Assembly (NCBI GenBank): GCA_903893215.1
Contig: CAITLJ010000021.1
Coordinates: 62,001-126,000 of the forward strand
Origin: an uncultured Ferrovum sp.
GTDB lineage: Bacteria > Pseudomonadota > Gammaproteobacteria > Burkholderiales > Ferrovaceae
Direction of reading: 5' to 3'
Length of the DNA stretch: 64,000 bases
Shown here: piece after piece, positions 1 to 64,000 of the stretch
Layout of the letters: every line of letters starts with the position of its first letter
Numbering within the stretch: the first letter of the stretch is position 1
Notes under the pieces: generated by a model
Seen by the model: the letters and a program-made list of their open reading frames with translations, nothing else
What the model was told of the DNA's origin: nothing
Databases searched by the model: none
Program-made: the position numbers and the translations under genes

Positions 1-244
1 GGGGGCTACGTCTGGCGAAAGCAAGCGCAAGGTCGCCGCTCCCCGACGCCAGGTCGAGCACGCGATCGGTGCCACGCACGCGCGCAAGATCCACCGTAAA
101 CCGCTTCCAGGCCCGATGCAGGCCGGCCGACATCAGGTCGTTCATGATGTCGTAGCGCGTTGCCACCGAATCGAACACCTGACCTACGCGCCCCTGTTTT
201 TCCGACTCATCGACCTGCTCAAAACCGAAGTGCGTCTTGCTCAT
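1..244 (-). CDS. ubiE: UbiE demethylmenaquinone/ubiquinone C-methyltransferase, 5' part only
   Basis: The reverse strand reads [16 protein letters not shown], then [18 protein letters not shown], then [18 protein letters not shown] before the window edge. RYDxMNDLMSxGxHRxWK is the UbiE signature and [10 protein letters not shown] is the SAM-binding motif I of class I methyltransferases. UbiE methylates the quinone ring in ubiquinone and menaquinone synthesis. About 81 residues are present, roughly a third of the usual 240-250. The ATG overlaps the stop of the upstream DUF971 gene (ATGA), so the two are probably translated together. Confidence 0.95.
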
Positions 245-606
245 GCGTCACCGTTCCGCAATGCCGCCACCTGCTCCTGATAACGCCCCCACAGGAAAGG
301 CTGGTTTTCGCCGATCTCGCGCAGCCAGGACCAGGAATAGATGCCGGTGTCGTGCCCATCCGAAAAGGCGATCAGCACGCCATAATTGCCCACCGGGCGC
401 AACTCGAGGATGGTCACGTCCTGCTTGTCGAGTTGCAGGGTTTCCTGACCAGGCCCATGCCCGCGCACCTCGGCCGATGGCGAGTGCACGCGCAGGAATT
501 CAAAGCTGAGATCGAAACGCAGTCCGTCATCAAATGCCACGCGCAACATGCGCGCCGGTTGGTCCAGTTCAAGTTCGGTGGGCCAGGGGGCAGCGGCCAT
601 AGTCAT
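241..606 (-). CDS. DUF971 family protein (GBBH-like N-terminal domain)
   Basis: A 121-residue protein matching the DUF971 pattern: [18 protein letters not shown] near the start, [16 protein letters not shown], then [21 protein letters not shown]. The same fold forms the N-terminal domain of gamma-butyrobetaine hydroxylase, but no catalytic dioxygenase domain follows. It sits directly ahead of ubiE with a 4-base overlap, a pairing I know from many beta- and gammaproteobacteria. The molecular function is not established; a link to quinone or iron metabolism is inferred from position only. Confidence 0.9.
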
Positions 607-660
607 CCCGTGTGAAAAACAGTGCGGCCCCCATGATAATCCAGTCCGCCCCCAGTCGCG

Positions 661-678
661 TTGTCACAAAATTTCCAT
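661..678 (+). promoter_or_regulatory. Pho box upstream of phoBR
   Basis: The 18 bases TTGTCACAAAATTTCCAT have the layout of a Pho box: two 7-base half sites (TTGTCAC and TTTCCAT) separated by AAAA. The established consensus is CTGTCAT-A(T)AA(T)-CTGTCAT. The site lies 70 bases before the chosen phoB start, inside a locally AT-rich patch, as expected for PhoB autoactivation under phosphate limitation. AT-rich sequence with a possible -10 follows near 680-692. Confidence 0.7.
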
Positions 679-747
679 ATTATTGAGATATACATTCACC
701 AGAAGTGAAACATTTGCCTTTGGGCGCCCCCATCAGGAGTGATAGCC

Positions 748-1437
748 GTGGCTGCACAGATTTTGGTGATCGAAGACGAAGCAGCAATCCAGGAACTGAT
801 TGCCCTGAACGTGCGACAGGCCGGTCATCGCCCCACCCTCGCCGGGGATGCTGAAGAAGGTCTCGCGCGCGTGCAGCAGTCACTGCCCGACCTGATCCTG
901 CTCGACTGGATGCTGCCGGGCATGAGCGGAATGGACTTCCTGCGCCGCCTGCGCACCAATGGCCGGACGCAAAGCATTCCGGTGATCATGCTCACCGCAC
1001 GTGCCGACGAGCAGGACAAGTTGCTGGGCCTGGAACACGGTGCGGACGACTACATCACCAAGCCGTTTTCCACCCGCGAACTCAACGCCCGGATCAAGGC
1101 GGTGCTGCGTCGGCGCGCTCCGCAGATCACCGAAGACCGGGTCGAGTTCGGCGACCTGGTGCTCGACCCAGCCACCCACCGGATCAGCAGCAACGGCACA
1201 GAAATCACTGTGGGCCCGACCGAATTCAAGCTGCTTCACTTCTTTATGACCCATCCGGAACGCGTGTACTCGCGCACCCAGATTCTCGACCAGGTCTGGG
1301 GAGATCACGTGTTCATCGAGGAGCGTACGGTAGACGTGCACATCCGCCGGCTGCGTGCCGCACTGCACGCCACCACACACGACCGTCTGCTGCAGACTGT
1401 GCGCGGATCGGGCTACCGCTTCACCCGGGTGGCGTGA
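748..1437 (+). CDS. phoB: Phosphate regulon response regulator PhoB
   Basis: OmpR-family response regulator of 229 residues, the same length as E. coli PhoB. The receiver domain (about 1-120) has the acidic pocket E9-D10 and phosphoacceptor D53 in LILLDWMLPG; the C-terminal winged helix (about 130-229) contains TVDVHIRRLRAAL and VRGSGYRF. I chose GTG at 748 because AGGAG lies 8 bases before it and the product then begins MAAQILVIEDE, aligning with known PhoB; an earlier GTG at 739 would overlap that ribosome site. It probably activates its own operon through the Pho box at 661-678. Confidence 0.95.
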   Translation: MAAQILVIEDEAAIQELIALNVRQAGHRPTLAGDAEEGLARVQQSLPDLILLDWMLPGMSGMDFLRRLRTNGRTQSIPVIMLTARADEQDKLLGLEHGADDYITKPFSTRELNARIKAVLRRRAPQITEDRVEFGDLVLDPATHRISSNGTEITVGPTEFKLLHFFMTHPERVYSRTQILDQVWGDHVFIEERTVDVHIRRLRAALHATTHDRLLQTVRGSGYRFTRVA

Positions 1438-1480
1438 CCGCCACTTGCCTGCCCGGCACGGAGCAGTGCTAGGCTAGCCC

Positions 1481-2806
1481 ATGCGTTCGAGTTTCTGGCC
1501 CTACCTGTTGCGCCGGCTCGCCCTGGCGTCGATTCCGGGGCTGCTACTGATGCCACTGCTCGGCATCAGTGGCGGCCTGCTGGTCATGATCGCGCTGTTG
1601 TCCTGGCAACTGGCGCACAACCTCCGTCAGTTGACCCTCCTGATCAACTGGCTAAGCAGCCCCAGCCCGGATCAGGTGCCCGAGGCCACCGGCCCCTGGG
1701 GGCGGGCTTTTCTCGGGCTGTTCCGCCTGCAGCGCAAGGCTGAACTGGGTAGCGAACTGCTGCGCGAAGCGCTGGTGCGCTTCCAGGATGCGGGCGCCGC
1801 GCTGCCGGACGGCGTGGTGATCATGGACACCGACGACCGCATCGAGTGGTGCAACCCGCTGGCCGAGGAGCACATGGGCATTTCGCTGGAGCGCGACCGC
1901 GGCCAGCAACTGACCTACCTGATGCGCCAGCCCCAGTTCCTCGAGTGGCTGGAGACCACGCCGTACGATACGCCGCTGGTGCTGCGCAATGCGCGGGGCG
2001 AACGCAACACCCTGCTATTCCGGCTGGTGCGGTATGGCCCGCGCGAAAAGCTGGTGGTCAGTCGGGACATCACCTTGATCGACAACGCCGAGCGCGTGCG
2101 ACGGGATTTCGTGGCCAATGTGTCGCACGAGTTGCGCACCCCGATCACGGTCATTTCCGGGTTCCTCGAAACCCTGCAGGACAACGAGGATATGGAACGC
2201 GACAGTGTGCGCAGGGCAATCGAGCTGATGCGCAGCCAGGCCGAGCGGATGCAACATCTGGTAGAAGAACTGCTCACCCTGTCGCGTCTGGAAAGCGACC
2301 ATGGTGAACCGCCCGCCGAGGAAATTTCGGCCCACGCATTGCTCGACATGCTGTTGCGCGAAGTCGAACAGCTCAGTCAGGGCCGTCACATCATCCTCTC
2401 GGCGATCGGACAGGACGCCTTGCTGGTGGGCAGTCGCAGCGAACTGCACAGCGCCTTCGGCAACCTGGCGAGCAACGCGGTGCGTTACACGCCGCCTGGC
2501 GGCGAGATCGAACTGTGCTGGACCATCGACAGCCGCGGCGGCACCTTCAGTGTGCGTGACAGCGGCATCGGCATCAGCCCGGAACACCTGCCGCGACTGA
2601 CCGAGCGCTTCTACCGGGTCGACAAGGGGCGCTCGCGTGAGACCGGGGGTACCGGTCTGGGTCTCGCCATCGTGCAGCATGTGCTGGGTCGGCATCAGGG
2701 CCGCCTGGAGATCGCCAGCGAGCTGGGGCGGGGCAGTGTGTTTTCGGCCCATCTGCCGCCAGAACGTCTGAAACTCGATGAAGGGACGGCTGACCGGCTA
2801 AACTAG
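1481..2806 (+). CDS. phoR: Phosphate regulon sensor histidine kinase PhoR
   Basis: A 441-residue membrane sensor kinase. Two hydrophobic segments lie at about 12-45, followed by a charged linker and a PAS domain (about 95-195, with LPDGVVIMDTDDRIEWCNPLAEE). The H box is FVANVSHELRTPIT with phosphorylated H216. The ATPase domain has the N box (NLASNAVRYT), DSGIGI and the G2 box GGTGLGLAIV. It lies 43 bases after phoB. No phoU or pst gene follows, so signal input must come from pst genes encoded elsewhere. Confidence 0.95.
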   Translation: MRSSFWPYLLRRLALASIPGLLLMPLLGISGGLLVMIALLSWQLAHNLRQLTLLINWLSSPSPDQVPEATGPWGRAFLGLFRLQRKAELGSELLREALVRFQDAGAALPDGVVIMDTDDRIEWCNPLAEEHMGISLERDRGQQLTYLMRQPQFLEWLETTPYDTPLVLRNARGERNTLLFRLVRYGPREKLVVSRDITLIDNAERVRRDFVANVSHELRTPITVISGFLETLQDNEDMERDSVRRAIELMRSQAERMQHLVEELLTLSRLESDHGEPPAEEISAHALLDMLLREVEQLSQGRHIILSAIGQDALLVGSRSELHSAFGNLASNAVRYTPPGGEIELCWTIDSRGGTFSVRDSGIGISPEHLPRLTERFYRVDKGRSRETGGTGLGLAIVQHVLGRHQGRLEIASELGRGSVFSAHLPPERLKLDEGTADRLN

Positions 2807-2837
2807 GGGTCTCGTTTACGTCCTTGTCCCTTGTCCG

Positions 2838-3239
2838 ATGATTGGAATCCTGATCGTAGCCCATGGCGCCCTGGGCGAATGCCTGATCCATTGTGCCAGC
2901 CACGTGATGGGGCGACGCCCGCTGCGGGTGCGACAACTCGGCGTCACCGTGCACGACGACCCCGAAGCGCTGTTACCCCATGCACGCGACCTGATTCGCG
3001 ATCTTGATCACGGTGACGGAGTGCTGGTTCTCTCCGATATCTGTGGTGCCACGCCGTGCAATATTGCCAGCAGGCTGATCGAGCCGGGCCGGGTCGAACT
3101 GATTGCTGGCGTCAGCCTGCCCATGCTGGTGCGTGCGCTGACCTACCGTGAAGAAGCGCTCACCAGTGTGGTGGCCAAGGCAATGGCCGGCGGTGCCAAT
3201 GGCGTCATGCACATTTCACCCACTGGCCAGTGCGCCTGA
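2838..3239 (+). CDS. PTS EIIA component, mannose/fructose family
   Basis: A 133-residue EIIA(Man)-type protein. It begins MIGILIVAHGALGE, where H9 in the AHG motif is the phosphorylated histidine, and continues with LVLSDICGATPCN, the family's second conserved block. It takes phosphate from HPr. No EIIB, EIIC or EIID gene accompanies it, so transport of a sugar is not indicated here. In betaproteobacteria such EIIA-HPr-EI sets are thought to work as a regulatory phosphorelay. It starts 31 bases after phoR. Confidence 0.9.
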   Translation: MIGILIVAHGALGECLIHCASHVMGRRPLRVRQLGVTVHDDPEALLPHARDLIRDLDHGDGVLVLSDICGATPCNIASRLIEPGRVELIAGVSLPMLVRALTYREEALTSVVAKAMAGGANGVMHISPTGQCA

Positions 3240-3333
3240 ACGTTGCCGGTGCGCCGGCTGGTGCCCTTTTGGTGCAAGCTTGTGCCGGTGTTTGCAGCAA
3301 CCCCGTCTTGATCATCCGCAGGAGTTTGATTTC

Positions 3334-3603
3334 ATGCCGTCCCGGGAAGTCCAGATCATCAACAAGCTCGGGCTGCATGCCCGTGCGTCCGCCAAACTGA
3401 CCCAGCTCGCCGGGCGTTTTCCCTGCGATGTGACGATTGGTCGCGGCACGCGCCGGGTCAACGCAAAGAGCATCATGGGCGTGATGACGCTGGCAGCTTC
3501 GCGCGGCATGCAGATCACCATCGACACCCAGGGCGATCAGGCCGACGATGCCCTTGAAGCATTGTGCGCTTTGATTGCCGATCGCTTCGGCGAAGGCGAA
3601 TAA
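3334..3603 (+). CDS. ptsH: Phosphocarrier protein HPr
   Basis: An 89-residue HPr. NKLGLHARASAKL holds the phosphorylated histidine, and KSIMGVMTLAA contains the serine that HPr kinase modifies in species that have HprK. The start at 3334 is preceded by GCAGGAG with 9-base spacing. The longer open frame reading upstream into the EIIA-HPr gap has no ribosome site. HPr passes phosphate from EI (the next gene, 11 bases on) to EIIA (the previous gene). Confidence 0.95.
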   Translation: MPSREVQIINKLGLHARASAKLTQLAGRFPCDVTIGRGTRRVNAKSIMGVMTLAASRGMQITIDTQGDQADDALEALCALIADRFGEGE

Positions 3604-3614
3604 GGAAACCGGCG

Positions 3615-5339
3615 ATGAGCTTCACCATGTTCGGCATCGGCGTCTCTGGTGGCATTGCCATCGGACCGGCACGCCTGCTCTCGCACACTTCACTGGAAGT
3701 GTCGCACTACGCCGTGCAGCCCGACCGGCTGGCCCGCGAAGTCGAGCGCTTCGACGCTGCCGTGGGAGCCGTGCGCGCCGAACTGGAAGAACTGCGTGCC
3801 TCGGTACCGCAAGGCGCGCCGGCCGAGGTCGACGCCTTCCTCAACCTGCATCTGATGATCCTCAATGATTCCACCCTGTGCGAGGCGCCGCGCGCGTTGG
3901 TACTGCAGCAGGGATGCAATGCCGAATGGGCACTCAAGCAGCAGATGGACCTGCTGATCCGCCAGTTTGAAGCGATCGAGGACACTTACCTGCGCGAACG
4001 GCAGGTCGATGTGGTGCAGGTAGTAGAACGCGTGCTCAAGGCCCTGCTCGGCTCGCCCAGCCTCGTCAGCACGGGCAGCAGCCGCGACAGTCCGGGCATC
4101 CTGGTGGCGCACGACCTGAGCCCCGCCGACATGATGCTGTTCAAGGAACAGCAGTTTGCCGCCTTCATCACGGATGTGGGCGGTGCCACCTCGCACACTG
4201 CCATCCTGGCACGCAGCCTTAACCTGCCCTCGGTGGTGGCCCTGCATCATGCCTGGCCCCTGATCCGCGAAAACGAGATCGTAATTGTCGATGGCACCCA
4301 GGGTGTGGTGCTGGTCAACCCGGACCGTCAGGTGCTCACCGAGTATCGGCTGCGCCAGGAGCAGTGGGACCTTGAACGGCAGAAGCTGAAACGCCTGCGT
4401 TCCACCCGCGCCACCACCCTCGATGGTGTCGACGTGGAGCTGCACGCCAATATCGAGTTTCCCAACGACGTCGAGCTGGTGCGCCGGGTGGGTGCCACCG
4501 GTATCGGGCTGTTCCGCAGCGAGTTTCTGTTCATGAACCGGCCCGACTTGCCGGACGAAGAAGAACAGTTCGCCGCTTACCGCAGTGTGGCCGAAGCCAT
4601 GAAAGGCGCGCCGGTCACCATCCGTACCCTCGACGTCGGCAACGACAAGCTGATCGAGCAGGGCCCCCGGGTCACCAGCAACCCTGCCCTGGGGCTACGG
4701 GCGGTGCGCTACTGCCTCTCCGAGCCGCGCCTGTTCAACACGCAGTTACGCGCCATCCTGCGCGCCTCGGCGTTCGGCAACATCCACTTGCTGATTCCCA
4801 TGTTGAGCTGCCGCGCCGAACTCGAACAGGCGCTCACCATGGTCGAGGCTGCCCGTGAACAACTGCGCGAGGAGGGCATCGCCTTCGCCGAAAACGTGCC
4901 GATCGGCGGCATGATCGAGATCCCGGCAGCCGCGCTGGCGCTCGAATCCCTGCTCGACCGGCTGGATTTTTTGTCGATCGGCACCAACGACCTGATCCAG
5001 TACACGTTAGCGATCGACCGCACGGACGACAGCGTGTCGCACCTTTACGATCCATTGCATCCGGCTGTGTTGTTCCTTGTGGCGCACGTAATCCGTACTG
5101 CCAACAAACATGACGTGCCGGTGGCCGTCTGCGGCGAAATGGCCGGGGCGCCCGAACTGACCCGACTTCTGCTGGGCTTGGGCCTGCGGTCCTTTTCGAT
5201 GCACGCCAATCACCTGCCCATGGTGAAGCAGGTGGTGTTGAAGACTACCCTGACCGATGCCGAACCGCTGAGCAGGCGCATTTTGGGTGCTTATGATTCG
5301 GAAAAGATCCAGTCGCTGCTGAATAAATTGAATGCATGA
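3615..5339 (+). CDS. ptsI: Phosphoenolpyruvate-protein phosphotransferase, EI
   Basis: A 574-residue EI, close to E. coli PtsI (575). The N-terminal HPr-binding and swivelling domain carries GGATSHTAILARS with the phosphohistidine near residue 190. The C-terminal PEP-binding barrel has GIGLFRSEFLFMNR, GGMIEIPAA, LSIGTNDLIQYTLAIDR and VAVCGEMAG with the catalytic cysteine. I chose ATG 3615, 11 bases after ptsH, because the product then starts directly with the conserved GIGVSGGIAIGPA block; the open frame before it overlaps ptsH. Confidence 0.95.
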   Translation: MSFTMFGIGVSGGIAIGPARLLSHTSLEVSHYAVQPDRLAREVERFDAAVGAVRAELEELRASVPQGAPAEVDAFLNLHLMILNDSTLCEAPRALVLQQGCNAEWALKQQMDLLIRQFEAIEDTYLRERQVDVVQVVERVLKALLGSPSLVSTGSSRDSPGILVAHDLSPADMMLFKEQQFAAFITDVGGATSHTAILARSLNLPSVVALHHAWPLIRENEIVIVDGTQGVVLVNPDRQVLTEYRLRQEQWDLERQKLKRLRSTRATTLDGVDVELHANIEFPNDVELVRRVGATGIGLFRSEFLFMNRPDLPDEEEQFAAYRSVAEAMKGAPVTIRTLDVGNDKLIEQGPRVTSNPALGLRAVRYCLSEPRLFNTQLRAILRASAFGNIHLLIPMLSCRAELEQALTMVEAAREQLREEGIAFAENVPIGGMIEIPAAALALESLLDRLDFLSIGTNDLIQYTLAIDRTDDSVSHLYDPLHPAVLFLVAHVIRTANKHDVPVAVCGEMAGAPELTRLLLGLGLRSFSMHANHLPMVKQVVLKTTLTDAEPLSRRILGAYDSEKIQSLLNKLNA

Positions 5340-5411
5340 AGCAAGGTCGACGAACCGATCGGACCCGAGCGATAATATCGATGCAAGCGTAATGAGGCTT
5401 TCAGCCTGACG

Positions 5412-5587
5412 GGGCGCGACTGGAAAACCAATCGCGCCCATCCGGCGGCCTGGCACAGTAGGCCGCGCTGTCGCTTGCTGATGTGCCCGGTAGATTTTTT
5501 TTATCCGGTCAGCAAGTGCATTGCGTCCATTGCCCAAACTAATGGCAGGACTGATCGAATGTCCGATGAAACAGCGTCATCAGACAT
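5412..5587 (+). other. Cluster of four consecutive hairpins in the ptsI-gntR gap (possible structured RNA)
   Basis: This part of the 521-base gap holds four inverted repeats in a row. 5412-5439 is a 12-base-pair stem with one C.A mismatch and an AAAA loop. 5445-5466 has perfect 7-base arms. 5474-5516 has perfect 8-base outer arms (CTTGCTGA/TCAGCAAG) around an inner CCGG/CCGG pair and a T8 run. 5559-5587 has 11-base arms with one mismatch. None ends in a clean U tract outside the stem, so simple termination does not explain all four. A weak promoter-like pair, TCGACG (5347) and GATAAT (5371) with 18-base spacing, lies upstream. No known RNA family was recognised. Confidence 0.4.
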
Positions 5588-5641
5588 ACCCCACGGTTAC
5601 AACCCGCACCGTTTTCCAGTGTCTGGGAGGCTCCTCCTCCT

Positions 5642-5740
5642 GTGGCCAATCGCGCCGTGCCGTGGGTCAAATACGCGTGGCTTGATGGGATCGGATACTA
5701 CGCAGCCGATTTTCTGAAGTCAAATAACTCATATAAATGA
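5642..5740 (+). CDS. Possible 32-residue small ORF, unsupported by homology
   Basis: A GTG at 5642 preceded by GGGAGG (11-base spacing) opens a frame of 33 codons ending TGA at 5740. The peptide contains VPWVKYAWLDGIGYY and ends KSNNSYK, a more protein-like composition than the surrounding shadow frames. The frame is open upstream only to about 5570. I recognise no family, and the stop lies inside the 5734-5754 inverted repeat. It may be a chance frame. Confidence 0.15.
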   Translation: MANRAVPWVKYAWLDGIGYYAADFLKSNNSYK

Positions 5741-5754
5741 CTCGCCGTCATTTA
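5734..5754. promoter_or_regulatory. Perfect inverted repeat, candidate operator for the GntR-type gene
   Basis: TAAATGAC and GTCATTTA form perfect 8-base arms around a 5-base centre (TCGCC), about 107 bases before the regulator's start and in an AT-richer patch. This size and symmetry fit an operator for a dimeric winged-helix repressor, and GntR-family genes are often autoregulated. It has no downstream T run, so it is unlikely to be a terminator. Confidence 0.4.
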
Positions 5755-5860
5755 ATGCATACGTTTCCATATTGCACTGCAGTCATCCGGTAATAGTGGC
5801 ATCTTCTTTGCATGTGTCCGCTGACATTCCTTACACTGACGGTCACTGCAGGATGAACCC

Positions 5861-6571
5861 ATGACCGAGCCGTTGTATAAAGAAGTCCGCGCCAAGTTGC
5901 TGACCAGCATCACCGATGGTGCCTGGCCGCAGGGTACGGCATTGCCCAGCGAGGCAGCGCTGGCATCGAAATATGGCGTCAGCGTGGGAACGCTGCGCAA
6001 GGCTGTAGACGAACTGGTGCTAGAGAAAGTGCTTCTGCGGCAGCAGGGGCGGGGCACTTTTGTTGCCCCGCACAATTTTGACCGCACGCTGCAGGACTTT
6101 TTCCGGTTGCGCCACAGCGACGGCGTCTTGCGCTTTCCGGAGGTCAGCACGCTCAACCTGCGCCGGCAGGTGGCCGATGCCGAGACCGCTGCGCGCCTGC
6201 ACCTGGCGCCCGGATCACGGGTGATCCGCATCATCAATCAGTTGGGCATCAAGGGCACTCCCGTGGTGCTTGACGAGGTGTTCCTGCCCGCAGCCCGCTT
6301 TGAAGGCCTGACGCTGGAACTGTTTCGCAACCGGCCAGGCACGATTTATCACCTTTACCAGAGCCGCTTCGGGGTAAATGTACTGCGCGGCGAGGAACAT
6401 ATCCGCGCCTGTCGGGCTGGTGCCCGTGAGGCACGCATGCTGGGCATTTCGCGCGGCGTACCGATGCTTGAAATCGAGCGGATCAGCCTTACTTATTACG
6501 ATGTTCCTGTGGAGTGGCGGCGTAGCCGTGCACACACCGGCGATCACCATTACGTGAGTGATCTGGGCTGA
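5861..6571 (+). CDS. GntR family transcriptional regulator with UTRA domain
   Basis: A 236-residue HutC-subfamily regulator. The N-terminal winged helix (about 1-70) shows LPSEAALASKYGVSVGTLRKAVDELV and RQQGRGTFVA, the GntR hallmark. The UTRA effector domain (about 95-232) includes PGSRVIRIINQLGIKGTPVVLDEVFLP and LEIERISLTYYDVPVEWR. The ligand cannot be read from the sequence. It stands alone between ptsI and the rubredoxin gene, so its targets may be itself or genes elsewhere. Confidence 0.9.
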   Translation: MTEPLYKEVRAKLLTSITDGAWPQGTALPSEAALASKYGVSVGTLRKAVDELVLEKVLLRQQGRGTFVAPHNFDRTLQDFFRLRHSDGVLRFPEVSTLNLRRQVADAETAARLHLAPGSRVIRIINQLGIKGTPVVLDEVFLPAARFEGLTLELFRNRPGTIYHLYQSRFGVNVLRGEEHIRACRAGAREARMLGISRGVPMLEIERISLTYYDVPVEWRRSRAHTGDHHYVSDLG

Positions 6572-6646
6572 CTCCCCGCAACGGCCTGTCTGTCGTTACA
6601 ATCACCTCCCTTGTCACCTTAGGCGGCCAAGCCGCGCGGAACCCTC

Positions 6647-6832
6647 ATGTCGAGCGAAGACCAAGCATTCAAGAGCTGGCGCTGCATCCTGTGCGGCTGG
6701 ATTTATGACGAAGCGGCCGGCGTGCCGGAAGATGGCATCGCCCCCGGGACGCGCTGGGCTGATGTTCCCGAAAGCTGGGTCTGCCCGGACTGTGGCGCGA
6801 TGAAGATCGACTTCGAGCTCGTGGAAATCTGA
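6647..6832 (+). CDS. Rubredoxin
   Basis: A 61-residue rubredoxin. Four cysteines, C13-x2-C16 and C46-x2-C49, in the classic [13 protein letters not shown] and [11 protein letters not shown] contexts, bind one iron. It is a small one-electron carrier. Its TGA overlaps the metX ATG by one base (TGATG), so translation is coupled to methionine biosynthesis. The redox partner is not encoded nearby, and the reason for the coupling is unknown. Confidence 0.95.
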
Positions 6833-8079
6833 TGACTTCCCCCGGCTCCGTCGGGGTGGTGCAAGCCCGTTTGGCCGAGTTTGATCAGCCACTCGCGCTG
6901 TCCTGCGGTCAGACCCTGCCTTCCTACCAGCTGGCCTATGAGACCTATGGCACGCTGAATGCTGCGCACAGCAATGCCATTCTGATCTGTCATGCCCTGT
7001 CGGGCACGCATCATGTGGCTGGCACCTACGACGGACAGCCGGACAATATAGGCTGGTGGGACAATATGGTGGGGCCCGGCAAGCCGGTCGACACCAACCG
7101 CTTCTTCGTGGTCGGGGTGAACAACCTGGGCGGCTGCCACGGCTCGACCGGTCCCGCGTCGACCAACCCGGCCACCGGCCACCCCTGGGGTTCCAGCTTT
7201 CCGTTCGTCACCGTCGAAGACTGGGTGCATGCGCAGGCACGGCTGGCCGACCGCCTCGGCATCCAGCGCTTTGCTGCGGTGATGGGGGGCAGCCTGGGCG
7301 GCATGCAGGCGCTGCAATGGAGCCTGGCGTATCCCGACCGCCTCAGCCATGCGCTGGTGATCGCGGCCGCACCCAAGCTGTCCACCCAGAACATCGGTTT
7401 CAATGAAGTGGCGCGCCAGGCGATCGTCACCGACCCCGACTTCAACGGTGGCAACTTCATCGAGGCTGGGGTGGTTCCGCGGCGCGGCCTGCGCCTAGCG
7501 CGCATGCTGGGGCATATCACCTATCTTTCCGACGATGCCATGCATGAGAAATTCGGTCGCGAACTGGTCGGCGGCCAGCAACGCTTTTCGCTGGAGGTGG
7601 ACTTTGCCATCGAATCCTACCTGCGCTACCAGGGCGACAAATTCAGCAGCCGCTTCGATGCGAACAGCTATCTGATCATGACCAAGGCGCTCGACTATTT
7701 TGACCCGGCCGCAAGCTTCGGCGAGGGCGACCTGAGTCGCGCCCTGTCGCGCGCGCGCGCCTCCTTTCTGGTGGCGAGCTTCAACTCCGACTGGCGCTTC
7801 TCGCCCGCGCGCTCGCGCGAAATCGTCAAGGCCGTACTCGATAATCGCCTGCCCGTGGCCTACGCCGAGATTGACGCCCCGCAAGGACATGACGCTTTCC
7901 TGATGGACAACCCGGACTACCAGAGCCTGGTGGCCACCTACCTGCAACGCGTAGCGGCCGAATGCCAGGCAGCCCTCCCGCTTGCCGGCGCTGCCGTGGC
8001 CACGACGGACACAGGTCTTGGCCCGACCCTGGACAAGGCCACCAACGCCAGCGCCAGCTCCACCATGGGTGGCGCATGA
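6832..8079 (+). CDS. metX: Homoserine O-acyltransferase MetX
   Basis: An alpha/beta-hydrolase of 415 residues that activates homoserine with an acyl group in methionine synthesis. The nucleophile elbow [10 protein letters not shown] places Ser at about 154; FNSDWRFSP supplies the Asp and PQGHDAFLM the His. [14 protein letters not shown] is the family oxyanion block. About 30 residues of low-complexity Ala/Thr/Ser sequence extend the C-terminus. Whether acetyl- or succinyl-CoA is used cannot be decided by eye; proteobacterial MetX paired with MetW is often the succinyl type. The stop overlaps the metW start (ATGA). Confidence 0.92.
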
Positions 8080-8669
8080 GCACCGCCATCCGTGCCGATC
8101 AGGCGGCCATTGCCGACTGGATCCGCCCGGGCGCCAGCGTGCTCGACCTGGGCTGCGGCGACGGTTCGCTGCTGTCCTACCTGCAGGAACGCCGGGGCGT
8201 GCGCGGCTATGGTGTGGAGAACCAGCCTGACAAGGTAATCGCGTGCGTGGCACGTGGTGTGAACGTGATCCAGTACGACCTTGAGGCTGGACTGGCCGGG
8301 TTCGACAGCCGCTCGTTCGATCACGTGATTCTGTCGCAAACCCTGCAGGCGGTGAACAACACCGCTGGCGTGCTGGCCGAAATGCTGCGGGTAGGCCGCG
8401 AAGGCATCGTCAGCTTCCCCAACTTCGGCTACTGGCGCAATCGTGCGCAAGTGCTGGTCGGCCGCATGCCAGTGTCACGCGACCTGCCGCATTCCTGGCA
8501 CAACACGCCCAATGTACACCTGTGCACCTTGCATGACTTCGAAGCCCTGTGCGCCGAACAAGGGGCACAGGTGCTCGAGCGACGGGTGATGACCGCGGGC
8601 AGCCAGATCAACGTGCTGCCGAACCTGCTGGGCAGCGTGGCACTTTATCGGGTCACGGCGGGCATCTAG
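8076..8669 (+). CDS. metW: Methionine biosynthesis protein MetW
   Basis: A 197-residue class I methyltransferase-fold protein. [15 protein letters not shown] is the SAM-binding motif, and [28 protein letters not shown] and [15 protein letters not shown] are typical of MetW. The ATG at 8076 overlaps the metX stop; longer upstream readings belong to the metX region. MetW is the conserved partner of MetX and is needed for its activity in several proteobacteria. Confidence 0.93.
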
Positions 8670-8707
8670 GCGCGCCCCGCATGCCGCCAACACTGCGCGG
8701 CCATCAA

Positions 8708-9127
8708 TCACCAACTGGCGGTGTTCGCCATGCTCGCCCAAGGCTCCTGCGGCGGCAGCGCAGCGCCGGACTGCAGCAGCTCCACCGAGATCTGGTCCGG
8801 CGAACGCACGAACGCCATCCGCCCATCGCGCGGCGGCCGCAGGATGGTTACACCGTGCTGCTGCAGATGCGCGCAAGTGGCGTAGATGTCATCCACAGCG
8901 TAAGCCAGATGCCCGAAATTGCGGCCACCGGTGTAAACCTCGGGGTCCCAGTTGTAGGTGAGTTCCACCTGCGCGCTGTCGTCGTTCGGCGCGGCCAGAT
9001 ACACCAGGGTAAAACGCCCCGCTTCGCTGTCGAAACGACGCAGTTCGCGCAGGCCAAGTGCGTCACAGTAGAACGCCAGCGAGGCCTTCAGGTCGGTGAC
9101 GCGCACCATCGTATGCAGGTATTTCAT
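8708..9127 (-). CDS. gloA: Lactoylglutathione lyase (glyoxalase I)
   Basis: A 139-residue vicinal-oxygen-chelate enzyme that converts the methylglyoxal-glutathione hemithioacetal to lactoylglutathione. The metal ligands are visible as H5 (LHTMVRV), E55 (VELTYNW), H73 (FGHLAYAV) and E117 (ISVELLQ). AAGGAAG lies 8 bases before the second of two adjacent ATGs, so I start at 9127 rather than 9130. The very long open frame continuing upstream is an artefact of the GC-rich neighbouring gene. It converges with metW across a 38-base gap. Confidence 0.93.
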   Translation of the reverse strand: MKYLHTMVRVTDLKASLAFYCDALGLRELRRFDSEAGRFTLVYLAAPNDDSAQVELTYNWDPEVYTGGRNFGHLAYAVDDIYATCAHLQQHGVTILRPPRDGRMAFVRSPDQISVELLQSGAALPPQEPWASMANTASW

Positions 9128-9162
9128 CATGCGGCTTCCTTCTGGTTGATCGATGCAAGGAT

Positions 9163-10386
9163 TCAATGCGAACGCTCGGCTGCAGCAATCCTCGCGCGGT
9201 TGGTCCACACCAGCAGCAGCCCGGGAGCACCGCTCAGCATGGCAAACGCAAAGAATACGGGCCAACCCCAAGCTTCGGCCAGCACGCCGGATAAAGGCCC
9301 GACATATACCCTGCCAAACGCAGCCAGCGCCGACAGCAGGGCAAACTGGGTGGCACTGTAACGCGTGCTGCACAGACTCATCAGCAGGGCGGCAAAGGCA
9401 GCCGTACCCATGCCGGAACACAGGTTTTCCAGGGTCACCGCCACCACCATGAGTGCCAGCACATGTCCCTGCAGCGCCACCATCAGAAACCCGAATGCCG
9501 AGAGTGCCTGTGCGGCACCGAACACAAGCAGCGCGCGCACCAGCCCCAGCCGCGCCAGCCCCACCCCTCCAAGCACTGCGCCGATCAGGGTGGCGACCAA
9601 CGCCACCCCTTTGTTCACCAGCCCCACCTCGGCCAGACTGAAGCCAGCGCCCCGCAGCAGGAAGGTGGTCGACAGCGCCATCGCGAAGGCGTCCGACAGT
9701 TTGTAGGCCACCACCAGCACCAACATGGCCAGGGCACCCTCCCGTGCCAGAAAGTCGCGCAGCGGCCCCACCACCGCCTCCTGCAGGCTGGTGGGGGCGG
9801 CATTCACTGCCCCCTCCGGCTCGGGTGCAAGCAAACTGATCACCGGAAGCAAGGCCGTCACGGCGGCCAGGGCGAGGAACACCGTGCGCCAGCCCCATGA
9901 TTGGGCCAGCACCAGTGCCAAGGCGCCGGCCACCAGCATACCCAGGCGATAGCCAAGCACGGCCATGGCGGCCCCCAGACCGCGCTCGTTGGCGCGAAGC
10001 ACCTCGGTACGCCACGCGTCGATCACGATGTCCTGACTCGCCGACAGAAACGCCAGACTGATCGCCAGCACTGCCAGGCGGGGCAGGTCCTGCGGCACAC
10101 TGGTCAACGCCATCAAGGCCAGCACGCCTGCCAAGGCCAGTTGCAACAGCATCATCCAGCCGCGCCGGCGCCCGGCGCCCGGTGGGGTGTAACGGTCGAG
10201 CAACGGCGACCAGACAAATTTCCAGGTGTAGGGCAGTCCGGCCAGCGAGAACCACGCGATTGACTTCAGGCTGGCCCCCTCGGTGGTCAACCAGGCCTGC
10301 AGGGTGGCGCCACTCAAGGCCAGCGGCAGCCCCGACGCAAAGCCAAGCAACAGGGCCGCCAGCAGGCGCGGATTCAGCAAGACCAT
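9163..10386 (-). CDS. AmpG-like major facilitator permease
   Basis: A 407-residue membrane protein with about 12 hydrophobic segments. AmpG-type features are LLLGFASGLPLALSGATLQAWLT at the N-terminus, FSLAGLPYTWKFVWSPLLDRY and SLAFLSASQDIVIDAWR. AmpG imports anhydro-muropeptides for cell-wall recycling, so the call is family-level. The start at 10386 lies 11 bases after the M28 peptidase stop; the open frame reaching 10431 would run into that gene. No beta-lactamase or ampR gene is adjacent. Confidence 0.88.
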   Translation of the reverse strand: MVLLNPRLLAALLLGFASGLPLALSGATLQAWLTTEGASLKSIAWFSLAGLPYTWKFVWSPLLDRYTPPGAGRRRGWMMLLQLALAGVLALMALTSVPQDLPRLAVLAISLAFLSASQDIVIDAWRTEVLRANERGLGAAMAVLGYRLGMLVAGALALVLAQSWGWRTVFLALAAVTALLPVISLLAPEPEGAVNAAPTSLQEAVVGPLRDFLAREGALAMLVLVVAYKLSDAFAMALSTTFLLRGAGFSLAEVGLVNKGVALVATLIGAVLGGVGLARLGLVRALLVFGAAQALSAFGFLMVALQGHVLALMVVAVTLENLCSGMGTAAFAALLMSLCSTRYSATQFALLSALAAFGRVYVGPLSGVLAEAWGWPVFFAFAMLSGAPGLLLVWTNRARIAAAERSH

Positions 10387-10396
10387 GGTGCTGCCG

Positions 10397-11857
10397 TCAG
10401 TGGGCGACAGTGGCGGCTGCCACCGGCGCAATCCCCGCCACCGGCTCGATCACTTCGGCCAGAAAATACGCCAGCACCGCCATGGTGGCTGCCTGGCTAC
10501 GCAGGTTTAGCGGATCGACCTTGTCGAGCGTGTCGGCAGCCGTGTGATGAATATCGAAGTAGTGACGCGTATCCACCAGCGGAGCAAAAGCCGCCACGCC
10601 GGCGGCCTGCAGGGCTGAAATATCGGCACCCGGCGCATGGTCGCGCACCTGCAGCACACTGGCGCCGATGGGCAAGAGTGCGCGCGTCACGGCGCGCAGC
10701 TGCGGCACTGCAGACGGCGCCACTGCCGCCTGTACGCCCAGAGCGCGGCCCGCGCCCATGTCGCTCTCGATCGCAGCCACCTGCATGGAAAGCTGACCGG
10801 ACACCGAGTCGAAATACGCGCGCGCACCGCGCCCCCCGTTTTCCTCATTGGTCCACGCAATGAATCGCACCGTACGACGCGGATGCAGGTCGAGCTGCTT
10901 GAGCACCTGCAGCACCGCCGCAGCCCCCATCACGCCCACGCCATCGTCGGTGGCTCCAGTGGCAAGGTCCCAGCTGTCGAGATGGCCGGACACCACCACC
11001 ACCTGCTCGGGATGCTCACGTCCTGGCCAGTCGGCAATCACATTGAAGCTGTCGGCATCCGGCAGGGTTTGCGGCGTCAATAACAGATGCAGATGTACTT
11101 CGCCCTGCGCGGCAAGCCGCACGATCAGATCGGTGTCCTCTGCCGCGAGCGCCGCTGCAGGAATGGGCGCTTGCCCCGGCTTGAAGGTAGTCTGCCCCGT
11201 GTGCGGCAGGCGATAGTCGGCTCCGCCCACCGAACGCACCAAGGCAGCAACCGCGCCCAACGCAGCGGCGCGCGCCGGACCGGTGAACCGATACACACCG
11301 TCCTGCTCGTAGGCCTCGCCGGCCTGTCCGTTATCCGCCAGGTTCTGGTCAAAGCGTGCTGCAAACACCACGATGTGACCCGGCACCTCGGCGGTACGCC
11401 GCTCCAGCTCGGCAAAATCCTTGACCACCAGAACCGGGGCGGTCAATCCCTGCGCAGGCGTGGCCGACGAAGTACCCAGTGCGGTCAGATGCAAAGGCTG
11501 CTCCAGACCTGCGGGTTGTCCCGGCCAGGCCACCAGCGCGGCCTGTTCTGCGCCACGCACCCAATGCGGCACCTTGGCCGGTTGCAGACTGACCCTGGCA
11601 CCCAGTTGACGCATCGTCTGTGCCACCTGCTGCACGGCTGCCTCAAGGCCTGATGAACCGGATAGCCGGGACCCCACCCGATCGGTGAGTTCGGACAGCC
11701 GTGCCATCGCCCAATCGCTCTGCATGGCGGCATCGCGAATCGCCGCCAAGGTGGCTGCCGGAACCTCATTTCCCGGCACTTCCGGAGCGGCATCGGCCAG
11801 TGGCGCGGCCATGCACGTCAGGAGCACGCTTGCAGACAGGGCAAGGCGCAGTTTCAC
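10397..11857 (-). CDS. Secreted M28 family zinc peptidase
   Basis: A 486-residue exported peptidase. The start appears to be GTG at 11857, giving VKLRLALSASVLLTCMAAPLADA as a signal peptide; an in-frame TTG at 11881 is the alternative and no ATG is well placed. The zinc site of the M28 family is recognisable: SGHLDSWDLATGATDDG (His and Asp ligands), TNEENGGRGA (Glu), ESDMGAG (Asp) and HHTAADTLDKVD (His). A PA-like domain occupies about 120-230. Substrate specificity (aminopeptidase or carboxypeptidase) is unknown. The long upstream region has a palindrome and direct repeats. Confidence 0.85.
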   Translation of the reverse strand: MKLRLALSASVLLTCMAAPLADAAPEVPGNEVPAATLAAIRDAAMQSDWAMARLSELTDRVGSRLSGSSGLEAAVQQVAQTMRQLGARVSLQPAKVPHWVRGAEQAALVAWPGQPAGLEQPLHLTALGTSSATPAQGLTAPVLVVKDFAELERRTAEVPGHIVVFAARFDQNLADNGQAGEAYEQDGVYRFTGPARAAALGAVAALVRSVGGADYRLPHTGQTTFKPGQAPIPAAALAAEDTDLIVRLAAQGEVHLHLLLTPQTLPDADSFNVIADWPGREHPEQVVVVSGHLDSWDLATGATDDGVGVMGAAAVLQVLKQLDLHPRRTVRFIAWTNEENGGRGARAYFDSVSGQLSMQVAAIESDMGAGRALGVQAAVAPSAVPQLRAVTRALLPIGASVLQVRDHAPGADISALQAAGVAAFAPLVDTRHYFDIHHTAADTLDKVDPLNLRSQAATMAVLAYFLAEVIEPVAGIAPVAAATVAH

Positions 11858-11901
11858 AATCAGTTCGGAGCAGGATATCAAGGCGGGCCCGGCAGGCTGG
11901 T

Positions 11902-11916
11902 GATGGAAATTCCATC
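11902..11916. promoter_or_regulatory. Perfect 15-base palindrome upstream of the M28 peptidase gene
   Basis: GATGGAA-A-TTCCATC is a perfect inverted repeat about 45 bases before the GTG start of the minus-strand peptidase gene. The position, within the probable core promoter or 5' leader, fits an operator. No regulator is encoded beside it. Confidence 0.35.
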
Positions 11917-12077
11917 GATGACGTACTGTATTGCACCCGGGCGGATTTGTGCAGCGCGGCGGCCGCGCAGCGTTGGTCCTGCCGATTTCTCAACCAGTCT
12001 GCGCACCGCGCGGGCCCTGCGCGGACTGCTGGCCGGACCCATGCGGTTTTATTTGCAATGATCTTTTAACCACGGAT

Positions 12078-12120
12078 GTAGGTACCTTCCTCTTCGGTGG
12101 AATACCTATCGAATACCTAC
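12078..12120 (-). repeat. Tandem 9-mers and inverted copy in the M28-xthA gap
   Basis: GAATACCTA occurs at 12100-12108 and 12111-12119, an 11-base period, and TACCTAC at 12114-12120 is mirrored by GTAGGTA at 12078-12084. Two half sites one helical turn apart resemble response-regulator binding sites. The rest of the 399-base gap (11858-12256) contains no convincing gene; near 12233-12256 it has only a short GATCGACC-type repeat. Confidence 0.4.
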
Positions 12121-12256
12121 GTCGAGATGTACTTTCATGCATACACCGATCGTTAGATCGCTATTGGGTTCAAACCGGGAGCGGGGCCGGGTCCCAGTAC
12201 CGCTGAAACACCCGGCAGGATTTTCGAACACCAGATCGACCGATCGACCGACCGAC

Positions 12257-13036
12257 TCAGATCGCAAACCCGTAATCGACGGTCAGCGGCGCATGGTCCG
12301 AAAAGCGCTGGTCCTTGTAAACGCTGCCATCCTTTGCAGTGGCGGCCAGCCCTGCCGACGCAATCTGATAATCAATCCGCCAACCCACGTTCCTGGCCCA
12401 GGCCTGACCGCGATTGGACCACCAGGTGTAAGCCGCACCTTCCTGATCAGGGTAGAGCCTGCGATAAACATCCACCCAGCCGCGCGGCCCGAACAGGTTG
12501 GTCAGCCAGGCGCGCTCTTCCGGCAGGAAGCCTGAATTCTTCAGATTGCCCTTCCAGTTTTTCAGGTCGCGTTCGGTATGCGCGATATTGATGTCGCCAC
12601 ACAGCACCACCTGCCGCCCGCTGGCCGCCAGCATATCCAGATGCGGCAGGAACGCTGCCAGAAAGCGGAACTTGGCCATCTGGCGCTCTTCCGAGCTCGA
12701 ACCGGAGGGAAAGTACACCGAGATCACGGACAACCCCGGATAGACCAGCTCGGTATAGCGCCCTTCGAGGTCAAACTCATGCGTGCCGAAGCCGGTGACT
12801 ACCCGGTCCGGCGCGCGTCGCGCATACACGCCGGTGCCGCTGTAGCCCTTCTTGTCGGCGAAGTGAAAGTAGCCGGTGTAATCGCCCGGGTTGATCATGG
12901 CCGGCACCAGGTCGGCCAGGTGCGCCTTCACTTCCTGCACGCACACGAAGTCGGCGTGCTGTCGCAGCATCCAGTCAAAAAAGCCCTTGGTGGCGGCAGA
13001 GCGGATGCCGTTCAGGTTGGCGGAAATGATGCGCAT
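12257..13036 (-). CDS. xthA: Exodeoxyribonuclease III
   Basis: A 259-residue AP endonuclease/3'-5' exonuclease of the ExoIII family for base-excision repair. Motifs run MRIISANLNGIRSA, VCVQEVKAH with the catalytic Glu at about 35, VVLCGDINIAHTERDLKN, WRIDYQIAS and SDHAPLTVDYGF with the terminal Asp-His pair. The start at 13036 has GGAG 6 bases upstream on the reverse strand. It is divergent from pyrE with only 40 bases between the two starts. Confidence 0.95.
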   Translation of the reverse strand: MRIISANLNGIRSAATKGFFDWMLRQHADFVCVQEVKAHLADLVPAMINPGDYTGYFHFADKKGYSGTGVYARRAPDRVVTGFGTHEFDLEGRYTELVYPGLSVISVYFPSGSSSEERQMAKFRFLAAFLPHLDMLAASGRQVVLCGDINIAHTERDLKNWKGNLKNSGFLPEERAWLTNLFGPRGWVDVYRRLYPDQEGAAYTWWSNRGQAWARNVGWRIDYQIASAGLAATAKDGSVYKDQRFSDHAPLTVDYGFAI

Positions 13037-13076
13037 GGGATCTCCAAAAATCAGCCCGACAGGATACACTTTTGCC

Positions 13077-13721
13077 ATGGACACATTTCGCGCACGCTTT
13101 CTCGCCTTCGCCATCGAGCGTCAGGTAATCCGTTTCGGGCAGTTCACCACCAAGGCCGGCCGCCCTTCCCCCTATTTTTTCAACGCCGGCCTGTTTGCCG
13201 ACGGCGCCTCACTCAATGCCCTGTGCGGATTTTATGCTGACGCAGTGCAGGCTTCCGGGGCCGGGTTCGATGTGATTTTCGGGCCAGCGTACAAGGGTAT
13301 CGTGCTGGCTGCAGGCCTCGCCATGACGCTGGCCGCACGCGGCCAGAACGCCCCGTTTTGCTACAACCGCAAAGAAGCCAAGGACCACGGCGAAGGCGGC
13401 ACCCTGGTCGGCGCCCCACTCGCCGGCCGGGTGCTGGTGATCGATGACGTGATTTCTGCCGGCACCTCGGTGCGCGAATCGGTCGCACTGATGCGCGCCG
13501 CCGGCGCCACGCCGCATGCGGTGGTCACCGCGCTGGACCGCATGGAGCGCGGTGCGGGCGAACTCTCGGCAGTTCAGGAGGTGCGGCGTGATTACGGCAT
13601 GCAGGTGTTCAGTATTGCCACCCTCACCGACCTGATTGCCTACCTGGAAGACACACCGGCCTTGCGCCAGCACGTGGCGCCGATCGAAGCCTACCGCGCC
13701 ACCTACGGCGTGACTGCCTGA
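13077..13721 (+). CDS. pyrE: Orotate phosphoribosyltransferase
   Basis: A 214-residue PyrE that forms orotidine monophosphate from orotate and PRPP in pyrimidine synthesis. YFFNAGLF, IFGPAYKGIVLA, FCYNRKEAKDHGEGG and the PRPP loop VLVIDDVISAGTSVRES are all family hallmarks. The ATG at 13077 gives the usual N-terminus MDTFRARFLAFAI. The xthA-pyrE divergent pairing is known from several betaproteobacteria. Confidence 0.96.
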   Translation: MDTFRARFLAFAIERQVIRFGQFTTKAGRPSPYFFNAGLFADGASLNALCGFYADAVQASGAGFDVIFGPAYKGIVLAAGLAMTLAARGQNAPFCYNRKEAKDHGEGGTLVGAPLAGRVLVIDDVISAGTSVRESVALMRAAGATPHAVVTALDRMERGAGELSAVQEVRRDYGMQVFSIATLTDLIAYLEDTPALRQHVAPIEAYRATYGVTA

Positions 13722-13771
13722 ACCGCGACAGCAGCCCGCCGCGGCGGCCAGCCTTGCCAACGAGCATCAAG

Positions 13772-15835
13772 ATGCCCAAATCCCCCTTGGTCGCAGCCGC
13801 AGCTGCCCTGGCAATGCTGTTGCTGGGTAGTCCCGCGCACGCCGCAGCGCATCCCGCCCACCACTCCGCAGCGCGCTCAACACATCATGGTGCAGGGCAC
13901 ACCACACGGGGCGGGACCGCAAGTCATGCCAGGGGCGGCAGTCACAACACCAGGCGCCGTTCAAAACCAGCACACGGCAGCCAGGAAATTACCCAGCCGG
14001 AACTGCCTCTGGATGTCGAACGGATCGCACCCGGCCAGTTCGATGCTGCGGCAACCCGGTTCCTGCACGGCCTGCTGGCCTTCACGCCGGTGACGGCCAC
14101 CCAGGCCGGTTACCATATCCATACGCTGCCCGACGGCGAGACCCGTCAGCTCGATCACGTACTCGATGATGCCAGCCTGGCCGGATACAAGGCGCTGTGC
14201 ACCTATGAGCGTTCCTGGCTCACCGGTTTCGAGCAACTGGATGCGCACACGCTCGACGATCAGCAGCGCGTTGACCTCGCCATGCTGCAGGACAACCTGC
14301 ATCAGGGCCTGCTGGAATGCCATGCCGTGGAAGGTTATCGCCATCGACCGGACCAGATGGCAGAAACGCTTGGCGACGCGCTGTTGATCCCGCTCAGCCA
14401 GGACCCCACAGGCACGCGCGATGGCGTGCCCGCTGCACTCGACCGGTTGGCCCAATTTCCCCGTTTTCTGGCCCAGGCCCGGCAAACCCTGATGGATGCC
14501 GACCCGGTGTACGTGGAGGCTGCAACCCAGGAAATCGACGGCACCCTCGATCTGGTCGACCACCTGGTGCGTGAACGGGCCGCCGCCAGTCCAGCCACCG
14601 CGCGTCAGTACGCCAACCTCGCGCCAGCGGCAGAGCGCGCCCTCAGGGACTTTCGCAGCTGGGTAACACAGGTGCTGGCGCACCGGGCCGCGCCGCGCAG
14701 CTGGCGCCTCGGAGGCGCGTTCTATACGCAGCAGTTCGTCTACACCATGCACGCCGCCATCACGCCGGACCAGTTGTTGGCGCAGGCGGAACAGGAACTG
14801 CAGTCGGTCCGTGCCGACATGTTCGAGCTGGCGCTGGCCCAGCATCGGCGAATGCACCCGGGCCACGGTGATCATGCCGAACTGCCACAAATGGCCCAGC
14901 AGAATCTGGTGATCGGAGAGGTCCTTGGTCAGATCGCCACGGATCATGTGGCCCCTGCCGACTTGCGCTCCCACGTCGAAAGCGATCTGGGCGGCATCAT
15001 CAGCTTCATTCGCAGCCATCGACTGCTCACCCTTGGCAGCACCGCCAACCTGAAAGTGATCGACACGCCGGCGTTCCTGCGCGCCAGCTATTCCGTGGCC
15101 GGGTTCCATGCCCCACCGGCACTGGATCCGCAAGCAGACGCAGAATATTGGGTCACTCCGATCGGCGCCGACGTTTCGACGGCCGCGGCCGAATCGCGCC
15201 TGCGCGAGTACAACAACCCCACCCTGAAGTGGCTGAGCATCCATGAAGCGCTGCCCGGCCACTACGTGCAGTTCGAGCATGCCAACCGCCTGGAACCGGT
15301 GGACCGCCGCCTGCTGCGCGCGCTGCTCGGCAACGGCGCCTATGTGGAAGGTTGGGCTGAATATATTGCCCAGCAGATGATGGATGCCGGGTATCAGGCC
15401 GACGATTGGCGCTTCAGGCTGGCGATGCGCAAGATCCGGCTGCGCGTGCTGACCAACACCATCCTCGATGTGCGCCTGCATACCCATCAGATGTCCGATG
15501 CCGAAGCGCTGAAACTGCTGACCGAGCAGGCCTTTCAGACCCAGGCCGAGGCACAGGGCAAACTGCGCCGCGCCAAGCTGAGTGCGGTTCAGCTGACGAC
15601 GTACTATGTAGGGCTGACCGGTTGGCAGGCATTACGCCGGCAAATGGAAACCCGGGACGGCAGCCGCTTTGACGCGCAACGCTTTCACGACCAGGCGCTT
15701 GACCAGGGACCGGTGCCGTTGGCCCTGTTATCTGGCCTGTTATCTGGCCTGCTGCCCGACCTGCCGGCGCCTGCAGGTTCAACCGGGCCCGGTGCCACAC
15801 TCAGCCCGCCAGCAGAGCCCTCAACAGTTCATTGA
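13772..15835 (+). CDS. Secreted DUF885 family protein, putative metallopeptidase
   Basis: A 687-residue protein with a signal peptide (about 1-24, ending SPAHA) and a His/Ala/Gly-rich linker (about 25-70). The DUF885 domain follows, with the conserved [13 protein letters not shown] at about 488-500; HExxPGH resembles a zinc-metalloprotease site, with H491, E492 and H497 as likely catalytic residues. [10 protein letters not shown] supplies a further conserved Glu. The ATG at 13772 is preferred to the TTG at 13754 because it gives a cleaner signal peptide. Its last 35 bases overlap the 3' end of gatB on the other strand. Confidence 0.82.
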
Positions 15836-17240
15836 GCTGCGCCGGATTGGCTTTGCCGGCAGTCGCCTTCATGGCCTTGCCTACAAAGAAACCGAACACC
15901 TTCTCCTTGCCACCGCGATACTCCGCGACCTGCGCCGGATTTTCATCGATCAGTTGCTGCAGCACGGCTTGCAGTTCGCCACTGTCGGAGATCTGCCGCA
16001 TGCCGCGCGCATCGATGATGGCGTCCGCATCGCCGCCTTCCGACCACAGGATCTCAAAGATCTCCTTGGCCATCTTGCCGGACACCGTGCCATCTGCGAG
16101 GCGCACCAGCAGGCCGGCAAGCTGCGCGTTGGATACCTGGCTGTGGGCGATATCAAGGTCCCCGCGTTTGAGCGCCGCCGCCAGGTCCCCATTGACCCAA
16201 TTGGCCACCAGTTTGGCATCCACACCGGGCGCGGCAGCCAGCACTGCCTCGAAATAATCGGCCGCCTCACGTGACGCCGTAAGCAGTGCGGCGTCATAGG
16301 CCGACAAACCGAGCGCATCCGCAAAGCGCGTGCGGCGCGCCACAGGCAATTCGGGCAGCCCGGCTGCCACCCGTGCCACCCAATCCGCCCCGACCAGCAG
16401 GGGGGGCAAATCAGGATCCGGAAAATAGCGATAGTCCATCGCATCTTCTTTGGAACGCATCGACCGCGTTTCATCGCGATCCGGATCGTACAGACGGGTT
16501 TGCTGCACCACCGTACCTCCGTCCTCGATCAGCTCGATCTGGCGTTTCACCTCACACTCGATCGCCCGCTCGATGAAACGGAAGGAGTTGAGATTCTTGA
16601 TTTCGCAACGCGTGCCGAATTCCGGTTGCCCCATGGGCCGCACCGACACATTCACATCGCAACGGAACGAGCCCTCCTGCATGTTGCCGTCGCAGATCTC
16701 GATCCAGCGCACCAGGCCGTGCAGCGCGCGCGCATAGGCCACCGCTTCCTCGGCAGAGCGCATGTCGGGTTCGGTGACAATCTCGAGCAGCGGCGTACCT
16801 GCCCGGTTCAGGTCCACCCCGGACAGGCCATGAAAATCCTCGTGCAAGGACTTGCCGGCATCTTCTTCCAGGTGCGCGCGGGTCAGGCGCACATGTTTCT
16901 CGCCCTGACTGGTCTGGATGGTCAGCCCGCCCCCTACCACCACTGGCAGTTCGAACTGACTGATCTGGTAGCCCTTGGGCAGGTCGGGATAAAAGTAATT
17001 CTTGCGCGCGAACACCGAGCGCGGCGCCACCTCGGCGCCGACTGCCAGACCAAATCGGATGGCCCGCTCGACGGCGCCACGGTTGATCACCGGCAACACC
17101 CCGGGCAGGCCAAGGTCGACAGCGCAAGCCTGTGTGTTCGGTTCCGCGCCAAACGCGGTGGACGCGCCGGAGAATATCTTTGACTCGGTGGAGAGCTGCG
17201 CGTGTGTCTCCAGACCAATTACCACTTCCCACTGTGTCAT
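15801..17240 (-). CDS. gatB: Asp-tRNA(Asn)/Glu-tRNA(Gln) amidotransferase subunit B
   Basis: A 479-residue GatB, which binds the mischarged tRNA and phosphorylates the acyl group before transamidation. [51 protein letters not shown] and [15 protein letters not shown] are diagnostic, and the C-terminal YqeY-like tail ends the protein. The start overlaps the gatA stop (ATGA). Confidence 0.97.
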
Positions 17241-18742
17241 GCGCCTTCTCCCTTCAGTGCCGCAGGTCGCTGCAGATGCCAGTCCGTACTGCGCTGATAG
17301 GCGTCAGCCACCTGCAACAGGCGCCCTTCCTGCCACCATGGCCCGACCAGTTGCAGGCCAACCGGCAAGCCCGCGTCAAAGCCTGCCGGCACACTCAGCG
17401 CTGGCAGACCGGCCAGGTTGACCGGAATGGTGTAAATGTCCGCCAGATACATTGATGTCGGATCGCTACTATTGCTGCCAAGCATGAAGGCGCTTTCTGG
17501 CGTGACCGGACCGGCGATCAGGTCACAGCTTTCGAAGGCAAGGGCGAAGTCGTTGGCAATCAGCCGGCGCACTTTCTGTGCCTGAAGGTAGTAGGCATCG
17601 TAGTAGCCGTGCGAGAGCACGTAGCTGCCGATCAGGATGCGGCGCTTGACCTCGGCCCCGAAGCCCTCGGCGCGTGACCGTTCGTACAGCTCGTTGAGGT
17701 CGTGATAGTCAGCAGTGCGGTGCCCGAACCGCACGCCATCAAACCGCGACAGGTTGCTCGATGCCTCCGCAGGCGCGATCACGTAATACGCCGGGATGGC
17801 ATGACTGGAGGCAGGCAGCGACACGTCGACCAGTTCGCAGCCAAGCGCCTGCAGTTGGGCCAGCGCTGCCTTGACCGCGGCGCCGACACCGGCCGACAGC
17901 CCCGTGCCGAACCATTCACGGGGAATACCGACACGCAGACCACGTACATCGCGGCCGACAGAGGCGCTGAAGGGCGCATCCTCGCGCGCTACAGAGGTGG
18001 AGTCACGCACATCGTGGCCTGACATCACATCCAGCAGCAGGGCCAGGTCGTCGGCAGAGCGCGCGAAAGCGCCGCCCTGGTCCAGGCTGGACGCGTACGC
18101 AATCATGCCGTAGCGCGACACCCGGCCATAGGTGGGCTTGATACCGCTCACGCCGCACCACGCGGCCGGTTGGCGGATCGAGCCGCCCGTGTCGGTACCG
18201 GTGGCTGCTGGTGCCAGACCGGCCGCCACGCAGGCCGCCGACCCCCCCGAACTGCCACCCGGCACACGCTGCAGGTCCCAGGGGTTGCGCACCGGACCAT
18301 ACCAGGAGTGTTCATTTGACGAGCCCATCGCGAACTCGTCCATGTTGGCGCGTGCCAGGGTGGTCGCGCCGGCTGCCTTGAAGCGTTCGATCACCCCCGC
18401 GTCGTAAGGCGCGATGAAGTTGTCGAGCATGCGCGAACCGCAGGTGGTGCGCCATCCCTCGGCACAGAAGATATCTTTGTGCACGATCGGCACGCCCGCC
18501 AGTGCGGCCGCTGCGGACCCGGACCCGGGCGTGGTGCTGGCGCTTGCCAGACGGGTGTCGGCTAAGGCGGCTTCGCGCAAGGTGGCGGCCGGATCCACGG
18601 TAATCAGTGCGTTGAGCAACGGATTCGCCACGGCAATCCGGTCAAGGTAAGCCTGTGCCACTTCGGTGGCCGAAACGCTGCGTCGGGCCAGGGCCTGCAC
18701 CAGCGGACGCAGGCCGCCATCAAGCAAGGGCTGAAGGCTCAT
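17237..18742 (-). CDS. gatA: Asp-tRNA(Asn)/Glu-tRNA(Gln) amidotransferase subunit A
   Basis: A 501-residue amidase-signature enzyme that releases ammonia from glutamine for GatB. The catalytic Lys lies in [10 protein letters not shown] (about residue 90), and the Ser-cisSer pair in [30 protein letters not shown]-type sequence, where GTDTGGSIR is the second hallmark. It is the middle gene of gatC-gatA-gatB, overlapping both neighbours by 4 bases. Confidence 0.97.
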
Positions 18743-19026
18743 TCGATCACCTTGGGTACCAGATACAGGCCTCGTTCGGTTTGCGGAGCAACCGCTTGGA
18801 ACGCTTGACGGCGATCCACTTCGGTCACATGATCATTTCTTAATGGCGCGCCGGCACCGCTAGGATGGGCCAGCGGAGTCACTCCGGTAGTGTCAATGGC
18901 TTGCAACTGGGCAGCCAGATCGAGGATGCGGGACAGATCCTGCTGCAGCTGCGGCAACTCGGCCGCGGTCACTGCCAGGCGTGACAGGCGTGCAACACGC
19001 CGGACTTCATTCTCTGAAAGACTCAT
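18739..19026 (-). CDS. gatC: Asp-tRNA(Asn)/Glu-tRNA(Gln) amidotransferase subunit C
   Basis: A 95-residue GatC that wraps around GatA and stabilises the complex. It begins [19 protein letters not shown] and ends with the usual [10 protein letters not shown]. The stop overlaps the gatA start (ATGA). It is divergent from mreB across 101 bases. Confidence 0.95.
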
Positions 19027-19043
19027 GAGAAAGGTGCATCCCC

Positions 19044-19072
19044 TTCATGGAAAAGCGTAAAAGCGTTATTAT
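19044..19072 (+). promoter_or_regulatory. Candidate sigma70 promoter for mreB
   Basis: TTCATG (19044-19049) and TATTAT (19067-19072) are separated by 17 bases in the gatC-mreB divergent gap. The -10 matches TATAAT at five of six positions; the -35 is weak. Transcription would begin roughly 50 bases before mreB. Confidence 0.35.
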
Positions 19073-19109
19073 CCCGAGTTATCCTCATAATTCAACGACG
19101 CTCTTCTGA

Positions 19110-20171
<1,062 letters not shown>

Positions 20172-20200
20172 TGAACCGTTGACATGGCGCTCCCGCGCGG

Positions 20201-21151
20201 ATGAGTACACCGGAGTTCTTCCAGCGCGGGCCGTCGCCGTTCGTGCGGCTGGTATTTTTTGGTGCACTGGCAATTGCCGTGATGCTGATCGACGTGCGCT
20301 ACCAAGGGGCACGTCTGGTGCGCAGTGCACTCAGCACACTGATTTATCCGATGCAGCAGGCCGCTCTGCTGCCGGTGCGGGTCATTGATGGGGCCGGGGT
20401 GTTTTTTAGCACCCAGCGCCGCCTGCAGACCGACAATGACGAATTGCGCCGCTCGCTCACCGAGTTGTCCGCACGCTCGCGTCGCGTCGCCAGCCTGGAA
20501 CAGGAATTGGCAGAATTGCGCGAACTGGCACACATGCCGCCGCGACCGGCATCCGACGGCGTGCTGACCGAGGTGCTGCATGGTGGCCGCAACCCGTATG
20601 TGGCAAAACTGGTGCTCGACCGTGGCGAAAACGCCGGGCTCCATCCAGGCCAACCGGTGGTCGACGCGCAGGGGGTGGTGGGCCAGGTCACCAGCGCCAG
20701 CCCCTTTGCCGCCGAGGTCACCCTGGTCACCGAGCAGAACCAGCAGGTGCCGGTGCGCGTTCTGCGCAACGGACTGCGCACGCTCACCGGCGGTGATGGC
20801 GCCAGCGGCACCATCTCGCTGCCCTTCCTGCCTGGTGGCGCAGACATTCAGACCGGCGACCTGCTGGTCACGTCCGGCATCGACGGTCTCTATCCCGAGG
20901 GCATTCCGGTCGCCACCGTCACACGCATCGAAAGCAGCGCCAGCCGGGTGTTTGCGCGCATCACCTGCACGCCGGTGGCTGGCGTGGCGCGTGACCGCTA
21001 CCTGCTGGTGCTGACGCGCTCCGCAACGGTGAGTCCGGCGTCAGCATCGGCGGCACCTGCCGCCGCACCAACCGCGACAGCGTCGCTGTCGGCGTCACCA
21101 CCAACGGCACCACCACCGTCACCGGCAGCGGCGGAGCCCGCCCACCGATGA
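20201..21151 (+). CDS. mreC: Rod shape-determining protein MreC
   Basis: A 316-residue bitopic protein with one N-terminal membrane segment (about 10-32), a coiled coil (about 65-110: RRLQTDNDELRRSLTELSARS), then the periplasmic beta domain with VLDRGENAGLHPGQPVVDAQGVVGQV. About 45 residues of Pro/Ala/Ser-rich tail follow, a common MreC feature in this group. It links MreB to PBP2 and overlaps mreD by 4 bases (ATGA). Confidence 0.93.
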   Translation: MSTPEFFQRGPSPFVRLVFFGALAIAVMLIDVRYQGARLVRSALSTLIYPMQQAALLPVRVIDGAGVFFSTQRRLQTDNDELRRSLTELSARSRRVASLEQELAELRELAHMPPRPASDGVLTEVLHGGRNPYVAKLVLDRGENAGLHPGQPVVDAQGVVGQVTSASPFAAEVTLVTEQNQQVPVRVLRNGLRTLTGGDGASGTISLPFLPGGADIQTGDLLVTSGIDGLYPEGIPVATVTRIESSASRVFARITCTPVAGVARDRYLLVLTRSATVSPASASAAPAAAPTATASLSASPPTAPPPSPAAAEPAHR

Positions 21152-21660
21152 TCAACACCCGTGATCACGTGCTGCGCGATCCGGCGCACCTGCGCCTGAT
21201 CCTGGGCAGCCTGCTGCTTGCCTACCTGATGGCGCTGCTGCCGTGGGGCGGCCTGCTGCTCAACCTGCAACCCGACTGGCTGTTGCTGGTGCTGCTGCAT
21301 TGGTGGCTGCGCGAGCCGTGGCGCGTGGGGCAGGGCGCCGCATTTGCGGGCGGTCTGCTGATGGACCTGGCGCAGACCGGTGTGCTCGGCGTGCATGCGC
21401 TGGCCTATTCCGTCGTGGCTTGGGCGACGCTACGTCTGCGGGTCCGGCTGCTCAGCTTCTCGCCACTCGGGCAGGTCCTGCAGATCCTGCCGCTGCTGCT
21501 GCTGGCCCGCCTGCTTGCAACCGGCGCCGCCCTGATGTCTGGCGGTGGCATCCCGAGCTGGACCTACTTTCTGGGCGGCCTGACCGATGTGCTGGCCTGG
21601 ATTCCGATCACCCTGCTGCTGCATCACTTCGACTTGACGCGCAGCAATCCGCGTTCATGA
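21148..21660 (+). CDS. mreD: Rod shape-determining protein MreD
   Basis: A 170-residue polytopic membrane protein with about five hydrophobic segments. MALLPWGGLLLNLQPDWLLLVLLHWWLREP and FAGGLLMDLAQTGVLGVHAL match MreD. It is part of the elongasome with MreB and MreC, and mrdA follows 10 bases later. Confidence 0.93.
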   Translation: MINTRDHVLRDPAHLRLILGSLLLAYLMALLPWGGLLLNLQPDWLLLVLLHWWLREPWRVGQGAAFAGGLLMDLAQTGVLGVHALAYSVVAWATLRLRVRLLSFSPLGQVLQILPLLLLARLLATGAALMSGGGIPSWTYFLGGLTDVLAWIPITLLLHHFDLTRSNPRS

Positions 21661-21670
21661 GCCGGCAGCC

Positions 21671-23629
21671 ATGAACTCACGCGCCTCGGCCTACGACCAC
21701 GCGCTCAGCCTGCACGGCTATCGCAGCCGCCTCAACATTGCCATCCTCGCAATCCTGGTGGCCTGCCTGTTGCTGCTGACCCGTTTTCTGTGGCTGCAGG
21801 TATTCCAGTACGAGCACTACCACACGCTGGCCGAAGCCAATCGCATCTCGATTGCACCGGTGGTACCCACCCGCGGCCTGATCCTGGACCGCAGTGGCAT
21901 GCCGCTGGCCAACAATTACTCCGCCTACACGCTGGAAATCACACCCGGCCGGGTGGATGACCTGGACAGTACCATCGAGGCCCTGTCGCACATCATCGAC
22001 ATCGCCCCGCGCGACCGCAAACGCTTTCGCAAGCTGCTCGAGGAGAGCCACAATTTCGAGAGCCTGCCGTTGCGCAACCGCCTGAGCGAAGCCGAGGTGG
22101 CGCGCTTTGCCGTGAACCGCTACCGGTTCCCGGGCGTTGAAATCCGTGCCCGCCTGTTCCGCAACTATCCGCAAGGCAGCACCGCCTCGCATGTGATCGG
22201 TTACATCGGTCGCATCAACGACAATGACCTGGACCGGCTCGAAGATGCCGGCCTGACCGCTAACTATCGCGGTAGTGACCATCTGGGCAAGGTGGGAGTG
22301 GAACAGAGTTACGAGCGCGAGTTGCATGGCCTGACCGGCTCCGAACAGGTCGAGACCGATGCCGGCGGCCGGGCCGTGCATTCATTGGCCCGCACCGAAC
22401 CGGTGTCCGGCAACGATCTCGTGCTCAGCATCGACCTCAACCTGCAGCAGATCGCCGAAAAGGCCTTCGGCACTCGCCGCGGCGCGCTGGTCGCGCTGGA
22501 TCCTGCCACCGGCGAGATACTGGCCTTTGTCAGCCAGCCCGGTTATGACCCCAACCTGTTCGTGGACGGTATCGATCAGGTCAACTGGGACGCGCTCAAC
22601 CAGTCGCCCGACAAACCGCTCACCAATCGCGCACTGCGCGGCCTCTACCCCCCCGGCTCCACCATCAAGCCATTCATGGCCCTGGCAGGCCTGGCCTACC
22701 ACAAACGCACGCCGGAGACGACCATCTCCGACCCCGGTTTCTTTGCGTTTCCGGGCTCGTCGCATCACTACCGCGACTGGCAGCCGAAAGGGCATGGCAG
22801 CGTCGACATGCACCGCTCCATCGTACAGTCCTGCGACACGTACTACTACAGCCTGGCCAATGACCTGGGCATCGATGCCATGCACGATTTTCTCGGCCGC
22901 TTCGGCTTCGGTGAGCGCACTGGCATCGACCTGGAAGGCGAACTGCCGGGCGTACTGCCCTCGCGCGCCTGGAAGAAGGCGCGTTTTCATCAGGACTGGT
23001 TTTCCGGCGAGACGGTGATCTCCGGCATCGGCCAGGGCTACAACCTGATGACTCCCGCGCAACTGGCTGCTGCGGCTGCCACGCTGGCCAATGGCGGCAC
23101 CCTGTTCCGGCCCCATCTGGTGCGCGCGGTACGTGAAAGCCGCAACGGCCAGACCCGCGAGATCAAGCCGGAAATCCTGGGCAACGCCAATCTGCGCCCG
23201 GAAGACCTGGACGTGGTGCGCGCCGCGATGGCCGACGTGATGCGCCCGGGTGGTACCGGCGCACAGGCCTATGCTGGAGCGCCTTATGCAATGGCGGGTA
23301 AGACCGGCACGGCCCAGGTGGTCACCATCAAGCAAAATGAGAAGTACGTCGAAAGCCGGGTCCGCGAACGCAATCGCGACCACGCCTGGTTCATCGGCTT
23401 CGCACCGGTCGAGGCACCGCGCATTGCGATTGCAGTGCTGGTGGAAAACGGCGGCCATGGTGGATCGGCCGCTGCGCCGATTGCGCGCCAGGTGACTGAC
23501 TACTGGTTGCTCGGCAAGAAACCGGCCGCGCCGCCACCCGAGGCCGCCGCCACCGCCACCACCACCGGACCGGCGGCAGGTGCAGCCGCGGGCGCAGCCG
23601 CGACGGACGAGGAAGAAGGCAGTGATTAA
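21671..23629 (+). CDS. mrdA: Penicillin-binding protein 2 (peptidoglycan transpeptidase)
   Basis: A 652-residue class B PBP with an N-terminal anchor (about 22-42), the pedestal domain and a C-terminal transpeptidase domain. Active-site motifs are PPGSTIKPF (SxxK, about residue 329), QSCDTYYY in the SxN position as is usual for PBP2, and MAGKTGTAQV (KTG). It cross-links lateral wall peptidoglycan with RodA. The tail is low-complexity Ala/Thr/Pro. Its last codons overlap the rodA start by 8 bases. Confidence 0.96.
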   Translation: MNSRASAYDHALSLHGYRSRLNIAILAILVACLLLLTRFLWLQVFQYEHYHTLAEANRISIAPVVPTRGLILDRSGMPLANNYSAYTLEITPGRVDDLDSTIEALSHIIDIAPRDRKRFRKLLEESHNFESLPLRNRLSEAEVARFAVNRYRFPGVEIRARLFRNYPQGSTASHVIGYIGRINDNDLDRLEDAGLTANYRGSDHLGKVGVEQSYERELHGLTGSEQVETDAGGRAVHSLARTEPVSGNDLVLSIDLNLQQIAEKAFGTRRGALVALDPATGEILAFVSQPGYDPNLFVDGIDQVNWDALNQSPDKPLTNRALRGLYPPGSTIKPFMALAGLAYHKRTPETTISDPGFFAFPGSSHHYRDWQPKGHGSVDMHRSIVQSCDTYYYSLANDLGIDAMHDFLGRFGFGERTGIDLEGELPGVLPSRAWKKARFHQDWFSGETVISGIGQGYNLMTPAQLAAAAATLANGGTLFRPHLVRAVRESRNGQTREIKPEILGNANLRPEDLDVVRAAMADVMRPGGTGAQAYAGAPYAMAGKTGTAQVVTIKQNEKYVESRVRERNRDHAWFIGFAPVEAPRIAIAVLVENGGHGGSAAAPIARQVTDYWLLGKKPAAPPPEAAATATTTGPAAGAAAGAAATDEEEGSD

Positions 23630-24716
23630 GCGCTGGCTGCTGCGGGTGATCGCGCCACTCGACCCCACCCTGACGGGGCTGATCCTGGCGCTGATGCTGC
23701 TGGGACTGGTGGTGCTCTACAGCGCCTCCGGACGCGATCTGATGACGCTGGCTGGCCAGTCACGCAGTATGGTGCTCGCCCTGGTGTGCATGTGCGTGAT
23801 GGCGCACCTGCCGCCACACCAGTTGATGCGCTGGGCAGGGCCGGTCTACGTGCTTGGCCTGGTGCTGCTGGTGGGGGTGGCGCTGGGTGGTGAGGTCAGT
23901 CATGGCGCACGCCGCTGGCTGCACCTGGGACCGCTGCGCATCCAGCCCTCCGAACTGATGAAGCTGGCCTTGCCGCTGGCGTTGGCCGCCTGGTTCCAGC
24001 ACCGCGAACAGGGGCTCGGCCTGCGCGACTTTGCGGTCGGGCTTATGCTGTTCATCGTGCCGGTGGGGCTGATTGCACGCCAACCTGATCTTGGCACCGC
24101 CTTGCTGATCGCCAGCTCCGGCTGCTACGTGCTGTTCCTGGCCGGCCTCTCGTGGCGCGTACTGGGGATTGCCATTGTGGGATTTGGTGCCAGCCTGCCT
24201 CTGGTGTGGACGTTCCTGCATGACTATCAGCGCCAGCGGGTGCTGACGCTGATCGATCCCAGCCAGGACCCGCTCGGCGCCGGTTATCACATCATCCAGT
24301 CCACCATTGCCGTGGGTTCGGGGGGCGTGATGGGTAAGGGTTGGCTGGGCGGTACCCAGACCCACCTCGATTTTCTGCCCGAGCGCACCACCGACTTCAT
24401 CTTTGCGGTATTTGGTGAGGAGTTCGGCCTGTTCGGTGAACTGGTCCTGCTGGTGCTTCTGGTCAGCCTGATCCTGCGCGGCATGGACATTGCCAGCCAG
24501 GCCTCGTCAATCTTCAACCGGCTGGCAGCCGGTGCCATCAGCCTGACGCTGTTCACCTACACTTTCGTCAACATGGGCATGGTGGCGGGAATACTGCCAG
24601 TGGTGGGCGTCCCGCTGCCCTTCGTAAGCTACGGCGGCACCTCGCTGATCACCCTGATGCTGGGCCAGGGCATCCTGATGAGCATCCGCCACCATCGCAC
24701 GCTGGTGAAGCGATGA
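23622..24716 (+). CDS. rodA: Peptidoglycan polymerase RodA
   Basis: A 364-residue SEDS-family glycosyltransferase with about ten membrane segments. Motifs include GARRWLHLGPLRIQPSELMKLALPLALA, RQPDLGTALLI, FLPERTTDFIFAVFGEEFGL and GVPLPFVSYGGTSL. GTG at 23622 is chosen because AGGAAGAAGG precedes it and the product then starts just before the first helix. It is coupled to mrdA by overlap and to rlpA by ATGA at its own end. Confidence 0.95.
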   Translation: MIKRWLLRVIAPLDPTLTGLILALMLLGLVVLYSASGRDLMTLAGQSRSMVLALVCMCVMAHLPPHQLMRWAGPVYVLGLVLLVGVALGGEVSHGARRWLHLGPLRIQPSELMKLALPLALAAWFQHREQGLGLRDFAVGLMLFIVPVGLIARQPDLGTALLIASSGCYVLFLAGLSWRVLGIAIVGFGASLPLVWTFLHDYQRQRVLTLIDPSQDPLGAGYHIIQSTIAVGSGGVMGKGWLGGTQTHLDFLPERTTDFIFAVFGEEFGLFGELVLLVLLVSLILRGMDIASQASSIFNRLAAGAISLTLFTYTFVNMGMVAGILPVVGVPLPFVSYGGTSLITLMLGQGILMSIRHHRTLVKR

Positions 24717-25747
24717 AGCGCGCGCTGTGGCATTGCGCCCCTGCGGTGCTAGCCTTGGCGTTGAGCGCGTGCAGCAGCTCCCCATTGCGCAACACGCCAC
24801 CAGTTGCGCCACCCCAAACGGTGAGCAGCGCCAGCCCGGCCGAACAAAACCAGATGCCCGCAGAGCACGTCGCGCCACCACCGGTCACCTCGACAGGCAG
24901 CCGCAAGCCGGGCGGGTACTATCTGGACGACGGTCCGGATGCCAATCCGCCGCAAATCAATTTTGCCGAGATACCGGACGCCGTCCCCGAACTGCTGCCA
25001 CTGGCAAGCGGCGCCAACCGTCCTTATGAAGCGCTGGGCGAGGTGTATTTCCCCGACACCTCCAACCTGCCGTTCACCGAGCAAGGCATCGCCACTTGGT
25101 ACGGCAAAAAATTCCATGGTCACCGCACCGCATCGGGGGAGCGCTACGACATGTACGCGATGACTGCCGCGCACAAGACGCTACCGATCCCCAGTTATGC
25201 GCGCATCACCCATGTGCAGACCGGCAAGTCGATCGTGGTGCGCATCAATGACCGCGGTCCGTTTGTGGCGGGGCGGGTGATCGACCTCAGCTACTCTGCA
25301 GCTGCCAAGCTCGGCCTGCTCGGCAAAGGCAGTGCCGAGGTGCTGGTGGAGCGCGCATTTCCGCCGGGCACCGCGCCGGTATTGGGGCCAGCCGACCCCG
25401 GCACCGTGGCACTGCCGACTGCCACCATCATTCAGGACCCGGCCGGCAGCACCCCATCCGGCGAAGCCAGCAACACCGCAGCCAGCGTGGCACGCGCACC
25501 AGCCCAGGCGGCAACGTCCGGACTGGCACTGCAACTGGGTGCGTTCCGCGACGCGCTCAACGCGCAGCGCCTGCTCGAACGGGCGCGCCACGCGCTGCCG
25601 GAACACGCAGCGGCACTGCAGGTGGTCGTGGCCGACGGATTTCACCGGGTGCGCCTGGGGCCCTTGCCCGACCCTGTCACGCAAATCGCCGTGGCCGGTC
25701 TGGTCAGCGAGCGGCTCGGGCTCAAGCCGCGACTGGTCGCCCCCTGA
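24713..25747 (+). CDS. rlpA: Septal ring lytic transglycosylase RlpA-type lipoprotein
   Basis: A 344-residue lipoprotein. The lipobox is LALSAC, with the lipidated Cys near residue 20. The double-psi beta-barrel domain (about 110-205) has GIATWYGKKFHGHRTASGERYDMYAMTAAHKTLP and VRINDRGPFVAGRVIDLSYSAAAKLGL, where the catalytic-type Asp and His residues lie. A SPOR domain (about 268-340), which binds denuded glycan, closes the protein after an Ala/Thr-rich linker. Confidence 0.93.
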   Translation: MKRALWHCAPAVLALALSACSSSPLRNTPPVAPPQTVSSASPAEQNQMPAEHVAPPPVTSTGSRKPGGYYLDDGPDANPPQINFAEIPDAVPELLPLASGANRPYEALGEVYFPDTSNLPFTEQGIATWYGKKFHGHRTASGERYDMYAMTAAHKTLPIPSYARITHVQTGKSIVVRINDRGPFVAGRVIDLSYSAAAKLGLLGKGSAEVLVERAFPPGTAPVLGPADPGTVALPTATIIQDPAGSTPSGEASNTAASVARAPAQAATSGLALQLGAFRDALNAQRLLERARHALPEHAAALQVVVADGFHRVRLGPLPDPVTQIAVAGLVSERLGLKPRLVAP

Positions 25748-25811
25748 GGACGCCGGCCCCAACCCCGGCCGGGCTGCCAGCCACCGCGCAACCGGCGCTG
25801 ATGTGCCGGCG

Positions 25812-25817
25812 TATAAT
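25812..25817 (+). promoter_or_regulatory. Perfect -10 element before dacA
   Basis: An exact TATAAT occurs 52 bases before the dacA start in otherwise GC-rich sequence. No good -35 is seen 16-18 bases upstream (the region reads CAACCG), so activity may depend on an activator. It suggests dacA can be transcribed apart from the mre-rlpA operon. Confidence 0.4.
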
Positions 25818-25869
25818 CATCGATTGTCTTACCGCGAAGAACACCACCTTGCCCGTCCGCCCTACCTTC

Positions 25870-27099
25870 ATGATGCAACGAACCACCACCGCACTGGCCT
25901 GCGTCCTGCTCCTTCTGACCAGCGCCGCAGCGCTTGCCGACCCTGCCAGCAGCGCGCCTGCGCGGGCCGCGGCCACGACGGTGGTACCGCCACTGTCTTT
26001 GCACGGCGAGCCAAGGCCCGGCGCGCCCAGTGCAGCGCAGCCTGCCCCCGCCCTGGCAGCCAAATCCTGGCTGGTGATCGATGTGGCCAGTCATCAGATC
26101 ATTGCCTCCGGCAATCCTGAGGCGCGCGTCGAGCCGGCCTCGCTGACCAAATTGATGACCGCCTACATCAGCTTCAAGGCCGTCCGCGAAAAACGCCTTG
26201 CGCTGACCGACGTGGTGCCCGTGTCGACGCACGCCTGGAAGGCCGAAGGCTCCCGGATGTTCATCGAGCCCGACCGGCCGGTCACCGTGGACGAGCTGAT
26301 GCACGGCATGATCATCCAGTCCGGCAACGACGCCAGCATCGCGCTGGCCGAGCGTATCGGCGGCAGCGAGGACCAGTTCGCGCAGATGATGAACCGCGAA
26401 GCGGCTGCACTGGGTATGACCGGCACGCACTACGTGAACGCCACCGGCCTGCCCGATGCCCAGCATTACAGCACTGCGCACGACCTGTCGCGCATTGCCT
26501 ATGCGATCCAGCATGAGTTTCCGGAGTTCTACCCGCTCTATGGCGAAAAGCAGTATCGCTACAACGGCATCAACCAGCCCAACCGCAACCGCCTGTTGTT
26601 CACCGACCCGTCGGTGGACGGCATGAAGACCGGCCATACCGACAGCGCCGGCTTCTGCCTGGTGGCGTCAGCCAAGCGCAACGACCGCCGCCTGATCAGC
26701 GTGCTGGTGGGGGCCGAATCGGAAGCCGCGCGTTCCACCGAGTCGCTGAAGCTGCTCAACTACGCGTTTCAGGCTACCGACACCCAGCGTCTGTACGAAG
26801 CCGGCACCCTGATTCGGCGCCTGCCCGTCTTCAAGGCACATTCCGACCTGATTGACGCCGGCTTCCGCGAAGCCGTGTGGCTCACACTGCCGAAGGGCGA
26901 CTTCGCACGTTACAAGTCCAACTTCCGTCCGCGTGCGCCGCTGGTGGCGCCGATTGCGGCCGGTGCCACCATTGGCCAGCTGGACATCCTGGTCGACAGC
27001 AAGGTGGTGGCGACGCTCGACGTGCAGTCGCTTGGCGAGGTCCCGAGCGGCAACTTCCTGCAACGAACCTGGGGAGCCATGCGGCTGTGGCTGCAATAA
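25870..27099 (+). CDS. dacA: D-alanyl-D-alanine carboxypeptidase (PBP5/6 type)
   Basis: A 409-residue low-molecular-mass PBP exported by a signal peptide (ALACVLLLLTSAAALA). The serine peptidase S11 motifs are EPASLTKLMTAYI (SxxK), IQSGNDASI (SxN) and DGMKTGHTDSAG (KTG). A PBP5 C-terminal domain follows and the final residues form a weak amphipathic helix (RTWGAMRLWL) for membrane contact. It trims pentapeptide side chains. Adjacent ATGs at 25870 and 25873 are both possible; the open frame upstream to 25801 crosses the promoter-like TATAAT. Confidence 0.94.
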   Translation: MMQRTTTALACVLLLLTSAAALADPASSAPARAAATTVVPPLSLHGEPRPGAPSAAQPAPALAAKSWLVIDVASHQIIASGNPEARVEPASLTKLMTAYISFKAVREKRLALTDVVPVSTHAWKAEGSRMFIEPDRPVTVDELMHGMIIQSGNDASIALAERIGGSEDQFAQMMNREAAALGMTGTHYVNATGLPDAQHYSTAHDLSRIAYAIQHEFPEFYPLYGEKQYRYNGINQPNRNRLLFTDPSVDGMKTGHTDSAGFCLVASAKRNDRRLISVLVGAESEAARSTESLKLLNYAFQATDTQRLYEAGTLIRRLPVFKAHSDLIDAGFREAVWLTLPKGDFARYKSNFRPRAPLVAPIAAGATIGQLDILVDSKVVATLDVQSLGEVPSGNFLQRTWGAMRLWLQ

Positions 27100-27102
27100 A
27101 TC

Positions 27103-27414
27103 ATGAGTGATACCAGCGACAGCAAACCGCCGCTCTCCAGCGAGGAGCAAGCCGCACTGGACGCGCTGTTCGAGTTTCCATGCGACTTTCCGATCAAGAT
27201 CATGGGGCGCACGGAAGACGGCTTTGCCCAGACCGTTGGCGAACTGATCCTGCGCCATGACCCCGGCTTCGACATTGCCACCATGGAAATGCGCGCCAGT
27301 TCCGGTGGCCGTTTCCTCAGCCTGACCTGCACCATCCGGGCGCACTCGCGCGCCCAGCTCGATGCCATCTATGGCGAACTCAGTGCCCATCCGATGGTGG
27401 TGATGGCGCTCTGA
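27103..27414 (+). CDS. DUF493 (YbeD-like) family protein
   Basis: A 103-residue protein: FPCDFPIKIMGR at about 26-37 and SSGGRFLSLTCTIRAHSRAQLDAIYGELSAHPMVVMAL at the C-terminus are characteristic of YbeD. The fold resembles ACT-type regulatory domains. It lies between dacA and lipB as in E. coli and many other proteobacteria, 4 bases after dacA. Its function remains unassigned. Confidence 0.92.
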   Translation: MSDTSDSKPPLSSEEQAALDALFEFPCDFPIKIMGRTEDGFAQTVGELILRHDPGFDIATMEMRASSGGRFLSLTCTIRAHSRAQLDAIYGELSAHPMVVMAL

Positions 27415-27433
27415 GCATGACGCCCTCTGCATC

Positions 27434-28123
27434 ATGACCGTAATCGTGACCGCGTCTGACTTGCAGGCGCCCGCGCCTGCCGAACCCGCACTGGAGCGTA
27501 TCGTTCATTGCCGCGATCTTGGCCTGACCGAATACCGCGCCACGTGGCAGGCCATGCGCCAGCACACCGACGGACGGACGCCGGAGAGTGCCGACGAACT
27601 CTGGCTGACCGAACACGCTCCGGTGTTCACCCTCGGCCAGGCGGGCGACCCGGCGCATGTGCTCGGTGCCGGCGACATCCCTCTGGTGGCCAGCGATCGC
27701 GGCGGCCAGGTCACCTATCACGGTCCGGGCCAGATCATGGCGTATGTACTGTTCGATCTGGCGCGCGCGCGGCATGGCGTGCGCGACCTGGTGCGTCTGC
27801 TTGAGTACAGCGTGATCGATCTGCTGGCCAGCCATGGCATCGCTGGCGAGGGCCGTATCGACGCCCCGGGCGTGTACGTCGACGCCGCCAAGGTGGCAAG
27901 CATCGGATTGCGGGTGCGTCGAGGTCGCACCTATCATGGCATTGCCCTGAACGCTGCAATGGAACTCGAGCCCTTCACGCGCATCAACCCTTGCGGTTAC
28001 CGCGGTCTGGCCGTCACCGACCTGCGCCATCTCGGCATCACTGCAACGCTGCCCGACCTGCGCCAAGCCTTCGCCCAACGCATCATCAAGCGCTGGACTG
28101 CCGCAGGCCCGTCCCGGGTCTGA
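27434..28123 (+). CDS. lipB: Octanoyl-[ACP]:protein octanoyltransferase LipB
   Basis: A 229-residue transferase that moves octanoate from acyl carrier protein to lipoyl domains. [43 protein letters not shown] (catalytic Lys) and [14 protein letters not shown] (catalytic Cys) are all conserved. lipA follows and supplies the sulfur insertion step. Confidence 0.95.
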
Positions 28124-28181
28124 CGGCATGCCACTGGCCCCACCCGGGCCGCCCTTCTCCTCACAGGATTTCGTAGCCGTC

Positions 28182-29174
28182 ATGGAAAAAGCCGCACCCA
28201 GCCAAGCACCTGCCACCGTCGCGCCAAGCACCAGCGCGAGCGACATCACCGGCATCAAGCAGACCGGCCAGGCCAAGACTGCGCGTATTCCGATCAAGGT
28301 GGTGCACGCCGAGCCCCTGCGCAAACCCGACTGGATTCGCGTGAAGGTGAGCAGCAGCCCACGGTTTCAGGAAGTGAAAACCCTGCTGCGTGAGCGCAAG
28401 CTGCACTCGGTGTGCGAAGAAGCGTCCTGCCCCAACATCGGTGAGTGCTTCAGCAAGGGCACCGCCACCTTCATGATCCTGGGCGACTTGTGCACCCGCC
28501 GCTGTCCGTTCTGCGACGTAGGGCATGGCCGACCGCTGCCGCCCGATGCCGACGAGCCGCGCCAGCTGGCCGAGAGCATTGCCCTGCTGCGCCTGAACTA
28601 TGTGGTGATCACCAGCGTCGACCGCGATGACCTGCGTGACGGCGGCGCAGCTCACTTCCGGGACTGTATCGCGCAGATCCGCACCGCGTCGCCGAACACG
28701 CAGATCGAGGTGCTGGTACCCGATTTCCGTGGCCGGCTGGAGGTGGCACTCGACATCCTGGGCAGCGCACCGCCCGACGTGATGAACCACAATCTGGAAA
28801 CCGTGCCGCGCCTTTACAAGCAGGCGCGCCCGGGTTCGGATTACCACCACTCACTCAAGCTGCTGCAGGAGTTCAAGCGCCGTCACCCGCAAGTACCGAC
28901 CAAGTCCGGCTTGATGATCGGCCTTGGGGAAACCGACGATGAAATCCTTGCGGTGATGACCGATATGCGCGCGCACGACATCGACATGCTCACGCTGGGC
29001 CAGTACCTGCAACCCAGCGGCCACCACCTGCCGGTGCTGCGCTACATGGAGCCCGCACGCTTCGAATGGTTCGAGCAGCAGGCAGTGGCCATGGGCTTCC
29101 GCCACGCCGCATGTGGCCCCATGGTGCGCAGCAGCTACCACGCCGACCAGCAGGCCCATCAGGCCGGGGTCTGA
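28182..29174 (+). CDS. lipA: Lipoyl synthase
   Basis: A radical-SAM enzyme of about 330 residues with two [4Fe-4S] clusters. The auxiliary cluster is C78-x4-C83-x5-C89 ([13 protein letters not shown]), and the radical-SAM cluster is C104-x3-C108-x2-C111 (CTRRCPFC). [11 protein letters not shown] and [14 protein letters not shown] are further hallmarks. I prefer ATG 28182 to the earlier ATG at 28128, because the upstream part is proline-rich and unlike the family, but neither has a strong ribosome site. Confidence 0.94.
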
Positions 29175-29178
29175 CGCA

Positions 29179-29298
29179 CAGTATCCGCTGGACGAGCCCA
29201 TCGTGGGGCACGGTCCCTTCGTGACGAATACCCGCAGCGAAATCCTGCAGGCGATCGAGGACGTGAACAGCGGACGTTTCGGACAGATTCGTCAGTAA
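29179..29298 (+). pseudogene. Remnant of a pirin family gene (C-terminus only)
   Basis: Directly after the lipA stop, in another frame, the sequence encodes PLDEPIVGHGPFVTNTRSEI, then LQAIEDVNSGRFGQ and a stop at 29298. This closely resembles the last 35-40 residues of pirin cupin proteins (EPI..GPFVMNT..EI.QA..D...GRFG). The rest of the pirin gene is absent: upstream, the same frame runs inside lipA. It is best read as what is left after a deletion. Family assignment is from memory of the conserved tail. Confidence 0.6.
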
Positions 29299-29433
29299 TC
29301 CCCGGTCCCGCGCACCTGGTTTGCCCCCCCTTGCAACCGCCCCGCCAAACCCCGAATGATTTGATTCGCAAACCGATCAATTGCTTGGGGTGATCTTTTA
29401 AGAAGAAATATCGCTTCTTGCAAAAAATTTAAT

Positions 29434-29442
29434 GGTAATATT
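29434..29442 (+). promoter_or_regulatory. Extended -10 promoter before the DUF6502 gene
   Basis: TGG-TAATAT forms an extended -10 (TGn followed by a five-of-six TATAAT match) inside an unusually AT-rich stretch (about 29380-29450). The start of the next gene is 27 bases further on. A short hairpin AAGAA/TTCTT lies just upstream at about 29403-29420. The remainder of the 29299-29433 gap shows no gene. Confidence 0.45.
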
Positions 29443-29468
29443 TCCCACCTGTTGCATTGGAGCTTGCC

Positions 29469-30362
29469 ATGGATCCGGTGCCTGCTTTTCCGGGAAAGCT
29501 CGCCGCTCCTGTACTGTCTACCCTCAGCCGCATCCTGCGGCCATTGGTGCGTCTGCTCCTCACGCACGGGGTGACTTACCCGCTGATCACCGACATCATC
29601 AAGGCCACTTATGTTGACGTGGCACGCCGCGAGTTCCGCCTGAATGGCAAGCGCCAGACCGACAGCCGGATCAGCCTGCTCACCGGGGTCCATCGCAAGG
29701 ACGTCAAGCGCCTGATCGAAGAAGAAACCCGCGGCGACCCCGCGCACGCCGGCGTCAGCCTGGGTGCTGCCCTGCTGGCGCGCTGGCTGGGTGCCGCAGA
29801 GTTTCTTGACGAGCAAGGCCAACCACGGCCACTGGCCCGACTGGCCAGCGATGGCGGAGTGGCCTCGTTCGAGCACCTGGTGGAATCGGTCAGCAAAGAC
29901 ATCCGCTCGCGGGTGATCCTGGACGAATGGCTGCACCTCAACATGGTGTTTCTGGATCATGCCGACCGGGTGGTGCTCAACCTGGAAGCACTGACACCCA
30001 CTCGTGACTTTGGCGAGAAACTGCATTTTCTCGAAGCCAATGTGCACGACCACCTTGCCGCAGCAGTGCATAACCTGACCGGGGGACAGCCCCCCATGCT
30101 TGAACGCAGCATTTTTTACGACCAGCTGAGCGCCGAATCGGTGCAGGAGCTGCGCGCCATGGCCGGCGAGCTTGCCATGCAGGCCATGCAGGCGCTCAAT
30201 CGACGTGCACTCGAACTGGAACGCGAAGACCAGCAAGCCGGTCGAAACAGCGACCGCCGTATCAATTTCGGGACTTATTTTTTTCAGGGCCCGAGCAAGG
30301 AAGAACCGGCCGAACGGATGGGGAGTGATACCGAAACCGAAGAGCGTGACGCCGCTGCGTGA
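29469..30362 (+). CDS. DUF6502 family protein of unknown function
   Basis: A 297-residue soluble protein. It begins with RILRPLVRLLLTHGVTYPLITDIIKATYVDVARREF and SRISLLTGVHRKDVKRL, a helix-turn-helix-like region (about 15-85) that may bind nucleic acid, followed by a mixed helical domain. The overall pattern matches the uncharacterised family I know as DUF6502. GGAG precedes the ATG at 29469 by 7 bases. Its own AT-rich promoter separates it from lipA. The C-terminal 25 residues are acidic. A regulatory role is an inference from the N-terminal half only. Confidence 0.75.
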   Translation: MDPVPAFPGKLAAPVLSTLSRILRPLVRLLLTHGVTYPLITDIIKATYVDVARREFRLNGKRQTDSRISLLTGVHRKDVKRLIEEETRGDPAHAGVSLGAALLARWLGAAEFLDEQGQPRPLARLASDGGVASFEHLVESVSKDIRSRVILDEWLHLNMVFLDHADRVVLNLEALTPTRDFGEKLHFLEANVHDHLAAAVHNLTGGQPPMLERSIFYDQLSAESVQELRAMAGELAMQAMQALNRRALELEREDQQAGRNSDRRINFGTYFFQGPSKEEPAERMGSDTETEERDAAA

Positions 30363-30425
30363 AGGCATTTGCTGCCACGCAAGCCGCTTTTATTACCTTC
30401 ATTGCATCTGCCAGCAGGAGCACGT

Positions 30426-31433
30426 TTGAACCCTGGACTTGAGTCTGACGCCAGCATGTTGACCATCGTGCCCATCCGCACGGCGGTACCGCCCAACCCC
30501 GGCAGCGCGCCGGGCAGCGACCCTGCCGCGCTGGTGCGGCTGGCCGGCAGCCTATTCGCGCTGGCCGACGAGGGCATTGCAGTATGCGATAGCCTGGGCC
30601 GGATCTGCGCCATCAACCCGGCCTTGTCGAGCATCACCGGATACAGTCCGGATGAACTGACCGGACTGCCCCTGCGTCATTTGCGCTCGCCACATCACGA
30701 AACGCGTTTTTACAGCGAAATGCTGAGGGTGGCGCTGGGTCAGGGCGCCTGGCGCGGTGAGCTCTGGTCGCGCCGGCGCCAGGGACAAAGTTTTCCGGCG
30801 TGGTGCACTTTCAGCGCCATCCGCAACGATGTCGGCGTGGTCACCCATTTTCTGGTGATCCTCTCCGACATGGCGCGACGCAGCGAGCGGCAGTCCCATC
30901 TCGAACACATGGCACACCACGATGCACTGACCGGCTTGCCCAACCGCATGCTTCTGCTGTCCCGTCTGGATGGGGCGCTGGCGCGCAGCCGGCGCAACCA
31001 GCACACCGGTGCCGTGTTGTTCGTCGACCTCGATTACTTCAAGCAGATCAACGACAACTTTGGCCACGCGGGTGGCGACGAGGTACTGCGCGAAGTGGCG
31101 CGCAGGATCAGCCGCCGCCTGCGCGCTTCGGACATGGCCGCGCGCTTTGGCGGTGACGAATTTGTGGTGCTGCTGGAAGAGTTGCGCGAAGTGGATGACG
31201 CCGGCGCAGTTGCACAGGGCATCATCGAATTGCTGGAACGGCCAATCCGCCTTCCTGGCGGCGATTTCTGCCGGCTCAGCGCATCCGTGGGCATCGCCCT
31301 GTTCCATACCGAGCATGTGCGCCCCGAAGAGCTGGTGGCCCGGGCCGACGAGGCGTTGTTTTCGGCCAAGCATCAAGGTCGCTCGCGTCACATTTTCTAT
31401 CGTCAGGACACCGACTCGCTGCTCACTGGCTGA
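30426..31433 (+). CDS. PAS-GGDEF diguanylate cyclase
   Basis: About 335 residues. A PAS domain (about 40-150: ADEGIAVCDSLGRICAINPALSSITGYSPDEL) precedes a GGDEF domain (about 165-330) with DALTGLPNRMLLLSRL and the active site RFGGDEFVVLLEE near 240. RASD five residues before GGDEF is an intact inhibitory I-site, so product inhibition by c-di-GMP is expected. There is no EAL domain or membrane segment. TTG at 30426 has AGGAG 5 bases before it and is my preferred start; ATG 30456 is the alternative. Confidence 0.88.
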   Translation: MNPGLESDASMLTIVPIRTAVPPNPGSAPGSDPAALVRLAGSLFALADEGIAVCDSLGRICAINPALSSITGYSPDELTGLPLRHLRSPHHETRFYSEMLRVALGQGAWRGELWSRRRQGQSFPAWCTFSAIRNDVGVVTHFLVILSDMARRSERQSHLEHMAHHDALTGLPNRMLLLSRLDGALARSRRNQHTGAVLFVDLDYFKQINDNFGHAGGDEVLREVARRISRRLRASDMAARFGGDEFVVLLEELREVDDAGAVAQGIIELLERPIRLPGGDFCRLSASVGIALFHTEHVRPEELVARADEALFSAKHQGRSRHIFYRQDTDSLLTG

Positions 31434-31505
31434 GCACGGCCACCCTCCTCGCGCGCCAATCTCCGCTGGACAATTACACGTCAGTTACATACCGTGACGG
31501 GCTAT

Positions 31506-31523
31506 CTTTCTGTCTTCAGAAAG
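31506..31523 (+). promoter_or_regulatory. Hairpin in the lldP leader
   Basis: CTTTCTG and CAGAAAG make a perfect 7-base stem with a 4-base loop (TCTT), 33 bases before the lactate permease ATG. A second inverted repeat, CGTCA (31479) and TGACG (31495), lies just upstream. There is no T run, so an RNA-level or operator role is possible but unproven. Confidence 0.3.
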
Positions 31524-31556
31524 AACATTCCAAATAAATACAGAGCCATCCTGATC

Positions 31557-33176
31557 ATGTTTGCGCAAATTCTCAGTCCCGTGGGCGGTAGTCTGGCCCT
31601 GTCATTCTGTACGGCCATGGTGCCGATCGCTCTCGTGCTGGTGATGCTGGGTATTCTGCGTCGTCCGGCCTGGCAGGCTGCCTTGGCTGGCCTGCTGGTG
31701 GCGCTTGGCCTGGCCATTGGCGTCTGGGAACAACCCGCCAACCTGGCGGTGGCCTCGGTGCTGAATGGCGGGGTCTTCGCGCTGTGGCCGGTGATGTGGA
31801 TCGTGGTCAACGCCCTGCTGCTTTACAACGTGGCGGTGCGCTCCGGCCGCTTCGAAGCATTCCGCAACTGGGTGGTGCGCCACCTGCCAAACGACCGGCG
31901 CGTAGTGTTGGTGGTGATCGGTTTCTGTTTCGGCGCGCTGCTGGAAGGCGTGTCCGGTTTCGGCACGCCGGTAGCGATCACCAGCTCGCTGCTGATCCTG
32001 GTGGGCTATCCCCCGCTGGAAGCGCTGGTGTACGTGCTGATCTTCAATACCGCGCCAGTGGCGTTCGGTGCACTTGGCGCGCCAGTGACGGTACTCGGCG
32101 CCGTCACCAACCTGCCAGCCCCGGTGCTTGCCGCCATGATTGGCCGCCAGTTGCCGGTGATTGCCGTGATCCTGCCGTTCTATGTGATGGCGCTGTATGG
32201 CGGCTTGCGCTCGATCCGCGCACTCTGGCCGGTACTGCTGGTCTCCGGTGGCAGTTTTGCCGTATCGCAGTTCCTCGCTTCAAATTACATCGATTACACC
32301 CTCACCGACGTGCTTTCGGCGCTGGGTTCGCTGGTGGTCACCCTGTTGTTCCTGCGGGTTTGGCAGCCTGCTGAAGATGCCGAATTCGCCATTCCCTCAG
32401 TCCCGGCCGATCGCAGCACCAAGCACGCCAATGTCCCCCACTGGCAGGGCTGGCTGCCGTGGCTGGTGGTGTCGGCCACCGTGATCGTGTGGAGCTCGTT
32501 CAAGATCCCGCTGATCGCCCAGCAAAAGATCCAGTGGCCGGGCCTGCACAAAGCGATTTCGATCACCCTTTACAACGGCAAGCCGTACGACGCGATCTGG
32601 ACCTTCCAGCCGCTGGCTACGGGCACGGCCATCCTGCTGGCGTGCCTGATCACCGCCATGCTGGTGCGTCTGTCGCCGTCCAATTTCATCGGCTGTATCC
32701 GCGATACCGTGCGCCAATGCTGGCTGGCGGTGATCACGGTGATGCTGATCGTCTCGCTGGCCTATCTGATGAATTACTCCGGCATGGCTTATACCCTGGG
32801 TCTGGGGGTGGCTTCCACCGGCAAGCTGTTTGTGCTTCTGTCACCGTTCCTGGGTTGGGTGGCGGTGATGCTGTCGGGCAGCGACACGTCGGGTAACGCG
32901 CTGTTCGGCAACCTCCAGGTGGTGGCTGCGCGTCAGCTCAACCTGAGCCCGGTGCTGTTTGCAGCCACCAACTCCTCCGGTGGTGTGATGGGCAAGATGA
33001 TTTCGCCGCAGAACATTGCCACCGGCGTATCGGTCACCGGCATGGCCGGGCAGGAAGGCGCCGTGTTTGCACGCACCTTCTGGCACAGCATTGTGCTGAC
33101 CGTGCTGCTGGGCATCCTGGTGGCCGCCCAACAGTTCTGGTTCACCGGAATCATTCCGGCATTGCCCGGGCAATAA
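31557..33176 (+). CDS. lldP: L-lactate permease (LctP family)
   Basis: A 539-residue polytopic transporter with about 12-14 membrane segments. FGALLEGVSGFGTPVAITSSLLI, FNTAPVAFGALGAPV, LSGSDTSGNALFGNLQVVAA and NSSGGVMGKMISPQNIA are signature blocks of the LctP family, which takes up lactate or glycolate with protons. The ATG at 31557 gives the usual N-terminus; the GTG at 31494 would add 21 residues through the leader hairpin. No lactate dehydrogenase gene is adjacent. A strong terminator follows. Confidence 0.93.
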   Translation: MFAQILSPVGGSLALSFCTAMVPIALVLVMLGILRRPAWQAALAGLLVALGLAIGVWEQPANLAVASVLNGGVFALWPVMWIVVNALLLYNVAVRSGRFEAFRNWVVRHLPNDRRVVLVVIGFCFGALLEGVSGFGTPVAITSSLLILVGYPPLEALVYVLIFNTAPVAFGALGAPVTVLGAVTNLPAPVLAAMIGRQLPVIAVILPFYVMALYGGLRSIRALWPVLLVSGGSFAVSQFLASNYIDYTLTDVLSALGSLVVTLLFLRVWQPAEDAEFAIPSVPADRSTKHANVPHWQGWLPWLVVSATVIVWSSFKIPLIAQQKIQWPGLHKAISITLYNGKPYDAIWTFQPLATGTAILLACLITAMLVRLSPSNFIGCIRDTVRQCWLAVITVMLIVSLAYLMNYSGMAYTLGLGVASTGKLFVLLSPFLGWVAVMLSGSDTSGNALFGNLQVVAARQLNLSPVLFAATNSSGGVMGKMISPQNIATGVSVTGMAGQEGAVFARTFWHSIVLTVLLGILVAAQQFWFTGIIPALPGQ

Positions 33177-33208
33177 ACCCCATGCGCAGCGCGCCTGCGT
33201 GACACATG

Positions 33209-33240
33209 AAAAAGGCGGCCTTGTGGGGCCGCCTTTTTTT
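33209..33240. terminator. Rho-independent terminator between lldP and ychF (bidirectional)
   Basis: GGCGGCC (33214-33220) and GGCCGCC (33227-33233) form a 7-base-pair GC stem flanked by an A run on the left and seven T on the right. It can terminate lldP on the plus strand and ychF on the minus strand, the two genes being convergent. Confidence 0.9.
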
Positions 33241-33262
33241 CATGGCGCCTGCTGCAGGTGCG

Positions 33263-34354
33263 TCAGACGTTAAACAGGAAGTTCAGCACGTCGCCGTCGT
33301 GTACCACGTACTCCTTGCCTTCGGCGCGCATCTTGCCGGCTTCCTTGGCACCCGACTCGCCCTTGAAAGCGATGAAGTCGTCGAAGGCGATGGTCTGCGC
33401 ACGGATGAATCCCTTCTCGAAGTCAGTATGGATCACCCCCGCCGCCTGAGGTGCGGTGTCGCCAATATGGATAGTCCAGGCGCGCACTTCCTTTACCCCG
33501 GCGGTGAAGTAGGTCTGCAGGCCAAGCAGCTTGTAGCCTTCGCGGATCAGGCGGTTCAGGCCGGGCTCCTCCAGCCCCAGGTCAGCCAGGAACTCGCGCT
33601 TGTCGGCATCGTCCAGATCGGCCAGTTCGGCCTCGATCTTGGCGCAGACCGCCACCACCGGCGCACCCTCGGCCGCGGCATGGGCTTGCAGGCGGGCCAG
33701 ATGCGGATTGTCGATGAAGCCGTCTTCCAGCACATTGGCGACATACATGGCGGGCTTGATAGTCATCAGGCACAGGGGCTTGATCAGGAACGTCTCATCG
33801 TCGCTCAATCCCAGCGTACGCGCCGGCTTGCCCTCGTTCAGATGCGGCATCAGCTTCTCGCACACCGTGATCAGCTTGGCGGCGTCCTTGTCGCCGGAGC
33901 GCGCCTTTTTGCCTTCGCGATGCATGGCTTTTTCCACTGCGCTCATGTCGGCCAGCGCCAGCTCGGTCAGGATCACCTCGATGTCGGCCAGCGGGTCCAC
34001 CTTGCCAGCCACGTGGATCACGTTTGGATCGTCAAAGCAGCGCACCACGTTGACGATGGCATCGGTCTCACGGATGTTGGCCAAAAACTGGTTGCCGAGG
34101 CCCTCGCCCTTGCTGGCACCGGCCACCAGGCCGGCAATGTCGACAAACTCCACGATGGCCGGCTGGATTTTTTGCGGCTTGACGATGCCCGCCAAGGCAT
34201 CAAGGCGCGGATCGGGCACTTCAACGATGCCGACATTCGGCTCGATGGTGCAGAACGGATAGTTTTCTGCGGCAATGCCGGCCTTGGTCAGGGCATTGAA
34301 CAGGGTGGACTTGCCAACGTTGGGCAGTCCGACGATGCCGCATTTGAGAGCCAT
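33263..34354 (-). CDS. ychF: Redox-regulated ATPase/GTPase YchF (Obg family)
   Basis: A 363-residue protein, the same length as E. coli Ych[24 protein letters not shown] carries the P-loop, [21 protein letters not shown] is the switch region, and the TGS-type domain ends with [12 protein letters not shown]. It is a ribosome-associated ATPase. It usually follows pth; here sorAB separates the two. Confidence 0.96.
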
Positions 34355-34479
34355 GGGGTTTCCTTGAAAGCCGGGCGGCGGAGCGCCGCAAACCGCGCAT
34401 TGTACCGTGCGGCGGGACCCGGCGCTTCCCGCTTCGTTACCCTGCAGGTATGCTTGGCTGTGAAAAAAACCAGCATGGC

Positions 34480-34507
34480 CCGCCGGATGGCCATGCCCAT
34501 CCGGCGG
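34480..34507. promoter_or_regulatory. 11-base-pair perfect inverted repeat in the sorA leader
   Basis: CCGCCGGATGG and CCATCCGGCGG are separated by 6 bases, ending 26 bases before the sorA ATG. On the minus strand the stem is followed, about 9 bases later, by a run of seven T (34463-34469), so it could stop antisense transcription heading toward ychF. On the plus strand it is a strong leader hairpin just ahead of the ribosome site (AGGAACG). Confidence 0.5.
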
Positions 34508-34533
34508 AGCATTCGCCGCACAGGAACGCACCC

Positions 34534-35802
34534 ATGAGAGCAACACAACTTACCCCTTCGGCTCGCCACGCGCGGCGCACGCTGTTGGGCGCGCTGGCAG
34601 TCGCCGGCGCCGGCAGCACTGCGCTTGGCACGGCAGCGCTCGCCGCAGGCAATGCGGCAGCCAGTCCAGCCGAGGGACAGCGCATCCTGCTGCCTTTCGA
34701 GAATGGCGAACGCGAACTGGCCGTTTTCCCGCAAAAACGCCCGCTGATTGTGCTGACCAGCCGCCCCCCGCAACTGGAAACGCCATTCGCCGTATTCAAC
34801 GACGGATTGATCACCCCCAACGATGCTTTTTTCGTACGCTACCACTGGAGCGCAATTCCCACGGCAATTGATCCCGCTACCTATCGATTGCGCATCACTG
34901 GCAAGGTGAACACCCCGCTCGACCTGACACTGGCCGACATCAAATCCTTGGCCACGCCGGTGGAGGTGGTTGCCGTAAACCAGTGCTCGGGCAACAGTCG
35001 CGGCTTTTTCACCCCACGCGTCAATGGCGGCCAACTGGCCAACGGGGCCATGGGCAATGCGCGCTGGACGGGAATCCCGCTGAAGGCGCTGCTCGACAAG
35101 GCAGGCGTCCAGGCCGGCGCGCTGCAGGTCAGCTTCAACGGGCTCGACACCCCGCCGCTGGGCGATGGCCCCGACTTCCTGAAGGCGCTCGACATGGATC
35201 AGGCACGTGATGGCGAAGTGCTGGTGGCTTGGGGGATGAATGGCGAAGACTTGCCCATGTTGAACGGCTTTCCGTTGCGCCTGGTGGTGCCGGGGCATTA
35301 CGGCACCTACTGGGTCAAGCACCTGTCCGAAATCGCCGTGCTCGACTCGCCGTTCGAGGGTTTCTGGGTGAAGTCCGGCTATCGCATCCCGGACACGGCC
35401 TGCGCATGCGTGGAGCCCGGCACGGTGCCTAAGAAAACCGTCCCGATCAACCGCTTCAATGTGCGCTCATTCCTGACCAGCACAGTGGATGGCGACACGC
35501 TGCGCGCAGGGCAGGACACCCTGTTGCGTGGGATTGCGTTTGACAGCGGCCACGGCATCACCGAAGTGGCGATCTCGCTGGATGGTGGGCAGTCCTGGCA
35601 GGCGACGCGGCTGAGCGACTCGCTCGGTCGATACGCTTTCCGCGAATGGAAGACGGCGATCCGGCCGACCACCAAGGGGCCGCTGCAGATCAAGGTGCGT
35701 GCCACCAACCGGATTGGCCAGACCCAGCCGCTCGAGGCCCTTTGGAATGCCGCCGGCTATATGCGCAATGTGGTCGAAACCACCCGCGTCAACGTAATCT
35801 GA
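34534..35802 (+). CDS. sorA: Sulfite dehydrogenase, molybdopterin subunit (SorA-like)
   Basis: A 422-residue member of the sulfite oxidase family. The N-terminus has twin Arg in [17 protein letters not shown], fitting Tat export, as expected for a folded Mo enzyme. The Mo-ligating cysteine is C151 in [13 protein letters not shown], with R102 in VRYHW; the C-terminal dimerisation domain includes [19 protein letters not shown]. It would oxidise sulfite to sulfate in the periplasm and pass electrons to the cytochrome encoded next. A SoxC-type protein is an alternative, but no sox genes are present. Confidence 0.85.
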
Positions 35803-35813
35803 GGCATACGGAC

Positions 35814-36161
35814 ATGAACATGAACAAGCTCCTGTCGCTATGCTTTGCCCTGTCTGCGGCGTTACTGATTACCCAGCCTGCGTCGGCACTGCAGATTGAA
35901 CTGCCGGAAGAAACCGCACGGTATGTGCCGAGCGACCTCCCCGGCTATGCCCTGGCGCAGGCCAACTGCCTGACCTGTCACTCGGCGCACTATGTACTGG
36001 TGCAGCCGCACACCTCGCCACGCACCTATTGGGACGCCACCGTGCACAAGATGAAAAAGCCTTTCGGCGCGCCGATTCGCGATGAGGACATGGCAGCGAT
36101 CGTCGATTATCTGGTGAAAACCTACGGCGCGGAGCGCACTGCCGCGTCCGCGGCAAAGTAA
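35814..36161 (+). CDS. sorB: Periplasmic c-type cytochrome, SorB-like electron acceptor
   Basis: A 115-residue protein with a signal peptide ending PASA and one haem site C52-x2-C55-H56 (NCLTCHSAHY). M80 in VHKMKKPFGAPI is the likely sixth ligand. It begins 11 bases after the molybdopterin subunit, so the pair most likely forms the SorAB sulfite:cytochrome c oxidoreductase. Confidence 0.85.
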   Translation: MNMNKLLSLCFALSAALLITQPASALQIELPEETARYVPSDLPGYALAQANCLTCHSAHYVLVQPHTSPRTYWDATVHKMKKPFGAPIRDEDMAAIVDYLVKTYGAERTAASAAK

Positions 36162-36209
36162 ACCCTTTACGCGCGGCGTATCGACGAAAACGGATATCAC
36201 GCCGGCACG

Positions 36210-36238
36210 CTGAGCGGCCAAGCCGGGCCGAAGCTCAG
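36210..36238. terminator. Stem-loop at the sorB/pth convergent junction
   Basis: CTGAGC-GGCC and GGCC-GAA-GCTCAG pair around a 6-base loop. The stem overlaps the pth stop codon (36235-36237) and lies 49 bases after sorB. It lacks a clear T run on either strand, so termination efficiency is uncertain. Confidence 0.4.
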
Positions 36239-36867
36239 TCCGGCTTGTCAACCGGGGCGGTGCGGGCCGCCTTCGCCGCCGGCCCCTTGCCCTCGGGTGT
36301 GTGCAGGGCCAGCATGGCGGCCTCGGCGCGCCCCGCCAGCAGCATCGGCCAAACCTTCAACGCACGATCAAAGCTGCCATCAATCGCAACCTGCTCGTCG
36401 CGCGCAGGCCGGTGCAGCACATAGTCCTTTACCTTGGCGCGGTCGCCCGGATGGCCGATGCCCACTCGCAAACGCCAGAAATCCGGCACCCCCAGATGCG
36501 CGATCATGTCGCGCAGGCCGTTATGGCCTGCATGTCCGCCGGCGCGCTTGAGCTTGATCACGCCGGCTTCCAGATCGAGTTCATCGTGCACCGCAAGGAT
36601 CTCGTCGGGCAGGATACGGTAGAAGTTCGCCACCGCCAGCACCGAGCGTCCACTGAGGTTCATGTAGGTGGTCGGTTTGAGCAGCCAGCACTCGTGCTCG
36701 CCCTGCCGGATGCGCCCGAGAAAGCCATGAAACTTGTTTTCGAGCCGAAGGGTCGTGCCGGCGTCGGCCGCCAGCCGGTCGACCAGCCAGAAGCCGGCAT
36801 TGTGTCGGGTGTCTTCGTATTCGGCGCCGGGGTTGCCCAGCCCCACCACCAGGCGGATACCTGCCAT
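36235..36867 (-). CDS. pth: Peptidyl-tRNA hydrolase
   Basis: A 210-residue Pth that recycles peptidyl-tRNAs dropped from ribosomes. VVGLGNPGAEYEDTRHNAGFW holds the catalytic His (H22), KPTTYMNLSGRSV and VHDELDLEAGVIKLKRAGGHAGHNGLRD are standard. The C-terminal 25 residues are Lys/Ala-rich. It lies downstream of rplY after a strong terminator. Confidence 0.96.
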   Translation of the reverse strand: MAGIRLVVGLGNPGAEYEDTRHNAGFWLVDRLAADAGTTLRLENKFHGFLGRIRQGEHECWLLKPTTYMNLSGRSVLAVANFYRILPDEILAVHDELDLEAGVIKLKRAGGHAGHNGLRDMIAHLGVPDFWRLRVGIGHPGDRAKVKDYVLHRPARDEQVAIDGSFDRALKVWPMLLAGRAEAAMLALHTPEGKGPAAKAARTAPVDKPD

Positions 36868-36957
36868 GGATGTGCTCCACTGCGGTGCCCGGTCTTGGAC
36901 TGGTCACCCGTTCAGGTTTGCGATCAACAGGGGTCCGCAAGCACAGGTGCCCCTGAA

Positions 36958-37008
36958 ATAAAAACGGCCGGTGCGGCGGCTTCCCGAGGGAAGCCACGGC
37001 ACCGGCCG
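36958..37008 (-). terminator. Rho-independent terminator after rplY
   Basis: On the minus strand a stem of about 20 base pairs (CGGCCGGTGC outer block and GGCTTCCC inner block, with a small internal loop) closes with a CTCG-type loop and is followed by TTTTTATTT. It ends the rplY transcript 21 bases after its stop. pth expression then needs read-through or its own promoter. Confidence 0.88.
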
Positions 37009-37028
37009 CAGGCGCGGTAGGGCTGCGC

Positions 37029-37676
37029 TTACTTCTTCTTGCCGGCGGCCGGCTTTGCTGCGGCTGCTGCACCTTCGGCGGCTTCTTCACCAGCCGCAGC
37101 CTTGGCAGCGCGCGGCAGCACGATGGTGGCCACCGGCGGGTTGCCGCCCTTGTGGGCTGCAGCGAACTCGATGCCCTCGGCAACCGTCAGGTCGCTGATG
37201 TGGATCGAGTGACCCGCCTGCAGGTGGGCCAGGTCCACTTCGATGAACTCGGGCAACTGGGCCGGCAGGCACAGGATGTCGACTTCGTTCAGGATGTGCG
37301 ACACATTACCACCCGACAGCTTCACGCCAGGGGCGAGGTCGGCGTTGATAAAGTGCAACGGCACCTTCATGTGGATCTTCTGATCGGCCAGCACGCGCTG
37401 GAAATCCACATGCAGCACTTCCGGCTTCCAGGCGTGCATCTGCACGTCGCGCAGCAGGGCCTGTTCGGGCGCCCCATCGATCACCAGGGTGAGCACGGTA
37501 GCGTGAAACGCTTCCTGACGTAGCTTGTGGAAGATTTCATTGTGGTCCAGCTCGATGGCCTGAGCGGCGCTTGCGCCGCCGTAGATCACGCCAGGAACCC
37601 GACCAGCATGACGCAGGCGGCGGCTCGCTCCGGTGCCCTGCACGTCACGCTTGGTAACGTTGATTTCGATTGCCAT
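37029..37676 (-). CDS. rplY: 50S ribosomal protein L25 (Ctc form)
   Basis: A 215-residue long-form L25. The 5S rRNA-binding domain (1-95) begins [34 protein letters not shown]; the TL5/Ctc C-terminal domain follows (about 100-190), with [11 protein letters not shown]. The tail is Ala/Lys-rich. The ATG at 37676 matches the family; the few extra upstream codons do not. Confidence 0.95.
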
Positions 37677-37763
37677 AACAAACTCCAAGGTTGAAAAGGC
37701 GGCGTCCGCGACCAGACCCCCGCCGAAAAACCCTGCCTGCCCGAAGGCAGGCAGGAGAAAAAC

Positions 37764-38714
37764 TTACTCCATGAACAGCGAACTGACCGAGTCCTCGTCG
37801 CTGATGCGGCGCAGGGTTTCGGCGAGCAGGCCGGCGATGCCAAGCTGGCGAATCTTCGGGCACTGCTGCGCGGCTGGCGACAGACGGATGGTATCGGTCA
37901 CCACCAGTTCGTCCAGCTCGGAATTGGTAATGCGTTCTACCGCCGGGCCCGACAGCACAGGGTGGACAATGTAAGCACATACTTTCGCGGCACCATGCCG
38001 CTTCAGCGCTGCAGCACCCTCGCAGAGGGTATTGGCGGTGTCGACAATGTCGTCCACCACGATGCAGGTGCGACCTTCCACTTCACCGATCACGTTCATC
38101 ACCTGCGCCACGTTGGGCTTTGGACGACGCTTGTCGATGATCACCAGGTCGGCTTCCAGGCGTTTGGCAAAAGCGCGTGCACGCACCACACCACCCACGT
38201 CTGGCGATACGATGGCCAGGTTCTTGTAGTCATGGCGCCAGATGTCACCAATCAGTACCGGGGCGGCATACACGTTATCCACCGGGATATCGAAGAAGCC
38301 CTGAATCTGGTCGGAATGCAGGTCCATGGTGAGCAGGCGATCGATACCGACGGCCTGCAGCATGTTGGCCACCACCTTGGCGGTGATCGGCACGCGCGCC
38401 GAGCGCGGTCGGCGGTCTTGCCTGGCATAGCCAAAATAGGGGATGGCTGCGGTGATGCGACCGGCGGAAGCGCGCTTGAGCGCGTCGGCCATCACCATCA
38501 CTTCCATCAGGTTGTCATTGGTGGGTGCATGTGTGGATTGCACAATGAAGCAATCGCGCCCGCGCACGTTTTCCAGCAGCTCAACACTGACCTCACCGTC
38601 GCTGAACCGGCCAACCGTGGCCCGTCCGAGATGAATGTTCAGATGTTGAACAACCTCTTCCGCCAGGCGAGGGTTCGCCGTGCCGGAAAACACCATCAAA
38701 TCAGCAGATGCCAT
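37764..38714 (-). CDS. prs: Ribose-phosphate pyrophosphokinase
   Basis: A 316-residue PRPP synthetase. [56 protein letters not shown] and [16 protein letters not shown] (the PRPP loop) are diagnostic. It makes PRPP for nucleotides, His and Trp; pyrE elsewhere in the window is one user. It is preceded by tRNA-Gln. Confidence 0.96.
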
Positions 38715-38750
38715 GGAATCCGGCGCGCGCATGTGTATCTTCGTATGGGG

Positions 38751-38825
38751 TGGCAGGGGAGGTAGGGATCGAACCTACGAATGCCGGAATCAAAATCCGG
38801 TGCCTTACCACTTGGCGACTCCCCT
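38751..38825 (-). tRNA. tRNA-Gln (anticodon TTG)
   Basis: The reverse strand folds as a cloverleaf: acceptor AGGGGAG/CTCCCCT, anticodon stem CCGGA/TCCGG around TTTTGAT giving anticodon TTG, and a T arm with GTTCGATCC. The discriminator is G and CCA is encoded (75 bases). It lies between ispE and prs, the usual betaproteobacterial location. Confidence 0.96.
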
Positions 38826-38838
38826 AGCGCAGGGTTTA

Positions 38839-39714
38839 CTACAGAGTTCTCAGCGGATGCTGCTGTCTGCCTTGTGCCACGAACGAGGACCAAACCCCGG
38901 GAACCTGCGACTGAACTTCCAGCGCCTGTGCCTTCGTGCCGAACGCCGCAAATATACAGCATCCCGAGCCAGTCATCCGGGCTTCTGTTCTGGCTTGTAA
39001 CCAGTCCAGACAGTCTTGCACCTGCGGATGCCGCCCTAGGACCACAGGCTGCAAATCATTGTGCCCGAAGCCCCTAGGAAAGTCGGCTATTTTGACGCGA
39101 GGCGTATCCCGTGTCAATTGCGGTGCGCCAAAAATACCGGCGGTAGGCACCGCCACCGGCGGGATCAGCACCAAGTACCAGTCCGGCGGCACCGCCACCG
39201 GGGTCAATTGGTCGCCCACGCCAGTGGCAAACGCCGATTCACCGTGCACAAACACAGGAACGTCCGCCCCCAGGGTCAGACCCAGTTCGGCCAGCCGGTC
39301 GCGCGGATAATCCAGCTGCCAAAGCCGGTTCAGGGCCAACAGCACCGTGGCGGCATCGCTGCTGCCACCTCCCAGCCCCCCCCCCATCGGCAGCACCTTG
39401 TGCACGGCGATATCCACACCAGGCACCCGCCGGCCTTGCGCACCCGCAGCCGCATGCCCTGCCAGCAAGCGGGCAGCGCGCACCACCAGATCCTGCGCTT
39501 CGGGCACGCCTGGCAGATCGTTCAACCGGCGCACCTGGCCGTCCTGGCGCAGCCGCAAGCCAACCTCGTCGCCGTGATCCAGAAAAGTGAACAGGGTCTC
39601 GAGCAGGTGATAGCCGTCGGGCCGCCGCCCCACCACATGCAGGAACAGGTTGAGCTTGGCCGGTGCAGGAAACCACTGCATCCCTGGCAGATCAGCGAAC
39701 TCAGGGATCGACAC
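38839..39714 (-). CDS. ispE: 4-diphosphocytidyl-2-C-methyl-D-erythritol kinase
   Basis: About 291 residues, GHMP kinase family, the fourth step of the MEP isoprenoid pathway. FPAPAKLNLFLHVVGRRPDGYH is the N-terminal signature and LPMGGGLGGGSSDAATVLLAL the ATP-binding loop. I favour GTG 39714, which overlaps the lolB stop and gives the short leader seen in relatives; ATG 39681 has a badly placed ribosome site. Confidence 0.93.
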   Translation of the reverse strand: MSIPEFADLPGMQWFPAPAKLNLFLHVVGRRPDGYHLLETLFTFLDHGDEVGLRLRQDGQVRRLNDLPGVPEAQDLVVRAARLLAGHAAAGAQGRRVPGVDIAVHKVLPMGGGLGGGSSDAATVLLALNRLWQLDYPRDRLAELGLTLGADVPVFVHGESAFATGVGDQLTPVAVPPDWYLVLIPPVAVPTAGIFGAPQLTRDTPRVKIADFPRGFGHNDLQPVVLGRHPQVQDCLDWLQARTEARMTGSGCCIFAAFGTKAQALEVQSQVPGVWSSFVAQGRQQHPLRTL

Positions 39715-40285
39715 GCTGCACCGTCCACTGGTCCACCACCAGGCGCAGGCTGAGGTCGCCGCGCTGTACTGCCACCAACCCCGGCAGGTCGCTCTGGCCC
39801 ACCCGGCGCCAACGTTGCAGGGTGCCTTGCCATCCTGCGCTGCTGAATTGCACGGTACGCGCCTCGCCATCACCGTCCGCGTGGGTGACGTACTGGGCGT
39901 CCACCTGCCCGCTCACCCATCCGGCCAGACCGCGCACCGGCAGGGCGTAACCCAGCACGGACTGCATCAAGGCCTGGTCATCGGCCGCTTCGATCGGCGC
40001 GCGGTCGGGCAGCTGCAGGCGTGCCAGCCCCGGCAGCACGTCGAGCGCCAGCACCTGCCCGCCCAGCGGCGTGCTGAGCGCGATCTGCTCGCGCGACGGC
40101 GCATGCTGCCAGGCAATGCGGACCACGTCGTTGTGATCGCCCTGGCGAATCGACAGACGCCCCCCAAGGGTGAACGCCTGGACGGCGCCAACGCCGGCCG
40201 ACAGATCGGGACCAACCACCGCCAGGGGCGCGCAGCCAGCCACCCAAAAGGCAAGTGCCGTTACTGCCGCGCGAAGCAAAATCAA
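39701..40285 (-). CDS. lolB: Outer membrane lipoprotein receptor LolB
   Basis: About 194 residues. A signal peptide with lipobox WVAGC precedes FTLGGRLSIRQGDHNDVVRIAWQHAPSREQIALSTPLGG-type sequence, the LolB barrel start. LolB receives lipoproteins from LolA and inserts them into the outer membrane. No ATG suits; TTG at 40285 or 40279 overlaps or abuts the TPR gene stop, implying translational coupling. The longer frame to 40354 would add an unlikely 23 residues inside the TPR gene. Confidence 0.82.
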   Translation of the reverse strand: MILLRAAVTALAFWVAGCAPLAVVGPDLSAGVGAVQAFTLGGRLSIRQGDHNDVVRIAWQHAPSREQIALSTPLGGQVLALDVLPGLARLQLPDRAPIEAADDQALMQSVLGYALPVRGLAGWVSGQVDAQYVTHADGDGEARTVQFSSAGWQGTLQRWRRVGQSDLPGLVAVQRGDLSLRLVVDQWTVQRVDP

Positions 40286-42027
40286 TGCGGGTGGCTGGCC
40301 ACCACCGCCTGCAGGGCTTCGCTGTCCGGGTGGGCTTTCAGGTTGACGTTCCACATGGTGCGCGCTTCTTCGGTGCGGCCTTCGGCCCAGAGTACCTGCC
40401 CCAGGTGGGCGGCAATTTCCGGGTCGGGCTGACGTTGGTAAGCATCTTTCAGGCTGGACTCAGCATCGGCCAGATGCCCCAGGCGAAACTGCACCCAGCC
40501 CAGACTGTCGATGATGAAGGGATCGCCCGGCGCCAGTTCCACGGCCTTGCGGATCAGCACCAATGCCTCGTCATAGCGGGTGGTGCGGTCGGCCAGGGTG
40601 AAGCCAAGTGCGTTGTAGGCATGGGCGTGCTCCGGCTTGAGCGTGATCACCTTGCGCAGGTCGGCTTCGAGCAGGTCCAGCTTGTTGAGCTTTTCGGCCA
40701 TCATGGCGCGATCGTAGAGCAGGTCGGCCTGTTCCGGCATCTTCTTGAGCCCCTCGGCCAGCACGTCCCAGGCGCCCTTGTAGTCCTTCGCTTCGGCCAG
40801 CAACTGGGCGTCGGCCTGCACCAGCAGGGTTTTCTGTTCCATGGTTTCGGCAGGCAGGCTATGCAGCAGGTCGCGCCCTTCCTGCAGACGGTTCTGGTGG
40901 CTCAACATCACCGCAATCCGCATGCGCGCCGGCACAAACTGGTCACCACTCTCCACGGCGCCGTACCACTGTGCGGCGGCGCTCCAGTCCTTGCGCTCCT
41001 CGGCCACCTGCCCCAGGTAATAGCGAACGGCATCGGGGTCGCGTGCGCCAAGCTTGAGTACCTTTTGCAGGTACTGTTCGGCAGCGTCAAAATCCTGCAA
41101 CTGGATCGACAGCAGGGCCACTGCCAGCATGTAATCCGCATTGTCCGGCGAGGCCTTCAGGATGGCCTGGAACTGGGCGCGCGCACCGGGAAAGTCGTGC
41201 TCGTCGACCAGCATGCGCGCGTAAAACAGGCGCACGTCCTGCGCCTGGGGATAGGTATCGAGAAAGCTGCGAAAATAATCCCGGGCGGCATGCTCGTCTT
41301 TGCTGGCTCCGGCAATCACCTGGCCGTGCAGCAGTGCTGCGGCTTCCCAGCCGGGGTGCAGGCTTTCCGCCTGCTTGATCGAGACCAGCGCCAGGTCGGC
41401 CTTGCCAGCATCGAGCGCCGCCAGGGCGCGGGCGTAACTGGCTTCGGGCAGCCGCGCATACGGCTTGGCCAGCGCATCCACCAGGTTCATCACCGCCACT
41501 TTGTCATCATGCCGCGACAGCAGGCTGTGCATCGTCATGAACAGCGGTCCCGTCTGCGTACCGGCCTTGGCCAGCATCTGCTCCAGATAAGGCTGCGCCT
41601 CGGACAGCTTGCCCTCGCTCACCAGCAGGCCGCTCAGGGTCTGCCGCGCACGGTCCGAATCGGGGTCCTGCGCGGTCCACAACCGGGCGGCCTCGAGTGC
41701 CGCCTTGGGATTGCGCGCAAACAGCGCAACTTCGGTGGCGCGCTGCGAAATACGCGGGTCGTGCGTGGTGCGTGCCAGTTCCAGGTAGGTGCTCACCGCC
41801 AGGGTGGGCCGCTCGCGCTGACCGGCAATTTCGGCCAACAGGAACTGGTAGAGCACCTTGGCACTCAGTTCCTGTGGCGGCAGACGATCGTTGGCGACCA
41901 TGTGCGTGTCGGCGTCGCCGGCCTCGACACCTGTGTCAAGGTCTTGCGCCAGCCGGGTTGCACCAAACGCCAGCGCCGGCAGAAACAGTGCCAGCGAGGA
42001 CCACAGGGAGATTCGACGGGAGCGCAT
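40282..42027 (-). CDS. Exported tetratricopeptide repeat protein
   Basis: A 581-residue protein with a signal peptide (SLWSSLALFLPALAFGA). At least ten TPR-like helical pairs follow, e.g. AEQYLQKVLKLGARDPDAVRYYLGQVAEE and HAHAYNALGFTLADRTTRYDEALVLIRKAVELAPGDPFIIDSLGWVQFRLG. Such a TPR protein conserved upstream of lolB is thought to support outer membrane assembly, but the exact role is unknown. The ATG at 42027 sits just before the signal peptide. Confidence 0.85.
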   Translation of the reverse strand: MRSRRISLWSSLALFLPALAFGATRLAQDLDTGVEAGDADTHMVANDRLPPQELSAKVLYQFLLAEIAGQRERPTLAVSTYLELARTTHDPRISQRATEVALFARNPKAALEAARLWTAQDPDSDRARQTLSGLLVSEGKLSEAQPYLEQMLAKAGTQTGPLFMTMHSLLSRHDDKVAVMNLVDALAKPYARLPEASYARALAALDAGKADLALVSIKQAESLHPGWEAAALLHGQVIAGASKDEHAARDYFRSFLDTYPQAQDVRLFYARMLVDEHDFPGARAQFQAILKASPDNADYMLAVALLSIQLQDFDAAEQYLQKVLKLGARDPDAVRYYLGQVAEERKDWSAAAQWYGAVESGDQFVPARMRIAVMLSHQNRLQEGRDLLHSLPAETMEQKTLLVQADAQLLAEAKDYKGAWDVLAEGLKKMPEQADLLYDRAMMAEKLNKLDLLEADLRKVITLKPEHAHAYNALGFTLADRTTRYDEALVLIRKAVELAPGDPFIIDSLGWVQFRLGHLADAESSLKDAYQRQPDPEIAAHLGQVLWAEGRTEEARTMWNVNLKAHPDSEALQAVVASHPH

Positions 42028-42153
42028 GAATGTGTGCCTGCTATGATTTTTTATGGTTATTGACACCCGGCCGGGCGCCACTCTTTTTCTAGACCAAGTA
42101 CTGCCAACGTAGTTCTCTGTAGCACACAATCATTATATAAAGATCCCTCGTTC

Positions 42154-42969
42154 ATGCCCGAACTTCCAGAAGTAGAGACCACGCGCCGCAGCCTGCTCGA
42201 TCAGGTCGGCCGCCGCGTGCATGCGGTGATCGTCCGTCAACCGAGCCTGCGCCAGCGCGTGCCCGACGATCTGGCCGGGCAACTGGAGGGACAGGTGCTG
42301 CGCGCCCTGCGCCGGCGCGCCAAATATCTGCTGCTGGATTTCGACACGGGCAGCCTGATCGTGCATCTGGGCATGAGCGGCAGCCTGCGTAGCGTGGCAC
42401 AGGACACCCCGCTGCGCACCCATGACCACGTCGACCTGATTTTTGGCGCTGGCGAACGGCTGCTGCGCTATCACGATCCGCGCCGTTTCGGCCTGATCGT
42501 ATGGGGTGGCCCGCGGCCTGAGCAGCATGCCCTGCTGGCGCACCTGGGCCTGGAACCGCTGGAAGACGCCTTCACCGGCACCTGGCTTTACAAGGCCACA
42601 CGCGAACGGAAGACGCCGATCAAGGTGTTCCTGATGGATCCCTCGCAGGTGGTAGGCGTGGGCAACATCTACGCCTCGGAAGCGCTGTTTCGTGCCGGAG
42701 TGTCACCGCTGCGTGCGGCCGGCAGCCTGTCGCGCGCCGCCTGCCAGCGGCTGTGTGACAGCGTGCGCATCACCTTGCAGGAAGCCCTCGACTCGGGCGG
42801 CAGCACCCTGCGTGACTACGTTGACGGCAGCGGCTCTGCCGGCTGGTTTCAGCTCGAACTTCGCGTCTATGGGCGCACTGATCAGCCCTGTCTGACCTGC
42901 GGCACCCCGGTGCGTCAGTTGCGCCAGGCGCAGCGGTCCACCTTCTGGTGTCCGAAGTGTCAGCGCTGA
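42154..42969 (+). CDS. mutM: Formamidopyrimidine-DNA glycosylase
   Basis: A 271-residue Fpg that excises 8-oxoguanine. MPELPEVETTRR supplies the catalytic Pro2/Glu3. KTPIKVFLMDPSQVVGVGNIYASEALF contains the H2TH region. The C-terminal zinc finger is CLTCGTPV ... FWCPKCQR. It is divergent from the TPR gene across 126 bases and converges with the ferredoxin gene. Confidence 0.96.
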   Translation: MPELPEVETTRRSLLDQVGRRVHAVIVRQPSLRQRVPDDLAGQLEGQVLRALRRRAKYLLLDFDTGSLIVHLGMSGSLRSVAQDTPLRTHDHVDLIFGAGERLLRYHDPRRFGLIVWGGPRPEQHALLAHLGLEPLEDAFTGTWLYKATRERKTPIKVFLMDPSQVVGVGNIYASEALFRAGVSPLRAAGSLSRAACQRLCDSVRITLQEALDSGGSTLRDYVDGSGSAGWFQLELRVYGRTDQPCLTCGTPVRQLRQAQRSTFWCPKCQR

Positions 42970-42994
42970 GCGCACCCACCTGCAACCAGATCGG

Positions 42995-43282
<288 letters not shown>

Positions 43283-43777
43283 TCAGCCGCGCGCCATTTC
43301 GGCCACCCGCGCGCGGATGCGTTCGGCCACCACCGGCGGCACGAAGGGGGCCACGTCGCCGCCAAAGCTGGCAATCTCGCGCACGATGGTGGACGAGATG
43401 AACATGAACTGGTCCGAAGGCGTGACAAACAGGGTTTCGACCGTGGGATGGAGTTTGCGGTTCATGCCGGCCATCTGGAATTCGAATTCGAAGTCGGACA
43501 CGGCGCGCAAGCCTCGCAGGATCACGTCGGCCTCGATCGAGGTGAGGAAGTCGGCCAGCAGGCCGGAAAACCCCATTACCCGCACGTTGCTGAACGGAGT
43601 GACGATTTCACGGGCCATTTCCACCCGCTCGTCGATGCCAAAAAAGGGCCGTTTGGCGCGGCTGTCGGCCACCCCAACCACCACCTGGTCAAACAGGCGC
43701 GAGGCACGGCGCACCACATCCAGATGGCCAAGTGTCATGGGGTCAAAAGTGCCAGGGTAAACAGCAAGGGTCGACAC
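43283..43777 (-). CDS. coaD: Phosphopantetheine adenylyltransferase
   Basis: A 164-residue nucleotidyltransferase, the penultimate step of CoA synthesis. [17 protein letters not shown] carries the T/HxGH motif and [10 protein letters not shown] the ISSTxxR motif; [18 protein letters not shown] is also conserved. The start is GTG 43777 with AGGGAG about 10 bases upstream. The final CoA step (coaE) is also in this window but in another operon. Confidence 0.95.
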
Positions 43778-43796
43778 GGTGCTACAACTCCCTGAT

Positions 43797-44372
43797 TTAG
43801 GGTGCTCCGGCGAGGTCTGCAGCCTGTTGGATCCGGGGCACCAGCAATTGATAGTGAACCTGTCCGGCACGAGCGCTGCGGTGGACAGTCCAGCCATCTC
43901 CCGCCACGACAGCCGTGGGGGTCTCAAGATACACCATACCGGATGGCTTGATGCAGGTCGACACGGCGCTTAGCAAGTCCTCAGTTCGGGGATTGCCAAA
44001 CGGTGGATCGGCCATCACCAGATCGAAACGTTCGCGAGTCTGCGCCGGCAGGCGATAAGCATCCGCATTGAGCAGTTCCACACCGGTGGCGCCAAGCGCC
44101 TCTGCGTTCTCGCGCAGCACCTTGAGCACCTGCGGGTGACGCTCCACCATCAATACCCGCGCCGCGCCGCGCGAGCAGGCTTCAAAACCCAGGGCGCCGC
44201 TGCCAGCGAACAGGTCAAGCACGGTCCAGCCGGTCAGATCCTGACCCAGCCAGTTAAACAGGGTCTCGCGCACCCGGTCCGGACTGGGTCGCACCCCTTC
44301 CACCTGGGCCACACGCACCAAGCGGCGGCGCAGCGCGCCACCGATGATGCGCAATTCACCGGGCTTCGCCAC
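43797..44372 (-). CDS. rsmD: 16S rRNA (guanine966-N2)-methyltransferase
   Basis: A 191-residue methyltransferase: [14 protein letters not shown] and [17 protein letters not shown] at the N-terminus, SAM motif [20 protein letters not shown], and catalytic motif MADPPFGNP. The rsmD-coaD-ferredoxin order is common in proteobacteria. Its start overlaps the end of the M16-family gene by 17 bases. Confidence 0.94.
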
Positions 44373-45723
44373 CCACCACCACCGTCACCATCTGCTCCGG
44401 ATGCAGGCGCCGGCGAACGGCATCGCGTACCTGCGCCAGCGTGACCTGCTGGATGGCACGGGGATACGCAGAGGCCCAGTCGAGCGGCAGCTGATGAAAG
44501 CCGATGTTGGCGACAAAATCGAGCTGCTTGTGATTGCTGTCCAGACGCAGCGGGAAGGAGCCCACCAGGTATTGCTTTGCGTCGCGCAATTCGGCGGCGG
44601 TCGGCCCCTGCAGGACAAAGTCGTCCAGCACCTTGCGGACCAGGGCAAGCGCCTGCCCGGCCTGGTCACGCCGCGTTTCCAGACCGATGGTGAAGGTGCC
44701 TGCGCTTTGCAGCGGCGTGAATTGCGAGGTGACGCCATAGGTCAGCCCCCGCTTTTCGCGCACCTCAGCGGTCAGCCGCGAACTGAAACCACCGCCCCCC
44801 AACACATAGTTGGCCACCATCAAGGGCACATAATCCGGATCGCCGTAGGCAAAGGCTGGCTGCCCGAGCAGGATGTGTGCCTGCGCTGCGGGATGGGCGA
44901 TGTGCAGCTCGCCGCTCACTGGCGGCATGGTTGGCGCCGATGGGTCGGCCACAGCCGGCCCCGCCGGCAAGGCGGCGCCAAGCCGCTCGGCCAAGGCTTC
45001 CGCGTCGGCACGCGACAGGTCACCTACCAGCGTCAGCACGCTGCGCGCAGCGTGCCAGTGTTGCGCATAGAACGCGGCCAGATCATCCCGCGTGATCCGC
45101 TCCAGGCTCGCTGCGCTCACCACAGCACCGTAACCATGCGCCGGAAACAGGCGCGGATAGAACGCCCGCTCGGCAAGACCAGCAGGTTGCGCCAGACTCT
45201 CCTGCAGGGCCGACAGGGCGCGCTTGCGCTCACGCTCGAAAGCGGCTGCGGGAAACAGCGGCGTTTGCAGGATCTCGACCAGACCGTCAAGCGCGGCGGC
45301 GCGCGTGGCCGGCGCACTCAGGGTGCGCAGGTTGACACCACTGCGATCGATATCGCTGTGCACCCCATACACGGCTCCCAGATCAGCAAACAGACGCGCC
45401 AGTGCGTCCTCGTCATGCAAGGGCGTGCCGTCATTCAGGTTCTCTGCAACCAGTGCAGCCAGACCTTCGCGTCCCGCCGGATCGCTCGCCGTGCCCGCAT
45501 GCACGTCCAGCTGCACATCGAGCATGGGCAGGGTGTGCTCTGCCACAAACAGCACATGCATACCCTGCGTGGTGGTCCATTGCTGGATCGGAAGCGCCGC
45601 CCAGGCCGATGCGCCGTGCATGAGTGCGCCCAGCAGCAGCAGGCGCATCAGTCGGGTCAGGGGGTCAACGGGCTTGCTGGCGCGTGTCATTGGCAGTGGC
45701 AAAGCCGGCGATTCATTGCGCAT
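44356..45723 (-). CDS. M16 family peptidase-like protein lacking the zinc motif
   Basis: A 455-residue exported protein. The N-terminal M16 half should contain HxxEH near LAALVAENLNDGT, but all three residues are missing, so it is probably the non-catalytic subunit. The C-terminal half retains the M16B substrate-binding region (GGGGFSSRLTAEVREKRGLTYGVTS, with the R/Y pair). AGGAG lies 6 bases before ATG 45723, supporting this start inside the upstream gene. It likely pairs with the catalytic protein encoded just before it. Confidence 0.85.
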   Translation of the reverse strand: MRNESPALPLPMTRASKPVDPLTRLMRLLLLGALMHGASAWAALPIQQWTTTQGMHVLFVAEHTLPMLDVQLDVHAGTASDPAGREGLAALVAENLNDGTPLHDEDALARLFADLGAVYGVHSDIDRSGVNLRTLSAPATRAAALDGLVEILQTPLFPAAAFERERKRALSALQESLAQPAGLAERAFYPRLFPAHGYGAVVSAASLERITRDDLAAFYAQHWHAARSVLTLVGDLSRADAEALAERLGAALPAGPAVADPSAPTMPPVSGELHIAHPAAQAHILLGQPAFAYGDPDYVPLMVANYVLGGGGFSSRLTAEVREKRGLTYGVTSQFTPLQSAGTFTIGLETRRDQAGQALALVRKVLDDFVLQGPTAAELRDAKQYLVGSFPLRLDSNHKQLDFVANIGFHQLPLDWASAYPRAIQQVTLAQVRDAVRRRLHPEQMVTVVVGGEAR

Positions 45724-47230
45724 GCTGTTCTCCTGCGGGCGCACCCGGAGTGGCATCCGCACCTGCACCTGCACCTGCAACCGGCAGGGGTTGCGGATCA
45801 AGCACGGCCAGGTTGAGGTGTTCTGGCACCAGATAGCGTTGCGCCACCGCCTGCACCTGCGCGGCGGTGATCTGTTGCAGGCGCTCGGGTACCCGGTTCA
45901 CGGCCCGCCATGGCAGGCCAAGCGTGTCGAAGGTGCCGATCTGCATCGCCTGCAAAAAAGTGGAGTCGTGGCCATAAATTTGCTCGGAAATCACCTGCGC
46001 CTGGACCCGCCGCAATTCGTCGGCGCTCACCCCATCCTTCTGCACGCGCTGGATCTCGGCCAGAAGGGCCTGCTCAAGCTGTTCCACGGTATGCCCCTCC
46101 GACGGTGTGCCCTCCACGCTGAACATGCCCGGGCCACGCCGCAAATCCTCGTAGCCGGCATCTGCCGCCACCGCCACCTGGCTGGTGCGGACCAGTGCCT
46201 GGCTGAAGCGGCTGGTGTCGCCCCCCGCCAGCACGCCAGCCAACAATTCCAGCGCATAGGGCTCCCAATCTTCCTCGATGTGACGCAAGGCAGGTGCAGG
46301 CCACGCCATCAGCAGGTAGGGCTGGCCGGCCGGAGCGCGCACCACGATCCGGCGGGCGCCCAGTTGCGCCTGCTCTACCTGCGGCCGGCGCTCCGGCAGG
46401 GCATGCGCCTTGAGGGGACCAAACCAGCGCCGGGCCAGTGCAAACACGGCGGCAGGCTGGACGTCGCCCGCCACGACCAGGATGGCATTGTTCGGGGCGT
46501 ACCAGGTGCGGTACCAGCGCCGGGCATCATTGGCGGTCATGTGTTCCAGGTCATCCGGCCAGCCGATGATCGGACGGCGGTACGGATTGCTGAGCAGGGC
46601 ATTGGCCATCAGCTGTTCGTACACCAGCGCTTTCGGTTCATCATCGGTGCGCAGGTGGCGCTCTTCCATCACCACCTTGATCTCGGAGGCAAAGTCGCTG
46701 TCGCGAAAACTCAGGTTGACCATGCGATCCGCTTCCATGCGCAGGGCAAGATCAAGCTGGTCACGGTGAATCTGTTCAAAGTAGGCAGTGTGGTCCTGCC
46801 CGGTAAAGGCATTGTCGCGCCCACCGACGCGCGCGATGATTTTGGAAAACTGGCCCGCCGGCACCCGCGGGGTGCCCTTGAACATCATGTGCTCGAGCAC
46901 GTGCGCCAGACCGGAGGTGCCATCGCTTTCGTCGATGCTGCCTACCCGGTACCAGACCTGCACCACGGCAGTGGGAGCGCGATGGTCGGGGTGCACCACC
47001 ACGCGCAGGCCATTGGCCAGGGTGAGTTCGGCATCCGGATCGGCCGGGGCGGAAGTGGCGGCGGAACCAGCGCGGACACCGGCTGCCGCCGGGTCCTTTG
47101 GCGGTGTGCCGTCAGCGCCATGGGCGACGCCGAAGAGCAGACTGCCAGCCACCATGCACAGCACGGCAGGCAACGCGCGGGCCCAGGCCGGCAGCACAGC
47201 CGAAGACGGGAAAACGGAGGTTCGGGTCAT
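45713..47230 (-). CDS. M16 family zinc peptidase, catalytic subunit
   Basis: A 505-residue exported protein. The inverted zinc motif HxxEH is seen in LAHVLEHMMFKGT, with the downstream Glu expected about 75 residues later. The signal region is ALPAVLCMVAGSLLFGVAHGA. The much longer open frame running back to 48127 is antisense to ftsY and is not real; ATG 47230 is the natural start. It overlaps the non-catalytic partner by 11 bases. The pair is divergent from ftsY. Confidence 0.88.
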   Translation of the reverse strand: MTRTSVFPSSAVLPAWARALPAVLCMVAGSLLFGVAHGADGTPPKDPAAAGVRAGSAATSAPADPDAELTLANGLRVVVHPDHRAPTAVVQVWYRVGSIDESDGTSGLAHVLEHMMFKGTPRVPAGQFSKIIARVGGRDNAFTGQDHTAYFEQIHRDQLDLALRMEADRMVNLSFRDSDFASEIKVVMEERHLRTDDEPKALVYEQLMANALLSNPYRRPIIGWPDDLEHMTANDARRWYRTWYAPNNAILVVAGDVQPAAVFALARRWFGPLKAHALPERRPQVEQAQLGARRIVVRAPAGQPYLLMAWPAPALRHIEEDWEPYALELLAGVLAGGDTSRFSQALVRTSQVAVAADAGYEDLRRGPGMFSVEGTPSEGHTVEQLEQALLAEIQRVQKDGVSADELRRVQAQVISEQIYGHDSTFLQAMQIGTFDTLGLPWRAVNRVPERLQQITAAQVQAVAQRYLVPEHLNLAVLDPQPLPVAGAGAGADATPGAPAGEQHAQ

Positions 47231-47335
47231 TGGTGTCAAAACGCGGACTCTGGTGAAGGCTACGGTAGAATACGGATTCTGACCGTGATCGCACAGCGGC
47301 CAGCTTTTTCTCCTGCAAGTTGACGTTCTCCCGCC

Positions 47336-48373
47336 ATGTTTAGTTTCTTCCGGTCGCGCAAGTCCTCCGCACCGCCAGCAGATGTTGCGCCTTCCTCGGC
47401 CACCACGCAGCCCGCAGGTGCCGCTGCACCGGCCATCGACCGCGCAGCACCGGCCAGCGACGGTGGCGGCTGGCTGCAGCGCCTGCGCAGCGGTCTTGCA
47501 CGCACCCGCGAGCGGCTCGGCGCAAATCTGGGCAGCCTGTTCCATCTCGGCGCCAAGGTGGACGAGGCATGGTTCGAACAACTGGAAGAGGCGCTGCTCA
47601 TGGCCGATGTCGGTGTCACCGCCACGCGTCGCCTGCTGCAGGGCCTGCGCGAGACGGCGCGCCGTGAGCAGATCAACGATGGTGCGGCCCTGCGTTCCTT
47701 GCTTTCCAGCCAACTGGCCGACCTGCTCCGTCCACTGGAGCGCACCATCGTCCTGCAGGACGCGCCACCCACCGTGGTGCTGTTCGTCGGGGTCAATGGC
47801 GCTGGCAAGACCACCAGCATTGGCAAGCTGGCCCAACATCTGCTCAACGACGGCCAGCAAGTGATGCTGGCTGCCGGCGACACCTTCCGCGCCGCCGCTG
47901 TCGAACAATTGCGCGCCTGGGGCGAGCGTAACCAGGTGCCGGTGATCAGCCAGGCGCAGGGTGACTCTGCTGCCGTGATCTTTGATGCGATCAATTCGGC
48001 GCGTGCCCGTGGCACCAGCGTGCTGCTGGCCGACACGGCCGGTCGCCTGCCTACCCAGCTCCACCTGATGGAAGAGTTGCGCAAGGTGCAACGGGTGGCA
48101 GGCAAGGCGCTGGGCGGCGCCCCGCATGAAGTGCTGCTGGTGCTGGATGCCAACACGGGACAGAACGCGCTGGCGCAGGTGCGCGCCTTTGATGATGCGC
48201 TTGGCCTGACCGGCCTGATCGTGACCAAACTGGACGGCACGGCCAAGGGTGGCATCCTGGCAGCGATTGCGGCCGAACGCCCAATCCCGGTCGTGTTCAT
48301 CGGCGTGGGCGAAAGTCTGGCCGACCTGCGCCCCTTCGTGGCGCAGGAATACGCCGAGGCACTGCTGGCATGA
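47336..48373 (+). CDS. ftsY: Signal recognition particle receptor FtsY
   Basis: A 345-residue SRP GTPase with a short, poorly acidic A domain (about 1-50), an N domain, and a G domain with VNGAGKTTSIGKLA (P-loop), AGDTFRAAAVEQLRAW, LLADTAGRLPTQLHLMEEL and VTKLDGTAKGG. It docks ribosome-SRP complexes at the inner membrane. The stop overlaps ftsE by 4 bases. Confidence 0.96.
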   Translation: MFSFFRSRKSSAPPADVAPSSATTQPAGAAAPAIDRAAPASDGGGWLQRLRSGLARTRERLGANLGSLFHLGAKVDEAWFEQLEEALLMADVGVTATRRLLQGLRETARREQINDGAALRSLLSSQLADLLRPLERTIVLQDAPPTVVLFVGVNGAGKTTSIGKLAQHLLNDGQQVMLAAGDTFRAAAVEQLRAWGERNQVPVISQAQGDSAAVIFDAINSARARGTSVLLADTAGRLPTQLHLMEELRKVQRVAGKALGGAPHEVLLVLDANTGQNALAQVRAFDDALGLTGLIVTKLDGTAKGGILAAIAAERPIPVVFIGVGESLADLRPFVAQEYAEALLA

Positions 48374-49041
48374 TCGAAATCGCGGGGGTGACCCGCCGCT
48401 ATCCCGACGGCCGCGAAGCCCTCCGCGGCATTGACCTGCACGTGGAAGCTGGCGAGATGCTGTTTCTGGGTGGCCCGTCCGGCGCCGGCAAGAGCACCCT
48501 GCTGCGCGTGATCGCCGGGATCGACCGTCCCACCCGGGGTCGGGTCAGCCTGAACGGTCAGGAACTCACCCGCCTCGGTGCGTCTGCGCGCGAAGCCCTG
48601 CGCCGCAATATCGGTCTGGTGTTTCAGGACCATCGGCTGCTCAACGACCGCTCGGTGCGCGAGAACGCGGCGCTGCCGTTGCGTATCCAGGGATTGTCGG
48701 CCGCCGATGTGGAACGTCGGGTAGGCGCTGCGCTGGAACGGGTCGGGCTGGCAGCACGCGCTGCCGACTCGCCCCTTGCGCTGTCGGGTGGCGAGCGGCA
48801 GCGGCTGTGCATAGCGCGCGCGCTGGTTGGACGCCCGGCGCTGATTGTGGCTGACGAGCCGACCGGCAGTCTGGATCAGGAATACAGTCAGGCGATCCTC
48901 GCGCTGTTCCGCTCCTTCAATCTGGCAGGCGTGACGCTGATCATCGCCACCCATGACGAACGCCTTGTGCAGCAACTGGAGGGGCGACTGGTGCACATGG
49001 ACCAGGGCCGCATCCTGAGTGACGGCAGGGTGGCGCGATGA
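48370..49041 (+). CDS. ftsE: Cell division ATP-binding protein FtsE
   Basis: A 223-residue ABC ATPase: Walker A GGPSGAGKSTLLRVIAG, Q loop GLVFQDHRLL, signature LSGGERQRLCIARAL, Walker B ALIVADEPTGSLD and the His switch IIATHD. With FtsX it drives amidase activation at the septum. It overlaps ftsX by 4 bases. Confidence 0.95.
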   Translation: MIEIAGVTRRYPDGREALRGIDLHVEAGEMLFLGGPSGAGKSTLLRVIAGIDRPTRGRVSLNGQELTRLGASAREALRRNIGLVFQDHRLLNDRSVRENAALPLRIQGLSAADVERRVGAALERVGLAARAADSPLALSGGERQRLCIARALVGRPALIVADEPTGSLDQEYSQAILALFRSFNLAGVTLIIATHDERLVQQLEGRLVHMDQGRILSDGRVAR

Positions 49042-49946
49042 TGGGCAGCCTCCAGCAGCAAGGCTATGCCCTGCGTCAGGCACTGGTTCGACTGGCGCGA
49101 GCGCCGGTCGCCCATCTGTTCACCGTGCTGGTGATCAGCCTGTCGTTGGCGGTCCCGCTCGTGCTGTACCGATTGGTGAGCGACCTCGGTGCGCTGGCAA
49201 GGGCGCAGGCGGGTCCGCCCCAGCTCACCGTGTTCCTGCGCATGGACGCCAGCGAGGCCTTGATCACCAGCACACGGACGGCGCTCCAGGCACGGCCCGA
49301 CCTTGAGGCGGTCCGTTATGTCTCGCCGGACGCCGCTTTGCAGGACATCCGGCGCAGCACGCGCATGGAGGACGTGCTGGCCGGACTGGACGGCAACCCG
49401 TTGCCCGGCGCATTTGTTGTGCGACCGCGCCAGGGGGAACCGGAAGGCTTGGTGACGCTGCAGAAGGCCCTGCGCGCCCTGCCCGGCGTTGACCTGGTGC
49501 AATTCGACGCCGAATGGGCACGTCGGCTTTACGCCCTGGGCCAATTGAGCGAGCGCGGGGTGCTGATGCTGGGGGGTGTGCTGGTGGCGGGCTTGCTCAG
49601 CGTGGTGGTCAACACGCTGCGTCTGCAGATCCTGGCCGCACGCGAAGAGATCGAAGTCTGCAAGCTGATGGGGGCGAGCAATGCCTTTGTTCGGCGCCCG
49701 TTTGTCTATTTTGGGGTGCTGCAAGTGTTACTTGGCAGCCTGCTCGCCATGGGCTTGGCCGAACTGGCGCGTTGGTCGATCAATCAGGCCAGCACCGACT
49801 GGCTGGCGCCTTTGGGTGTACACCTTCAACTGCAGGCACCCGATGCACTTGAATGGGCCAGCCTGCTGGGGTGGGCGGTGATGATGGGTTGGCTGGCTTC
49901 TGCAGCCACGGTGGCCGCATTCCTGCGTCAGTTACGTTCCACCTGA
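49038..49946 (+). CDS. ftsX: Cell division protein FtsX
   Basis: A 302-residue permease-type protein with four membrane segments (about 26-46, 170-195, 220-245 and 270-292) and an extracellular domain between the first two, containing LTVFLRMDAS and VRYVSPDAALQDI. The block RLQILAAREEIEVCKLMGASNAFVRRPF is characteristic. It partners FtsE; rpoH follows, as in E. coli. Confidence 0.94.
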   Translation: MMGSLQQQGYALRQALVRLARAPVAHLFTVLVISLSLAVPLVLYRLVSDLGALARAQAGPPQLTVFLRMDASEALITSTRTALQARPDLEAVRYVSPDAALQDIRRSTRMEDVLAGLDGNPLPGAFVVRPRQGEPEGLVTLQKALRALPGVDLVQFDAEWARRLYALGQLSERGVLMLGGVLVAGLLSVVVNTLRLQILAAREEIEVCKLMGASNAFVRRPFVYFGVLQVLLGSLLAMGLAELARWSINQASTDWLAPLGVHLQLQAPDALEWASLLGWAVMMGWLASAATVAAFLRQLRST

Positions 49947-50030
49947 GGGTTTGTCTTACGAGGCGCGCGGTTCCCGGTGGGTGCGGTATTGATCACCGTT
50001 TCGGGTCGAACAAGGGAACCGGTCGCAATA

Positions 50031-50057
50031 CTGGCACTCTCATTCTTCGAGTGCTAA
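50031..50057 (+). promoter_or_regulatory. CIRCE-like HrcA operator overlapping the rpoH promoter
   Basis: CTGGCACTC, nine bases, GAGTGCTAA. The right arm matches the CIRCE consensus (TTAGCACTC-N9-GAGTGCTAA) at all nine positions, the left at seven, and the N9 spacing is exact. It lies 52 bases before the rpoH start. TAATAT at 50055-50060 can serve as the -10, with CTGGCA (50031) as -35 at 18-base spacing, so HrcA binding would block the promoter. Confidence 0.8.
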
Positions 50058-50108
50058 TATTTTGCGGATCGTCGCGGTCACTCGCCACGGATCCAGCAGG
50101 AGGTCGCA

Positions 50109-50972
<864 letters not shown>

Positions 50973-51026
50973 ACCTCCTGACTGCACGGGCGGGTGCAGG
51001 GGGGTTATGTTCGGAGCTTGATCGGC

Positions 51027-51623
51027 TTATTCGACCAGCAACCGTTTAAGGTCGGATGCCATTCCGGCTGGTGTGGCCTCAGGCCCATAAAGCAGTCGCG
51101 GCGCGCCGGTGCGGTCCAGCAAATACACGAAGCCGGCATGCTCAAAACTGGCTGCACTGCCTTCCTTGCGCTTGGAATACACCCGGAAGTCTTTGGCAGC
51201 CGCGGCCAGTGCCGTCTGCGTACCGGTCAGCCCGATGAAGTCCGGCCCGAACCCCGCCAGGTAAGACTTGAGCACCGCAGGGGTATCGGTATCTGCATCC
51301 ACCGTGACGAACAAAGCGCGCACCTGATCGCGCTGTGGTCCCAGCAGGGTGAGCGCGCTTTTCAGGTGTCCGAGAGTCTCCGGACAGATATCCGGACACT
51401 GCGTGAAACCAAAATAAAACAGCTGCAACTTGCCGCGAAAATCGGCCGGAGTACGCGGCTGGCCATTCTGGTCGATCAGCGCCCATTGCTGTCCGTACCC
51501 GGCCCCCTTGATATCCACGCCGAAGTACGGCGTGGATTCAGGCTGACACGCACTCAACAGCAGCGCAGCCGTCACGGCCAACAGTGGACCCCTCGGCAAG
51601 GCGCGCGCCAGCGCAGCCCACAT
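51027..51623 (-). CDS. SCO1/SenC family copper chaperone
   Basis: A 198-residue lipoprotein (lipobox LLSAC, C26) with a thioredoxin fold. The copper site is C76-x3-C80 in FTQCPDICPETLGH, plus the His in FEHAGFVYLLD. It inserts copper into the CuA centre of oxidase subunit II. The start ATG overlaps the ctaB stop by one base, so the long frame extending upstream through ctaB is not used. Confidence 0.94.
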   Translation of the reverse strand: MWAALARALPRGPLLAVTAALLLSACQPESTPYFGVDIKGAGYGQQWALIDQNGQPRTPADFRGKLQLFYFGFTQCPDICPETLGHLKSALTLLGPQRDQVRALFVTVDADTDTPAVLKSYLAGFGPDFIGLTGTQTALAAAAKDFRVYSKRKEGSAASFEHAGFVYLLDRTGAPRLLYGPEATPAGMASDLKRLLVE

Positions 51624-52519
51624 CAGATCACCTGCGGAAAGTAGTGATCCACCAACATCACGGCAAACAGAAGGGCCAGGTACCAGATCGACCAGGTGAA
51701 GGTGCGCCGGGAAATCGCGTCGGTGTAATGCTTCCAGACCTGCCATGCGTACCACACAAAAATGCCCCCCAGGATCAAGGCGCCGATCGCATACAGACCA
51801 CCCGACAGGCCGGATGCTACCGGCAACAGGCTGGCCGCCACCAGGATCAGTGTGTACAGGAACACGTGCAGACGGGTGTATTCGTCGCCATGGGTGACCG
51901 GCAACATCGGGATGCCGGCGCGCGCGTATTCTTTCTTGCGGTAAAGCGCCAGCGCCCAGAAATGTGGCGGGGTCCAGACAAAGATGATCAGGAACAGCAG
52001 CAGGGCATCGGCGGTGACTTCGCCGGTCACGGCAGCCCAGCCAAGCACCGGGGGCATGGCACCTGAGGCGCCGCCAATCACGATGTTCTGCGGGGTGGCG
52101 GGCTTGAGCAGGACGGTATAGATAATGGCGTAGCCGACAAAGGTGGCCAGGGTCAGCCACATGGTCAGTGCGTTCACCTGCGTGTAAAGCAATGCCATGC
52201 CCGTGCCACCCGTCAGCGAGGCCAGCGCCAGGACCTGGAATGAACTGATCGTGCCACGAGCGGTTCCGCGTGCGCGCGTCCGCGCCATCAGGGCATCAAT
52301 CTGCTGTTCGACCAGACAATTGATCGCAGCGGCCGCTGCGGCGACCAGAAAGATGCCGATGGTGCCGCCAACCAGCACACGCGGCGCCACCATGCCTGGC
52401 ACCGCCAGAAACATGCCAATCACTGCCGTGAAAACGATCAGCGCCACCACGCGTGGCTTGCACAGATGCAAAAATTGCAGCAGGACGCCCTCTTCAACGG
52501 GCAGAGCAGTAGATTCCAT
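51623..52519 (-). CDS. ctaB: Protoheme IX farnesyltransferase (heme O synthase)
   Basis: A 298-residue UbiA-family membrane enzyme with about nine helices. [23 protein letters not shown] and [23 protein letters not shown] (the Asp-rich prenyl-diphosphate site) are diagnostic, and [17 protein letters not shown] is a second block. It makes heme O for CtaA, the gene before it (2-base gap). Confidence 0.95.
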
Positions 52520-52521
52520 GG

Positions 52522-53547
52522 TCAGGCAGAGGCTTGATAGACAGTACGGGAGAGGGGGCGGGCGCCGGCGGGCGCCACGGGTCGGCACAGAGTGGCGGTG
52601 TTGGTGGCCACCAGCGCCAGCAACAGCAGTGCGGCGCCGCCATTATGCATTACCGCCAGAGGTAGCGGCAGTTGCCACACCACGATCGAGATGCCGATCG
52701 CCAGTTGTGCCGTCAGCGCCAGTAGCAGCAGCACGCCAAAGATGCGCAGGCCAGGCGCCCGCAGCAAGGTCAGGCCGAGCAGCAGCAGGGTGGTGCCAAC
52801 CAACGCCGCACCGATCCGGTGGGTGAAATGGATGGCGGTCAACGCCGCGTTGCTGAGCAGGCCACCGTCTGCCGTATGCCCCAGTTCACGCAGGAGATGG
52901 AAGGCGTTGCCGTAATCGGTGTCGGGCGTCAGCGTGCCGTGGCAAAGCGGAAAATCCGGACAGGCCAGCGCAGCGTAATTGGTGCTGGTCCAGGCACCCA
53001 GGGCCACCTGCATCGCCAGCAACACCAGGCCAAGCAGGGCAAAGCGGCGCACCCCGGGCGACACGGCGGGGCCGTGTACGATGTCGGTCTGGCGCAAGGC
53101 CATCACGCTGAGCAAGGCAAAGGTGGTCAGGCCACCCAGCAGGTGCAGGCTCACGATCACCGGCTTGAGCAGCAAGGTCACCGTCCACATGCCAAGCATG
53201 CCCTGAAAGATCACCACCGCCACAAGGGCGCTAGGCAGTCCCGGGATGCGGCCCGGTGCACGCTGACGCCAGGCCAATGCGCTCAGCAGCAGGATCAGGA
53301 AGCCCAGGCTGGTAGCAAAATAGCGGTGCACCATCTCCAGCCAGGCCTTGCGCGGCTCCACCGGCTTGCCAGGAAAGGCAACTTCGGCGCTGGCCTTGTC
53401 GGCGGCGGCTTCTGGCACGCCCACGTGTCCGTAGCAGCCTGGCCAGTCCGGGCAACCCAGACCGGCGTCATTCAGGCGTACATAGGCACCCAGCAGCACG
53501 ATGCCAAGGGCGAGTGCTGCGGCAAGTATCGAGAGGGTCTTGAACAT
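52522..53547 (-). CDS. ctaA: Heme A synthase
   Basis: A 341-residue membrane protein of the COX15/CtaA family with about eight helices. [35 protein letters not shown] and [12 protein letters not shown] carry the conserved Cys pairs and haem-ligating His residues; [12 protein letters not shown] provides another. It oxidises heme O to heme A for the aa3 oxidase. Confidence 0.95.
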
Positions 53548-53593
53548 CGCAAACTTCCTTTGATTCGCCGAACCGGTGTCATCCGGGCCGGAA

Positions 53594-54211
53594 TTAACCG
53601 ATCTGGGAGGCCTTCAGCAGGCGCTCCATGTCCTTCAGCACTTTTTTCAGGTCTGCATTGAGCGGATAGCGCAGCACCAGATTGCCGAGCGGGTCGACCA
53701 CCCACAGGTGTGCATGCGCATCGCCCTGTTCGGGCGTAAAAGCGGTGGCAAGGGGCCCGCCCTGCAGGTGCAGGAAATGCGTGCCGGCGTAGTCGCGGGT
53801 GGTGCCCACGGCCACATGCGCCGAGTCTTCCAGCAACAGCACGCGCTCGACGCGGGTATCGTCATGTCCCAGTGCAGCCCGCACCTGACGCATGCCGTAC
53901 AGCTTGGCCTGACAACCCTGCTCGCAGGATGACACGTCCTGCGCCACCAGCACCCATTTGCCCTTCAGGCTGTCCAGGGTGAATGGCTTGCCCTCTTCAT
54001 CCTGCAAATTGGCGGCTGGCAGCGGCGCCACCTCAAGCAGGGTGCCATAGATGTGGCCGTTGGCCGGGTGGACCAGAAAATACCAGATATAGGACAGCAC
54101 CACGGGAGAGGCAAATACCAGCAGCATCAACAGGATCTGCAGGCGCGCGGCGCGCTGCTTGCGCGGATCGGGTTGCGCCGACGTTGCGCTGGTCGGGGAT
54201 GAAGTGCTCAA
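53594..54211 (-). CDS. Membrane-anchored protein with SCO-like CxxxC motif, oxidase cluster
   Basis: A 205-residue protein with one N-terminal membrane segment (LQILLMLLVFASPVVLSYIWYFLV, about 25-48) and a periplasmic domain. That domain has LKGKWVLVAQDVSSCEQGCQAKLYGMRQVRAAL, where C-E-Q-G-C sits at the place SCO proteins carry their copper-binding CxxxC, and HLWVVDPLGNLVLRYP near the C-terminus. This gene is conserved between SURF1 and ctaA in betaproteobacteria. A redox or copper role in oxidase assembly is inferred. The TTG start at 54211 overlaps the SURF1 stop by 4 bases and has AGGA upstream. Confidence 0.75.
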   Translation of the reverse strand: MSTSSPTSATSAQPDPRKQRAARLQILLMLLVFASPVVLSYIWYFLVHPANGHIYGTLLEVAPLPAANLQDEEGKPFTLDSLKGKWVLVAQDVSSCEQGCQAKLYGMRQVRAALGHDDTRVERVLLLEDSAHVAVGTTRDYAGTHFLHLQGGPLATAFTPEQGDAHAHLWVVDPLGNLVLRYPLNADLKKVLKDMERLLKASQIG

Positions 54212-54936
54212 GATGGGCGTCCTGCCTTGCGAAAAAAATTGAAATACAGATAAAGGGCCACGGTGGTGGCGGCCAGGCTGAACCACTGAAACGCATAGCC
54301 GCGGTGCATGTCGATGCCGGCATCTGGCGTTTCAACCACGGCCAGCAGGCCCGGACTGGCCGGCTCCGCCAACAGCACCAGCGGCAGCACCTCCAGATGA
54401 TGGACCTCGGCATAGCGCGTCAGTTGCAAGTTTTGCCAAACCGGACCGCTGACCACGTTTGACGACAACTCCATGTAGCGGGTCTGCGCCGGGGCAAGGT
54501 GACCAGTGACTGCCTGCGGACCGTCGGGCACAGGGACTTCGGGCGCCCTGGGATAGGTGGAACTGCGGGCCAGAAAACCGCGATTCACCAGCACGACTCG
54601 GTGCCCGAGTTGCAGCGGTGTCAGCACGTGATAGCCGGGTACGCCATCGTGGTCGCGATTGTCGATGTAGATCTGCCCGGACGGCAGATAGGTGCCACTG
54701 GCCTGGGCGGCCCTGAAACGCAGCGTGTCCGCTGCCGACGCCAGCATTGGCTGGTCGGCAAGCGTTACAGCGGGTGCCAGCCGGCGTTGTTCCAGCGCCG
54801 CCTGCAGCAAGGTTTTTTCTTGCGCCCGGTGCACTTGCCAGCGTCCAAGCAGCAAGGTGACCACCACCACCAACAGCGCAGCCAGGGTGGGAATCAGCCC
54901 CACCCGGCGCTGGACGGACCTGACGTCAGCAGTCAT
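54208..54936 (-). CDS. SURF1 family cytochrome oxidase biogenesis protein
   Basis: A 242-residue protein with membrane segments at both ends (about 12-32 and 212-232) and a periplasmic middle domain. GRWQVHRAQEKTLLQAALEQR, YIDNRDHDGVPGYHVLTPLQL and VLVNRGFLARSSTYP are SURF1 signatures. It helps insert haem into subunit I. Confidence 0.93.
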   Translation of the reverse strand: MTADVRSVQRRVGLIPTLAALLVVVVTLLLGRWQVHRAQEKTLLQAALEQRRLAPAVTLADQPMLASAADTLRFRAAQASGTYLPSGQIYIDNRDHDGVPGYHVLTPLQLGHRVVLVNRGFLARSSTYPRAPEVPVPDGPQAVTGHLAPAQTRYMELSSNVVSGPVWQNLQLTRYAEVHHLEVLPLVLLAEPASPGLLAVVETPDAGIDMHRGYAFQWFSLAATTVALYLYFNFFRKAGRPS

Positions 54937-54969
54937 GCTCTACCTTCTGTCACTGGTTGGAAATTTGTC

Positions 54970-55167
54970 ATGCGTGTGCTGGTGTTGCTTGCCTTGCTGA
55001 TCATCGTCGGTAGCCTGGCCAGCGGGTTTTATTTCATGATCACCGACAAGGGCAAGACGGATCGCGCCGTTCGCGCGCTCACCGTGCGCGTGGCAATTTC
55101 GGTCACGCTGTTCCTGTTGTTGATGGCGGGCCAGTACTTCGGACTGCTGCCCGACCGTCACCTCTGA
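54970..55167 (+). CDS. DUF2909 twin-transmembrane small protein
   Basis: A 65-residue protein with two hydrophobic helices (about 3-24 and 40-60) around a charged loop TDKGKTDRAVRALTVR. It matches the small DUF2909 family found beside SURF1 in betaproteobacteria. It is on the opposite strand to its oxidase neighbours and has a bidirectional 33-base gap to SURF1. The long frame reading upstream is antisense to SURF1. Confidence 0.85.
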   Translation: MRVLVLLALLIIVGSLASGFYFMITDKGKTDRAVRALTVRVAISVTLFLLLMAGQYFGLLPDRHL

Positions 55168-55177
55168 AAGTGGCAAA

Positions 55178-55206
55178 CCCGGGCGCACCTTGCGGTGTTG
55201 CCCGGG
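55178..55206. terminator. Stable hairpin between DUF2909 gene and ctaE
   Basis: CCCGGGC and GCCCGGG close an outer 7-base stem, with CACC/GGTG and a TTGC loop inside. It begins 11 bases after the DUF2909 stop and lies 84 bases beyond the ctaE stop on the minus strand. On the minus strand it is followed by a short TTTG. It is probably the shared transcript end for the two convergent units. Confidence 0.5.
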
Positions 55207-55289
55207 CTGCTGGCACTGCGCTGCGCCCCTTGTTCCGGCGCAGCCACGTTCGACAGATCCGACCAGACGGCCGGATCCGTCCTTCTGGC

Positions 55290-56135
55290 TCAGAGCCAGT
55301 AAACAAACACGAACAAGCCCAGCCAGACCACGTCCACAAAGTGCCAGTACCAGGACACGGCTTCAAAGGCAAAGTGGTGTTCCGGAGTGAAATGCCCCTT
55401 CAGGCTGCGCGCCAGGATCACGATCAGCATCAGGGTGCCCAGCGAGACATGGAAACCATGAAAGCCGGTCAGCATGAAGAAGGTGGCACCGTACACGCCG
55501 GTGGCCAGGCTGAACGCGGCTTCGCCGTATTCGGTCATCTGGCAGAACAGAAAAATCAGCCCCAGCGCCACGGTGGCGGCCAGTCCCAGAACCAGCTGGG
55601 TACGGTCGTTCTTCTTGATGGCCCAGTGCGCCCAGGTGACGGTGACGCCCGATGTGAGCAGCAGCATGGTGTTGATGGCCGGCAGGCCCCAGGCCGACAT
55701 GGGGTGGAATTCGGTGGCGTTATACGGCCCCATGCTGGGCCAGTCGGGCTTGAAACCCGGCCAGAGCAGCTGATTGTCAACGTCGCCCAGCAGCGGGACC
55801 GACATCTGACGCGCATAGAACAGGGCACCGAAGAACGCGGCAAAGAACATCACTTCCGAAAAAATGAACCAGCCCATCGACCAACGGAACGAGGCATCCA
55901 CCTGGGCGTTGTACTTGCCCGACTCGCTTTCGCTGATCACATTGCCGAACCAGCCAAACAGCATGTACGTCAGCGTGGCGAAACCGGCCGCCAGCAGCAC
56001 GTAAGCCTGAGTCTTGCCAAAGTGCAGCAGGCTGACAAAGCCGATGGCCAGCAGGAACAGCGCGGTCGAACCTACCACCGGCCACTTGGACGGCGCCGGG
56101 ACGTAATACACGTCATGCGTGGAGCTGGAGCTCAT
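55290..56135 (-). CDS. ctaE: Cytochrome c oxidase subunit III
   Basis: A 281-residue membrane protein with seven helices. MGWFIFSEVMFFAAFFGALFYAR, FMLTGFHGFHVSLGTLMLIVI and HFAFEAVSWYWHFVDVVWLGLFVFVYW are the subunit III signatures. It is the last structural gene of the ctaC-ctaD-ctaG-ctaE run. Confidence 0.96.
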   Translation of the reverse strand: MSSSSTHDVYYVPAPSKWPVVGSTALFLLAIGFVSLLHFGKTQAYVLLAAGFATLTYMLFGWFGNVISESESGKYNAQVDASFRWSMGWFIFSEVMFFAAFFGALFYARQMSVPLLGDVDNQLLWPGFKPDWPSMGPYNATEFHPMSAWGLPAINTMLLLTSGVTVTWAHWAIKKNDRTQLVLGLAATVALGLIFLFCQMTEYGEAAFSLATGVYGATFFMLTGFHGFHVSLGTLMLIVILARSLKGHFTPEHHFAFEAVSWYWHFVDVVWLGLFVFVYWL

Positions 56136-56206
56136 TGTTTTCTCCCTGTTTTAAAAATGTTTATGCAGTATGCGGTTAGTCGCGGTCCTAAGTGCTTGCG
56201 ACCTGA

Positions 56207-56401
56207 TCATGCCTTGTGGGTGACATACATCACCAACCCCACCAGCGTGCCGATGAACAGCAGGGTGCAGATGATGCCCACCACGGCCACTTGGGCAAAG
56301 CTCAGCTTGGTGATGTCCGATTTGTAACCGGATTCGCTACGCACGCCAAGAAATGCCCAGAACACCGCAACAAAAGCCCGCCAGAGCTGAGCCAGAGCCA
56401 T
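56207..56401 (-). CDS. DUF2970 small membrane protein
   Basis: A 64-residue protein with an amphipathic start (LWRAFVAVFWAFLGVRSESGYKSD), typical of DUF2970, and one C-terminal membrane segment (about 35-60). Its ATG overlaps the ctaG stop by one base (TGATG). It sits between ctaG and ctaE, as in other betaproteobacteria. Its function is unknown but presumably tied to the oxidase. Confidence 0.9.
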   Translation of the reverse strand: MALAQLWRAFVAVFWAFLGVRSESGYKSDITKLSFAQVAVVGIICTLLFIGTLVGLVMYVTHKA

Positions 56402-56943
56402 CAGCCCTTGCCTCCTGCTTCGGCGGTGATATCAAAAAACGTGTACGACAGTGAAATGCGGCTGATGTCCGTGGGCAGATCCGGCTCGACCACGAACACC
56501 ACCTGCATGTCACGCGCTTCCCCTGGCGCAAAGGTTTGCTGATCAAAACAAAAACACTTCAACTTTTTGAAGTACGGCGCCGCAAGGCTTGGCGCGTAGC
56601 TTGGAACTGCCTGTGCGATCACCTTGCGGCCGGTATTGTTGACCACCCGGTAGCGCACGGTGGTAACCACCCCTGGGTGCACCTGCACGATGGGATTGAG
56701 GGCCTCAAAGGTCCAGCCCAGCCCATTACTGTTGGACGCCACAAACTCCACCGTGACATCACGGGTGGGATCGATGGAGCCACTGGCAGTCTGGGCCACC
56801 ACCCGGCTTTGACTGATGCCGGTGGCCTCGCAGATCTGCCGGTAAAACGGCACCAGCGCCAGGCCAAAACACCCCATCACGCAAGCAATGATGATCAGCT
56901 TGCGGGCTAGCAGTGCGTTGCGGTCAGCGAGGCTTGCGTTCAA
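56401..56943 (-). CDS. ctaG: Cytochrome c oxidase assembly protein CtaG (Cox11 type)
   Basis: About 180 residues: one membrane anchor (LIIIACVMGCFGLALVPFYRQICEATG), then a periplasmic copper-binding domain with KLKCFCFDQQTFAPGEARDM containing the CFCF motif that delivers CuB copper to subunit I. No ATG is available; TTG 56943, 8 bases after the preceding small gene, is preferred over TTG 56979, which lies inside it. Confidence 0.92.
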   Translation of the reverse strand: MNASLADRNALLARKLIIIACVMGCFGLALVPFYRQICEATGISQSRVVAQTASGSIDPTRDVTVEFVASNSNGLGWTFEALNPIVQVHPGVVTTVRYRVVNNTGRKVIAQAVPSYAPSLAAPYFKKLKCFCFDQQTFAPGEARDMQVVFVVEPDLPTDISRISLSYTFFDITAEAGGKG

Positions 56944-56950
56944 GGCGGTC

Positions 56951-57073
56951 TCAGAAAAACAGGTGGGTGACGGTGCCAAAAAAGAATGCCGCGGCCAGCG
57001 CTGCGCACAGGATGGCGGTCAAATACTTGTTGCCATGATGGCTGCGGCGCGCGACGGGATCGGGTTGGGACAT
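56951..57073 (-). CDS. Cytochrome oxidase small assembly protein (40 residues)
   Basis: The reverse strand from ATG 57073 encodes MSQPDPVARRSHHGNKYLTA and then a single hydrophobic helix ILCAALAAAFFFGTVTHLFF ending at TGA. It lies between ctaD and ctaG in the same direction. A single-helix peptide of about 40 residues in this position is conserved in betaproteobacteria as the 'cytochrome oxidase small assembly protein'. It is easily missed by length cut-offs. Confidence 0.75.
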   Translation of the reverse strand: MSQPDPVARRSHHGNKYLTAILCAALAAAFFFGTVTHLFF

Positions 57074-57135
57074 GTGCGATGACGAGGGCGGCCAGCGTCT
57101 GTCCGACGCGTGCCGCCCTCTTTAGCCTCAGGAGA

Positions 57136-58713
57136 TCAGTGGAAAGCCGGCGGGGTTTCGAAGGTGTGGTACGGGGCCGGCGACGGCACGGTCCACTCCA
57201 GACCTTCGGCGCCTTCCCATGCCTTGGCTTCGGCCTTCACGCCACCGCGGATGCACTTGATCACCACGTACAGGAACAGCAACTGGCTGAAACCCAACAG
57301 GAACGCACCGATCGACGAAATCTGGTTGAACTCGGTGAACTGCGGTGCATAGTCCGGAATACGGCGCGGCATGCCGGCCAGTCCCAGAAAATGCTGCGGG
57401 AAAAAGGTGATGTTGAACGAGATGGCGGTAAGCCAGAAGTGCACCTTGCCCAGCGTTTCGTCGTACATGTGGCCGGTCCACTTGGGCAGCCAATAGTAAG
57501 CACCGCCCATGATCGAGAAGATGGCGCCAGAGAACAGCACATAGTGAAAGTGCGCCACCACGTAGTACGTGTTGTGCAGGGTGATGTCGACCGGCGTCAC
57601 GGCCAGCACCAGACCGCTGAAGCCGCCGATGGTGAACAGCGAAACGAAGCCGATGGCGAACAGCATCGGGGTTTCGAAGGTGATCGACCCCTTCCACAGC
57701 GTGGCAATCCAGTTGAACACTTTCACGCCAGTGGGCACGGCGATCAGCATGGTGGCGTACATGAAGAACAGGTTGCCGGCAGCCGGCATGCCCACCGTGA
57801 ACATGTGATGGCCCCACACGATAAACGACAGCAGGGCGATCGAAGCCGTGGCGTATACCATCGAGGCGTAACCGAACAACGGCTTGCGGGCGAAGGTGGG
57901 GATGATGTGCGAGATGATGCCGAAAGCCGGCAGGATCATGATGTACACCTCCGGGTGGCCGAAGAACCAGAAGATGTGCATGAACATCGTCGGGTCACCA
58001 CCACCGGCGGCGTTGAAGAAGTGGGTACCGAAGTGGCGATCGGTAAGCAGCATGGTGACGGCACCAGCCAGCACGGGCATCACGGCGATCAGCAGGTAGG
58101 CGGTGATCAGCCAGGTCCACACAAACATCGGCATACGCATCAGGGTCATGCCAGGCGCACGCATATTCAGGATGGTGGTGATGATGTTGATCGAACCCAT
58201 GATCGAGGAGGCACCCATGATGTGCACCGCCAGGATGGTCATGTCGACCGAAATGCCGCCCTGGATCGACAGGGGCGGATAGAGCGTCCAGCCCGAACCG
58301 GCCGCACCGCCCGGGACCAGGAAGGAACCGACCAGCAGCGCTGCTGCCGGGGGCATCAGCCAGAAGCTCCAGTTGTTCATCCGGGCGAAGGCCATGTCGG
58401 AAGCCCCCACCATCAGCGGGATCTGCCAGTTGGCATAGCCCACGAAGGCCGGCATCACCGCGCCGAAAATCATCACCAGCGCATGGATGGTGGTGAGCTG
58501 ATTGAACACGTCCGGATTGACGATCTGGATACCGGGCTGGAACAGCTCGGCACGGATCACCAGGGCCATGAAGCCGCCCACAAAGAACATGATCAGGCTG
58601 AACCACATGTACATCGAACCGATGTCCTTGTGGTTGGTGGTGGTGAAGTATCGGCCAATGCCTGCGGGGGCATGGTGGTGGTCATCGTGTGCGTGGGCGT
58701 GTGCGGCTTCCAT
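57136..58713 (-). CDS. ctaD: Cytochrome c oxidase subunit I (aa3 type)
   Basis: A 525-residue catalytic subunit with 12 helices. [21 protein letters not shown] holds the CuB His ligand and the cross-linked Tyr, WGHHMFTVG the His pair for CuB, and [15 protein letters not shown] the haem ligands of helix X. The N-terminus is His-rich ([12 protein letters not shown]). ATG 58713 has GGAG about 7 bases upstream; the earlier TTG at 58728 would overlap it. Confidence 0.97.
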
Positions 58714-58786
58714 CGCGATCTCCGTCAAGCTGAAACTGGTTTGGATACGGTGCTGCTACTGAGGGGAATACCGGTCAGGCCGGAAC

Positions 58787-59626
58787 TCACCGAGCGGTGG
58801 TGTCCGCCATGCTGACCTTGTCAGCCGGCTGGGCAGCTTCCGCTTGCTTGGCTTTCTGCTCCTTGACCCAGGCGGCGTAGTCTTCGGGGCTCTTCGCCTC
58901 GACCACGATGGGCATGTAGCCGTGTTCCTTGCCGCAGATCTGGCTGCACTGGCCACGGTAGATGCCGGCTTCGTTCGCCTGGAACCAGGTGTCCTTGATG
59001 AAGCCGGGAATGCCGTACTGGTTCACGCCCAGTTGCGGCACATACCAGCCATGGATCACGTCGTTGGCCGTGATCAGCAGGCGGATCTTCTTGCCAACTG
59101 GCACCACCACGTTGTTGTCAGTCTCGAGCAGATAGTGCTCGTTGGTGATCTTGCCATGCTCTTCCGGCGAGCCGATCTGGTCGCGCGGGGTCGACAGGGT
59201 GGCATACAGCTTGACGCCGTCATTCAGGTAGTCGTACTGCCACTTCCACTGGTAAGCGGTGACCTTGATGGTCATATCCGGGTTGCTGGCGTCTTTCATG
59301 GCCAGCACGGTGCGCGTGGCCGGGAAAGCGATCACGGCCAGGATCACAAAGGGGATCAGCGTCCAGATCACTTCAACCAGATGGTTTTCGTGGAAGTTGG
59401 CGGCCACAGCGCCTTTCGACTTGCGGTGGGCGAACAGCGAATAAAACATCACGCCGAACACCACCACGAAGATGGCCAGGCAGACCCACAGGATTTCCAT
59501 GTGCAGGCCATAAATCTGCATGGAAATCGGCGTCTTCGGCGCAGGAATGTTGACGTCGTAGCCGGCCAGTGCCAGCGCCGGCAGGCTGGCGGCAATCGCC
59601 CCTGCGATCACGCGAAGTTTCTTCAT
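58787..59626 (-). CDS. ctaC: Cytochrome c oxidase subunit II
   Basis: A 279-residue exported subunit with a signal peptide (IAGAIAASLPALALAG), two membrane helices, and a cupredoxin domain. The CuA site is complete: His in VIHGWYVPQLGVNQ, then CSQICGKEHGYMPI (CxxxCxxxHxxM). No fused cytochrome c domain follows; the tail is a charged, Ala-rich segment. It opens the oxidase block. Confidence 0.97.
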   Translation of the reverse strand: MKKLRVIAGAIAASLPALALAGYDVNIPAPKTPISMQIYGLHMEILWVCLAIFVVVFGVMFYSLFAHRKSKGAVAANFHENHLVEVIWTLIPFVILAVIAFPATRTVLAMKDASNPDMTIKVTAYQWKWQYDYLNDGVKLYATLSTPRDQIGSPEEHGKITNEHYLLETDNNVVVPVGKKIRLLITANDVIHGWYVPQLGVNQYGIPGFIKDTWFQANEAGIYRGQCSQICGKEHGYMPIVVEAKSPEDYAAWVKEQKAKQAEAAQPADKVSMADTTAR

Positions 59627-59654
59627 GGTTAAGTGCCCTGTGTCGCTCTGAAAG

Positions 59655-60170
59655 TTATTTTTCAACCCGCAACAAAGCCCGCAGTTCTTCTGCCAGTCGG
59701 GCTTTGTCCTCGTCCATCATCATCCGTCCGATCACCGCCTCGCGGCCATGCGATCTGACGCGTAATTCCACCCGGCTCCGCCGGGTACTGCAAACCACGG
59801 TGCACCAGTGGCGGTTCCACGAACGCTGCCAAAGGCGCGACCGAATGCGCAGTTCATGCTGCAACTCCGAGCCGTCTATCACGATGCGCTCATAGTCGAG
59901 ATCGTGACCCGACAGCCAGCGAAATGCCCACCACAAGCCCAGCCACTCCAGACCAGCAAACGGCAGCACCGGCCACGCTCCGTAAAGCAGCGTGATGGCC
60001 AGCCCCACACCTACCGTGGTGCCGCCGACGATCAGCAAGGCCAGACGCTGACCCAAACGACTCAACGAGCGGTTGCGCAGTACTTCATGCACGAATTCAG
60101 GCTGACGCGGCATGGTGCCGACGTCCTGGTCCAACGCTTTGCCTGCGAGGTCAACCGAACGCTGTTCCAT
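59655..60170 (-). CDS. DUF2244 domain membrane protein
   Basis: A 171-residue protein with two central membrane segments (about 45-85) and a C-terminal cytosolic part with LDYERIVIDGSELQHELRIR and VELRVRSHGREAVIGRMM, typical of DUF2244. It lies between yacG and ctaC in the same direction, 5 bases after yacG. Its role is unknown; DUF2244 genes commonly neighbour cytochrome oxidases. ATG 60170 is preferred to upstream non-ATG starts inside yacG. Confidence 0.82.
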   Translation of the reverse strand: MEQRSVDLAGKALDQDVGTMPRQPEFVHEVLRNRSLSRLGQRLALLIVGGTTVGVGLAITLLYGAWPVLPFAGLEWLGLWWAFRWLSGHDLDYERIVIDGSELQHELRIRSRLWQRSWNRHWCTVVCSTRRSRVELRVRSHGREAVIGRMMMDEDKARLAEELRALLRVEK

Positions 60171-60174
60171 ATCC

Positions 60175-60396
60175 TCAGCCTTCAGAAGATAACATGTCGG
60201 TTTCAGGCGCCGCAAGGCTTGCGGGGTCAACCGGGCCAGATTCTGCCGGGACGCGATAACTCTCGTTGGCCCAGTGTCCCAGGTCGATCAGGCGGCAGCG
60301 TTCGGAACAAAACGGCCGCCATTGATTCTCCGGCGCATACAGGGCCGGCCGGGCGCACTGCGGGCAACTGACGGTTCGGGCAGCGCGGCGCGTCAT
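60175..60396 (-). CDS. yacG: Zinc-binding DNA gyrase inhibitor YacG
   Basis: A 73-residue protein with a zinc site CPQC ... FCSERCR and the family block [22 protein letters not shown]. YacG binds and inhibits GyrB. It is 4 bases downstream of zapD, the order coaE-zapD-yacG being conserved in proteobacteria. Confidence 0.95.
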
Positions 60397-60400
60397 GGCG

Positions 60401-61468
60401 TCAGAGATTGCAGTAAGCGATCAGGAAGGGCACATCCTGCGCATGCAGGCAGGGGCGCAATCCTGGGCTGTTGCTGATGAAGCGGATGTTCAGCGCGTAC
60501 TTGTTGGCGCTGATTTCCGGCACGCAGTCCAGACCGTCAGGCAGCTGCAGCCGCAGCATCTGCGCCGGGCGCAGGATCGGCATCTGCTGGAAGGTGCCAC
60601 GCCGCGCAAGCTGCTGGGTGTCCTCACCGCTTTCGCGCAGGAAGCGCAGCACGGTGCGCAGTGCGCGGTGCAGCGGCTGCAGGGGCTCTAGCCATGCCTG
60701 CAGCTGTCCTTGCCGCACGTAGGACGGCTGGTGCAGCCAATGATGGTAGCCGGGCAGATCGAACTCGCACGCGCCACCGGGAATGTTGAAGCGGCTGCGG
60801 ATCGCCATCAGCCACTCGTTGTCGCGCAGGTGCTGGCCAAACTTGCCCTGGGTGGCGTGCAGCGCACTGGCCGCGCCACTGACTTCGGCCACGGCTTCAT
60901 CCAGACGATCACCCGACACCCCCGGGTTGCCGCGCAGGGACTCAAGCAACACCCGCTGCCGCTCAAGTTCCTGCAGCAGATCGCTCTTCATGTCGGCACG
61001 CGAGCCGGCGTCCAGAATCTCGAACAGCCGCGAGAACGCCACCTCGTGGTCCCGCGCCGTTTCCCGACGCATGAACAGCAGTACGCGCTCGTACATGTCC
61101 TCCAGACGCAACAGGGTGCGCACTCGCTCGTTGAGCGGATACTCGTAGGTGATCATGCGCGGTGTGGCCGCAGCCGGCGCGGGATCGCGCTGATGCGCAG
61201 CATTCACGGTGCCTGTGCCTGCGCCGGTACCGGGCATGAGCGCGGCACCAGGACCGGCGCTGGCATGCTCTGCGCCTGCAAACACCTTGCCTGGCGACCC
61301 GACAGGACGGCTCGCGGCCTGCCCGATGGCAGAAGACGGCACGACCGGCCCGCCCGGAGGCAAACCGAGGTCCAGCGACAGGCTCACCGGGGCCGCTGCG
61401 CGCGCCGACACCGCGGCACCGAGGGCACCGGGCACCGCGCCGGTAGGCGAGCGTCCTAACATGGTCAT
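60401..61468 (-). CDS. zapD: Cell division protein ZapD with a 104-residue N-terminal extension
   Basis: The conserved ZapD part (about residues 105-355) begins [20 protein letters not shown] and includes [10 protein letters not shown] and [17 protein letters not shown]. The frame is open for a further 104 codons to ATG 61468, which overlaps the coaE stop (ATGA) and has GGAGG 9 bases upstream; the internal ATG at 61156, where ordinary ZapD would begin, has no ribosome site. The extension is Ala/Gly/Pro/Ser-rich and probably disordered. ZapD cross-links FtsZ filaments. Confidence 0.85.
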
Positions 61469-62139
61469 TCCTGCGAGCCTCCGTCGGGGTCTGCATGCAA
61501 CAGATGGGCCGAATCATGCACCCACTGAGCGGCGAAGACCAGATAGCGTTCGTGCAGACCCTGGACCGCTCCGCGCAAATCAAGCATTTCGGACGAATTT
61601 TCGATCACATCATCCGCGACTGCAAGCCGTTCGGCACGCGAAGCTTGCGCCGCCATAATGGCATCGACCTGGGCCTCGGTCACGCCGGGGCGGCGCAGTG
61701 CCCGGATGCGCTGCACCCCCTCCGTGCAATCGATCGCCAGTACGCGCTGCACCCGTCGCGCCCAGGCACCCGACTCGACAAACAGCGGCACGGCAAGCAC
61801 CGCATAAGGCTGTGACACCCGCTGCAGCGCATCGGTGGCGGCGGCCCGGATCATGGGGTGAAGGATACCCTCCAGCGCCATGCGCGCTGCCGGATCGGCA
61901 AACACAAGGGCACGCATCGCGGCACGATCCAGCGCACCTTCGGCGGTCAACAGGTGGGGGCCAAAGCGCCCGGTCAACGCCGGTAGCGCCGCGCCGCCCG
62001 GCGCGGTGAGTTGATGGGCCAGCACGTCGGTGTCGATCACCGCTGCCCCGGCCGCCTCGAACAGTGCGGCGGCCGTACTCTTGCCGGAAGCAATGCCGCC
62101 GATCAGGGCAACCGTCCACGGCTGCGCGCCAGTGGTCAC
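61465..62139 (-). CDS. coaE: Dephospho-CoA kinase
   Basis: About 224 residues. P-loop VALIGGIASGKSTAAALF, IDTDVLAHQLT and LHPMIRAAATDAL are characteristic. It performs the last step of CoA synthesis. The start is one of two adjacent GTGs (62142 or 62139); the second gives a GTGA overlap with the pilD stop and is preferred. Confidence 0.94.
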   Translation of the reverse strand: MTTGAQPWTVALIGGIASGKSTAAALFEAAGAAVIDTDVLAHQLTAPGGAALPALTGRFGPHLLTAEGALDRAAMRALVFADPAARMALEGILHPMIRAAATDALQRVSQPYAVLAVPLFVESGAWARRVQRVLAIDCTEGVQRIRALRRPGVTEAQVDAIMAAQASRAERLAVADDVIENSSEMLDLRGAVQGLHERYLVFAAQWVHDSAHLLHADPDGGSQE

Positions 62140-63050
62140 CACCAGGGCCCGGGATGAAACAGGCCGAGCAGTCCTCCGTAAGCCAGGAAAGGACCGAAGG
62201 GGATAGGCGCGCGCCGGTCATGGCCGGCACAGAGCATGGCGATACCGCCGCACAGGGCGCCGAGCAGCGAAGCCAGCAGAATGATGTTGGGTAGTGCCGC
62301 CCAGCCAAGCCATGCCCCGAGCGCGGCCAGCAGCTTGAAATCACCGGCTCCCATGCCGTCCTTGCCGGTGACCAGACGGAAGACCGTGGTGACGGTCCAG
62401 AGCAGGCCATAGCCCGCCACAGCACCACAGACCGCATCTGGCAGTCCGACGAAACCACCCAGCACATTCACCAGCAGTCCGGCCCACACCAGCGGCAGCG
62501 TCAGGTCGTCCGGCAGATACAGGGTATCCAGGTCGATGAACGTGAGCGCCACCAGGGTCCAGACCAATCCGAGGCCTGCGGCAGTCTGCAGGGTGGGGCC
62601 ATACGTGGCGGCCACCGCACCGGCCAACACAGCGCTGAGCAGTTCCACGAAGGGATAGCGCGGCGAAATCGGGTGAGCACAACCCGCACAGCGCCCCCGC
62701 AACAACACATAACTCAGCAGGGGGACGTTCTGCCAGGCGCGGATCGGCGCCCGGCATTGCGGGCAATGCGAGGCTGGCTGCGACAGGCTGTAGTTAAGGC
62801 CAACCCGGGCGGCGGCGCTGTCCGGTGCCAGTTGCGCCACCAGCTGCAGATCGAGCTCAGGGGTGCGCAGGCGCTCCGTGAGCAAGGCGGGGGCCTGCTC
62901 GTGCAACCAGTTCAGGCAGTCCATCGTCCAGTCGCGCGCCATCATGGCCGGCATGCGCCCGATCACCACGTTCAGGAAGCTGCCCACCAGCAACCCGAGC
63001 ACTGCGCAGCTCCACACCAGCCCGAGCGGCTGCCACAAGACGGCCAACAC
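62136..63050 (-). CDS. pilD: Type IV prepilin peptidase/N-methyltransferase
   Basis: A 304-residue membrane protease. The zinc-type Cys tetrad is C96-x2-C99 and C121-x2-C124; the aspartates are in FIDLDTLYLPDDLT and GMGAGDFKLLAALG (GxGD). FLNVVIGRMP near the N-terminus is typical. The start is GTG 63050, directly after the pilC stop. It cleaves and methylates prepilins. Confidence 0.95.
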   Translation of the reverse strand: MLAVLWQPLGLVWSCAVLGLLVGSFLNVVIGRMPAMMARDWTMDCLNWLHEQAPALLTERLRTPELDLQLVAQLAPDSAAARVGLNYSLSQPASHCPQCRAPIRAWQNVPLLSYVLLRGRCAGCAHPISPRYPFVELLSAVLAGAVAATYGPTLQTAAGLGLVWTLVALTFIDLDTLYLPDDLTLPLVWAGLLVNVLGGFVGLPDAVCGAVAGYGLLWTVTTVFRLVTGKDGMGAGDFKLLAALGAWLGWAALPNIILLASLLGALCGGIAMLCAGHDRRAPIPFGPFLAYGGLLGLFHPGPWW

Positions 63051-64000
63051 TCAGACCACCGACCCCATTTTGAAGATTGGCATGTACATCGCCACCACGA
63101 GGCCGCCGATCAGACCGCCCAGGATCACCATGATGGCCGGTTCGATCAGGCTGGAGATGGCGCTCACGGCATCATCCACCTCGGCTTCGTAAAAATCGGC
63201 CACCTTGGTCAGCATGGCATCGAGCGAGCCGGACTCCTCGCCAATCGACGCCATCTGCAGCAGCATGTTGGGGAACACCCCGGTAGCCTGCATGGCCACG
63301 GTAAGCGAACTGCCTGTGCTGACGTCGGCTTGAATGCGTTTGGTGGCCTGATAGAACACATTGTTGCCAGCCGCACCCGCCACCGAATCGAGAGCTTCAA
63401 CCATGGGCACACCGGCCGCAAACATGGTGCTCAGCGTGCGCGCCCAACGCGCCGTGGACGCCTTGTGAAGCAGAGGACCAAAAATGGGCAGGCGCAGCAT
63501 GCCCCGGTCCATCACCATCTGCATGGCCTCCGAGCGTTTCCAGGCAGTCATAAAAGCGTAACCGCCAATCGTCAGCGCCCCCAGCATCAACCACCAGTAG
63601 TGCACGAAGAAATCGGACAGCGCGATCACCACCAGGGTGGGAAAGGGCAGGTCGGCGCCAAAGCTGGAGAACAGCTCCTTGAATTGCGGGACCACGAAAA
63701 TCATGATCACGGCGGTGATCAGCACGGCCACCGCGATCACCGCGGTGGGATAAAACAGGGCCGAGCGGATCTTGCTCTTCAGCGCCAGCAGTTTTTCCTT
63801 GTAGGTGGCCAGCCGGTCGAGCAGGGTATCCAGGATGCCAGCGGCTTCGCCGGCACCGACCAGGTTGCAGTACAACTGGTCGAAGTACTGGGGACGACGC
63901 GAGAAGGCGGTTTGCAGGCTGCTGCCGGTTTCAACATCGGTCCGCACGTCGGTAAGCAGGCGGCTGACCGCCGGGTTGCTGCTGCCCTTGGCAACGATCT
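63051..64000 (-). CDS. pilC: Type IV pilus inner membrane protein PilC, 3' part
   Basis: The frame continues to the window edge (316 residues present; start outside). It contains two GspF domains: FYPTAVIAVAVLITAVIMIFVVPQFKELF and ARTLSTMFAAGVPMVEALDSVAGAAGN, and FPNMLLQMASIGEESGSLDAMLTKVADFYE. The C-terminal helix IMVILGGLIGGLVVAMYMPIF is the family end. It is the inner membrane platform for pilus assembly. Confidence 0.95.
   Translation of the reverse strand, partial: IVAKGSSNPAVSRLLTDVRTDVETGSSLQTAFSRRPQYFDQLYCNLVGAGEAAGILDTLLDRLATYKEKLLALKSKIRSALFYPTAVIAVAVLITAVIMIFVVPQFKELFSSFGADLPFPTLVVIALSDFFVHYWWLMLGALTIGGYAFMTAWKRSEAMQMVMDRGMLRLPIFGPLLHKASTARWARTLSTMFAAGVPMVEALDSVAGAAGNNVFYQATKRIQADVSTGSSLTVAMQATGVFPNMLLQMASIGEESGSLDAMLTKVADFYEAEVDDAVSAISSLIEPAIMVILGGLIGGLVVAMYMPIFKMGSVV

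Follow-up and report, generated by a model that had tools for sequence, protein, structure and literature searches.

The question raised by this locus is whether rpoH, the gene of the heat-shock sigma factor sigma32, is transcribed under the control of the repressor HrcA, and which promoters such control would reach. E. coli is the model for sigma32, and control of the sigma factor in that organism is largely post-transcriptional. In the DNA analysed here (the window, a stretch of 64,000 nucleotides from an uncultured Ferrovum sp.), a reading made from the sequence alone had proposed a CIRCE-like HrcA site on the rpoH promoter. The comparisons described below support the placing of rpoH under HrcA, as far as sequence can, and point to a sigmaE-like promoter overlapping the operator, which goes beyond that first description.

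The CIRCE site upstream of rpoH

The site, CTGGCACTCTCATTCTTCGAGTGCTAA, occupies 50031–50057 and has the form CTGGCACTC-N9-GAGTGCTAA. Relative to CIRCE in the form printed in PMC545781, TTAGCACTC-N9-GAGTGCTAA, it differs at 2 of 18 arm positions, the right arm matching at 9/9, the left arm at 7/9 and the spacer being N9. It ends 51 bases before the ATG of rpoH (50109). Arms and spacing were thus found again as the sequence-only reading had given them; of the extent it proposed, 50031–50060, the start holds, but the operator ends at 50057 and the extra TAT completes the hexamer TAATAT. The CIRCE-like site upstream of rpoH is confirmed as real. One hundred rounds of shuffling the window yielded no CIRCE match with up to three mismatches, and the base composition of the window predicts about 0.0005 matches with up to two mismatches per 64 kb, or 0.025 per 3.27 Mb. 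The whole genome (3.27 Mb) contains exactly two CIRCE sites with up to three mismatches, one before rpoH and the other before groES, and the predicted HrcA regulon therefore comprises groESL and rpoH.

The genes at 47336–50972 of the window run in the order ftsY-ftsE-ftsX-rpoH, which is also the order in E. coli. No terminator-like site was found at 49900–50200, between ftsX and rpoH, and therefore read-through from ftsX, which is possible, could bypass the operator. Past rpoH, on the minus strand (51027–54936), lie ORFs which by eye resemble SCO1, protohaem farnesyltransferase (ctaB), ctaA and SURF1, that is, cytochrome oxidase assembly. A thermosensor in the leader RNA was considered and set aside: 50066–50240, covering the leader and first codons with the palindrome outside, folds like its shuffles (z −0.51), which is weak evidence.

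Table 1. Features at the rpoH locus, with positions in the window
Feature	Positions	Strand	Basis or remark
ftsX, upstream neighbour of rpoH	49038..49946	+	TIGR00439 253 bits, just below cut-off 255
GGAACC, sigmaE-like −35	50015..50020	+	GAAC 15 or 16 bases before CIRCE in 49/73 rpoH sites
CIRCE, presumed HrcA operator	50031..50057	+	16/18 arm positions match; conserved at rpoH of relatives
CTGGCA, weak −35 candidate (4/6)	50031..50036	+	read by eye; 18 bases before TAATAT
TCTCA, sigmaE-like −10	50038..50042	+	left-arm TC and spacer bases 1–3
TGCTAATAT, extended −10, housekeeping-type	50052..50060	+	inside right arm and just beyond
AGGAGG, likely rpoH ribosome binding site	50098..50103	+	sequence
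rpoH, heat-shock sigma factor (sigma32)	50109..50972	+	TIGR02392 387.9 bits, cut-off 323.1

HrcA, GroES and RpoE in the same genome

The proposal implied an hrcA gene in the genome and a further CIRCE at groESL, and both were found. The gene matches PF01628 at 2.0e-61 and the equivalog profile TIGR00331 at 302.5 bits (cut-off 197.2); the 3,660 bases around it contain no CIRCE within five mismatches. The groES site starts 74 bases before its gene and has a single mismatch. E. coli, taken as one of 14 control genomes, gives no match to the HrcA profile.

RpoE is encoded in the same genome as well (TIGR02939 325.7 bits, cut-off 236.15). Upstream of rpoE stands GAACAA-N16-TCTTT (spacing counted by eye), possibly a weak autoregulatory promoter. 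A 213-residue ORF overlapping the end of rpoE seems, by eye, to contain RseA. The rpoE contig opens with a run of GGACA pentamers (L198, 1–60), some 280 bases before the RpoE match, where either the assembly is broken or the repeat is a variable one.

Conservation at rpoH and co-occurrence with hrcA

Searching 32 genomes of the host family with RpoH gave 28 rpoH loci, that of the window included, and CIRCE is present within two mismatches at all 28. The palindrome is thus conserved in relatives, a point on which the proposal could have failed. The other four family genomes, 57–87% complete, gave weaker RpoH matches only. hrcA was detected in 30 of the 32; completeness is 73 and 74% for the other two genomes, one of which (G088) bears CIRCE at rpoH.

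Beyond the family, the named rpoH loci comprise the best 80 of 591 relatives. CIRCE within two mismatches is found at 45 of these 80. Across the same best 80 of 591, hrcA and CIRCE at rpoH occur together in 42 genomes, hrcA alone in 5, CIRCE alone in 3 and neither in 30, where 'neither' includes a locus with 63 bases of upstream sequence (L027), and hrcA was scored as present in one genome from a match of 18 residues at the edge of a contig (L024) and in another from a weak match (L043). The site tracks hrcA (Fisher 1.5e-13, a P value which treats related genomes as independent), and 30 of the 33 named genomes lacking hrcA, from the best 80 of 591, also lack the site. Among betaproteobacterial loci in this set of the best 80 of 591, assigned from record titles and tallied by hand, 25 of 26 have CIRCE at rpoH, the exception being L027. 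CIRCE is absent from rpoH in the enteric, Vibrio and Haemophilus members of the set, whose genomes also gave no hrcA.

Of the five genomes with hrcA and no rpoH site within two mismatches, two (L059, L063) show the palindrome in altered form at the corresponding position and a third (L068) likewise by eye; a fourth, Thioploca (L061), has a second rpoH (L201) with a perfect CIRCE, and at the fifth (L054) a right-arm-like half site remains. The three genomes with CIRCE alone are metagenome-assembled, of 1.7, 2.9 and 1.8 Mb. In the L068 genome the groES site is altered as well (L205), as one repressor of changed preference would give. The L059 and L078 genomes yielded only the rpoH site and no groES site.

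Twenty genomes were scanned for sites within two mismatches: exactly two were found in 14, three in 2, one in 2 and none in 2. All 13 betaproteobacterial genomes scanned have exactly two, the second lying before groES in 12; in the thirteenth genome it stands at the end of a contig, where no GroES match was obtained.

In Xanthomonadaceae and some relatives (L059, L063, L078) the rpoH palindrome takes the form GCAGTC-N9-GACTGC or near it, and an altered or hybrid site stands before groES in a further two genomes (L205, L208). These altered forms suggest a shift in HrcA specificity. Pseudoalteromonas luteoviolacea (L043) has one CIRCE within two mismatches in its genome, at rpoH; its HrcA (L182, 708–1652) is divergent (TIGR00331 119.9 bits against a cut-off of 197.2), and the gene adjoins an ORF resembling GrpE by eye.

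Two promoter-like elements at the CIRCE site

The setting of CIRCE differs between groESL and rpoH. Of 36 groESL loci given to the scan, 7 were dropped for want of a GroES match; at the remaining 29, CIRCE mostly comes after a promoter of CTTGAAA type that has a TATA-like element, whereas at rpoH it overlaps two promoter-like elements.

The first of these is of housekeeping type. The right arm and its flank read TGCTAANNT at rpoH, an extended −10 in which TGN precedes a TATAAT-like hexamer (TGCTAATAT). Three bases past the right arm, a T stands in 71 of 73 rpoH sites (the loci with up to two CIRCE mismatches, out of 108) as against 1 of 29 groESL sites. The −35/−10 pair claimed for the site thus survives in part: the −10 is strongly conserved in relatives, but the −35 is weak, CTGGCA being the sole candidate where a near-consensus hexamer was sought at 16–18 bases, and a strict sigma70 scan of 49900–50200 returned no promoters. 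A transcript starting upstream of the site would include the palindrome, which might then act at the RNA level, forming a leader hairpin or a thermosensor, instead of serving as an operator. This appears extremely improbable, as the housekeeping start is predicted to fall beyond the site, at about 50067, and the site tracks hrcA and is common to groESL.

The second element, GGAACC-N17-TCTCA at 50015–50042, is sigmaE-like: it combines a GGAAC −35 with a TC(T/A)NA −10 at the sigmaE distance, and the −10 joins the last bases of the left arm to the first bases of the spacer. GAAC is found 15 or 16 bases before CIRCE at 49 of 73 rpoH sites, 27 of 28 in the host family, and at none of the 29 groESL sites when 12–18 bases are allowed. 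The third spacer base, which falls in this −10, is A in 45 of 49 sites with GAAC against 6 of 24 without it (outside the host family, 20/22 against 5/23). Taken alone, A at this position does not separate rpoH from groESL (15 of 33 'beta' loci, labelled by the author in part after the sites were known, versus 11 of 29). A simple sigmaE score, set together with its threshold after the motif was known, exceeds the threshold in 53 of 73 rpoH sites (28/45 outside the host family), in 0.6% of arm-preserving shuffles and in 0/29 groESL sites.

The combination was also sought as one composite pattern, GGAAC-N11/12-YTRGCACTC-N9-GAGTGCTAR-NNT, in 399 genomes of the host order, an even sample of a larger group. 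It occurs exactly in 95 of the 399 and its reverse in none, which is a cleaner test than the score, though with counts to be read in the light of the pattern being derived from the same lineages and of the 399 including 13 genomes of the host family, 11 of them matching. The 304 genomes from which it is absent in that form may carry it in a different register or with mismatches, or may lack CIRCE. rpoH was present at all 30 loci fetched from the 96 matches, with an extrapolated start 22–338 bases downstream. The third spacer base, left unspecified by the pattern, is A in 91 of the 96 matches, and at bases 4–9 no base exceeds 44 of 96.

HrcA might repress rpoH at CIRCE with only the housekeeping promoter being of importance, the sigmaE-like box being a remnant or unused. 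We consider this unlikely. It would accommodate the 20 of 73 CIRCE loci whose score does not reach the sigmaE threshold (loci of Rubrivivax, Polynucleobacter, Herbaspirillum and Methylocaldum are among these), and the presence of the extended −10 in all but two of the 73; the −35 of the window, GGAACCG, also differs from GGAACTT in the last two of seven bases. It does not account for the preference for A at a spacer position which the composite left free, nor for the way in which the box slides against CIRCE with its spacing retained, being moved by 4 bases at two loci (L030, L031) and lying 31–33 bases upstream at three others (L014, L015, L019). Furthermore, the rpoH (fam) promoter region of Bordetella bronchiseptica is transcribed in vitro by SigE (PMC3490749).

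Were the conserved DNA chiefly promoter, HrcA binding could be weak or without regulatory effect and sigma32 would be controlled post-transcriptionally as in E. coli. That the window site is weaker than most, with two mismatches in its left arm, and that three genomes keep CIRCE without a detected hrcA would fit this explanation, to which we give little credence. Both full arms are retained, though the promoter elements need just parts of them, and the site is missing from 30 of the 33 hrcA-less genomes counted above. Several enteric rpoH regions, found with a related regular expression, conversely retain a sigmaE-like box without CIRCE, in keeping with E. coli rpoHP3.

A model for control of rpoH

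With the site, hrcA, rpoE, the CIRCE at groES, conservation in relatives and co-occurrence with hrcA all observed, it is highly probable that an HrcA operator lies in the rpoH promoter region and gates both the housekeeping and the sigmaE promoters, with feedback through GroEL. In other bacteria GroEL keeps HrcA active, and titration of GroEL by unfolded protein inactivates HrcA. At normal temperature, HrcA bound to 50031–50057 would cover the housekeeping promoter at TGCTAATAT and the sigmaE promoter GGAACC-N17-TCTCA, the latter with a predicted start at about 50048, repressing starts from both. Unfolded protein would occupy GroEL, HrcA would become inactive and rpoH could be transcribed by either sigma factor. 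The resulting sigma32 would transcribe groESL, whose own CIRCE would be cleared simultaneously, and new GroEL would restore HrcA and shut both groESL and rpoH. Envelope stress acting through sigmaE would be expected to raise rpoH fully only while HrcA is off. Confidence in this model, and in the stronger reading below, is lowered somewhat by the 20 of 73 loci and 304 of 399 genomes in which the sigmaE part is not seen in this exact form.

We lean, with less assurance, towards a stronger reading in which 46 bases serve as a repressor operator while also forming two promoters, each for its own sigma factor, making HrcA a single AND-NOT gate on the inputs to sigma32, in an arrangement common to many relatives. 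The sigmaE −10 would then sit in the left arm and spacer and the housekeeping −10 in the right arm. Selection would have placed part of a promoter in a spacer which, in this textbook operator, is regarded as free. On this reading many relatives, and some gammaproteobacteria, would control transcription of sigma32 by a GroEL-sensing repressor, which would also gate the envelope-stress input. HrcA would in that case reach groESL by two routes, one direct and the other by way of sigma32.

Comparison with known systems

The open-licence literature, in the part searched, holds no recognised account of CIRCE at rpoH in betaproteobacteria, and none was found there of a CIRCE–sigmaE promoter fusion at rpoH. 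To judge from its title, a work of Permina and Gelfand from 2003 probably treats HrcA and CIRCE in betaproteobacteria, and it may already list rpoH. PMC5343134 mentions neither HrcA nor rpoH. Table 7 of PMC3135505 gives 0 HrcA for Neisseria gonorrhoeae and N. meningitidis and 1 for Chromobacterium violaceum and Laribacter hongkongensis; CIRCE at rpoH would accordingly be expected in the latter pair and not in the former.

In Geobacter sulfurreducens, CIRCE of the form TTAGCACTC-N9-GAGTGCTAA has been predicted at −51 of rpoH, with further predicted sites at groESL and hrcA-grpE-dnaKJ (Rodionov et al. 2004, PMC545781, in the sections available). The likeness to the window is a predicted site upstream of rpoH; the difference is that the same sections describe no promoter overlap. 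A Geobacteraceae locus (L083) lacks the GGAAC box and has the flank TGG, and therefore neither promoter element is seen there. E. coli rpoHP3 and B. bronchiseptica fam share with the window an RpoE-type promoter upstream of rpoH, but HrcA is mentioned nowhere in PMC3490749 and the enteric boxes stand without CIRCE. CIRCE at rpoH is thus on record as a prediction for Geobacter and sigmaE at rpoH for Bordetella, whilst the fusion of the two appears to be new, as judged from the literature covered.

The classical CIRCE at groESL has its palindrome, N9 spacing and presumed repressor in common with the site described here. It differs in following a promoter-like stretch, whereas the operator at rpoH itself contains −10 elements.
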